A DNA stretch of 37,191 bases. Source: Saprospiraceae bacterium (GTDB taxonomy: Bacteria; Bacteroidota; Bacteroidia; Chitinophagales; Saprospiraceae). Below, piece after piece: positions 1 through 37,191 of this stretch. The stretch covers positions 1-37,191 of the forward strand of contig JANQQI010000044.1 in assembly GCA_028285085.1 (NCBI GenBank). Reading direction: 5' to 3'. A program made the position numbers and the translations under genes. The stretch's first letter is position 1. The number at the start of each line of letters is the position of its first letter. Below the pieces are notes generated by a model. That model saw only the letters and a program-made list of their open reading frames with translations. It made no database searches and was not told the origin of the DNA.

Positions 1-433
1 CTACGTAAACTTCTACTTCATCGCCAATTGCCAAATCAGGCAAATCGCGGAATTCAGAAAGGGATAAGAGACCGTCGGATTTGAATCCGATATCCAGTAA
101 GATGTCACCATCATTGATGGCGGCTACTTTTCCTTTGACAATTTCATTTTCGATGACCGCACTCAACGTAGACTCATACTGCTTGCGATAGCTTTGGCGC
201 TCTTCATCAGTGTAAGAGAGGCCTTTTTTACCTACAGACCAGTCAAAGTCGTCGTGTGGTGTGTCGTGCGGACCTGGAACAGAATTCGTTTCTGCTGCTT
301 CGGTTTTTTCCTCTACAGCCGCCTCAACTGGTTCCGCTTGAGGCTCATTGGAGAGCTCTTGCTCTTCATTTTCGAGATTCTTTTCGTCTAACATATTGAA
401 AGAATGCTCAGTTTTGTAGTCTGCGTAAGTCAT
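1..433 (-). CDS. rpsA: 30S ribosomal protein S1, N-terminal part (gene runs off the window)
   Basis: The reverse strand is open from an ATG at 433 to the window edge (144 codons). The first ~60 residues are acidic and low-complexity, as in Bacteroidota S1 proteins. They are followed by a DDFDWS...KKG...Y..EER segment, then the start of the first S1 (OB-fold) domain with the hallmark IGFKSDGLLSLSEFRDLPDL and GDEVEVYV. S1 binds mRNA on the 30S subunit and helps initiation, which matters in a phylum with weak Shine-Dalgarno use. A second in-frame ATG (codon 14, at 394) is possible. I keep the upstream one because the leader looks coding and the TACCTTTG promoter lies about 80 bp above it. The rest of the protein is outside the window. 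Identification is secure from the S1 motif. Confidence 0.93.
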   Translation of the reverse strand, partial: MTYADYKTEHSFNMLDEKNLENEEQELSNEPQAEPVEAAVEEKTEAAETNSVPGPHDTPHDDFDWSVGKKGLSYTDEERQSYRKQYESTLSAVIENEIVKGKVAAINDGDILLDIGFKSDGLLSLSEFRDLPDLAIGDEVEVYV

Positions 434-796
434 TGATTTTCCCAGACTTGGGCGCTAAAATGTAAATCAAAACCGTACAGACGAGGTTAAAGTATATTTT
501 TTAGCGGGGACAAAGGTAAGCCTTTTTAGCGGTAATTAAAAGTTTCATCTAAAGGGTTTTATACTCTGAGGCTTTATTAGCATACTGGATCGCCCCTGCG
601 GTAGGAAATGTGCTTATTCATGCATGTCGGAACTACGATTTTCTCATCATTTATAATGAGATGGTTTAAATTCTTTGCAGGATATGACGATATCCGCACG
701 GAAACGCGCTTAAAATGTTAAAATATGTGTTGCTAAAAGTGTATTATTGTGTCCTACACAGGTTAATTAGAGCACTACACTTTATTTGCGAGAGTC
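434..796. other. Intergenic region between divergent rpsA and the CHAT gene
   Basis: This 363-bp region has no convincing ORF, tRNA or known RNA. It contains the rpsA promoter (511-518, minus strand). On the CHAT side there is a perfect 6-bp palindrome GGATAT-GACG-ATATCC at 680-695 and a 5-bp one, CTCAT/ATGAG, at 643-660. An A/T-rich string TAAAATGTTAAAAT at 711-724 resembles one arm of the large inverted repeat at 4781-4818. No clean TAnnTTTG motif was found for the CHAT gene. Confidence 0.5.
511..518 (-). promoter_or_regulatory. Bacteroidota -7 promoter element for rpsA
   Basis: Read on the minus strand this is TACCTTTG, an exact match to the Bacteroidota sigma-ABfr -7 motif TAnnTTTG. It lies ~78 bp upstream of the rpsA ATG. 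The expected -33 TTG box is not clear: only a T-rich stretch occurs at the right distance. The predicted transcript start is near 504, giving a leader of ~70 nt. Confidence 0.5.
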
Positions 797-3508
797 GTGA
801 ATCCAAAATTTAATAAACACAACACATCCTATGAAGAGGCTCTGAAATCGCATACGTATGACGAAGCGATCAAGAATCTTCGCGACACGATCCTAAGTAT
901 TGGTGCAATAGACGATACGCTTGAACAAATCTATTGCCGACATCTGATAGCTCGCCTATACCTAATCAAGGGTAATTTCAAGAAAGCAAAGGCCATTGCC
1001 AAAGCAGCAATAGAATCGATAGAGCCGCTGCGAGATAACAACAAGTCCAAAACGCTATTTGAACTTACGCACAGTAATGTGCTCTCTATTTTAGGCGCCG
1101 CCTTCAATCAGGAAGGCAAATACTTCGAAGCGGCCCGCCAGTTAGAAACCGCCCGTAGAATAAAAGTCGCGGATAAAACACTTGTTTCAAAGGATCCTTT
1201 TATAATTGACGATCATTTGGAATTGGCGACCTCTTACAAAAATCAGGGAGATTTCGAACGCTCACTTAATTATTACAGCTTAGCCATTCATCTTTCTCGC
1301 TATCAAGGAGATACGAAAAGTTATCGAATTGCCCGAGCGCATAATGGGATCGGTTTAGTGAACTGGTTTTTGGGAGAATATGACTACTCAATGCAGTTTC
1401 TGCTACAGGCAAGAGAGCATTTTATAAACACTGGGACACATCGTAATTATCTTGCAGAAGTCTATAATGACCTTGGTATTTGGTACTGGAAACACGCGAA
1501 GGATGAATCGGGAGCTGCCAAAGCGCGAAATTTTAAACGAGCCGAACAGTTTCTCAAGCGCAGCATTTCCTTATTCACAAGGGCGTACAAAACGGACATA
1601 CATCCTCTGATCGCTACTTGTTATAACGATCTTGCAATGGTTAAAGAGGATAATAAGGATAAAAAAGCTGCTTTAAACAATTATATCATAGCCCTAAATA
1701 TTCGGAAACGTATTTACGGAAACCATCACCCAGAAATGGGGCGCAACCTCAATAATCTGGGGGTATATTTTAGAGACGAGCACCAAGAGCCCAATCGTGC
1801 GCTGAAGTTTTTCCAATCGGCAATGTTTTCCCTAGTTGATGGATTCAAGCATTTCGAATTAGACAAAAATCCCGATATCATTTTAGATAGCATCGATTCG
1901 ATTCGACATCTGCTTTATTCGTTAGAACATAAAACCAAAACCCTTTTCGACTTATTCGAAGCGCACGGTCAGATGGAAGATCTGGAACTGGCCTGCCATA
2001 CGGTCAACAAAGCCATTGAGTTAATTGATGAAACGCGCAATAAAATCCTAGAGGGTGAGCGCTCCAAATTGTTTTATAATACACGTGTTCGGTCCATTTT
2101 TGAGTTAGCGATCCAATGCTACAAGACTTACAATGACCAAGCAGATAAAGATACTTCATTTCCACGTGAACGCATCCTATCGTTTATTGAAAAAGGAAAG
2201 GCCTTCCTGTTGCTTGAGCAAATTCAGAATCGTCGCAATCGCCACCGTAGTCATTTGATCCAAAAAGCAGCGCAAGAAGAAGATACCATATCCAATAAAT
2301 CTGCTGACCTGGAAAGCGAAATGAGTAGTGCTGGGGATCCGCAAGAGCAACAAATCCTGCAAGAGTTTAAGCAAGATTTAAGCATTGAGGATTTGCAAAA
2401 AGAAATTGATGACAAGGCCCCACACGCAGCTTTACTCAATTTCTTTATGGGTAAACAGAAAGCGTATGTCCTGGTAGTTAAAAAGGAATCCTTCCATATC
2501 GTGGACCTTGCGGAAGGCAAGCTTCCTTGGGACATGGGCGCATTGCAAAAGGAGATCAAGCTATTTAAAGACAATTGGCAAGAAGATCTTGCTGGATTCG
2601 ACAAAGCACTTTACGTTGATTTAGCTCATCGGTTATACTTGCGATTAATCAAGCCCATCGAGTCGCTCATCGACGACATGAATCGCATCTACATTATGCC
2701 CCACGATGAGTTAGCCTACATCCCTTTTGAGGCTTTACTGACCGAATCAGCTACGGAGGATACGCCTTATTGGGAGATGTTTTATTGGCTGTATGACTAT
2801 CAAGTAATTAGCTACCATCACTCAGCTACTTTGCTATACGATACCCCTAGGAACGGTGCCAATCGACTCAAAAAATTCTATGCGGGCTTTGCGCCAGATA
2901 ATAACCAACTGCCGCAATCCGTGGAAGTCGTCCCTAAGATTTGCGAATTACTCAGGAATGAAGAACTGCTCGCCGAAAGCTTTCTACATGACCAAGCCAA
3001 GATTGATGATTTTTTCAAGGCGTTAAGGGAGTATACCGTTGTGCATCTATCAGCTCACAACAGCCAGGCGCACGATCCAGCCAATGTAGAAGCGGGAATA
3101 CAAATCCGCAACGAAAATGGAGATCTTGAATATTTGACGGTAGCCCAGCTTGAGGCGAATAAAGATAAGGCCGACAAAGACGCTATCAAATCAGGACTTG
3201 TCATTTTGGACAGCTGCAGCACCGGTGATGGTCAACTCATTTTGAGTGAAGGCTTGATTTCCTTCCACCGAGCTTTTTTGCTAAATGGTGCGAGCAACTT
3301 AATTTACACCTTATTTCCCGTGCCAGTCCTAGATTCCCGTGATTTAATGATTAGCTATTTTGAGCAGCTGATCAATCACAGGCACACCCGCCTAGTTGAA
3401 GCTCTTTGTGAGGCCAAAAAGGCTCTAATTGATAAGCAGTTAGAATTCATTGCGCCTAAATCGTGGGCGGGCTTTGTATATATGGGCAACCAACAAAGAA
3501 CGATTTAG
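797..3508 (+). CDS. TPR-CHAT caspase-like protease
   Basis: This is a 903-aa cytoplasmic protein with no signal peptide. The start is GTG at 797; the first internal ATG is more than 190 residues later, so a non-ATG start is needed. Residues ~50-350 hold about six tetratricopeptide repeats (for example LATSYKNQGDFERSLNYYS, NDLAMVKEDNKDKKAALNNY, NNLGVYFRDEHQEPNRALKF). Residues ~370-560 are helical and charged. Residues ~560-895 form a CHAT domain (clan CD, caspase/separase-like). Its PHDELAYIPFEAL segment and the catalytic dyad, H754 in VVHLSAHN and C807 in LVILDSCSTGDG, are all present, so it should be active. In known CHAT systems the TPR part senses or binds a partner and the protease cuts a specific substrate. 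The 3' end lies 10 bp from the convergent recombinase-like gene. The substrate is unknown. Confidence 0.88.
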   Translation: MNPKFNKHNTSYEEALKSHTYDEAIKNLRDTILSIGAIDDTLEQIYCRHLIARLYLIKGNFKKAKAIAKAAIESIEPLRDNNKSKTLFELTHSNVLSILGAAFNQEGKYFEAARQLETARRIKVADKTLVSKDPFIIDDHLELATSYKNQGDFERSLNYYSLAIHLSRYQGDTKSYRIARAHNGIGLVNWFLGEYDYSMQFLLQAREHFINTGTHRNYLAEVYNDLGIWYWKHAKDESGAAKARNFKRAEQFLKRSISLFTRAYKTDIHPLIATCYNDLAMVKEDNKDKKAALNNYIIALNIRKRIYGNHHPEMGRNLNNLGVYFRDEHQEPNRALKFFQSAMFSLVDGFKHFELDKNPDIILDSIDSIRHLLYSLEHKTKTLFDLFEAHGQMEDLELACHTVNKAIELIDETRNKILEGERSKLFYNTRVRSIFELAIQCYKTYNDQADKDTSFPRERILSFIEKGKAFLLLEQIQNRRNRHRSHLIQKAAQEEDTISNKSADLESEMSSAGDPQEQQILQEFKQDLSIEDLQKEIDDKAPHAALLNFFMGKQKAYVLVVKKESFHIVDLAEGKLPWDMGALQKEIKLFKDNWQEDLAGFDKALYVDLAHRLYLRLIKPIESLIDDMNRIYIMPHDELAYIPFEALLTESATEDTPYWEMFYWLYDYQVISYHHSATLLYDTPRNGANRLKKFYAGFAPDNNQLPQSVEVVPKICELLRNEELLAESFLHDQAKIDDFFKALREYTVVHLSAHNSQAHDPANVEAGIQIRNENGDLEYLTVAQLEANKDKADKDAIKSGLVILDSCSTGDGQLILSEGLISFHRAFLLNGASNLIYTLFPVPVLDSRDLMISYFEQLINHRHTRLVEALCEAKKALIDKQLEFIAPKSWAGFVYMGNQQRTI

Positions 3509-3518
3509 AATCGCGACA

Positions 3519-4601
3519 CTACGACGCATCCTTCTTACTCAAATTCGGCAATAAAATTTCTTTGTGAATGTAAAACTGGCACACGAAAGGACGATACCCT
3601 TTGGCAGTTATTCTTGCGAAATACATCCCAGGCATCAGAATATCCGATTGCTTCTGGTAATTTAAAACCAACTCCTCCTTCACATTAAGCGGACGAACTA
3701 ACTTGGGCGTTGTACTGTCGTTATGATAAATAGATAATTTTGCTTTTACATTTTCGGGGATTCCCTCTAACTTAACTTTCAGCTGACCATCCGTAAAATT
3801 TTTTCCTTTTGAAAGGCCCCTTACTTTCAATTGCTGAAAGGCCACGTTTTTGAGCGGTTGAAACATTCTTTCCAATGCCTCAGACATTTCTTCGCTTTCT
3901 AAAACCAATTTATTTTTCTTAATGGTTTGGTATTGTCGCATCACCCCCGTAGCATCAAATTGTTTACCGCGTCGGGTTAGTATATTTTGTTTATTGAGCT
4001 GATCAGCAATTTGACTCCAGTTTAGATCATCGACTTCTCGCAATTTTTGGATTGCTTTGCGTGCTTTGACATTGGCTTCATTGGTCAATGCCTTATAAGT
4101 CCGTCCCTGCTTAGCGGTATCCGTTGTTGCTTGCAGTTTTTCCGGACTAGCCGCGGCCAAACCAATTGGCTTATCGGAATTACGCAGTCCCTCACTGATC
4201 TTATTGCCTTGTTTCGTTCGCTCATAAACTAAATGATGGATCAACAAGTCAATACTTTTGTGATCCATCATCGAATAAGTTTTGTCATCGGAAAGCACGA
4301 AGTCGACAAAGCTGATCGTGACTTGTGCATCACGTAATAACGTCAGCACCTGCACATTTTTATGGAATCCTTCGTAAGTCCCCGCTACGATCATCATTGG
4401 ATCTTTTGGCGTGGCTTGCTCTTGAATAAGTTTGATGGCTTTTTGGCAAGCGGAGAAGAGAGAGCCGGGTAAATAGGCTCGAAAGGTTTCAACAACTTCA
4501 CCCGGAATTTGAGATGCCACTTCGCTGCGGAAGGTTTTCATCTGTCGGGCTACACTTTCTTTCGCTTTGGGAGTAATATTAAAAAGTAGTACCTGTCGCA
4601 T
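3519..4601 (-). CDS. Serine-recombinase-like protein lacking catalytic residues, with C-terminal beta domain
   Basis: The 360-aa protein begins at the first possible ATG, since a TGA directly precedes it in frame. Residues 1-150 follow the layout of a resolvase/invertase catalytic domain: a beta strand (VLLFNIT), a helix around ARQMKTFR, a second strand MIVAGTYEGFHKN where active enzymes have the DRLsRn motif, then LLRDAQVTISFVD and the well-kept YERTKQG of helix E. The nucleophilic serine (RxS) is replaced by N-I-T (T10), and the catalytic arginines of DRLSR by Y-E-G-F-H-K. Residues ~170-228 match the recombinase helical DNA-binding domain (IADQLNKQNILTRRGKQFDATGVMRQY, split here for length: IADQLNKQNIL + TRRGKQFDATGVMRQY). 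Residues ~265-350 form an unrelated beta-rich domain with PGMYFARI. I infer a domesticated, non-recombining DNA-binding regulator. It is divergent from the three envelope genes and convergent with the CHAT gene. Confidence 0.7.
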   Translation of the reverse strand: MRQVLLFNITPKAKESVARQMKTFRSEVASQIPGEVVETFRAYLPGSLFSACQKAIKLIQEQATPKDPMMIVAGTYEGFHKNVQVLTLLRDAQVTISFVDFVLSDDKTYSMMDHKSIDLLIHHLVYERTKQGNKISEGLRNSDKPIGLAAASPEKLQATTDTAKQGRTYKALTNEANVKARKAIQKLREVDDLNWSQIADQLNKQNILTRRGKQFDATGVMRQYQTIKKNKLVLESEEMSEALERMFQPLKNVAFQQLKVRGLSKGKNFTDGQLKVKLEGIPENVKAKLSIYHNDSTTPKLVRPLNVKEELVLNYQKQSDILMPGMYFARITAKGYRPFVCQFYIHKEILLPNLSKKDAS

Positions 4602-4780
4602 TCAGCAATTCAGTTTGATAAATATTAATGTCATTTGAGATTTGAGCGACACTTCGGGGAGGTGCCTGTTCTTGGGAATTAAACGTGGGGGACCCCGATT
4701 TTAGTTGCGTAAATATATAATTAATTTCAACATTAACAAAAATAGTCAAAAAAATGACAAGTGGGATAGATTGATGAATT

Positions 4781-4818
4781 ATTTTGCATTTTAATAGTTG
4801 TTTTTTAAAATGCAAAAT
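4781..4818. promoter_or_regulatory. Perfect 13-bp inverted repeat, candidate binding site in a divergent promoter region
   Basis: ATTTTGCATTTTA at 4781-4793 is exactly complementary to TAAAATGCAAAAT at 4806-4818, with a 12-nt spacer. It sits in the 274-bp region between the recombinase-like gene (minus) and the membrane protein gene (plus), 58 bp before the latter's ATG. It has no T-tract context as a terminator and no adjacent gene end. Its size and symmetry suit a dimeric binding site, and the neighbouring recombinase-like protein is the obvious candidate ligand. That link is inference. Confidence 0.5.
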
Positions 4819-4875
4819 CTTATTTTTACCTCGCTCTGCAATTGAAACATGAAGATTGATCTTTAATACCCTACA

Positions 4876-5436
4876 ATGAATAGCGAAAAAAAATCCCCTC
4901 GTTTGGATAATGCCATCAAAGCAGCATTGATTGGTGCTGCGGTTGCTATTATCGCCTTGATCGTCAATTCGGCTATTACCTTATTTATCCATTACGATCA
5001 AAAAGACACACCTCCATCAGAATCCACCCCTACGGTAGAAGATACCATCAAGCTAACAGATACCTTGACTGTTGTGGATACGATCACCGTTCCATTTCCA
5101 CCTACATCACCTGGAGAAGATGTCGATGAGGCACCTGACGCTAATATTGATAGCCCTACGCCCATCGCCATGAATATTTCAATCCCAAATCAATTTGTCA
5201 AAGGCACTTTACAAACCCAGGATATTACCATTACTGATACCGAAGGGCAGGATATTGATCCTAGCCCCATCTCCCGAATTCTATCCGGCCAGCAGTTGAA
5301 TCAACCTCATTTAGTAGGTCTCAAACTGCTTCCGGGACAATACACATTGACGCTTTCCGCACAGCCGTGTCGTTTTTCTTTCGAAGCCACTGCTGCTGCG
5401 AGTGAAGCGCCAGCGATCCCTTTTCAATGCCATTAA
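4876..5436 (+). CDS. Single-pass inner-membrane protein with extracytoplasmic beta domain
   Basis: This 186-aa protein is of unknown family. A short basic N-terminus (NSEKKSPRLDNAIK) precedes one hydrophobic helix at residues ~15-38 (AALIGAAVAIIALIVNSAI), so it is probably an N-in signal anchor. Residues ~43-95 are a Thr/Asp/Pro-rich linker with repeated DT units. Residues ~96-186 look like a small all-beta domain ending in LLPGQYTLTL...CRFSFEA, reminiscent of the C-terminal beta domain of the divergent recombinase-like protein. The ATG at 4876 follows an A-rich leader. The next gene begins only 11 bp after this stop, so the two are almost certainly co-transcribed. The role is unknown; topology suggests a link between the inner membrane and the periplasm. 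Confidence 0.6.
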   Translation: MNSEKKSPRLDNAIKAALIGAAVAIIALIVNSAITLFIHYDQKDTPPSESTPTVEDTIKLTDTLTVVDTITVPFPPTSPGEDVDEAPDANIDSPTPIAMNISIPNQFVKGTLQTQDITITDTEGQDIDPSPISRILSGQQLNQPHLVGLKLLPGQYTLTLSAQPCRFSFEATAAASEAPAIPFQCH

Positions 5437-5447
5437 AAATTAGACCA

Positions 5448-6665
5448 ATGAAGAAGCTTTACCTGTTACTGAGTTTGATGACCCTCTGCTACCTGACGAC
5501 CAGCGCCCAAGTTCACTGGAACGATCTGAAACTGTACATTCCTGAATTTCGAATTGAGCCACAGGAACTAGCACAAATTGCCGATGCCACGAAGGCCGGT
5601 GAAAGCTATGTGAACAACCGCTTGGCGGTCGGGCAACGCTATTTCGTTCGGTACGCGAAGCAACAATTCGATGGAACATTTATGATTGGTACACGCAACA
5701 GTCGTTATCAAGTCTTGTATGAATGCTGTGACAAAGGACAGGCTTGTTGCCAACAACCTACGGGCTTGGATATCAACGCCTTTGTCAGTATTAGCACGTC
5801 CTACAACTCCGCCAGTCGTGAGATTTCCTTCTTTGCGGAAATCATCAACTTTAAATTTGAGCACCTGGCGGGCCCAGCCGAACAAACGATCACTATTGAT
5901 GGCATCAAAAACAATAATCTGATTAATCATACTATGCAAGAGCTGGCCAAAGAGCTGTTCCGAGATGCCCCTAAACCTAAAGCAAAAAGCCACCCGACTC
6001 CACGACAAATCACGCCTTACTGGAGAAAGTTCGGTGAGTATGTCGTAACGAAACGAGAGCTAGAACAGGCTGAATCCCGATCCAAAGCTTGTGATCTGGT
6101 CAATAGAGCCTTTGCGCTATATGAAACCATTCGTGATATGCCTGGCCAGGAGCTGACGCAAGAAGAAATTCAGCACCGCCGCCAGATATTTTATGAAGAC
6201 CCGAACGAGCTAAGGTTTATCAAGCATTTGACCGAACTGGTACATACATGTGATCCCTCACACTGGAAACGCGACGAAGGACGTGCCAATAATTTTAACC
6301 AACGCGTCCGAAATTTTAATGACCAGGTCCACCAATTAAATGCCGAAGGTCTGCAACTCCCTCAGAGTCCGCATCATGATCTCTATCTGAACCACTTAGA
6401 GGAAGTAATTGATAAGGGTATCGAGCTGGGAGATGAATTAGCCCGAATTGAACAACAACGTGGTACCAGCTCAACTGACATTGAGAAGAAGTTGCGACAA
6501 TTCCAGAGCACCTTGCGTGTCATCATTACCAACGCCATTTCGCTCCGCGATCAATACTTTAATGAAGATATCATTAGCCAGATTCAGAAAAGTCGCTATG
6601 ACCAGGTCATTAATGACTGTTATACTCGACTACAGCAATTTTCCAGAAGACACAGTATGCCCTAA
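5448..6665 (+). CDS. Exported protein of unknown function, beta N-half and helical C-half
   Basis: The frame opens at 5427, but the ATG at 5448 directly begins a good signal peptide (MKKLYLLLSLMTLCYLTTSAQ), so I place the start there (405 aa). The mature N-terminal half (to ~residue 170) alternates beta strands and helices (DLKLYIPEFRI, YFVRYAKQQ, AFVSISTSY, LAKELF). This is loosely like CsgG/LpoB-type periplasmic domains, a weak resemblance only. It contains a cysteine cluster, ECCDKGQACCQQ. The C-terminal half (~residues 190-400) is helical and charged, possibly coiled coil. It is the middle gene of the three-gene envelope operon, 11 bp after the preceding stop and 47 bp before the OmpA-like gene. 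I do not recognise a family. Confidence 0.6.
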   Translation: MKKLYLLLSLMTLCYLTTSAQVHWNDLKLYIPEFRIEPQELAQIADATKAGESYVNNRLAVGQRYFVRYAKQQFDGTFMIGTRNSRYQVLYECCDKGQACCQQPTGLDINAFVSISTSYNSASREISFFAEIINFKFEHLAGPAEQTITIDGIKNNNLINHTMQELAKELFRDAPKPKAKSHPTPRQITPYWRKFGEYVVTKRELEQAESRSKACDLVNRAFALYETIRDMPGQELTQEEIQHRRQIFYEDPNELRFIKHLTELVHTCDPSHWKRDEGRANNFNQRVRNFNDQVHQLNAEGLQLPQSPHHDLYLNHLEEVIDKGIELGDELARIEQQRGTSSTDIEKKLRQFQSTLRVIITNAISLRDQYFNEDIISQIQKSRYDQVINDCYTRLQQFSRRHSMP

Positions 6666-6712
6666 GTTGATTTTCAATTTTTAACCAAACAATATTTTCA
6701 AACCCATCAAGC

Positions 6713-8005
6713 ATGAACCGCCCAATAATCTATTTGCTGCTACTGGCATTCATTAGCCTGGGAGCTTCTAAATGCCGTCAAGAAAAAAAATTATTCAAAC
6801 AAATAAAAGGTGCCCAACATATCGTGATCAAGCACCTGACGATTGACACCCTCGTCACAGATTACGAGGTACAAGGCATCCTTACCTTAGACGTGCTCGA
6901 CTTGGAGATGCTGTCTTTGCGCCTTTCTACCAATGGTCAGCGCCTGACACTTGGACCTGATCAATTTGAGCTATCAGCGGATGGCAAAGCCTTTTACCTT
7001 GACAGTCTGCACGTATCCCGTCAAGTGGAGGGGGCGCCGAATCGGCCAATGCCTTTTAGCGCCGTTCAGATTGGTCGAACCCAACTTAATAATATTGCGG
7101 CTTCCATTCGTAATAAGAAAGGAAAGCAGGTGCGACGATTGAATTTCTCATCTTCTGAAGGTAAATCTATTACGGTTTTGCAAACAACCGTACATGGTGC
7201 AATTGGTGAACAACCTTACGGATTTGACAATATTCGGGACAAATATCGCGAGGAAATGACTGACGATATTGCCGCCGGGAATGCACAAATCGAAAGACTC
7301 CGCCTGGAGATTAATCGAAAAATTGAGAAAGATCAAGACCACCCTATTGGCGAGGCCATAATACCCATTGAAAATTATGCCGCTGACTTAAGTGGACTAC
7401 TCGATTTTGTTAACAACATTGACGAATATACTCCACTGGAATTGATCCAGGCTAAAGCTTATGATTTAGGAGAAATTCTAGAGAGTCTCAACGAGATCGC
7501 TGAAGATGTTTATCGCGAAGACAACATCTACAATTTGGCTAGCGATCTCTTCTTCAAGCCGGGAAAATGGGATATCACCAACGCTGCGGATTTGAACGGG
7601 GTATGTGATCATATTAAAGATATGCTCACACAGTTGGAATTAAATGATGATGTTGTTGGTCGAAAACTCATCATCAATGTCGTTGGCTACGCCGATGAGC
7701 AGGGTTTTTTCAACGAAACAATCCGGTCAATTTGTACCGCCAAAGGACTAACTGTCGTCAACAACCCCATCCTGGTTGCGCAGCGAAAAGCGTTTAACCA
7801 AGCGCTTTCGGAATTACGGGCAGAAGCGGTAGAGGTTTATCTCAACAATCGCTTAAGCATGATGGGGTTATCCAATGCATTACCCATTGAAATCAGTACG
7901 AAAGGACGGGGAGAAACTTTACCGCCTAACATCATCCCTAAATCAACTGCGGATGATCAAGAGCGGCGACGTGTCATGGTTTATGTACAACCAATGAGTG
8001 AGTAA
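6713..8005 (+). CDS. Exported protein with C-terminal OmpA-like peptidoglycan-binding domain
   Basis: The 430-aa protein starts with a signal sequence (MNRPIIYLLLLAFISLGASKC). The C21 context, A-S-K-C, is a poor lipobox because of Lys at -1, so lipidation is uncertain. Residues ~25-160 look like two strand-rich units. Residues ~170-270 are helical. Residues ~281-428 fit an OmpA/MotB C-terminal domain: KLIINVVGYADEQ (the GHTD-like strand and loop), the helix AQRKAFNQALSELRAEAVEV, KGRGETLPP and the closing ERRRVMVYV. Such domains hold outer-membrane or periplasmic proteins to the cell wall. It is the last gene of the operon that begins at 4876 and is followed by a strong terminator at 8126-8155. 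An insertion lengthens the loop after the GYADE strand compared with typical OmpA domains. Confidence 0.72.
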   Translation: MNRPIIYLLLLAFISLGASKCRQEKKLFKQIKGAQHIVIKHLTIDTLVTDYEVQGILTLDVLDLEMLSLRLSTNGQRLTLGPDQFELSADGKAFYLDSLHVSRQVEGAPNRPMPFSAVQIGRTQLNNIAASIRNKKGKQVRRLNFSSSEGKSITVLQTTVHGAIGEQPYGFDNIRDKYREEMTDDIAAGNAQIERLRLEINRKIEKDQDHPIGEAIIPIENYAADLSGLLDFVNNIDEYTPLELIQAKAYDLGEILESLNEIAEDVYREDNIYNLASDLFFKPGKWDITNAADLNGVCDHIKDMLTQLELNDDVVGRKLIINVVGYADEQGFFNETIRSICTAKGLTVVNNPILVAQRKAFNQALSELRAEAVEVYLNNRLSMMGLSNALPIEISTKGRGETLPPNIIPKSTADDQERRRVMVYVQPMSE

Positions 8006-8125
8006 CCAAGCTGTCATCCCATTCGAAGGCAAATCACCATTATTGCCAAGGATGCAGCTTTAAATAAGATACCGTTTATAATGTTTTATCGTTATTGGAT
8101 TTGACAGGTTCACTAACGCAGTCAA

Positions 8126-8155
8126 TGCCCGGTTTCAAGCCGGGCACACTTTTTT
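8126..8155 (+). terminator. Intrinsic terminator after the envelope operon
   Basis: A perfect 7-bp G/C-rich stem TGCCCGG / CCGGGCA with a 7-nt loop is followed after three bases by a run of six T. It lies 120 bp after the OmpA-like stop and marks the end of the 4876-8005 operon. Confidence 0.8.
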
Positions 8156-8161
8156 AGCTTA

Positions 8162-8321
8162 GAGCTTGTTTAAAATGCCATTAATTAACTACAAGTGTCA
8201 AATTTAATTCTGTATTTCGTTAAAAAGCCTCGCCGATGCTTTGGCATCGCCTACGTTTTTTTGCCTTATTTAGAATTAAATTTTCTCACTTTCGCCTAAT
8301 CATGAAAGTTTGAACAAGCTC
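8162..8321. mobile_element. Symmetric MITE-like palindromic element, no ORF
   Basis: The ends GAGCTTGTTTAAA (8162-8174) and TTTGAACAAGCTC (8309-8321) are inverted repeats differing at one base. Flanking bases 8159-8161 and 8322-8324 are both TTA (part of a longer CTTAG match), like a 3-bp target duplication of TNA type. An inner inverted pair AATTTAATTC / GAATTAAATT lies at 8201-8210 and 8273-8282. A perfect CGATGC-TTTG-GCATCG hairpin sits at 8234-8249. All three pairs share the same centre (8241.5), so the whole 160 bp can fold as one cruciform or RNA hairpin. It carries no protein. It may be a non-autonomous element mobilised in trans and may also act as a terminator between the flanking genes. 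No second copy lies in this window. Confidence 0.6.
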
Positions 8322-8413
8322 TTAGTTTGTAATAAATATCCGCTGCACCAGTTAATGGCACAAGCGGATACAAAAAGGATAACCCTTTCTCTAAAGAACT
8401 GTTACAAACTTCA

Positions 8414-11400
8414 TTAACGGAACAACACTTTCCCACTGTACATCTCACCGTCGATACCAATTACCTTAAGGATATAAGTGCCCGCAGGCCATCCGCCCCG
8501 CTGCAATTGGTATTGGCGTTGATTCAGACGATGGTTATAATATACGAGTTGCCCATTCAAGTCGTACAAACTAATGGCGACCATTTCCGTCAATCGCTTA
8601 TTGATCGTAATATTGGTATATGCACCCGCCGGATTGGGCAGAACACGCAATTGCCCAAGGGAGCGATATTCAGGCCGCTCACCGATAATATTCTGTACGG
8701 TGTTCGTATAAATGGGATCTTGTTGATCAAAATAAATCGCCACTTGATTCTCCAGAATGGTTCCATCAGGTAAATCATCTTGGATACGCACTTTGAAGAG
8801 GATAAAACCATGACTTTCCGGCTCCGCAGTGGTACTATCTGGCAAGTTAATATTCTCAAATAACCAAGTAATATGGCCGTCATCCTTGACAATTAGTTGA
8901 TACGGGTGGCTCACTACACCCATTTCGAGTGAAGCTGGGTCGAGGCCTTCGGGTAATTGATCTTCGATGCGCACGGTGGATACCAAAGCATTTCCAACAT
9001 TTTGGAAGCGAATTTTGTAGGTCAATTCCGTGCCTGCCTCAACAAAACCTTCAGGGTCAACCGCCAAGTCATTCGGGTCAATGGCGCCTTCGGCGAGCAA
9101 TGATCGTGCAGCGGTGTTATCGGCAGTATTACAATCCAGTTCACTACCATTCAGGGTACCATTAACATCCATATACGATCCAATTGTGACCGAAGTAGCG
9201 ACAGAGTCAGTAATGTAAATCGTTTTCCGCTCTCCCATATCCAAGGTTGCAAACGTCCACTTGTAGGTTGTTCCCTGCACATCATCCCAAGGGGTTGTAC
9301 TCGATACTGGCAAAATATCATTACCTAAATCCAAGCTCAATTGTACCCCAGAAGCCCGACTGGTTCCAGCATTTGATACCGTCACAGCAATTAAATTTTC
9401 GAAGCCAACACGCTGAGCAGTTGACTCAATTTCCAGTCTTAAATCCGGATAAACACAAGTCGCTGTATCCCCAAAATTATTATCACAATATTGCTGTCCC
9501 ATGCTCAAGACATCTACGGAAAGGGTATCCTCACAACTGTTATTCCAGTTGGTCCCTGCTTGGTGAATCAGGTCGTAAGTCCCCAGTGCTAAGCGTGTCG
9601 TATAATATCCCGTGGAATCCGTCAAGACTAAGCGATTACCGGGTTGCACAATGACTTTGGCATTAGACAGAACTGCCTCACCTTCATCTTTTATACAATT
9701 ATTATTTTCATCGTGATACACATAACCACAAACCTCTGCCCCAGCATCTTCAGTCAGAGCAAGGCAGGATGCCGTGGATGACGTATCTGTTAGCACCTGC
9801 TGATAACCTGAAGGCCACTCGATGACAACTGAATCGGCTTGAGCAGCATCTCCCAATCCAAAGCGAATGCGCATATCATTCTGACTACCTAGTCCGCCAC
9901 CGGTCTGACTACTTACCTCCTGCATTTGCCAAACACTCTCACCGTAAATCGTAGCTTTTACACGTACCTTGGCACCAATCGCAGAAGCATTTGAATTCGA
10001 GCCCGTGAGATTCAAACAGAGTTGATTCTGGCAACGACCACGACTATTCTTGTACATAAAGTCCACATTGCTATCGTGGTTGGTGGCATATAAATCCAGG
10101 TCGCCGTCATTATCGATATCAGCCCAGGCAGCCCCCTTTGATTCTCCGCCATCCTGACTCAGCGCATTAGATACACGTACAAAGCTGCCATCCCCTTGGT
10201 TAGAATAGAGGAAGTTATTTTGATTTTGATTATTCGTAACAAAAAGATCCAGATCACCATCATTATCATAGTCCGCCCAGCTACTCCCGTGGCTATGCCC
10301 ACCATCGGAGACCACAACACCCGAAGTAATACGAGTGAAGTTGTCATTACCATCATTGCGATAGAGGAAGTTATTCTGGTTACCAGAATTAGCCACGAAT
10401 AAATCTAAATCACCATCATTATCGTAATCGCCCCAGCTTGCACCGACAGAATTCCCCCCATCACTCACAATATCTCCAGTGGTGATTTCGGTGAACTCAC
10501 CGTTACCTTCATTACGGTAGAGACTATTGTGGTTACCTTCGGTGTTAGCTACAAATAAATCTGCCAAACCATCACCATTATAATCCCCCCAAGCCCCACT
10601 GACTGAAAAAGAAGCTTCACCAACAACGGCATTACCACTTACTTCAGTAAAAGTGCCATCGCCATTATTGTGATAAAGTTTATTAAATTCGGTTGAAAAG
10701 TACTGGGCCGTAAAGAGGTCCAGATAGCCATCGTTATCATAATCGATAAAGGCCACACCGTGTGTATATCCCTGATCGGTAGTCACGGGGTCTCCCATCA
10801 CACGGACGAAGGTACCATCTCCGTTATTGCGATAAAGGAAGTTATCTTGTTCTATGTTGTTTGCGACGAATAAATCGAGATCACCATCGTTGTCATAATC
10901 TCCCCAACTCGCAGCCGTAGAAATCCCCACATCGGTAGCGATAGCTCCTGTGTTTACTTGCGTAAAGGTGCCATCACCATCATTGTGATAGAGTCGGTTG
11001 GGTTGATTCTCATTATAAACCGTCACGAAAGCATCTACCCAACCATCATTATCATAATCCCCCCAACTGATTCCACGTGAATCCACCGAGGCATCTAACC
11101 CGATATTGTACACTCGACCGAATACGGCGCTAGGGTCAAAAGCTACAGAAATGGACGGTAGTGCATCACCACAAGCACGATCAGAACGCAAATTGAAATA
11201 GACAAATTCACCTGCCTTAAAATTCTCATCGAGCACTAGGTTGAACTTGACTTTCAACAAATTCGCGGTCACATCCGTAATTCCAATCAAACCATCTTGG
11301 CCGATTGTTGTATTCATATCCGTACCCGTAATAGTGTAGGTATCACCGACCAAGCTAGGATCAGCAATCACGGAGTAGCTGCCGCTCTCCGGATAAAGAA

Positions 11401-14400
11401 CTTCCGCACTCCCCGCCTGAATTGTGATCGTTTGGGTGCCAGGCATCACGGCATCCAATTCAATATTTTTCACCGCTCCAATCTTCGCACTCAGCAACTC
11501 CAATTCAACACCCAAAATATTTTCACATTCCTGGCCAGATTCCAAATAGTTGATACGTACTTGAAGTTCTGATTCCTGTGGAGCAATTTCTAAATCATAC
11601 GTATTGTAACCACAGGTAAAACTCCCCAAGTCCGTCGGGTAGCCATCACAGCTATATCCCGAACGAACGCTAATTACGGAATTATTACAATTATCATAAT
11701 CAACGGTCAAAGTATAATCCGCAGAGCCGTTACCAGCAATATCTCCGATTTGATAAAATCCATCAACAGGATGAATCGTATCACCACTTGAATTCACAAG
11801 GCTCAGTACGGTAATCGAATTATCTGCACTATAAAAATTCAACCAACCATTATCTGCAGGTGTACCACTTGTATTGGATACACTAATCGGCCAACTTACG
11901 GTTGGAGAAATCCCCTCCTGCATCTGATCAGCGGTGCTCACCTCAAGGCTAGCTGGTTGATAGCGCAGATAATCAGCCGTGGTTGTATACTCATCTGTTT
12001 CCTGCCCGCCTAAAACGCTACTTTCTAAAAAGGTGTAGTACCAGGGCATTGGTAGATTTGCAACCGGATTAACATCACAAGCCGGATCAACAATAACTTT
12101 TACAGTTCCTTTAAATCCATCATCACTTGGATTAATGGTACCACCGTTCGAGGTATAGTATTGCGAAAGATCGAATATTACTGTTTGTCCATTAATTGAT
12201 AAAGGCGTAATACTAGTCGATTCGGTCACCGAGGAATTCGTTCGTTTAGTACGCTTTTGTTCCATGGTTGCTGATACATAAGTGTAGCCATCCGGGATTT
12301 CAACACGTAGGTCTTGAACGGTAGCCCAATTACGATATTCATAAGGGAACATATCTCCACCGTGGTAGTTATTGCAACATTTACCAACACTCAAGAAGAA
12401 ATTCTGAGCGATTGTTTTGGTACAATCATTCACATTGTATTGCTGTGAATTACGGTTACGAAAGAAGTAGCCCACCATGGTAATATTACCATTCCAGGTA
12501 TCACACTGAAAAGCCGTGCCGTTGGCCGTATTGCTGACATAGAAATCATTAGTGATCGTTTGCTGCTCTACGTTACCTCCAATATTCCCGCTTAGCTGAT
12601 AGTCAGCCATCAAAATCACACTATCTCCTTCCTCAAAACTCCAGTCACTGAAATCCGAACAGCCATTAGCGAGCAAAGTACCTGGGCTAAAATCAAAATC
12701 GGCAGTAAGTACATTGCTACTCACGGAGGTAGATGCGGATACACCACTACATACAAAGGTCTGTCCTGTACTTTGGTCGTAAATACGTACACTTGCACTC
12801 AGGAAAGTTAAATCATTACCATTTGGAATTTCCGATTTGGCGTAACCGTAAGACCAAGAAGGGTAGGTCGCAGAGGTTTTGATCAGACCTGTAAAGGTCG
12901 TACGAAACGTATCGCTCGCCATGATCCGGTTCAGTTTGATTTTATCTGTATCAAGGCTACCACTTGCATCGGGTAAGCCATCTTGATTATTGTCAGGTAA
13001 ACCAGTGCTGGTGCGCTGAGCAGTAAAAGATCGAAAAGCCATCCCGTGCTCACAATCCCCAGGGCAATGTAAATAAGTAGTTGGTGACTGATAACAGGTG
13101 AGTGGTAGCTCATAAGGTGAACTACAGGTATTATCCATGATATAAAATAACTGCATGCCTACCGTTGCGACACCATCAGCGACTCCGGTATCATTGCAAT
13201 CCAACGTCAAGTTCAAATCAATATAAGCACGTTCCAAAGTAATGGGAACGGGTAAGGCATAAAGTGCCGTCAATACTCGAGTAGAAGTATTGTAATTAAT
13301 TTGCTCAGCGGCCCAAGATGATCCACCATCAGTAAAGACTAAATCTGCTGCATTACCACTCCAGGGTAAACCAGCGGGCAAATCAAATTGGAGTTTAAAA
13401 TAAGAATCCGAAGTTTCTGGCAGGTCAAAATCTGCATTCTGTAATAGGAAATGATAGGTCCCCGTCTGACCATCGGTCAGATCAGAAGGTGACTCAAAGA
13501 AAATATCAAAGTCTTTATCTTGTCGTTCTTGACCGGTACCATTTTTATCATAACTTTTCTGGTAACACATGTCGGTATAATCGGTCTCATACTTCCACCC
13601 AATTAAATTAAAATCACCACAAGCATCCGTCGCACAAGTGTAGGAATTCCAACTTAGGGTAGCGGTCTCTCCGGGTTGCAAGGCTGGTAAAGTAACTGTA
13701 AAACTTCCCTTTGGATTACTTCCCAAACAAGTATAGCTACTGGCACTAGTGGTAGCAGTAGGTGTCAAGGTAGACGTCCAGCTCGTTTGCGTCAAGGTAA
13801 TATTGTCGGTATCAATTCGGGAATACACATCCGATGGGTTTTGATACACATAAACTTCTAAATCATTCGCCGGCCCGGAGCCATTGTTGGTGATGACCAG
13901 GCTTTGTACATCTGCAGAACCGTCAACGCACGTATTGAAATTAGCTTGAGGGGTGATGCTTAATGATGGGGCATACAGGGTAACATCGGTATCGGGATAT
14001 TTTTTATTGCTACTTTCTGTTCCACCATCACAGCCCCAGTAGGCCGTCAGGGTGGATTCGGTACTATTACAACCGACCGCCGTCAAAGTCTGCGTCACCG
14101 TAATCGCCTCATTTTTCTCAAACCAACCATCACCATCACCGATCGTGGTAAAATCAGCCGACGAAAAGGTAATCTGATCGGCACTGCCGTTGAGTGTTCC
14201 CAAGTCGACTGCATCGAGTGTAAGGTTAGCATCATAGATGTCTTCCAGAACCATTGATGATAAGGCGCCGAAACCTGCATTAACGATCGTCACCTCCCGG
14301 GTGAATGTTTCTCCAACGAAGACCGAAGCGTTGGTTGGAGAGACATTAGTAATCGTCAAAGCTGCGTAGAGTACATTATAGGAATCGGTTTCATCTATAT

Positions 14401-14884
14401 CCAACCCACCAGAGTAATCTACTTCAACATCGTTCCGAAATAAATTACCGGCCAAATTGTAGGCCAGCGCTGGAAACGAGGCTTCGGCTTGAAAGGTAAA
14501 AGATACTGTGCCCGAAGCCGGTAGATCATTCATGCTAAATTGTATGTCCGATAAATCACTGATATTGGCTTCTTGAACATTAAAGCTACTCGTCTCGGCG
14601 ATGGTTCCACTGATATATTGAATACCTGTTGGCATCGCTACATTAATCGTCATACCGCTTAAAGTACCGCCACTAATATTAGTAAATTCAATAGTAAAGG
14701 TGCCAGGATCTCCACAAATAGTTAGCTCAGAGGGGACGCCATTATTAAATCCCACGGATTGGGCACGGCTGGTGTTGCTAAGGAGGATAAGGGCAAGCGT
14801 AATCAAAAACATCAGCCAATCGGGCATGGCTGGTCGCTCGTAGGCAGAGTCCTGCCTACGGCTTTCGTGTAGTTGTGTATTCAT
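8414..14884 (-). CDS. Giant T9SS-exported protein with DUF11-like domains, FG-GAP repeats and ASPIC/UnbV domain
   Basis: 2156 aa. The signal peptide core is LMFLITLALILLSNTSRAQ. Either the ATG at 14884 or the one at 14827 (codon 20) may be the true start; the latter gives a more usual length. Residues ~45-1240 are serial beta-sandwich modules with phrases such as SVGETFTREVTIVNAG and PGETATLSW, typical of DUF11/CARDB-like stalk domains. Residues ~1265-1615 hold seven FG-GAP/VCBS repeats (WGDYDNDGDLDLFVAN type) with DxDNDG calcium-binding loops. Residues ~1630-1700 fit UnbV/ASPIC (GAKVRVKA...QTGGGLGSQNDMRIRFGLG). Residues ~1715-1780 are SdrD-B/CNA-B-like (GYVYHDENNNCIKDEGE). Another DUF11-like region ends near 2060. 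Residues ~2075-2156 are the T9SS sorting domain (VLPNPAGAYTNITI, WPAGTYILKV). It is exported through Sec then T9SS to the cell surface. The function is probably adhesion or surface structure; no catalytic domain is seen. Confidence 0.88.
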   Translation of the reverse strand: MNTQLHESRRQDSAYERPAMPDWLMFLITLALILLSNTSRAQSVGFNNGVPSELTICGDPGTFTIEFTNISGGTLSGMTINVAMPTGIQYISGTIAETSSFNVQEANISDLSDIQFSMNDLPASGTVSFTFQAEASFPALAYNLAGNLFRNDVEVDYSGGLDIDETDSYNVLYAALTITNVSPTNASVFVGETFTREVTIVNAGFGALSSMVLEDIYDANLTLDAVDLGTLNGSADQITFSSADFTTIGDGDGWFEKNEAITVTQTLTAVGCNSTESTLTAYWGCDGGTESSNKKYPDTDVTLYAPSLSITPQANFNTCVDGSADVQSLVITNNGSGPANDLEVYVYQNPSDVYSRIDTDNITLTQTSWTSTLTPTATTSASSYTCLGSNPKGSFTVTLPALQPGETATLSWNSYTCATDACGDFNLIGWKYETDYTDMCYQKSYDKNGTGQERQDKDFDIFFESPSDLTDGQTGTYHFLLQNADFDLPETSDSYFKLQFDLPAGLPWSGNAADLVFTDGGSSWAAEQINYNTSTRVLTALYALPVPITLERAYIDLNLTLDCNDTGVADGVATVGMQLFYIMDNTCSSPYELPLTCYQSPTTYLHCPGDCEHGMAFRSFTAQRTSTGLPDNNQDGLPDASGSLDTDKIKLNRIMASDTFRTTFTGLIKTSATYPSWSYGYAKSEIPNGNDLTFLSASVRIYDQSTGQTFVCSGVSASTSVSSNVLTADFDFSPGTLLANGCSDFSDWSFEEGDSVILMADYQLSGNIGGNVEQQTITNDFYVSNTANGTAFQCDTWNGNITMVGYFFRNRNSQQYNVNDCTKTIAQNFFLSVGKCCNNYHGGDMFPYEYRNWATVQDLRVEIPDGYTYVSATMEQKRTKRTNSSVTESTSITPLSINGQTVIFDLSQYYTSNGGTINPSDDGFKGTVKVIVDPACDVNPVANLPMPWYYTFLESSVLGGQETDEYTTTADYLRYQPASLEVSTADQMQEGISPTVSWPISVSNTSGTPADNGWLNFYSADNSITVLSLVNSSGDTIHPVDGFYQIGDIAGNGSADYTLTVDYDNCNNSVISVRSGYSCDGYPTDLGSFTCGYNTYDLEIAPQESELQVRINYLESGQECENILGVELELLSAKIGAVKNIELDAVMPGTQTITIQAGSAEVLYPESGSYSVIADPSLVGDTYTITGTDMNTTIGQDGLIGITDVTANLLKVKFNLVLDENFKAGEFVYFNLRSDRACGDALPSISVAFDPSAVFGRVYNIGLDASVDSRGISWGDYDNDGWVDAFVTVYNENQPNRLYHNDGDGTFTQVNTGAIATDVGISTAASWGDYDNDGDLDLFVANNIEQDNFLYRNNGDGTFVRVMGDPVTTDQGYTHGVAFIDYDNDGYLDLFTAQYFSTEFNKLYHNNGDGTFTEVSGNAVVGEASFSVSGAWGDYNGDGLADLFVANTEGNHNSLYRNEGNGEFTEITTGDIVSDGGNSVGASWGDYDNDGDLDLFVANSGNQNNFLYRNDGNDNFTRITSGVVVSDGGHSHGSSWADYDNDGDLDLFVTNNQNQNNFLYSNQGDGSFVRVSNALSQDGGESKGAAWADIDNDGDLDLYATNHDSNVDFMYKNSRGRCQNQLCLNLTGSNSNASAIGAKVRVKATIYGESVWQMQEVSSQTGGGLGSQNDMRIRFGLGDAAQADSVVIEWPSGYQQVLTDTSSTASCLALTEDAGAEVCGYVYHDENNNCIKDEGEAVLSNAKVIVQPGNRLVLTDSTGYYTTRLALGTYDLIHQAGTNWNNSCEDTLSVDVLSMGQQYCDNNFGDTATCVYPDLRLEIESTAQRVGFENLIAVTVSNAGTSRASGVQLSLDLGNDILPVSSTTPWDDVQGTTYKWTFATLDMGERKTIYITDSVATSVTIGSYMDVNGTLNGSELDCNTADNTAARSLLAEGAIDPNDLAVDPEGFVEAGTELTYKIRFQNVGNALVSTVRIEDQLPEGLDPASLEMGVVSHPYQLIVKDDGHITWLFENINLPDSTTAEPESHGFILFKVRIQDDLPDGTILENQVAIYFDQQDPIYTNTVQNIIGERPEYRSLGQLRVLPNPAGAYTNITINKRLTEMVAISLYDLNGQLVYYNHRLNQRQYQLQRGGWPAGTYILKVIGIDGEMYSGKVLFR
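10045..11085 (-). repeat. Tandem FG-GAP coding repeats, seven units
   Basis: The core (I/A/S)xWxDYDNDGxxDLF recurs seven times at a period of roughly 53 codons (~160 nt), each followed by a FLYRNDGDGxFxRV-type strand. On the plus strand this shows as repeated AT-rich blocks ending in cgtcattatc-like words. The units form blades of one beta propeller with Ca-binding DxDxDG loops. The DNA similarity is caused by coding constraint and duplication inside the gene; it is not a CRISPR array. Confidence 0.85.
14839..14860 (-). repeat. Perfect 9-bp hairpin at the 5' end of the giant T9SS gene
   Basis: CGTAGGCAG (14839-14847) and CTGCCTACG (14852-14860) are exact complements around a 4-nt loop. The hairpin lies between the two candidate ATGs (14884 and 14827) and ends 11 nt before the inner one. 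This supports the inner ATG as the real start, with the hairpin in the mRNA leader, where it could affect mRNA stability or translation. It could also be a small dispersed repeat. Confidence 0.55.
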
Positions 14885-15147
14885 TCGTTGGGTTGATTAT
14901 GTACAAGCCAACTTTCACCAAAAAGGATTCCAATTTTATAACAAAACGATCACCAACCAACTTACATCATTAACAATTCCCACACTTTCTCATTTTTAGA
15001 ATTTTTATCTGAATTAGAAATCCACGTAAACTAAGGCTTGATACCAAAAAAACATCCTTTTCCCCAACAAACATATTGCGATTTTTTCATTATGAGATGC
15101 TGGCATAATTTTGGGACTTTTTTTTTGACAAATAAACTCAAAATACA
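14885..15147. promoter_or_regulatory. Divergent promoter region of the T9SS gene and the sigma-54 regulator
   Basis: On the plus strand TAATTTTG (15106-15113) matches the -7 motif TAnnTTTG, 34 bp before the regulator's ATG, but no TTG lies at the usual 19-21 bp upstream. The overlapping string TGGCATAATTTTGGGA (15101-15116) keeps the GG of a sigma-54 -24 box with correct spacing to a G at -12 but lacks the GC, so autoregulation by sigma-54 is only a weak possibility. No clear element was found for the minus-strand T9SS gene. Confidence 0.35.
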
Positions 15148-16509
15148 ATGCAGACTACTTTTCAGCCTACACGCATCTTCGTGGTAGAAGATGACCCAGT
15201 GTATCAGCGCATGGTGAATTACATTATGTCGCTGAATCCCGATCACGAAATTCATTTATTCTCAAGTGGCAAAGCATGCGTCCAACATTTGCACCTACAG
15301 CCAGACATTATTTCCTTAGATCATTCCTTACCTGATATGACGGGCGTTGAGGTATTACGTCAGATTAAAAATCATAATAAAGACATCGGTGTAATCATCC
15401 TTTCCGGTCAAAAAGATATTAGTACGGCGGTCGAGCTATTAAAAGAAGGAGCCTACGATTATATTACCAAAGATGACGAGACTAAAAATCGACTTTTAAA
15501 TACCCTTTCCAATATTAAAAACCATATCTCTCTCAAAGAAGAAGTCCAAACTCTGCGGGAAGAATTGAACGAAAAATTTCAGTTCAAGCACACAATCATT
15601 GGTGATAGTCCAGCCATGCAAAAAATATTTAGTCTGTTAGAAAAAGCCGTACGAACCAATATTTTAGTATCGCTCAGTGGTGAAACAGGAACGGGGAAAG
15701 AGGTGGTCGCACGGAGTATTCATCATAATTCGGATCGCCAGAAAGGTCCTTTTGTTGCGGTAAACATGAGCGCCATTCCCAAAAACTTGCTGGAAAGCGA
15801 GCTTTTTGGTTACGAAAAAGGGGCTTTCACCGGAGCGACTACGCGCCGAAAGGGCTTCTTCGAAATGGCCAATCAGGGGACGCTTTTCCTCGATGAGATC
15901 GCAGAGATGGATATTAATTTACAAGCAAAGGTACTCCGCGCTTTACAGGAACGCGAAGTTGTTCGGATCGGATCGGAGCAGCCCACCAGTTTCGATGCGC
16001 GCATTATCGTTGCCACCCACCAGGACCTAGCAGTAGCCGTTAACGAGGGGCGCTTCCGCGAAGATTTGTATTATCGACTGCTAGGATTACCCATTCGTCT
16101 TCCGCCATTACGGGAGCGCGGCAACGATATTCTGCTACTAGCCAACAACTTCCTGGATGCTTTTGTCAAAAAGAATAAACTAGGGTCTGTACAGTTGTCA
16201 AAATCTGCAAAGGTTAAACTTTTACGCTACGACTACCCTGGCAATGTAAGAGAGCTGAAAGCAATTATCGATTTGGCGGTGGTGATCTGCAACGATAATC
16301 TAATTGAAGATGAGGACATCAAGTTCAACAGTCCACGCCGAACTTCTAATTTCCTATCCGAGGAGATGACCTTTGAGGGGTATAAACAACTCATTGTACA
16401 GCATTTTCTCGAAAAATACAATCAAGATATTGGTGTGGTTGCTCAAAAACTAGATATCGGCAAGTCCACCATCTATCGCATGCTCAAGTATCAAAGACTA
16501 CCAACATAA
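15148..16509 (+). CDS. NtrC-family sigma-54-dependent response regulator
   Basis: 453 aa, a usual length. Residues ~8-125 form a receiver domain: acidic pocket E14/D15/D16, phospho-acceptor D58 (IISLDHSLPD), S86 and K108. Residues ~148-375 form a sigma-54 AAA+ domain with Walker A GETGTGKE (178-185), the sigma-54 contact loop GAFTGA (225-230), Walker B LFLDE (246-250) and the arginine-rich YYRLLGLPIRLPPLRER sensor region. The C-terminus (~410-453) is a Fis-type HTH (GVVAQKLDIGKSTIYRMLKY). Phosphorylation should trigger oligomerisation and opening of sigma-54 promoters. No histidine kinase gene is adjacent, so the partner is elsewhere. It is divergent from the giant T9SS gene, which it might regulate (inference). 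Confidence 0.93.
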   Translation: MQTTFQPTRIFVVEDDPVYQRMVNYIMSLNPDHEIHLFSSGKACVQHLHLQPDIISLDHSLPDMTGVEVLRQIKNHNKDIGVIILSGQKDISTAVELLKEGAYDYITKDDETKNRLLNTLSNIKNHISLKEEVQTLREELNEKFQFKHTIIGDSPAMQKIFSLLEKAVRTNILVSLSGETGTGKEVVARSIHHNSDRQKGPFVAVNMSAIPKNLLESELFGYEKGAFTGATTRRKGFFEMANQGTLFLDEIAEMDINLQAKVLRALQEREVVRIGSEQPTSFDARIIVATHQDLAVAVNEGRFREDLYYRLLGLPIRLPPLRERGNDILLLANNFLDAFVKKNKLGSVQLSKSAKVKLLRYDYPGNVRELKAIIDLAVVICNDNLIEDEDIKFNSPRRTSNFLSEEMTFEGYKQLIVQHFLEKYNQDIGVVAQKLDIGKSTIYRMLKYQRLPT

Positions 16510-16750
16510 AGCAGATAAGAATTAAGGTGCAGATATCGTATTCTTAACCATTCCCCCCTCTTCCCTCTACTCTTTCTTTCTTCCAGAACTGATTTAAACT
16601 TATTCCAACTGCCTTAAACCGAAAAGATATTTCCATTTTCGACGGTGGATTTGTATTTTGTATACATGAGGTGATTCATTTTATCGCCAAAGTAATACAA
16701 CCCAAAGCGTGTCCGGGAGGTACTTTTCCGCGTACACTAAACTATTTTCG

Positions 16751-17899
16751 ATGCGGCAGTTTATTACCCTTTTTATCTTTTGCACCCTCTTCATGATGCC
16801 AACGCTGCTCTGCGCGCAGGAGACCTTCGAAGCTTTTGTGAGCAGCCGCAACACCAATAGTGTGAAGTTGTACAACGCCGAAGGTCGCTATTTGGGCGAC
16901 TTCGTAGCACCGGGCAGCGGCGGATTGAGTGCCACTCAAGATGTTTGGTTTCACCCAAATGGCAATTTGCTCGTCAGTGGCCGCGATAATTCTAGTATCA
17001 AACAGTACGACGGTGAGACCGGTGCTTATCTCGGCGACTTCACACACGGTTATACACTGGATAATCCTACTAAGATGTCATTGGGGCCAGATAGCTTGCT
17101 TTATGTCAGTCAGTGGGGTGATCAACAAAACAAAATCGTTCGTTTCGATTTGAACGGTCAATTTATAGATGAATTTACCAATATAGGTGTCCCCAGTGGC
17201 TGTGATCACAGCTGGGATGCCCAAGGGCATTTATATGTTTCGAGCTATGGTAACGGGCAAAATGGCAAAGTCTACCGCTTCGATCAAGAAGGGAAAAGCC
17301 TTGGCTTTTTTGCGGACATCGGCGTGATGCAAGGACCCGTCGGGCAATGGTTTGATGAACGCGGCCACTGTTTTGTGGTGGATTATACCTTGGGCCGCGT
17401 GCTGGAGTTCAACGCCTCGGGTAAAACCTTGGGTTATTTCATCAATGGCTTGATCAATGTCGAAGGGCATGCTTTCGACCACGAGGGCTATATCTACCTT
17501 TGCGATTGGACAACTAATCAAATTCGTCAATTTGATCCAGAAGGCCAGCCGATGGGGTTATTCACTGCCAACGGCAATCTTCAGGCGCCAAATGCGATTT
17601 ACATTCGTCCCTTATTTCAGGACATGATTCAAAAGCGCTTGATAAAAAAGTTCCAGTTTAAAGTGCAACACGATCCTGACTATAACCTATTCAATATTCA
17701 AATCACCCTTCCCCAAAAAAGACATATCCGCATTGCCATCGCCAATGAGCACGGCAATATTCTGAGTAACGTGGCCTACGGTGTCGTTCCTTCCGGTACA
17801 CATCATTACGAATGGTCGCCCTCCCGGCCAGGCACCTATTATTGTGAATTACTACTCGACGAGCAGCCTCCGGCGAGCCTGCAACTCATCGTTCCATAA
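16751..17899 (+). CDS. Secreted NHL-like six-bladed beta-propeller protein
   Basis: The frame opens at 16709, but the ATG at 16751 starts a clear signal peptide (MRQFITLFIFCTLFMMP ending LLCAQ), so I choose that start (382 aa). The mature protein has about six NHL/SGL-like blades, each with a pattern like G(x)LYVSxxxxxxIxRFDxxGxxxGxF (for example YVSSYGNGQNGKVYRFDQEG, YLCDWTTNQIRQFDPEGQ), up to ~residue 290. The last ~85 residues form a beta-sandwich resembling a T9SS sorting domain (IRIAIANEHGNILSNV, SRPGTYYCELLL), but without the usual PNP motif. Probable periplasmic or surface binding protein; ligand unknown. The small gene 29 bp downstream may be co-transcribed. Confidence 0.75.
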   Translation: MRQFITLFIFCTLFMMPTLLCAQETFEAFVSSRNTNSVKLYNAEGRYLGDFVAPGSGGLSATQDVWFHPNGNLLVSGRDNSSIKQYDGETGAYLGDFTHGYTLDNPTKMSLGPDSLLYVSQWGDQQNKIVRFDLNGQFIDEFTNIGVPSGCDHSWDAQGHLYVSSYGNGQNGKVYRFDQEGKSLGFFADIGVMQGPVGQWFDERGHCFVVDYTLGRVLEFNASGKTLGYFINGLINVEGHAFDHEGYIYLCDWTTNQIRQFDPEGQPMGLFTANGNLQAPNAIYIRPLFQDMIQKRLIKKFQFKVQHDPDYNLFNIQITLPQKRHIRIAIANEHGNILSNVAYGVVPSGTHHYEWSPSRPGTYYCELLLDEQPPASLQLIVP

Positions 17900-17928
17900 C
17901 CTCCTTTTTCACCTCAAAAAACCGTAGC

Positions 17929-18249
17929 ATGGCACAAGTCATCAAAGAATTTAATGAGTACCGAATTCGTTATTACACTCCCAATTCTTCAAACAAACTC
18001 ACGGCTTATATTTTCTGTTTCATGAATGGCTCTTATCGAGGGTCAATTGAATTCCACCGCACAAACACTCAACTGGGTACAAACTATTTATCTAAAAACA
18101 GCATCACCTTACATTACTACGATGATGTCCTGCCCGGGATCATTGACTTGTTACGCAATGAAAAGCCGTTATACCTGTCATTGAATGATCAAACCTTAGT
18201 AGGTTGGGTTGATACCAGTGAAGAAATCGTTGGGGAAGAAGAGAGTTGA
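17929..18249 (+). CDS. Small cytoplasmic protein of unknown function
   Basis: 106 aa with no signal peptide or membrane segment. The sequence alternates short strands (EYRIRYYTP, AYIFCFMNGSYRGSIEFHR, NSITLHYYDD) with one helix (VLPGIIDLLRNEKPLYLSLND) and an acidic tail, suggesting a compact alpha/beta fold. It begins 29 bp after the propeller gene on the same strand. Codon use looks like that of its neighbours. I do not recognise a family. Confidence 0.6.
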   Translation: MAQVIKEFNEYRIRYYTPNSSNKLTAYIFCFMNGSYRGSIEFHRTNTQLGTNYLSKNSITLHYYDDVLPGIIDLLRNEKPLYLSLNDQTLVGWVDTSEEIVGEEES

Positions 18250-18317
18250 TTATAAAATTAAACTTTAAGATTGGATATTAAGAACGATCTGGTTTCAGAC
18301 GGTTGGGGAATTGTTGC

Positions 18318-18372
18318 TTAGTAAAAATTAAAAGTGCTTTTTTACTAAATACTCATTATTTTTAAAAATAAT
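18318..18372. promoter_or_regulatory. Two perfect AT-rich palindromes upstream of the DUF4157 gene
   Basis: TTAGTAAAAA (18318-18327) pairs exactly with TTTTTACTAA (18339-18348) across 11 nt. Seven bases later ATTATTTTTAAAAATAAT (18355-18372) is an uninterrupted 18-bp palindrome. An 11-bp direct repeat AAAAGTGCTTT occurs at 18330-18340 and 18389-18399. The block lies ~70 bp after the small gene and ~150 bp before the DUF4157 ATG. It could serve as a terminator for the former or an operator for the latter. The AT-rich composition makes chance palindromes likelier, so I keep confidence moderate. Confidence 0.4.
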
Positions 18373-18520
18373 ATCTAACACATTGTCAAAAAGTGCTTTA
18401 AGAAGTTACTATTAAGCTTCGTTTTAGCTAACGGCATACCATTTGAGGTGATTAATGCATACAGCTTTTTGTAGAATACTCTAAGTGTGATCTCGACCCA
18501 GGCAGCAAAACCACTCCCTT

Positions 18521-21154
18521 ATGAAAGCCAAAGCGGTATCCAAATCAGCGCAGGGCCCCAAGCCATCTAATCAACCTTTTTTCAATCATACGAAGAAAGG
18601 ATCTTTCTTATCTCCGGGTCAAGAACAACAACCTTTTTTTAGTCCTCAGACGATTCAACCAAAACTGACGATTGGTGAAGCCAATGATCCTTTTGAACGC
18701 GAAGCAGATGCAGTAGCGGATCAAGTGGTTGGCCGAGCCGGAAATACCCCCGCGGTGCAAGCCAAGTGCGAGGCCTGTGAACAGGAAGAAGCAGGTCTGC
18801 AAAAGGCACCGAGCATCCAGAAAATGAGTACCCCGAAAGCGAGCCAAGAAGAGGAAGCCGTACAGGCGAAAGCGGAGGGCGCCAGCAATACCGCCAGCCC
18901 AGCCATGAGTCAACAGCTGCAACAAATGAAGGGCCAGGGTGCTCCGCTACCCGAAAAAACAAATCAATCCATGAGCCAAGCCTTCGGGCAGAACTTCAGT
19001 CAGGTCCGCATCCACACTAATGATAATGCCGTCCAGATGAACCGTGACCTGAATGCGAAGGCATTTACCCATGGTTCCGATATTTATTTCAATCAAGGGC
19101 AGTACGCCCCCGAATCTAATCAGGGCAAGCACTTACTGGCCCACGAGCTTACACACGTTGTTCAACAAGGCAGCCAGTCATCGTCTATACAACGTACTTG
19201 CGAAAATGATCCGGCGACTGCTCCCGCTTCGGGCATGAGTGGTTGCTCGACGGAGACCTCCAGAGCGAGCAATCCCAATGAGACGGTCACCTTTGGCTCC
19301 GGCTCAATGGGCCTGAGCAGCGCAGCCAAGACGGCTCTTTCGAGCCTAGCTGCCAAGTGGCACGCTGACGGTCGAAATGACACCGTACGCATTGATGGCT
19401 TCGCCAGCTGCGATGGTGGCACTACCAGTAACTGGAAGCTGTCTTGTAACCGTACCAAAACCGTGGAAGCCGAGCTCAAAACACCGAGCGATGGCTCTAC
19501 CGGAATTGATCCGTCGGCTACCTTTGCCAAGTTTGCACACGGCGAAACGGAGGAATTCTCCAGTAGTAATCAACAAGCCAATCGAGCAGCCACCGCTACC
19601 CTTCAGCCCACTCCCGAAGGCCTACCAAGTGCTATGCCTGCCGCAGGAGCCAATGATTTTGAAATTAGACGCGTCGGCAACTCCAATGAGGATCGTTTAT
19701 TCTTTGATCTGGGCAGTGCGGTGCCCTCGCGGGATGTTATTAATGCTATCAATGATATTAAGCGGAATGCACCTGCTAGTGTTAGTCTAATTGGTTTTAC
19801 CAGTATGGACGAGCCCGATACTTTGGCACAAGATCGTGCGGATGCGGTGGAAGCCTTACTCACCAGTGGTCCCAATGCCGTAGCGGTCTCCAGCGCTACC
19901 GGCAATCCTGCGGCAACCTCTACACAAAGTAATTTTACTCGAGCACGTAGCGTAGAAGTTGTAGTCGCAGGAAATACCCCAAGTACACTAGATTGTACAG
20001 CAACCGATGTCGCAGGAAATTTACTCCACCCACCAACGGACGATTGCTCAACTATGGATCCCCAAACTTTAGCCGATTTTAACGCGGCCAAACCGGTTGC
20101 AGATGACGCTATGACCGAAGCAATGCACGCCATTGATCCTTCACACAGCGACTTTAATCCTACTCTGGTACAACGCTTCTTTGGCAATAATGATCCGGCT
20201 ACGCTGACTCAGCTCAATACGAACATGGGGAATTTACAAACTCATGTCAGCAATTTAGATCCTTCCACATCTAATACGCAGTGTGGTGGGCAATGTGATA
20301 TCGGGGGCTGTGATGGAGGTACCATTGCGTATAACAATGGTGTTGATGCCGCTTCGGTTCTGACGCTTTGTGTTCCCTTTTTCAAAGAACTCAATCTGAA
20401 CGACCAAGCGCGTAATCTAATCCATGAAAGTGCCCATGGTACCACTCCACTGGGCGGCGCACCAACCGAAGGCACTGATGATGTCGCTTACCGTCACGAG
20501 CGTATGATATTCCAGCTGAGCCCCGAAGATCGCTTGCGCAATTCTGATAGTTACGCCCTCTTTGCACTTTTCGCCAAAGAGATTAAAACGACGGGCTTAC
20601 CCAATGCCGAACCAGCAGGAATTCTTACGCCAGCGAACGATACCATAAACGGCATTACGGGTAATGATCAAACTGCGCTCGAATTGGCCTTGGCACATTT
20701 AGAAAAACGTCTGGCATGGTGTACCTCCCACATTGGACAACTCTTCGGCGAAGCGCAAAGTGTAAAAGATGGCTCTCAGACCTGGAGTGCTACCTGGGCC
20801 GAAGATTATATGCAAGAGATGGCCAACCGTTTTCCGGTAACGGCACCTCCGGGGATACCGACTTCGGATGACATGATTCGTCTGGCGGCCATCAATGAAC
20901 GCTATATCATTATGGAAGCTGCCGTCAAGCGGGATTTGACGATTTCGAGTATGCCAAGTGGCGTGGTTAGCTGGGCGACCGGCTCGGTCGTACCGGCCGA
21001 TAATTTCAGTGTAGGGCCCGATTTCTTCCGCGCTACACCTGAGCATCAAATTAGCCTATTATTGCAAACCTTGGCTCAGGCAGTCCCCAATATTGAGACA
21101 GCATTTATTCCGGGCTACGTCACCATGGCCAAATTTGTCCATGATAATGCTTAA
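18521..21154 (+). CDS. DUF4157 protein with OmpA-like modules and M35-type zinc endopeptidase domain (putative injected effector)
   Basis: 877 aa without signal peptide. Residues ~1-80 are a Gln/Pro-rich leader (QPFFSPQTIQPKLTIG, EREADAVADQVV). Residues ~140-225 are DUF4157 (FGQNFSQVRIHTND, then HELTH at 208-212), the core module of many contractile-injection-system and polymorphic-toxin proteins. Residues ~253-360 and ~390-485 look like two OmpA-like units (VRIDGFASCDG; SLIGFTSMDEPD). Residues ~530-725 fit an M35/lysine-specific metalloendopeptidase: HESAH at 635-639, the GTDDVAY motif with third zinc ligand D654, and NSDSYALFA. The C-terminal 150 residues may contain a decayed copy of that core. 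I infer a protease effector delivered out of the cell. No CIS structural gene is in the window. A lipoprotein gene follows after 15 bp. Confidence 0.8.
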   Translation: MKAKAVSKSAQGPKPSNQPFFNHTKKGSFLSPGQEQQPFFSPQTIQPKLTIGEANDPFEREADAVADQVVGRAGNTPAVQAKCEACEQEEAGLQKAPSIQKMSTPKASQEEEAVQAKAEGASNTASPAMSQQLQQMKGQGAPLPEKTNQSMSQAFGQNFSQVRIHTNDNAVQMNRDLNAKAFTHGSDIYFNQGQYAPESNQGKHLLAHELTHVVQQGSQSSSIQRTCENDPATAPASGMSGCSTETSRASNPNETVTFGSGSMGLSSAAKTALSSLAAKWHADGRNDTVRIDGFASCDGGTTSNWKLSCNRTKTVEAELKTPSDGSTGIDPSATFAKFAHGETEEFSSSNQQANRAATATLQPTPEGLPSAMPAAGANDFEIRRVGNSNEDRLFFDLGSAVPSRDVINAINDIKRNAPASVSLIGFTSMDEPDTLAQDRADAVEALLTSGPNAVAVSSATGNPAATSTQSNFTRARSVEVVVAGNTPSTLDCTATDVAGNLLHPPTDDCSTMDPQTLADFNAAKPVADDAMTEAMHAIDPSHSDFNPTLVQRFFGNNDPATLTQLNTNMGNLQTHVSNLDPSTSNTQCGGQCDIGGCDGGTIAYNNGVDAASVLTLCVPFFKELNLNDQARNLIHESAHGTTPLGGAPTEGTDDVAYRHERMIFQLSPEDRLRNSDSYALFALFAKEIKTTGLPNAEPAGILTPANDTINGITGNDQTALELALAHLEKRLAWCTSHIGQLFGEAQSVKDGSQTWSATWAEDYMQEMANRFPVTAPPGIPTSDDMIRLAAINERYIIMEAAVKRDLTISSMPSGVVSWATGSVVPADNFSVGPDFFRATPEHQISLLLQTLAQAVPNIETAFIPGYVTMAKFVHDNA

Positions 21155-21169
21155 GCGTGAATGTTGCAC

Positions 21170-22144
21170 ATGAAATATACACTGCACATCCTTTTCGGTA
21201 TGACTTCATTGACGGCTTGTTGGCAGGTTAAGCAATCTATTCCGCTTCCGTATCGGATAGAAACCACCGCCATTGTACAACAATGGCAGGATGATCTTTG
21301 GCTCTTAATTAATCAGGCAGGGCCGAAGCAAACCAAGGTATTGAAAATAAATACAAATGGCACGGTGGAAGAAGTAGCCAGCTTGCCTTTGTTAGCAAGT
21401 TCAATCGCCATTTGTGGAACAAATCTGCTAGTCGTGGGAGCCAATGCGGATGGGCAACCCACTTTGCTGAGTTTGACACCGACCGGCACTATTGCCTGGA
21501 CCTATATCTTTCCCGAGGCCAAGTATTTACAGTGGCCCGTGGCCGCCTGCGCCCCCGCGCCAATAGTGGCCTGGCAACAGCAAGCAGGACAAATAGAAGT
21601 AGGGCAATACGACTTAGCACAACAAAGCATGATCAGTTTACCACCGCTCGCTCTGGCAAATGATCAAGTACAGCTGCGAGCAGAAGCAGCACATCTCTGG
21701 GTCACTCAACCTACGGATGCTGGCACAGAAATTATCGACCTGGCAACGCCAAACCGGGACCGTATCTCCATCTTGGGAAAAGAAAAAAGCAGTCTTCGAA
21801 TAGGGGATACACCAGCTGGTATCTATTTTTCCTGGGTGGCCGGACGTGAGGTATATTTTCAAGGACCGGGCACAGCTGAGCCGACAGTTATTGCCGATTT
21901 TGCTAATAAAACGAATGGGTTATTGCAAGTACGGTCAGGGGGAGCGCCCTTACTCTGGCTACAAAACCAGACGACTTCAATTGACGGTGAAACTGGCTGG
22001 CAATCAATCATAAAAACACCCACTGCGACCAAATATCAGGTCGATGATTTTCTCTTCGATGTGACCTGGTGGAACCAAAATATTGCTATCGTCAAGGCCA
22101 CAGGGGTGTTTTTACTGGCACCTATTCAATCTCCACAAAAGTAG
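21170..22144 (+). CDS. Predicted lipoprotein, beta-propeller-like, next to the DUF4157 effector gene
   Basis: An ATG at 21161 is possible, but the ATG at 21170 opens a standard lipoprotein signal (MKYTLHILFGMTSLTAC) with lipobox L-T-A-C, giving 324 aa. The mature part is mostly short beta strands with a repeating W/L-pattern (DDLWLLINQAG, NLLVVGANADGQPTLLSL, QLRAEAAHLWVTQ, GIYFSWVAGREVYF). This suits a propeller of PQQ/YncE type without catalytic motifs. The start lies 15 bp after the effector's stop, so the genes are probably co-transcribed. A role as immunity or accessory protein is possible but unproven. Its 3' end overlaps the convergent TPR gene by 19 bp. Confidence 0.65.
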   Translation: MKYTLHILFGMTSLTACWQVKQSIPLPYRIETTAIVQQWQDDLWLLINQAGPKQTKVLKINTNGTVEEVASLPLLASSIAICGTNLLVVGANADGQPTLLSLTPTGTIAWTYIFPEAKYLQWPVAACAPAPIVAWQQQAGQIEVGQYDLAQQSMISLPPLALANDQVQLRAEAAHLWVTQPTDAGTEIIDLATPNRDRISILGKEKSSLRIGDTPAGIYFSWVAGREVYFQGPGTAEPTVIADFANKTNGLLQVRSGGAPLLWLQNQTTSIDGETGWQSIIKTPTATKYQVDDFLFDVTWWNQNIAIVKATGVFLLAPIQSPQK

Positions 22145-23379
22145 TTTAGCTTCTCTTGCGCTCTGTCGTAGCCCAGCGCTGCACTTTGGGTTAGATCATG
22201 ACAAGCCGAAATCTTATCGTAAGCCAGTAGGTGAACTAAGGCCCGGTTGTAATAAGCTTCGGCGTAATTTGGATTCAACTGAATCGCTTTGGTATAATCC
22301 TCAACGGCCCAAGTATGATCCCCATACAGCAAGTAAACGTTTGCACGGTTGTTGTACAGCTCAGCGCTGCTTGGATATTCTTCGATCGCTTTATTTAAAT
22401 CAGCCAATGCCCCATTGAAATCACCGAGCATCTTCCGGGTCAAGCCTCGATTAAGATAGGCTTCGAGATAATCCTCGCCACGCAGCTTGATCACTTTATC
22501 ATAGTCAGCCAGTGCAGCCTCTTTGTCCCCCATAGCTTTGTGGAGCGAGGCTCGTTCAAAATAAGCTTTAGTCAAGTCATCTTGCAATTGAATCGCCCGA
22601 TCGAGATAAACACGTGCTTGCTGCTGATTATTTCGGGCGCGCTCGAGGCGACTGAAATTATACCAGGCAATCGCAAATGAAGGTTGTAGACTCACCGCTC
22701 TGGCCAAAGCCACTTCTGCCTCATCATAGCGCCCCAGTTTGGTGAAAATCATCCCACGCATATCATAACCAATGGCCGTTTCCGGTGCGAGAGCAAGTAG
22801 GGCATCCAATGTTTCCAGAGCTTCAGGTAATTCCCCGGCCTCGATTTTCACAATGGCTTCTTCCAATAAGTCGAACTCTAATGTTCCAATTGCTTCTTTA
22901 GAGAACTGCTCATCCAAAATGGGATAATAATCATCCATTTGTTGGTAAACGCCAATAGGACGTAATGCTTTCTCGGGCTGGTAAGCCATAACGTTCATCA
23001 CGCTCAAAGGTCCATTGTAACCGTATAAATCGGCCGCATAAGGATTGATCTTTTGGGCTAAGCGAAGATCCGCTTCCGCTTCCTGAACCATTCCGAAGCG
23101 CTTTTTAAAGGCGGCTCGCCGAATGAGCACTTCCGCCGATAATGGATTTTGTGCGACTGCACTTTCGAGGGCAAAATAGGCTTCTTCAAAATTTGACATT
23201 TGCAATTGCAAATCACTTTCGCGAAGCATGAGGTTGTTGCGGATTCCATAACTTAATGGCGCATATGTTTTTCCCGCCGCAGCATTTCCCGTTTGAGAAA
23301 TTTGGGCGTCAAGAGATGGTAAAAAAAGGCCACTCATGATCATCCAAAAACCAAGTCTAATGAAATTTTTCCCTTGCAT
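22126..23379 (-). CDS. Exported TPR-repeat protein
   Basis: The frame is open up to 23445, but the ATG at 23379 starts a signal peptide (MQGKNFIRLGFWMIMSG...LDAQ), so I place the start there (417 aa). The N-terminal third is helical (SDLQLQMSNFEEAYFALESA; AEADLRLAQKINPYAADLYG), with probable divergent TPRs. From ~residue 185 to the C-terminus at least six canonical TPRs run in series (GRYDEAEVALARAVSLQPSF, GDKEAALADYDKVIKL, GDFNGALADLNKAIEEYPSS, DHTWAVEDYTKAIQLNPNYA). Likely a periplasmic scaffold binding partner proteins. The last 19 bp overlap the 3' end of the lipoprotein gene on the other strand. It is divergent from the TetR gene, sharing a 322-bp region with two palindromes. Confidence 0.82.
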   Translation of the reverse strand: MQGKNFIRLGFWMIMSGLFLPSLDAQISQTGNAAAGKTYAPLSYGIRNNLMLRESDLQLQMSNFEEAYFALESAVAQNPLSAEVLIRRAAFKKRFGMVQEAEADLRLAQKINPYAADLYGYNGPLSVMNVMAYQPEKALRPIGVYQQMDDYYPILDEQFSKEAIGTLEFDLLEEAIVKIEAGELPEALETLDALLALAPETAIGYDMRGMIFTKLGRYDEAEVALARAVSLQPSFAIAWYNFSRLERARNNQQQARVYLDRAIQLQDDLTKAYFERASLHKAMGDKEAALADYDKVIKLRGEDYLEAYLNRGLTRKMLGDFNGALADLNKAIEEYPSSAELYNNRANVYLLYGDHTWAVEDYTKAIQLNPNYAEAYYNRALVHLLAYDKISACHDLTQSAALGYDRAQEKLNYFCGD

Positions 23380-23582
23380 ACTCTTCTGGTTTAATGAGTG
23401 AAATAAATACGCGACTGCTATTTTTCGAGACGCGCTTAATTTCAAGAGGATGCTTAAAACTTTCTGGTTCCTATCAATCTATACCTTGATTCTCAATTTG
23501 AATTAGGTTAAAAACATACTCTTGATATTCTTTACGTAACGAAAACAAAAAAAGGCACTATATAGTTCAACTACACTTAAAA

Positions 23583-23595
23583 ATAGTATTACTAT
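23583..23595. promoter_or_regulatory. Distal candidate TetR operator
   Basis: ATAGT-ATT-ACTAT, extended by one base pair on each side (AATAGTATTACTATT, 23582-23596). It has the same half-sites and spacing as the proximal site, 84 bp away centre to centre, or about eight helical turns. This position suggests cooperative binding or control of the divergent TPR gene. Confidence 0.5.
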
Positions 23596-23666
23596 TATTT
23601 TTTCGAATTTTTTTTCAACTTCCCGAGAACATTTTGAAAAAAAAGAAGGTTTCAATTGCAAACACG

Positions 23667-23679
23667 ATAGTAAAACTAT
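23667..23679. promoter_or_regulatory. Proximal candidate TetR operator
   Basis: ATAGT-AAA-ACTAT, extended to GATAGT / ACTATC (23666-23680), a perfect 15-bp site ending 21 bp before the TetR ATG. The position fits autorepression, as is typical of TetR-family regulators. Confidence 0.55.
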
Positions 23680-23701
23680 CATCTAACTAAATCGCTTAGT
23701 T

Positions 23702-24499
23702 ATGGATCATCTTCCTTTTATCAACCTAAAGATTAATCCTAATCTTTATTCGAAAGATCCACAGGATACCGATCTGGGTAAAAAAATCATTGAGAACAGT
23801 GTGATCATGATTGATGAATCCGGTTTGGAGCAATTCACCTTCAAAAAGTTGGCAGAGACTATCTCTTCAACAGAGACATCGATTTACCGCTATTTTGAGA
23901 ACAAACATCAACTGTTTGTTTATTTGCTCAATTGGTATTGGGAGTGGATGGTTATCCGAATTGACCTAAATACATTGAATATATCCAGTCCGCTGGAAAA
24001 GCTGAAAATCGTAATGAGCGTCATTGTCGATACCGCAAAGCGGAACACGGCTATTAAGTTTGTGGATGAAGAAGCTTTGCATCGAATCGTCGTGAGTGAA
24101 GGCGCGAAAGGTTACCATCATAAGCTTGTGGACAAAGAAAATCAATACGGGTTCTTTTTATCATATAAGAAGCTGTGTGGCAGAGTGGCAGACTTAATTC
24201 AGGAAGTCAATCCTGAGTTTCCATATCCACGCGCTTTGGCTTCGATGCTGATCGAAACCGCGAATAACAGTCTCTACTTTGCACAACACCTTCCGCGTCT
24301 GACAGACCTGGATGGCAAAGACGATGATTTGTCCGAGCGTGTGACGAAACTGCTTGAGTTTTTCGCCTTTGGACTCGTCAAGCAAAAGCTACAATCGGTT
24401 GAATCCAAGACAACGACTAATCCATCGGCGAGTGAGTCGACGAACGAGGGGCATTCAGTAAGTAATGGCAATGGACAAGCCCGGGCGGATGGAGAATAA
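23702..24499 (+). CDS. TetR/AcrR-family transcriptional regulator
   Basis: 265 aa, longer than the usual ~200 because of a 20-residue N-terminal lead and a ~35-residue Ser/Asn/Glu-rich tail. Residues ~24-75 form the TetR DNA-binding domain: helix 1 IIENSVIMIDESGLEQFTF, then the HTH KKLAETISSTETSIYRYF, ending with ENKHQLFVYLL. The remaining ~150 residues are the helical ligand-binding and dimer domain with several aromatic residues. The ATG at 23702 lies just after a perfect palindrome, consistent with autoregulation. The ligand is unknown. The nearest possible targets are the divergent TPR gene and the downstream SPFH lipoprotein gene (232 bp further on). Confidence 0.88.
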   Translation: MDHLPFINLKINPNLYSKDPQDTDLGKKIIENSVIMIDESGLEQFTFKKLAETISSTETSIYRYFENKHQLFVYLLNWYWEWMVIRIDLNTLNISSPLEKLKIVMSVIVDTAKRNTAIKFVDEEALHRIVVSEGAKGYHHKLVDKENQYGFFLSYKKLCGRVADLIQEVNPEFPYPRALASMLIETANNSLYFAQHLPRLTDLDGKDDDLSERVTKLLEFFAFGLVKQKLQSVESKTTTNPSASESTNEGHSVSNGNGQARADGE

Positions 24500-24731
24500 C
24501 ATTGACCTATTTTTTAATCTAAGAGCTATGCCAATATTAAAAAGGGCGAACGACTTATAGCCCACAAATTTAACCTCGAAACTCGATTCTTTGCCTTTCT
24601 CGTGTTCTTGAATGGCCCATCAGAGCGGTCATAATACCCTGAGAACACCCGACCGAGCTATGCCTTCAGGCGCGAGAACAGGCAAGGAGCAAAAACACTG
24701 AAATGGCGAACTCTTATAAATTCAAGATCTT

Positions 24732-25562
24732 ATGATGAGTACAAAATTGTTAAGATTCGGACTCTATTTTTTGGGTATTGTTTTATTTACCAGCTGTGCA
24801 ACTATCCGACAGGGTGAAGTTGGGGTAAAACGTACACTTGGAAAGTATTCGGATCGCACTTACACGGAAGGTGTAAGAACGTTCAACCCATTTACGACCA
24901 GAATCATCAAAATTTCGACCCAAACCGAAAATCTGGAAGTATCACTCAGCATTCCTTCTCGTGAAGGACTTAACATTCTCTCTGAGGTATCGATTCTCTA
25001 CAATATTGTTGCTAAGAAGGCCCCTGAATTATTGCGAAATATTGGGCCAAACTACGAGGCTAACATTATTTTACCAGTATTCCGTTCGGCAGTAGCCGAT
25101 GTCTCCTCACGCTTCTATGCTAAGGATATGCACACTGGCGAACGCTCCACGATTGAGAAAGCTATTCGGGATCAGATGATGATTCATCTGGATGGAAAAG
25201 GGATTGAGGTAGAAGCTGTCCTCCTGAAGAGCATTCAAATGCCACGTAGTCTAGCACGAGCTATCGAGGAAAAACTAGAAGCTGAGCAGCAGGCGCAACG
25301 TATGGAGTTTGTCCTGGAGCAAGCGCGCCGTGAAGCAGATCAGAAGCGAATCGAAGCCGAAGGGGTTCGGGATGCACAGTTGATCATCGCAGAAGGCCTC
25401 GATCAGAAAATTCTTCAGTTCAAATCGATCGAAGCGTTCCTCGAGCTAGCGAAATCACCTAACGCGAAGATCATTGTTTCAGATGGTGATTTACCTCTGC
25501 TCATGGATCCCAATGAGGTCATGAACACCAGTTCACCGAAAAACATACAGTTGAAAAATTAA
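24732..25562 (+). CDS. SPFH/prohibitin-family lipoprotein
   Basis: 276 aa. Two adjacent ATGs (24732, 24735) make the start slightly uncertain. A signal sequence ends in the lipobox-like FTSC (C22), so the protein is probably anchored by lipid, not by the N-terminal membrane helix usual in prohibitins. Residues ~25-185 fit the SPFH/band-7 domain: IRQGEVGVKRTLGKYSD, VSLSIPSREGLNILSEVSIL and RSAVADVSSRFYAKDMHT. Residues ~185-235 are a charged coiled coil (EEKLEAEQQAQRMEFVLEQA...RRIEAEGVRDAQ type), then the classic AEGLDQKILQFKSIEAF tail. SPFH proteins form large ring or cage assemblies that organise membranes and restrain membrane proteases. It lies downstream of the TetR gene with 232 bp between; a short ORF and strong terminator follow. 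Confidence 0.88.
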   Translation: MMSTKLLRFGLYFLGIVLFTSCATIRQGEVGVKRTLGKYSDRTYTEGVRTFNPFTTRIIKISTQTENLEVSLSIPSREGLNILSEVSILYNIVAKKAPELLRNIGPNYEANIILPVFRSAVADVSSRFYAKDMHTGERSTIEKAIRDQMMIHLDGKGIEVEAVLLKSIQMPRSLARAIEEKLEAEQQAQRMEFVLEQARREADQKRIEAEGVRDAQLIIAEGLDQKILQFKSIEAFLELAKSPNAKIIVSDGDLPLLMDPNEVMNTSSPKNIQLKN

Positions 25563-25575
25563 CACACAAACACCC

Positions 25576-25671
25576 ATGAATTTAAGACACTTGGATTCAC
25601 CGAACGTAGCTGAATTAATTGACCTCAATCAATTGCGAGCCCTAGCCTTCATTTCCCCTATATTCAATTAA
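25576..25671 (+). CDS. Possible 31-residue peptide after the SPFH gene
   Basis: An ATG 13 bp after the SPFH stop opens 31 codons (begins MNLRHLDSPNVAELIDLNQL, ends with FISPIFN) and ends 23 bp before the terminator stem. The predicted peptide has an amphipathic helical middle. Tight placement inside the transcript is the only support; the ORF is short enough to occur by chance. Confidence 0.25.
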   Translation: MNLRHLDSPNVAELIDLNQLRALAFISPIFN

Positions 25672-25694
25672 TTAATTCGCTATTCGGTACGGTA

Positions 25695-25730
25695 AGGCGG
25701 GCAGTGCACAGCACTGTCCGCCTCTTTTTT
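25695..25730 (+). terminator. Strong intrinsic terminator after the SPFH gene
   Basis: A 13-bp stem AGGCGGGCAGTGC / GCACTGTCCGCCT with one G-U pair and a 3-nt ACA loop is followed by a run of six T from 25725. It ends the TetR/SPFH-side transcript. The stem also lies just past the stop of the convergent T9SS gene, so it may help stop that transcript, though no T-run follows on the minus strand. Confidence 0.85.
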
Positions 25731-28700
25731 ATTTAAAAACCACTTTTTCAGAATACTCTAAATCTTTTCCCTGCACTCGAATAGTGTACAAGCCCGCCGG
25801 CCACTCTTGTCGTTGCAGTTGGTATGTATTTCCAACCGCACCAGAGTACACAAACATACACTGTCCTAGCAGGTCGAATACTTCAATTTGTATCGAAGAA
25901 TAGGTATTTGAAAATTCTAACTGCACGAAGTCCGTAGACGGATTAGGATATAACCGAACGGAAGGCAATGCACCTGAAGAATTAATAATACTAGTCGACA
26001 TTCGATCCATGGTATTGAAAACTGTATTAGTTTGAATCGGCGCATTTTGATCAAAATAAATATAGGCGGTATTACTGATCACCGTATTTTCAGCTACATC
26101 TTCCAGGGCTTCGATCTCGTATTTCACAAAGCCCTGACTCCCCAGCGGATTCGTACTGCTATCCGGGAGCATGATCCCAGGGAAAGTAAACCCAAGCACA
26201 TTTCCCGGTAATACATCCATCAAAAAATCATGGCTGGTGGCAATGATCTGAAAGGTCTCAATATCCAGATTTGGGTCTAGCGTATCCAAAATCGATACAT
26301 TGTGGGCATAATCATTACCAGTATTCTGGAAACGTACGGTGTAAGTCAAAACGGAATCGGGATGCGTCGCATGCTCAGGGCCATTTCCTACGGGCTCCAC
26401 TAGCTTATCATTCGGATCAACGCCACAGTAAACTACATCACAAGTGGTGGTCATCTGACTAACGACATCAGCCCCTTCAGCATATTCTCCGATGCCATTA
26501 AAACAAAGCTCCGTCCCGGTCAAAGCTTCTGCTGGCCCCGAAAAATAAGCGCTAAGATGAATCGTCTCATTGGGCGCTAATTCAGTGGCTCCTTCCCAAG
26601 CAACTCTCCCGAATAGTGAAAATGCATCAAGATGAGCATCACTGTAGTTGAAAGTCAGAGCATCATTGTCATATTCCAATTCATATTTGGGATTGGAAAT
26701 TGACTCACTCCCAAGATTACGGATACGCAGGTGTACCGCTACCTCTTCGTTGCAGCGCATTTTAGCGGGCGTGACAGCCACATCCAAAAAGGACATCCCT
26801 TGAATCTGCTTGACTAAGCCAACGGAAGGTAAAGTATCCGGGTTAGGGAGATCAGGGTTAAAATCCAAAACGTAACTAGAAATATCACTTCCATTCAAGG
26901 CATAAGCATCTTGCGGTTCGATGAGCTTGACCGAATATGTATCACTAGTGGTAAGTATAAATTCGTAATCGCCGGCAATATTTGTACTTGTGTATTCCGA
27001 CACACCGTCCGATTCCCGAGTCAATTTAATAACCAAATTAGCGCGCGGCGTCTCGCCGGCCTGGGATTCATATTGACCATTCTGGTTATTATCATTGAAC
27101 ACATTGCCACGAATCATATGGTACTGTTGCGGGATTACCCCGGGGCCACCATCATTAAATCGATACAGACCGCCAGCAGTGCTACTCAGTCCCACCAGCC
27201 ATTTATTTCCATCCCGGTCGATGGTAATATCGTTGACAGGTTTATCCGCGAGCGGGCTATTGGTTTCATCGTATACCTGCCAACCATTGCCCGCATCGTA
27301 TACCCCAAAGCCAATCAACGAGCCCGCGTAAAGTCGGCCGTCCGCATCTACCGTTACACTGCGAAAACGACTTCCCAGCGGTGAAGTACTCATGGCCGGA
27401 TAAACAAATGGGGTTCCTTCTGACTCTTTCCAGTGGACCAATCCCTGCTCCGTCGCAATGTAAACGCGCTCCTCCATTAAATCATAACTTACTTCCCAAA
27501 TCTGATTAGAAGGTAATCCGTTCGATGTACTCAGGTAATTATCCCAAGTGGTGTTACCGTCGAAGCGCACGACACCCCCGATTTTAGTCCCAATCCAAGC
27601 GGCGCCTTCAGGTTCGAAGGCAATATGTGTCACCTCACCATCGGGTAAGCCACTGTTGAAGCTATTGTATTCGGTAAAACCAGTCCCGTCAAAATGAAAT
27701 AAGCCGTTTTCCGTACAAATCCAAATCGTACCATCGGGAGCCGTTTCAATCGCATTGACCACATCGATTTGGTTGTCATTAGTATAATGGGTAAACTGGT
27801 TGAGCAGACGATAATCAAATTGCCAAAATCCATCATCGGTAGCGACATAGCCAAAATCACCGGAGAAAGTAAGGTCATTGATTGTGTAGCTCAAGCCCTG
27901 TGTAGCAAAGGAGACATTCCGTAATCGTCCACCTCGATACATTGCTAGTACTCCGGGATTATCCCGGCCAGCGACCCAGGGTTCACCATTGGGAGCGATC
28001 GCAACTTTGCGGAATGCATTACTATTGAGCGCACCATTATTGAAACGTGTTAAGCGCCCCGTTGCCTCCCAGGGATAATGAATCCCCGGGCCATCTTCAT
28101 TGCTCAATGCCCAAACCTGACCAGTAGTCGTATCTACAGCAATTTTTTGATTTTGTAGAGCATGATAATTACCCAGTCCCGGACTGTAAGAAGTGAAACT
28201 ATTGTCCTTGAATCTTGCGATGCCAGCGAGCGTGGCCAACCAAATCACTTCTTCGTTCGCTTCAAAAGTGATGTCGAGCACCTGCCCATTCAGCCAATCG
28301 GGATAATCACTCGCCGCCCAATGTGTCCAGGTTCCATCTTGAATATGAAAATAACCAAAGCCATTATCGGCAGCGCCGTACCATATCTTGTTATCCGTCA
28401 AAAATTCATCTTCCTGAAAATGTAATGCGCTAATGAAATCCGAAGCAATTTCACTATTTCCGGTATTGTATTTGGTCAATTCTTGCACGCCAGGTTTAAA
28501 AAACATCAATCCATCCCATTGATGCGCCAACCAAATATCAAAATTCTCATCAAACACCAAATCATTATACTCTCCAATCGGAATCGCTGAATTCGTATGA
28601 TGATATAGTGTCCACGAATCTTCATCTCGATCATAATGTCCAACCCCAAAACTCCCACAAGACCAAATGTCTCCCAGATAGTCTTCGACAAAGGCCCGAG

Positions 28701-29181
28701 CCGTTCCCGGAAACGGTGATCCAATCATCATAGGGTACTTCCGCCACCCCTCATCCGGGAAAAGGGCAAATACCCCCTGCCCTTGTGCACTTACCCAAAT
28801 CACCCCTTCAGAATCTTCATAAATGGCTTCAACGGGCGCCGGACCGGGTAAGGTGGAAGTCCGAAAATTATAGCTCTCCACCAGCTGATTGGCGCGATGA
28901 ATCGAAAAGCCGGAGTACGTGCCGATATACACATCCCCTTCGGGGTTGATATAAATGGCCGAAGTTCGCTCGTCGGGTAAGCCCAGCCCCGTCACACTGA
29001 CACAATAATCGGCATCCACATCGGAATAGGCGTAATCCTCAAAAGGATTCGAGCCTTCGCAACTGCCAAATTCGTCTCCATATTCAAATTGAGTGCCGTG
29101 TAAAAACCCAGACCATTCAACCTGTGCTATTACGGTAAGACTGAAAAATAGATGGAAGAGGGTAAAGCTAATCTGTTTCAT
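25729..29181 (-). CDS. T9SS-exported protein with two-component-regulator-like (Reg_prop) propellers
   Basis: 1150 aa with signal peptide (MKQISFTLFHLFFSLTVIAQ). Residues ~55-680 are many short propeller repeats of the Reg_prop/Y_Y_Y sensor type (AIETAPDGTIWICTENGLFHF, IAFEPEGAAWIGTKIGGVVRF), enough for about two seven-bladed propellers. Residues ~690-770 fit an SdrD-B domain (GNVFNDNNQNGQYESQAGE). Residues ~790-1060 are DUF11-like, with DPNDKLVEPVGNG, LTYTVRFQNTGND and AYIYFDQNAPIQTNTV. Residues ~1070-1150 are the T9SS sorting domain (VRLYPNPSTDFVQLEF, WPAGLYTIRV, EKVVFK). Such propellers usually head hybrid two-component sensors; here they are on a secreted protein with no kinase part. The last ~270 residues are clearly related to those of the giant T9SS protein at 8414-14884. 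Function unknown; surface binding likely. Confidence 0.87.
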   Translation of the reverse strand: MKQISFTLFHLFFSLTVIAQVEWSGFLHGTQFEYGDEFGSCEGSNPFEDYAYSDVDADYCVSVTGLGLPDERTSAIYINPEGDVYIGTYSGFSIHRANQLVESYNFRTSTLPGPAPVEAIYEDSEGVIWVSAQGQGVFALFPDEGWRKYPMMIGSPFPGTARAFVEDYLGDIWSCGSFGVGHYDRDEDSWTLYHHTNSAIPIGEYNDLVFDENFDIWLAHQWDGLMFFKPGVQELTKYNTGNSEIASDFISALHFQEDEFLTDNKIWYGAADNGFGYFHIQDGTWTHWAASDYPDWLNGQVLDITFEANEEVIWLATLAGIARFKDNSFTSYSPGLGNYHALQNQKIAVDTTTGQVWALSNEDGPGIHYPWEATGRLTRFNNGALNSNAFRKVAIAPNGEPWVAGRDNPGVLAMYRGGRLRNVSFATQGLSYTINDLTFSGDFGYVATDDGFWQFDYRLLNQFTHYTNDNQIDVVNAIETAPDGTIWICTENGLFHFDGTGFTEYNSFNSGLPDGEVTHIAFEPEGAAWIGTKIGGVVRFDGNTTWDNYLSTSNGLPSNQIWEVSYDLMEERVYIATEQGLVHWKESEGTPFVYPAMSTSPLGSRFRSVTVDADGRLYAGSLIGFGVYDAGNGWQVYDETNSPLADKPVNDITIDRDGNKWLVGLSSTAGGLYRFNDGGPGVIPQQYHMIRGNVFNDNNQNGQYESQAGETPRANLVIKLTRESDGVSEYTSTNIAGDYEFILTTSDTYSVKLIEPQDAYALNGSDISSYVLDFNPDLPNPDTLPSVGLVKQIQGMSFLDVAVTPAKMRCNEEVAVHLRIRNLGSESISNPKYELEYDNDALTFNYSDAHLDAFSLFGRVAWEGATELAPNETIHLSAYFSGPAEALTGTELCFNGIGEYAEGADVVSQMTTTCDVVYCGVDPNDKLVEPVGNGPEHATHPDSVLTYTVRFQNTGNDYAHNVSILDTLDPNLDIETFQIIATSHDFLMDVLPGNVLGFTFPGIMLPDSSTNPLGSQGFVKYEIEALEDVAENTVISNTAYIYFDQNAPIQTNTVFNTMDRMSTSIINSSGALPSVRLYPNPSTDFVQLEFSNTYSSIQIEVFDLLGQCMFVYSGAVGNTYQLQRQEWPAGLYTIRVQGKDLEYSEKVVFK

Positions 29182-29381
29182 AAGGATTTTTTGAGTGTAA
29201 AAAAAGCCCGGGGTAACAAACCGTTATCTCAAGTCAACCGGAGCCTACTTTAGAATTGTACTCCACTCAAATTGTCTTTTTCGCAGAGGGGATCACAGAT
29301 TATCTTTTTCTTTGGTGGATTTAAATTGATGAATGGCCCATGTCTTCATTTGAACGGTAAGCGGATCAAACCAGTCGCAAG

Positions 29382-29410
29382 TTGGCAATTGAGCAAAATT
29401 ATTATCTTTA
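29382..29410 (+). promoter_or_regulatory. Candidate promoter of nhaC
   Basis: TTG (29382-29384), an 18-bp spacer, then TATCTTTA (29403-29410), matching the Bacteroidota -33 TTG / -7 TAnnTTTG pattern except for the last base. It lies 68 bp before the nhaC ATG. Confidence 0.4.
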
Positions 29411-29478
29411 GAGCCTTCGGTCATCAGCGGGAATAAACCAGCACAACGGATGACCTCACATCAAACCAATCGAAAAAC

Positions 29479-30984
29479 ATGGCAGACTACAGTATTCAGG
29501 AAAACAAGGAACTCAATATTTGGGAAGCGCTGATTCCCGTCTTCGCGTTGGTCATCATGCTGGCCTACAACGTTCTTTTTGTCTTCGGTGATAACGCCTT
29601 AAGTGGCTCCAATCAATTTATTCTTCTCTTGGGGGCGGCGGTAGCCGCCATCGTTGGATTCCGTAACAAGGTCAGCTATAAGACCATGATTGATGAGGTG
29701 GGCGAAAATCTAAAATCAACAACCGGAGCGATCATCATTTTGCTGTTTGTGGGAGCCTTGGCCGGTAGTTGGTTGATCAGCGGTATTATCCCTGCGATGA
29801 TTTACTACGGCTTACAAATTTTGCATCCTAGTGTCTTCCTGCCCGCTACGGTCGTAATTGCAGCGGTGATTTCATTAGCAACAGGTAGTTCTTGGACGAC
29901 GAGTGCTACGGTCGGGATTGCCTTAATCGGGATTGGAAAAGTGATGGGTATGAATTTAGGGATGGTGGCCGGAGCGGTACTTTCGGGAGCATACTTTGGA
30001 GACAAAATGTCACCGCTTTCGGATACTACAAATCTCGCACCCGCCATGGCCGGAGGAGAGCTCTTCAGTCATATTCGCTATATGGCTTACACAACTGTGC
30101 CATCCATTTTGGTAACCATCGTCGCTTTTATCTTTTTAAACTTTACACAAGATACCAGCAACGCAGTCGACACCTCCGAGATGTTGACGGCGATTGACGC
30201 TAGTTTCAACATCAGCGGTTGGCTTTTCATTGTACCCATTGTGGTAATTGTATTGATCGTTCGCAAAACGAAACCCATCATTGCGCTGCTGATTGGTACT
30301 TTGCTGGGTGCTATTTTTGCCGTCATTTTCCAGCCGCAGATCATCCTGAATATTGTAGCCACGGCGATGGTTAGTGCAGATAGTGATTTGGTCAAATCAG
30401 AAGTTTTGGCTTCTCTTGGACTTAACTTCAAAACCGCCTATCAAGGCACCATGATTGCCATGACCGAAGGTACTTCCGTCGAAACGGCTAATACCAAACT
30501 CAATGATTTATTCTCCGCCGGTGGCATGTCCGGCATGTTGGGCACTATTTGGCTGATCATCTGCGCGATGGTCTTCGGTGGGGTGATGGACGCCATTGGT
30601 GCTTTGGATCGAATTAGTCGTACTTTACTAAGTATGGCAAAATCTGTCTTTGGTCTTTTTGCCAGTACGGTGGCCAGCTGTCTAGCCCTCAATGTCACCG
30701 CTTCGGATCAATACCTAGCGATTGTCGTCCCCGGCAAAATGTTCGCCAAGGCCTATGAGGATCGGGGCCTCGCTCCCGAGAATCTCAGCCGAACTCTCGA
30801 AGATGCCGGCACGGTGACCTCCGTATTAATTCCCTGGAACACCTGCGGCGCCTATCAGTCGGGTGTTCTAAATGTCTCGGTGGCCGACTATTTCTTTTAT
30901 GCGATTTTCAATTGGCTCAGTCCGATTATGACCTTGATATTTGCCGCATTCAGCATTAAAATCAAGCAATTGGTAAAAGCTTAA
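29479..30984 (+). CDS. nhaC: NhaC-family Na+/H+ antiporter
   Basis: 501 aa, hydrophobic throughout with about 11-12 membrane helices. Family marks: FVGALAGSWLISGIIPAMIYYG, ATGSSWTTSATVGIALIGIG, the conserved GAVLSGAYFGDKMSPLSDTTNLAP (positions ~165-190; core motif GDKMSPLSDTTNLA) and, in the C-terminal half, FGGVMDAIGALDRI and DAGTVTSVLIPWNTCGAYQ. NhaC proteins exchange external H+ for internal Na+ across the inner membrane (or substrates such as malate/lactate in MleN relatives). The ATG follows an A-rich leader. It stands alone as a transcription unit. NhaC is the best name; substrate specificity within the IT superfamily cannot be read from sequence. Confidence 0.92.
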   Translation: MADYSIQENKELNIWEALIPVFALVIMLAYNVLFVFGDNALSGSNQFILLLGAAVAAIVGFRNKVSYKTMIDEVGENLKSTTGAIIILLFVGALAGSWLISGIIPAMIYYGLQILHPSVFLPATVVIAAVISLATGSSWTTSATVGIALIGIGKVMGMNLGMVAGAVLSGAYFGDKMSPLSDTTNLAPAMAGGELFSHIRYMAYTTVPSILVTIVAFIFLNFTQDTSNAVDTSEMLTAIDASFNISGWLFIVPIVVIVLIVRKTKPIIALLIGTLLGAIFAVIFQPQIILNIVATAMVSADSDLVKSEVLASLGLNFKTAYQGTMIAMTEGTSVETANTKLNDLFSAGGMSGMLGTIWLIICAMVFGGVMDAIGALDRISRTLLSMAKSVFGLFASTVASCLALNVTASDQYLAIVVPGKMFAKAYEDRGLAPENLSRTLEDAGTVTSVLIPWNTCGAYQSGVLNVSVADYFFYAIFNWLSPIMTLIFAAFSIKIKQLVKA

Positions 30985-30999
30985 TCTACTTCCGACGGC

Positions 31000-31025
31000 T
31001 TTTTCCTGCGTTGAGCTAGGAAAAA
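31000..31025 (+). terminator. Weak hairpin after nhaC
   Basis: TTTTTCCT (31000-31007) pairs with AGGAAAAA (31018-31025) across 10 nt, 16 bp after the nhaC stop. There is no T-run after the stem, so it is a poor intrinsic terminator. It may stop transcription weakly or protect the 3' end. Confidence 0.3.
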
Positions 31026-31108
31026 CCTGCATTGCGGTAGGAGTAGTTAGAAATAACTAGTGGATTATTGTTTTTTGAGGTCTTTTGAAACCAATCGAAC
31101 GATAATCC

Positions 31109-32362
31109 ATGAAGTGTTTTTACCTTTTATATTGCTTCATCGCAATGCTGCCTCTTTCATTGTTTGCCCAGGATAGCCTGATTACCGCTTATGTGCAAAA
31201 GCATGTTTATCCACTCACATTCGAAAACGGCACCCTCAGTGGCAAAGGCGCTGACTTTTTAGAACAAGCCGCTCAAAGCAGTCCCTTTTTTCTTATCGGT
31301 GAAGATCATGGTATTGCCGAAATTCCACTATTCACAGCCGCGCTCCTACACACTATTCGCCAACACGGTTATCAGTATTTTGCGACGGAAACCGGGCCCA
31401 TTACCGCTAATTTTTTACAACAGGCGGCCAGCAAACCAAACTGGCAGGAAGCATACGCTGAATTTCTAACAAGCTACCCTTGGAGTATTCCGTTTTATAG
31501 TCTAAAAGAGGAGTGCACTATTCTCGATGCTTTATTTGAACAACAGCCTTCAGACTATCGCTTACTCTGGGGTTTGGATCAAGAATTTGCGGGAAGCTAC
31601 CGCTTGAACTTCCAACAATTGGCGACAAATGCTCAAACCGAGGCATCACGTCAGGTGGCGGAAGCTTTTTTCGACCGGGCAATGGCGGCTTACGACGCCT
31701 CCTTCGTCAAGAAAAATCCACAGCGATCCTTTCTCGCCACCGTAACCGCAGATGATTTTACGGAGCTGAAAAATGCCTTTAAAGGACAGGACGACAATCT
31801 GGATCAGATTCGACAACTAGAAGAAAGCACAAACATCTATCGCTTGTGGTACCAGGGTAAAGGATATCAATCGAATTACCAGCGGGCCGAAATGATGAAG
31901 CGACACTTTTTGCATTACTATTCCGAGGCGAAGGCAAGAGATCAGCAGCAGCCAAAAGTGCTATTCAAATTTGGCGCTAATCATATGTATCGTGGACTTA
32001 ATGGCCTCAATGTATCCGATATCGGTAATTTTGTCTCGGAAATCGCCAGTCAGATGGGCACCACTTCATTTCATTTGTATACCATTGGTCGGCAGGGTAC
32101 CAAGAATGCTTTTACCCCATTTAGTCAGAGCGAAGCGGACAAGCAAAAACCTTACAACTACAAAGATTATCTTGATCGTGTAGATTTTAGTCCTCTTCTG
32201 GCCGCAGCCAATCAGGGGTGGGCTATCGTGGATTTACGACCGCTGCGCGAAGCCTTGTTCAATAACATCATTAAAGAGATGCATCCGGGATTAGAAAAAG
32301 TAGTATGGAGTTACGACGCCGTTTTAGTGATTCCCGAAGTCCACGCCAGCACGAATTTCTAG
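31109..32362 (+). CDS. Secreted erythromycin-esterase/ChaN-like protein
   Basis: 417 aa with signal peptide (MKCFYLLYCFIAMLPLSLFAQ). The core resembles the EreA/ChaN (Tiki) superfamily: FFLIGEDHGIAEIP (E65, H67, E71), the following helix ALLHTIRQHGYQYFATETG (E94), and a late KFGANHMYRGLN containing H292, matching the family's conserved glu/his set. Members include erythromycin esterases, haem-uptake ChaN and metalloproteases. Here the GEDHG spacing differs by one residue from the GEATHG of Ere enzymes, so lactone hydrolysis should not be assumed. The mature protein is likely periplasmic or secreted. A 44-bp gap separates it from the LytTR gene on the same strand. Confidence 0.68.
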   Translation: MKCFYLLYCFIAMLPLSLFAQDSLITAYVQKHVYPLTFENGTLSGKGADFLEQAAQSSPFFLIGEDHGIAEIPLFTAALLHTIRQHGYQYFATETGPITANFLQQAASKPNWQEAYAEFLTSYPWSIPFYSLKEECTILDALFEQQPSDYRLLWGLDQEFAGSYRLNFQQLATNAQTEASRQVAEAFFDRAMAAYDASFVKKNPQRSFLATVTADDFTELKNAFKGQDDNLDQIRQLEESTNIYRLWYQGKGYQSNYQRAEMMKRHFLHYYSEAKARDQQQPKVLFKFGANHMYRGLNGLNVSDIGNFVSEIASQMGTTSFHLYTIGRQGTKNAFTPFSQSEADKQKPYNYKDYLDRVDFSPLLAAANQGWAIVDLRPLREALFNNIIKEMHPGLEKVVWSYDAVLVIPEVHASTNF

Positions 32363-32405
32363 AACGAGGGTTTTCTCTTTCACGAAAGTCGCGCTATTTT
32401 ACAAT

Positions 32406-33470
32406 ATGGATCAACGCATTAATCTCTGGATTCGATTTCTCCTGCCCCTTTTTCTAACGCTCTTTCTCGGAACGCTGATCTACATGATGGCTCAATTTCG
32501 AGAAGCGCCGGAGGTGACTTGGTATGCACTGATCTGGTTTACTAGTTCGATTTTCATTATTTGGGAAGGTGGCTGGTGGATCAGTAAAAAACTGGATCGA
32601 AGCTTTCCGTGGCAAAACGGCTCTATTAAACGCTTAGCTATCCAGTTGCTTTTGACCAATTTACTCGGCATTTCATTTTTCCTGGGCTCTTACATTTTGC
32701 TCAACTGGTACGAAAATGCGTGGCTGGGCCATCAAAATCCATTGGGTCTATTACACATTTTAGTAAGTATTGCCGAAGGCTTTATTATTGTACAAATCAC
32801 CAATAGTGTTCAAATTGGTTACCAACTGTTGCACAACTGGCAAGCCGTTCGCTTAGAAGCGGAACAATTGAAAAAAGAAAACGCTCTGACCAAACTGGAA
32901 CAAGTGCGACAGCAGATCGATCCTCTTTTTTTAGAACACCAATTCAATCAACTCAGTACTTTAATCAAAGATACACCAGAACAAGTATCCGAGAGATTGA
33001 AAGAATTGTCTAATCATTATCAAGACAAGCAATCATTATTAGCATCTGGTTTGATTCACGTCCAGCAGGAGCTTGAAATTTCGGACTCCGAAAAATCGCA
33101 AAAAGACCTCAATTCTAAAGCAAAGGATACATCTTACAAAAGCCGTTTTCTCGTTAAATCCGGCCACCGATTTTTCCTCATTCCAACTGCAGACATCGCC
33201 GTCATCTACAAGGACGAAATTGTACTCATCTTTACTCGGAATGGCAAAAAATACCCTTTCGATCATTCGCTTGAGGAAGCCATGGATTTGCTCAATCCGC
33301 AGCAGTTTTTTCGCATTAATCGACAACAGATTATTCAGGCCAGCTTTCTCGATGAAATGCGCATGGAAAACAATCAGCTACTCCTCTCGCTTAAGCTTAA
33401 TTTCCCAAAAACCCTGACGGTCAGCCAGCGCAATGTACCCACTTTCAAAAAGTGGCTTAAAGAGACTTGA
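32406..33470 (+). CDS. Membrane-bound LytTR regulator with degenerate LytS-like sensor
   Basis: 354 aa. Four membrane helices at residues ~10-30, 38-58, 78-100 and 113-138. Then a coiled coil leads into LTKLEQVRQQIDPLFLEHQFNQ-like sequence (key region 161-182), the counterpart of the His_kinase motif QxNPHFLFN of LytS/YehU kinases. The phospho-accepting His is L174, and there is no ATPase domain after it. Residues ~245-352 form a LytTR DNA-binding domain (FLVKSGHRFFLIPTADIAVI; SLEEAMDLLNPQQFFRINRQ; LTVSQRNVPTFKKWL). Thus sensor and output are joined in one polypeptide with no phosphotransfer. It probably acts as a membrane one-component regulator, with the sensor helices controlling dimerisation. 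Likely co-transcribed with the upstream Ere-like gene (44-bp gap). Confidence 0.85.
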   Translation: MDQRINLWIRFLLPLFLTLFLGTLIYMMAQFREAPEVTWYALIWFTSSIFIIWEGGWWISKKLDRSFPWQNGSIKRLAIQLLLTNLLGISFFLGSYILLNWYENAWLGHQNPLGLLHILVSIAEGFIIVQITNSVQIGYQLLHNWQAVRLEAEQLKKENALTKLEQVRQQIDPLFLEHQFNQLSTLIKDTPEQVSERLKELSNHYQDKQSLLASGLIHVQQELEISDSEKSQKDLNSKAKDTSYKSRFLVKSGHRFFLIPTADIAVIYKDEIVLIFTRNGKKYPFDHSLEEAMDLLNPQQFFRINRQQIIQASFLDEMRMENNQLLLSLKLNFPKTLTVSQRNVPTFKKWLKET

Positions 33471-33515
33471 GCTCCCCTTCGCGGCTAGCAAGCGTAGGAT
33501 TTGTACCTTTATGCC

Positions 33516-34358
33516 ATGATTCCAGACTATTTGTGTATTGGCCATTGCTGCCACGATCGGGTGGGCGACGATATTGTGTTGGGCGGTACGGCTTCTTATG
33601 CTGCTACGATTGCAACACGTCTGGATTGGTCCGCCGCTATTCTTACGAGTTTGGGAAATGACTTTCGGTTTCTGGATTACTTTCGCAGCTTGGGTATCCC
33701 TCTGCGATTTGTTCGAGCATCGCAGACCACGACATTTGAGAATCTATACCGCGACCAGCAACGCCAGCAATATCTACATGCCCGAGCTCAGATGCTCTCC
33801 GCTAATGACATACCAACCACTTGGCGACAACCCAAAATCATCCATTTTTGCCCCATTGCCGATGAGCTAGAGGCTGATCTTCTACAAGCGTTTCCCGATA
33901 GCCTAAAAGGAGCTAGTATCCAAGGATTTCTAAGACAATGGGATGCAAATGGCCAAGTACAGTTCAAAGCGATGGATTGGACCTTGCTGCAAGCATTGGA
34001 TATCGTGATCTTTAGCGATGAAGACATTCAAGGTAATACTCAATTCTTGGAAGCCATTATCAAAAACTGTCCAATAGTCGTCCTGACTCAAGGCAGCAAT
34101 GGAGCCACCGTTTTCCAGCAAGGTCAAAGCTGGCATTTCCCGGCTTTTCCAGTCGACGCTATTGATCCGACCGGCGCTGGCGATGCCTTCACCACGGCCT
34201 TTTTACTAAACTATTATCAAACGCAAGATATTCGCGCGGCTTGCATCTTTGCCCACTGTACCGCCTCATTTATCATTCAGGGAGAAGGTATTAGCCATTT
34301 GCCCGGTCCCAAAGAAATTGAGCTGCGCGAGCTGGCGTATCGTGAGCGGTTTGGGTAA
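33516..34358 (+). CDS. PfkB-family sugar/nucleoside kinase
   Basis: The frame opens from a TTG at 33501, but the ATG at 33516 (MIPDYLCIGHCCHD) aligns with the normal PfkB start, giving 280 aa. The N-terminal CIGHCCHDRVGDDIVLGGTA segment is the sugar-binding GG region with the early strand. IVVLTQGSNGATVF is the usual VTLGxxG strand. DPTGAGDAFTTAF is PfkB signature 2, with catalytic base D223 in GAGD and the anion hole before it. The lid strands are short. The substrate cannot be named from sequence: ribokinase-like or another carbohydrate kinase are both possible. It follows the LytTR gene by 45 bp on the same strand and ends 13 bp from the convergent symporter gene. Confidence 0.87.
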   Translation: MIPDYLCIGHCCHDRVGDDIVLGGTASYAATIATRLDWSAAILTSLGNDFRFLDYFRSLGIPLRFVRASQTTTFENLYRDQQRQQYLHARAQMLSANDIPTTWRQPKIIHFCPIADELEADLLQAFPDSLKGASIQGFLRQWDANGQVQFKAMDWTLLQALDIVIFSDEDIQGNTQFLEAIIKNCPIVVLTQGSNGATVFQQGQSWHFPAFPVDAIDPTGAGDAFTTAFLLNYYQTQDIRAACIFAHCTASFIIQGEGISHLPGPKEIELRELAYRERFG

Positions 34359-34371
34359 AAAGGGTCCTTTC

Positions 34372-35949
34372 TTAAAAACTTCCCAACAACACATAAATCA
34401 AAATCGTCACTACACAAAGAATAATAGACATCACTTTGGTATACCGCCACTCTTTCATTTCCACCAATTTTAAATCTTTCAACTCAAATGTTTTTTGGGC
34501 TGGATAAATAGACGAAACGATGAACATCACGAGCAAATTGAGAATAAATTCAATGCCCCAAATGTGGACAAAGTGGATGTCTACTTTATAAATAAAAGAG
34601 GTGAAAATATAAAAACTCAGACCTACAATCAGGGCCGCCTTCGCACCGGCAGCGGAAATGCGCTTGGTAAAAAAGCCTGCGAGCATAATAGAAGCGATAG
34701 GAATAAAAAAGATTCCGTTGAGTTGTTGGAGGAGTAAGTACAATCCATCCGGCGCATTGGCCACCATCGGTGCGACTAAAATGGCGAAGATGGCAAGAAT
34801 TGCCGAGGTCATTTTACCAATGCGTACAATCTGGCGATCGCTAATATTCCGACTAAAATGCCGCTTGACGATGTCGATACTAAAAATCGTTGCCGCACTG
34901 TTCAGCACGCTATTAAAGGTACTCAATACAGCGCCCATAACCACCGCCGCAAAAATCCCAACCAAGCTTGCGGGCAGTACTTTTTTGATGAGTTCAGGGT
35001 AAATCATATCCTGATTATTATAAAGCTGGTCTCCGAAATAATAAAATCCAATGACGCCCGGCAGGACAATGACCAGCGGGATAAGAATTTTTAACACCCC
35101 GGTATAGAGCAAACCTTTCTGTGCTTCAACCAAGTTTTTCGCACCCAAGGCTCGCTGGATAATGGTCTGATTCATGGCCCAAAAATAAATCTGATTGATC
35201 ATCAAGCCAGTGAAGAGGACTTCAAAGGGCAGTTTAGAATCGGGGGCGCCAATGACGTTGAATTTCTCCGGCGCATGCTCGTAGACTTTGACCAAGCCAC
35301 CCCAAACATTGCCGTCGCCAATATTCCAAAGCGCAATAAGCGGAACCGCTAATCCTCCAATGAGCAAGCCGTAGCCATTGATGGTATCCGAAACTGCTAC
35401 GGCTTTGAGACCACCAAAAATGGCATAGATTGATCCAATAAGACCGACCCCAACCACGGTCAGCCAAAGCCCTTGCGACTTACTAACGTTGAGCAGCTCG
35501 GAAATATTAAAAATGCTTTCCAGGTTGATCGCTCCAGTGTATAATACAATCGGCAAGAGGGTGACGACAAAAGAAATCATGAGGAAAAAAGCGACCAGGG
35601 TTCGCGTAGTCGCATCAAAGCGTTTTTCCAAGTATTGTGGGATGGTCGTAAGGCCCATTTTCAAATAACGCGGCACAAAATAAACTGCCGCCACGACTAA
35701 GGCCAAGGCCGAAGTCACCTCCCAAGCAATAATGATAAAGCCATCGCGATACGAGGAGCCGTTCATCCCAATCAAATGCTCCGTAGAGATATTCGTCAGC
35801 AACATCGATCCTGCGATCACCACGCCCGTGAGGCTTCGCCCTCCGAGGAAATAGCCATCTTCAGAACTTAGTTTCTCCCGACGCAACTTACTCCAGGAAT
35901 AGAAGGCTACGAAAGCCAAAAAGGCAAAAAAGGTGAAAGCAGTAAACAT
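34372..35949 (-). CDS. Sodium:solute symporter (SSS/SLC5 family)
   Basis: 525 aa with about 13-14 membrane helices, the family's usual length. Hallmarks: an SSEDGYFLGGRSLTG loop after helix 1, the unwound-helix region MLLTNISTEHLIGMNGSSYRDG (key part NISTEHLIG), GSIYAIFGGLKAVAVSDTI around helix 5-6, the NQTIIQRALGAKN loop, AVVMGAVLSTFNSVLNSAATIF in helix 8-9 and IYPAQKTFELKDLKL before the last helix. These are close to vSGLT-like sugar transporters, importing a sugar or related solute with Na+. It is convergent with the PfkB kinase gene (13 bp), so uptake and phosphorylation of the same sugar is conceivable but unproven. The Na+ gradient could be linked to the NhaC antiporter nearby. Confidence 0.9.
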   Translation of the reverse strand: MFTAFTFFAFLAFVAFYSWSKLRREKLSSEDGYFLGGRSLTGVVIAGSMLLTNISTEHLIGMNGSSYRDGFIIIAWEVTSALALVVAAVYFVPRYLKMGLTTIPQYLEKRFDATTRTLVAFFLMISFVVTLLPIVLYTGAINLESIFNISELLNVSKSQGLWLTVVGVGLIGSIYAIFGGLKAVAVSDTINGYGLLIGGLAVPLIALWNIGDGNVWGGLVKVYEHAPEKFNVIGAPDSKLPFEVLFTGLMINQIYFWAMNQTIIQRALGAKNLVEAQKGLLYTGVLKILIPLVIVLPGVIGFYYFGDQLYNNQDMIYPELIKKVLPASLVGIFAAVVMGAVLSTFNSVLNSAATIFSIDIVKRHFSRNISDRQIVRIGKMTSAILAIFAILVAPMVANAPDGLYLLLQQLNGIFFIPIASIMLAGFFTKRISAAGAKAALIVGLSFYIFTSFIYKVDIHFVHIWGIEFILNLLVMFIVSSIYPAQKTFELKDLKLVEMKEWRYTKVMSIILCVVTILIYVLLGSF

Positions 35950-36029
35950 CTTGGTTCGTTTTGTTCGAACAGAAAAATAAAAATTTTCGGGGACTTAGAT
36001 GTTTTCCTACCCTTCCTTACCTATTCCGA

Positions 36030-37191
36030 CTACTTACATTTACTCAGAAACTCTTTCGCTAAATTAAAGTAGCGCTCATCGGGTTGCAAATCAAGACACT
36101 TTTGAAAGTTCTGTTTTGCCCGATCGAAATCTTGCAGACGAAAATGACCAATTCCCAAGTTAAAAAAGGCTTGGTAATTCTCGGGACGCAATAAAGTATT
36201 CAATTTAAAATACCTTAATGCAACTTCCCCTTCTCCGCTCATAGAAAGGATATGGCCAGTATGATTGAGTTGGTAATAATCAAAATGGCAAACCTTATTG
36301 TGCTGGTATATCGATTGGAACATTTCCATTAGTTCGGGATAATTATGGTGCGCCAAGACTGCGGAGTGAAATGTATTTTGGTAGTATTTCTCATACCACC
36401 GCATTAATTGTTCCGCAGTGCCTGCAAACGAGTGCGTTAAACTGAGATAAATTAGCTGCTGCAAGTCCTTTTCAGGATAAGGTGATTGGCCTGACGAGTT
36501 CAAGGTCTGATTCAGAAAATCAACGATCCCTTTTCCAGACTGTTTTTTATAGCGTTCAAATAAAGTAATGCCATTGGGTAAAGCTTTCTTACTTTTGATT
36601 TGTAAAAAACCAGTATCGATATCTCGAGTATTAAAAACGATACGCTTCATTTTTTCATAATCGTACTCTTTTCTAAATACGCCATCTAAAAACTGGAGGA
36701 CATAATGACAGATCAGGCGATAGCCTTTTACCCGTTTAGCAACTTGCTTCGGGTCGTCATTTGATCCAAACAGTTTAATGAATTGTGAGGCGAGATCGGT
36801 ATGCTCCAGTTTCGGCAAATTGACCAGATAAGCATCGCTGTAGACCAATCGATTGTAAAAGGGTAGCGTCTCCGTAAAGCCTAGCGAATTGACGAACAGC
36901 ATCGGTACTGAATAACGGGTATAATCTTCGTAGGGCGAAGCTTCAAAAAAATCGTAGGCCTCATGAACGGTCGCATCCAATCCAACCCAAGCATCAATGC
37001 CCGTGTGTCGAGCCAGCATCAACACGTTGGATAAGCCGCCGAGACTAAAGCCCGCTACGGCGACTTGCTCGATATCCGCATTAGGAAAATCATACATCAT
37101 CCCCAGCAAGAATTCCATATCGCGCGCCTGGGTCTCCACGCCGATGCGCGATATGGGCATTTCGCGTGTCACCGGCCCCATACTCGGGCTA
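36030..37191 (-). CDS. Alpha/beta hydrolase with C-terminal TPR, 5' end beyond the window
   Basis: The frame stays open through the window edge; the three codons before the ATG at 37181 (S-P-S) also read on, so the gene is truncated here and no start is assigned. The visible part (386 codons) begins in an alpha/beta-hydrolase fold of dienelactone-hydrolase type, with a nucleophile elbow GFSLGG (Ser codon 37044-37046), a strand MLFVNSLGF and a candidate catalytic His in LPKLEHTDLAS. After a helical linker the last ~110 residues contain TPR-like repeats (GHILSMSGEGEVALRYFKLN, FNLGIGHFRLQDFDRAKQNF, QKCLDLQPDERYF). Hydrolase plus TPR suggests an exported protein acting on peptides or esters while bound to a partner. 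It is 80 bp upstream of the symporter gene on the same strand. Confidence 0.8.
   Translation of the reverse strand, partial: SPSMGPVTREMPISRIGVETQARDMEFLLGMMYDFPNADIEQVAVAGFSLGGLSNVLMLARHTGIDAWVGLDATVHEAYDFFEASPYEDYTRYSVPMLFVNSLGFTETLPFYNRLVYSDAYLVNLPKLEHTDLASQFIKLFGSNDDPKQVAKRVKGYRLICHYVLQFLDGVFRKEYDYEKMKRIVFNTRDIDTGFLQIKSKKALPNGITLFERYKKQSGKGIVDFLNQTLNSSGQSPYPEKDLQQLIYLSLTHSFAGTAEQLMRWYEKYYQNTFHSAVLAHHNYPELMEMFQSIYQHNKVCHFDYYQLNHTGHILSMSGEGEVALRYFKLNTLLRPENYQAFFNLGIGHFRLQDFDRAKQNFQKCLDLQPDERYFNLAKEFLSKCK

Follow-up and report, generated by a model that had tools for sequence, protein, structure and literature searches.

CHAT proteases are abundant, and the only one with a substrate known to us is linked to CRISPR. 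In that system, CASP, the TPR–CHAT protein Csx29 cleaves the sigma inhibitor Csx30 (PMC10028731). Caspase-superfamily proteases are also tied to transcription control in the EACC2–caspase loci, which carry an ECF sigma gene and a TPR gene (PMC8195603). Here, we report a locus in a Saprospiraceae bacterium in which a TPR–CHAT protease gene lies tail to tail with a gene for an apparently inactive serine recombinase, and we find that this arrangement recurs across the host's order; literature searches found no published description of the pair. By analogy with Craspase, where CHAT controls Csx30–sigma, we propose with moderate confidence that the pair is a two-gene, protease-controlled regulatory module in which CHAT would control the recombinase-derived regulator through its C-terminal domain.

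The window analysed here is the whole of contig C89, 37,191 bases out of a 7.47-Mb genome. The gene labelled rpsA at 2–433, read by eye as ribosomal protein S1, is truncated by the contig end. All five ORFs that the initial annotation had joined into one cassette are present (Table 1). The regulator gene is convergent with the CHAT gene, across a 10-bp gap, and divergent from the genes at 4876–8005; the five genes therefore cannot form one transcription unit. The three rightward genes make up an operon-like run closing at a terminator-like site. The MITE-like element beyond it has two more copies at 92–93% identity and one short partial copy in the same genome, and is a boundary feature outside the module; we do not take the element and terminator to prove that the cassette is mobile, since the repeat also occurs elsewhere and is unconnected with the pair. 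Scanning the window for Rfam families and tRNAs gave no match.

Table 1 Features of the CHAT–regulator locus (positions in the window)
Feature	Position	Strand	Details
ORF, CHAT protease	797–3508	+	903 aa
TPRs	about residues 44–346 of 797–3508	+	ahead of the CHAT domain
CHAT domain	2618–3490, residues 608–898	+	PF12770
ORF, recombinase-like	3519–4601	-	360 aa
Degenerate resolvase-like N-terminus, Recombinase/HTH region and C-terminal beta-sandwich	3519–4601	-	family alignment; catalytic motifs lost
Ig-like beta-sandwich	3561–3839, residues 255–347 of 3519–4601	-	also in partner proteins of ECF sigma factors; similar to sorting domains of the T9SS
Recombinase/HTH region, probable DNA-binding part	3912–4079, residues 175–230	-	PF07508 at residues 191–220, below cut-off
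Perfect inverted repeat, candidate operator (inferred)	4781–4818		14-bp arms, 10-bp spacer; between divergent regulator and membrane genes
ORF, single-pass membrane protein	4876–5436	+	186 aa
ORF, signal-peptide-like N-terminus	5427–6665	+	412 aa
ORF, exported, weakly OmpA-like C-terminus	6713–8005	+	430 aa
Intrinsic-terminator-like hairpin after envelope genes	8126–8146	+	9-pair stem, then CACTTTTTTA
MITE-like element	8155–8330		24-nt imperfect terminal inverted repeats

The product of the first gene matches PF12770 at 118.3 bits (E 5.7e-34, cut-off 24), which places it among CHAT proteins. It has no signal peptide (N-terminal hydropathy 1.1), and we predict a cytoplasmic TPR–CHAT cysteine protease. 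His754 and Cys807, which we take from the CHAT motif to be the catalytic pair, are among only seven positions invariant across all 11 CHAT proteins found paired with such a regulator, the His–Cys dyad being retained in 11/11. The structure model was unusable (mean pLDDT 41.4), and a profile search against solved structures returned only TPR proteins and one stray match. The gene belongs to a 16-member family within the host genome, and at least 9 of the 15 other members have an ECF-sigma-like gene with its partner nearby.

The protein encoded opposite belongs to a family without the catalytic Ser/Arg set and Asp-Arg motif of serine recombinases. Among 13 full-length members, neither residue of the resolvase DR motif (Asp77, Arg78) is retained in any, Arg8 is retained in one, and Ser stands at the Ser10 column in six, within a poorly aligned stretch. 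With the active site lost, we predict a catalytically dead serine recombinase whose DNA-binding part seems to be retained. PF07508 scores 14.7 bits on the window protein, below the 21.1 cut-off, which is passed by 4 of 13 family members scanned (L173, 25.8; L096, 24.5; L030, 28.6; L031, 21.4 bits). The structure model reaches pLDDT 70–89 over residues 181–230; its N-terminus alternates strands and helices at pLDDT about 35–60, giving low confidence for a resolvase fold. A Foldseek search with this model gave no match at E ≤ 0.001 and listed no resolvase structure, a weak test because the list was filled by the beta domain; neither the regulator nor the ECF partner had a useful match in profile searches against solved structures. 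No signal peptide was seen in the protein.

A DNA-binding part of this origin could also serve immunity, as such parts of serine recombinases recognise mobile-element sites: the dead recombinase would sense foreign or recombining DNA and activate CHAT, as gRAMP–crRNA does in Craspase, with the membrane protein as target or exit. Matches of five of the six members scanned to phage integrase or invertase families (the window protein has none) are consistent with this, as is the paired TPR–CHAT architecture, shared with Csx29. We nevertheless judge the immune reading unlikely, since the C-terminal domain points instead to sigma-factor partners and the five genes include no known defence gene: PADLOC gave no convincing family, only a stray Cas9 match (E 0.002). 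No gasdermin family appeared among their Pfam and PADLOC results.

We searched genomes of the host's order with a recombinase profile, blind to CHAT, and found 14 recombinase-like genes that carry the C-terminal domain. The 3′ flank is readable in 13 of them, L095 being left out for a flank of only 32 bases to the contig end, and in 11 of these 13 a CHAT gene abuts tail to tail at gaps of −56 to +51 bp; the other two, L030 and L031, have no adjoining CHAT gene. Serine recombinases without the domain abut CHAT in this way in 0/34 cases (Fisher 4.5e-9), a control set in which 26 have a YxRVS-type motif within residues 1–40 and 25 have at least 3 kb on both sides, and from which the short HTH-only pieces L110 and L112 were omitted. 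The last five genes (L173–L177), found after the rule had been seen and held out, were paired in 5/5 cases. Matches to the C-terminal domain only (L105, L107, L108, L178 and L204) were not counted; in L107, L108 and L178 at least, the N-terminus looks like an export signal. Thus the core of the locus is a conserved convergent pair of a TPR–CHAT protease and a dead serine recombinase with a beta-sandwich. The initial annotation's undescribed association of CHAT with an inactive recombinase-like protein is borne out for these two genes, whose homologues do not lie mostly apart.

The two partners also diverge together. Distances among CHAT proteins and among their partners correlate (r 0.82, a value reached in 3 of 20,000 permutations), including when near relatives are removed (r 0.60, 134/5,040), and the paired label is clustered on the CHAT tree (3 changes against 8.6 in shuffles, 0/500 as low). 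A single CHAT clade for all pairs was rejected, as it appears in just 4% of bootstraps, with long branches. Members are sparse, and species descent could explain part of the co-divergence, as would be expected of inherited neighbours without a functional link. We regard this explanation as highly improbable, however: abutting convergent genes at 15–25% identity link families of the order, such pairs are absent beside the serine recombinases without the domain, and both the CHAT dyad and the regulator's domain positions are kept.

The C-terminal domain relates the pair to loci in which an ECF sigma gene, its anti-sigma-like partner and a CHAT gene occur together, and for which our literature searches found no paper. 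The regulator's domain aligns with the C-terminus of these partners (HHalign 99.0%, E 7.6e-18), the window protein scores 22.2 bits against the ECF-partner profile, and a profile built without the recombinase-like family still picks up two of its genes (G212 and G256). Against this, the domains of L098, L099 and L176 score at most 3.2 bits on the ECF-partner profile. In sequence, the regulator's domain is nearer to the ECF-partner domains than to T9SS sorting domains. These profile comparisons show that, by homology, the same C-terminal domain ends both the regulator and the anti-sigma-like partners at CHAT loci of related bacteria. At the ECF loci, too, the CHAT gene is often found at the 3′ end of the partner gene, and in 10 of the 15 loci so arranged the two are convergent.

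Partner type predicts CHAT export at these loci. With an export call at a hydropathy cut-off of 2.0, fixed after part of the data had been seen, CHAT is exported in 13/14 loci with membrane-anchored partners against 0/14 readable loci with beta-domain partners (Fisher 7.5e-7), and within family f12 only, in 6/7 against 0/14 (Fisher 1.3e-4). L227 was left out of the export count because its N-terminus is cut by the stretch edge, and L102 and L111 out of the export and orientation counts; L233 is without a partner gene, and L024 and L016 (hydropathy 2.1 and 2.6) fall in neither partner class. CHAT proteins paired with the regulator follow suit, none of the 10 with a visible N-terminus being exported; L177, whose ORF starts some 50 residues into the gene (hydropathy 2.3), was left out of this and the 5′ flank counts. 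CHAT and the partner domain are thus shown to match in compartment.

In the T9SS itself, PorU, a protease related to caspases, trims the sorting domains. Tentatively, we suggest that a sorting-domain-like module is a CHAT-read handle on gene regulators that moved between anti-sigma factor and dead serine recombinase lineages without changing its position within the locus; a protease and its handle, first used in secretion, may have been adopted for signalling.

In toxin–antitoxin pairs, one half of the antitoxin binds DNA and the other binds the toxin. The regulator's HTH region and C-terminal domain resemble this two-part architecture, and the strict pairing, retained dyad and co-divergence would also suit a toxic or cell-death CHAT effector held by a dead recombinase acting as DNA-binding inhibitor. 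The convergent pair forms no operon, however, and the ECF-partner loci with the same domain resemble regulation rather than neutralisation, so we consider an inhibitor a rather doubtful alternative. The unpaired L030 and L031 do not decide the matter, because a lone inhibitor-like gene would be harmless.

In 9/10 pairs, a gene next to the recombinase encodes a small membrane protein, against 2/32 controls, by a criterion fixed after part of the data had been seen (nothing could be counted in control L210). The one in the window, with a single hydrophobic segment at residues 16–34, is the position-equivalent of the small membrane genes in the other pairs and probably the third member of the module. 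The 149 other host-family genomes sampled yielded no relative of it. The secreted (5427–6665) and OmpA-like (6713–8005) genes look local: only the former itself was found in 150 host-family genomes, and the latter has one relative in the 149 others, on an 11.6-kb contig of G136 without a CHAT or recombinase-like gene. The OmpA-like protein scores 18.7 bits against PF00691, below the 27.2 cut-off; an NLxxR-type motif was read in it by eye. Of the proposed five-gene cassette, then, the CHAT–recombinase pair stands and the membrane gene recurs by position, but the two envelope genes drop out, and the five are not a conserved unit. A trans-envelope relay for which the secreted and OmpA-like proteins are essential is accordingly very unlikely, even though their run is operon-like with a terminator-like end and two paired loci offer some support. 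In L173, the nearest paired relative, a membrane protein at the same position as the window's membrane gene carries a murein-binding SPOR domain (36.8 bits), to be set beside the OmpA-like protein of the window; in L174, further genes run in the direction of the membrane gene, and one of them encodes a family M48 peptidase.

The gap between the divergent regulator and membrane genes contains the inverted repeat; an arm of at least 14 arose in 1 of 400 dinucleotide shuffles of 4602–4875. No second copy of the repeat occurs in the genome with up to 3 mismatches allowed, and we rejected a wider regulon on that ground; six of the seven other pairs examined have no such palindrome between regulator and membrane gene. 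A palindrome-like half-site before the CHAT gene (710–724) was within chance.

In the regulatory module that we favour, a regulator dimer would bind the 38-bp palindrome and control the divergent membrane and envelope genes as well as itself. The TPR region or the membrane protein would sense an envelope or infection signal, on which CHAT would cleave or strip the regulator at its C-terminal domain, the part that it is proposed to act on, and those genes would be switched. We infer all four steps: DNA binding, cleavage, signal and direction of the switch. Convergent genes are not co-transcribed, which is a point against a module, and pairing alone does not demonstrate cleavage.

For a CHAT protease with no CRISPR link, the module supplies a candidate partner, together with a particular domain of that partner and a particular DNA site. 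If the proposal is true, caspase-like control of transcription extends beyond Craspase, recombinases became regulators by losing catalysis, and the ECF/CHAT loci of Bacteroidota gain a testable rule, with protease and handle in one compartment; if the handle reading also holds, the dead recombinase would be the first transcription factor to derive from a recombinase and answer to a caspase-like protease.

Among described systems, Craspase/CASP of type III-E CRISPR resembles the pair in setting a cytoplasmic TPR–CHAT gene beside a transcription-control protein (PMC10028731, PMC9729208). It differs in having Cas7-11 (gRAMP), Csx30 and a sigma factor (CASP-sigma), none of which was found by Pfam, NCBIfam and PADLOC among the window's five genes, and in its partner, an anti-sigma factor rather than a predicted dead serine recombinase. 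The EACC2–caspase loci share the link to transcription control but have other protease-fused components, and the accessible part of their description mentions no recombinase (PMC8195603). Serine recombinases (resolvases, invertases and large integrases) share sequence descent with the regulator's N-terminal and Recombinase/HTH regions; the regulator family is set apart by its missing catalytic motifs, added C-terminal domain and fixed CHAT neighbour. T9SS sorting domains (Por_Secre_tail) and DUF3244 share fold and distant sequence likeness with that added domain, which ends proteins without export signals here, whereas a sorting domain ends an exported cargo protein, which the window protein is not. 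The ECF-sigma/partner/CHAT loci of the order have the same C-terminal beta domain, on the family f12 partner, and likewise a cytoplasmic CHAT. Their partner, however, begins with a short helical anti-sigma-like domain and adjoins an ECF gene; in the window, where the five genes include no match to a sigma family and the regulator lacks an N-terminal anti-sigma-like domain, the front of the partner is recombinase-like.

The five open reading frames that the initial annotation had joined into one cassette (797–8005) are present as it described them on the window, an entire contig of 37,191 bases from a genome of 7.47 Mb. The first (797–3508) encodes a TPR-CHAT protein (118.3 bits in a domain profile scan), one of 16 CHAT matches in the genome. 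The recombinase-like protein encoded tail to tail with it (3519–4601, reverse strand), a putative regulator ending in a beta-sandwich (beta domain), reaches just 14.7 bits against the Recombinase domain, below the cut-off of 21.1, which 4 of 13 scanned relatives pass. Five of six scanned members of its family match phage integrase/invertase families, the window protein being the exception.

As a query against 150 genomes of the family, the regulator recovered four relatives, including one ordinary serine recombinase. Profiles of the relatives, with no CHAT information in the recombinase profile, were searched against overlapping sets of 396 genomes of the order, 398 of the family and 395 of the class, yielding 14 genes that combine a recombinase-like part with the C-terminal domain; the 395 class genomes gave none outside the order. 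The co-occurrence initially proposed for all five genes held for the CHAT/recombinase-like pair: a CHAT gene on the opposite strand is the 3′ neighbour in 11 of the 13 genes with a readable 3′ flank, with −56 to +51 bases between the gene ends. It did not hold for 5427–6665, which has no relative in 149 other genomes, or for 6713–8005, which has one, on a contig with neither a CHAT nor a recombinase-like gene. The five loci found once the pattern was known (L173–L177) all fit the pairing, and no CHAT gene occurs in the stretches fetched around 34 serine recombinases that lack the domain (flanks of 3 kb or more on each side in 25). Two recombinase-like members, L030 and L031, lack CHAT; L030 (genome G106, 5413–6784) is unpaired, yet the related L173 is paired, and L030 has likely lost its CHAT gene. 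The module is sparsely distributed, and the 398-genome family search gave no full-length regulator match in any of the three further genomes that belong to the window's genus.

His754 and Cys807 are among just seven positions that do not vary across 11 paired CHATs. The resolvase DR motif has lost both its Asp and its Arg in all 13 full-length regulators; positions retained in the HTH region and C-terminal domain include Ile198 (12/13), Arg222 (12/13) and Gly325 (13/13). Pairwise CHAT and regulator distances are correlated across ten pairs (r 0.82; 3 of 20,000 permutations equally high) and more weakly when near relatives are excluded (r 0.60; 134 of 5,040), indicating that the two genes diverged together, although the genomes' shared ancestry may contribute to the correlation.

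In 9 of 10 pairs versus 2 of 32 controls (serine recombinases without the C-terminal domain), the first gene 5′ of the regulator is one for a small protein bearing one or two hydrophobic segments, counting the first gene of at least 100 residues, a criterion fixed after the pairs had been viewed; it is divergent from the regulator in eight pairs. Most of these proteins contain coiled coils, and they share little sequence, with weak matches between L032 and L174 and between L099 and L176. The L173 protein has a SPOR domain, and that of L096 looks more exported-protein-like. At this position in the tenth pair, L175 6604–7530 looks transposase-like by eye. Co-directional genes, including one for a family M48 peptidase, follow the membrane gene in L174 (4540–7852), a second envelope-type run adjoining a pair.

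The inverted repeat beside the window regulator is unlikely to be there by chance. It is single-copy in the genome and resembles a dimer site; a comparable repeat is absent from six of seven other pairs examined. Upstream of the CHAT gene, TTAAAATGTTAAAAT (710–724) resembles its half-site, at chance level (0.30 expected).

Further features of the window
Feature	Position	Description
Membrane gene of the window pair	4876–5436	
Perfect inverted repeat, 14 bp	4781–4818	Divergent gap beside regulator; 1/400 shuffles
MITE-like repeat	8155–8330	Two more near-full copies (92–93% identity; contigs C82 and C49); partial copy on contig C15
2156-aa exported protein	8414–14884	FG-GAP repeats, ASPIC/UnbV domain, T9SS sorting domain

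At least 9 of the 15 other CHAT genes of the genome have an ECF-sigma-like gene with its anti-sigma-like partner in their vicinity, and L020 is one more by gene clusters. When the ECF label was tested in Pfam, two examples exceeded the cut-off and a third, in L016, had no match. Partners take two forms with similar N termini (HHalign 98.0%), one combining a membrane segment with a TPR-like tail, the other ending in a beta domain; in family f12, each of the 20 genomes searched matches at least part of the partner profile. Among loci picked by partner type, a CHAT gene is no more than five genes away in 15 of 24 beta-domain loci and in 14 of 27 membrane-type ones. By a cut-off set post hoc, the CHAT N terminus is export-signal-like in 13 of 14 membrane-type versus 0 of 14 readable beta-domain loci (6 of 7 versus 0 of 14 inside f12), and the window-type paired CHATs with a visible N terminus are not exported (10/10). 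This pattern places CHAT in the same compartment as the C-terminal part of the partner, whose type (membrane/TPR or beta domain) predicts CHAT export. In 15 of 48 loci the CHAT gene lies next to the partner on its 3′ side, 10 of them convergent; the recombinase-like gene therefore occupies a place frequently taken by the ECF partner, with the same C-terminal domain and a different front.

ECF sigma, partner and CHAT form a big locus family in the order (L100, L103, L219–L238 and, in the window's own genome, L016–L027). In L101 (8279–12990), an ECF gene and beta-domain partner are oriented head to head relative to the gene for a protein of 1081 aa that has only a weak CHAT-like match, close to its N terminus. 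T9SS-sorting-domain-like beta-sandwiches end proteins without export signals at window 3561–3839 and L100:3415–4080.

The TPR-CHAT protease Csx29 is described as cleaving Csx30, an inhibitor of the ECF-like CASP-sigma (PMC10028731, PMC9729208), and genes for CHAT substrates as commonly close to the protease gene (PMC9729208); ECF sigma genes also adjoin other caspase systems (PMC8195603). On the Csx29–Csx30 model, CHAT would target the regulator by way of the latter's C-terminal domain; we infer DNA binding by the regulator, its cleavage and a starting trigger. The relevant part of a review of recruited mobile-element enzymes names DNA invertases and not dead regulators (PMC8987985), and we found no description of the pair in the open-licence literature, outside which most subscription papers fall. 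We class the pair as a putative form of protease-controlled transcription. In Csx29/Csx30/CASP-sigma, the TPR-CHAT protease acts on a sigma inhibitor, whereas in the window it is proposed, by analogy, to act on a recombinase-derived regulator.
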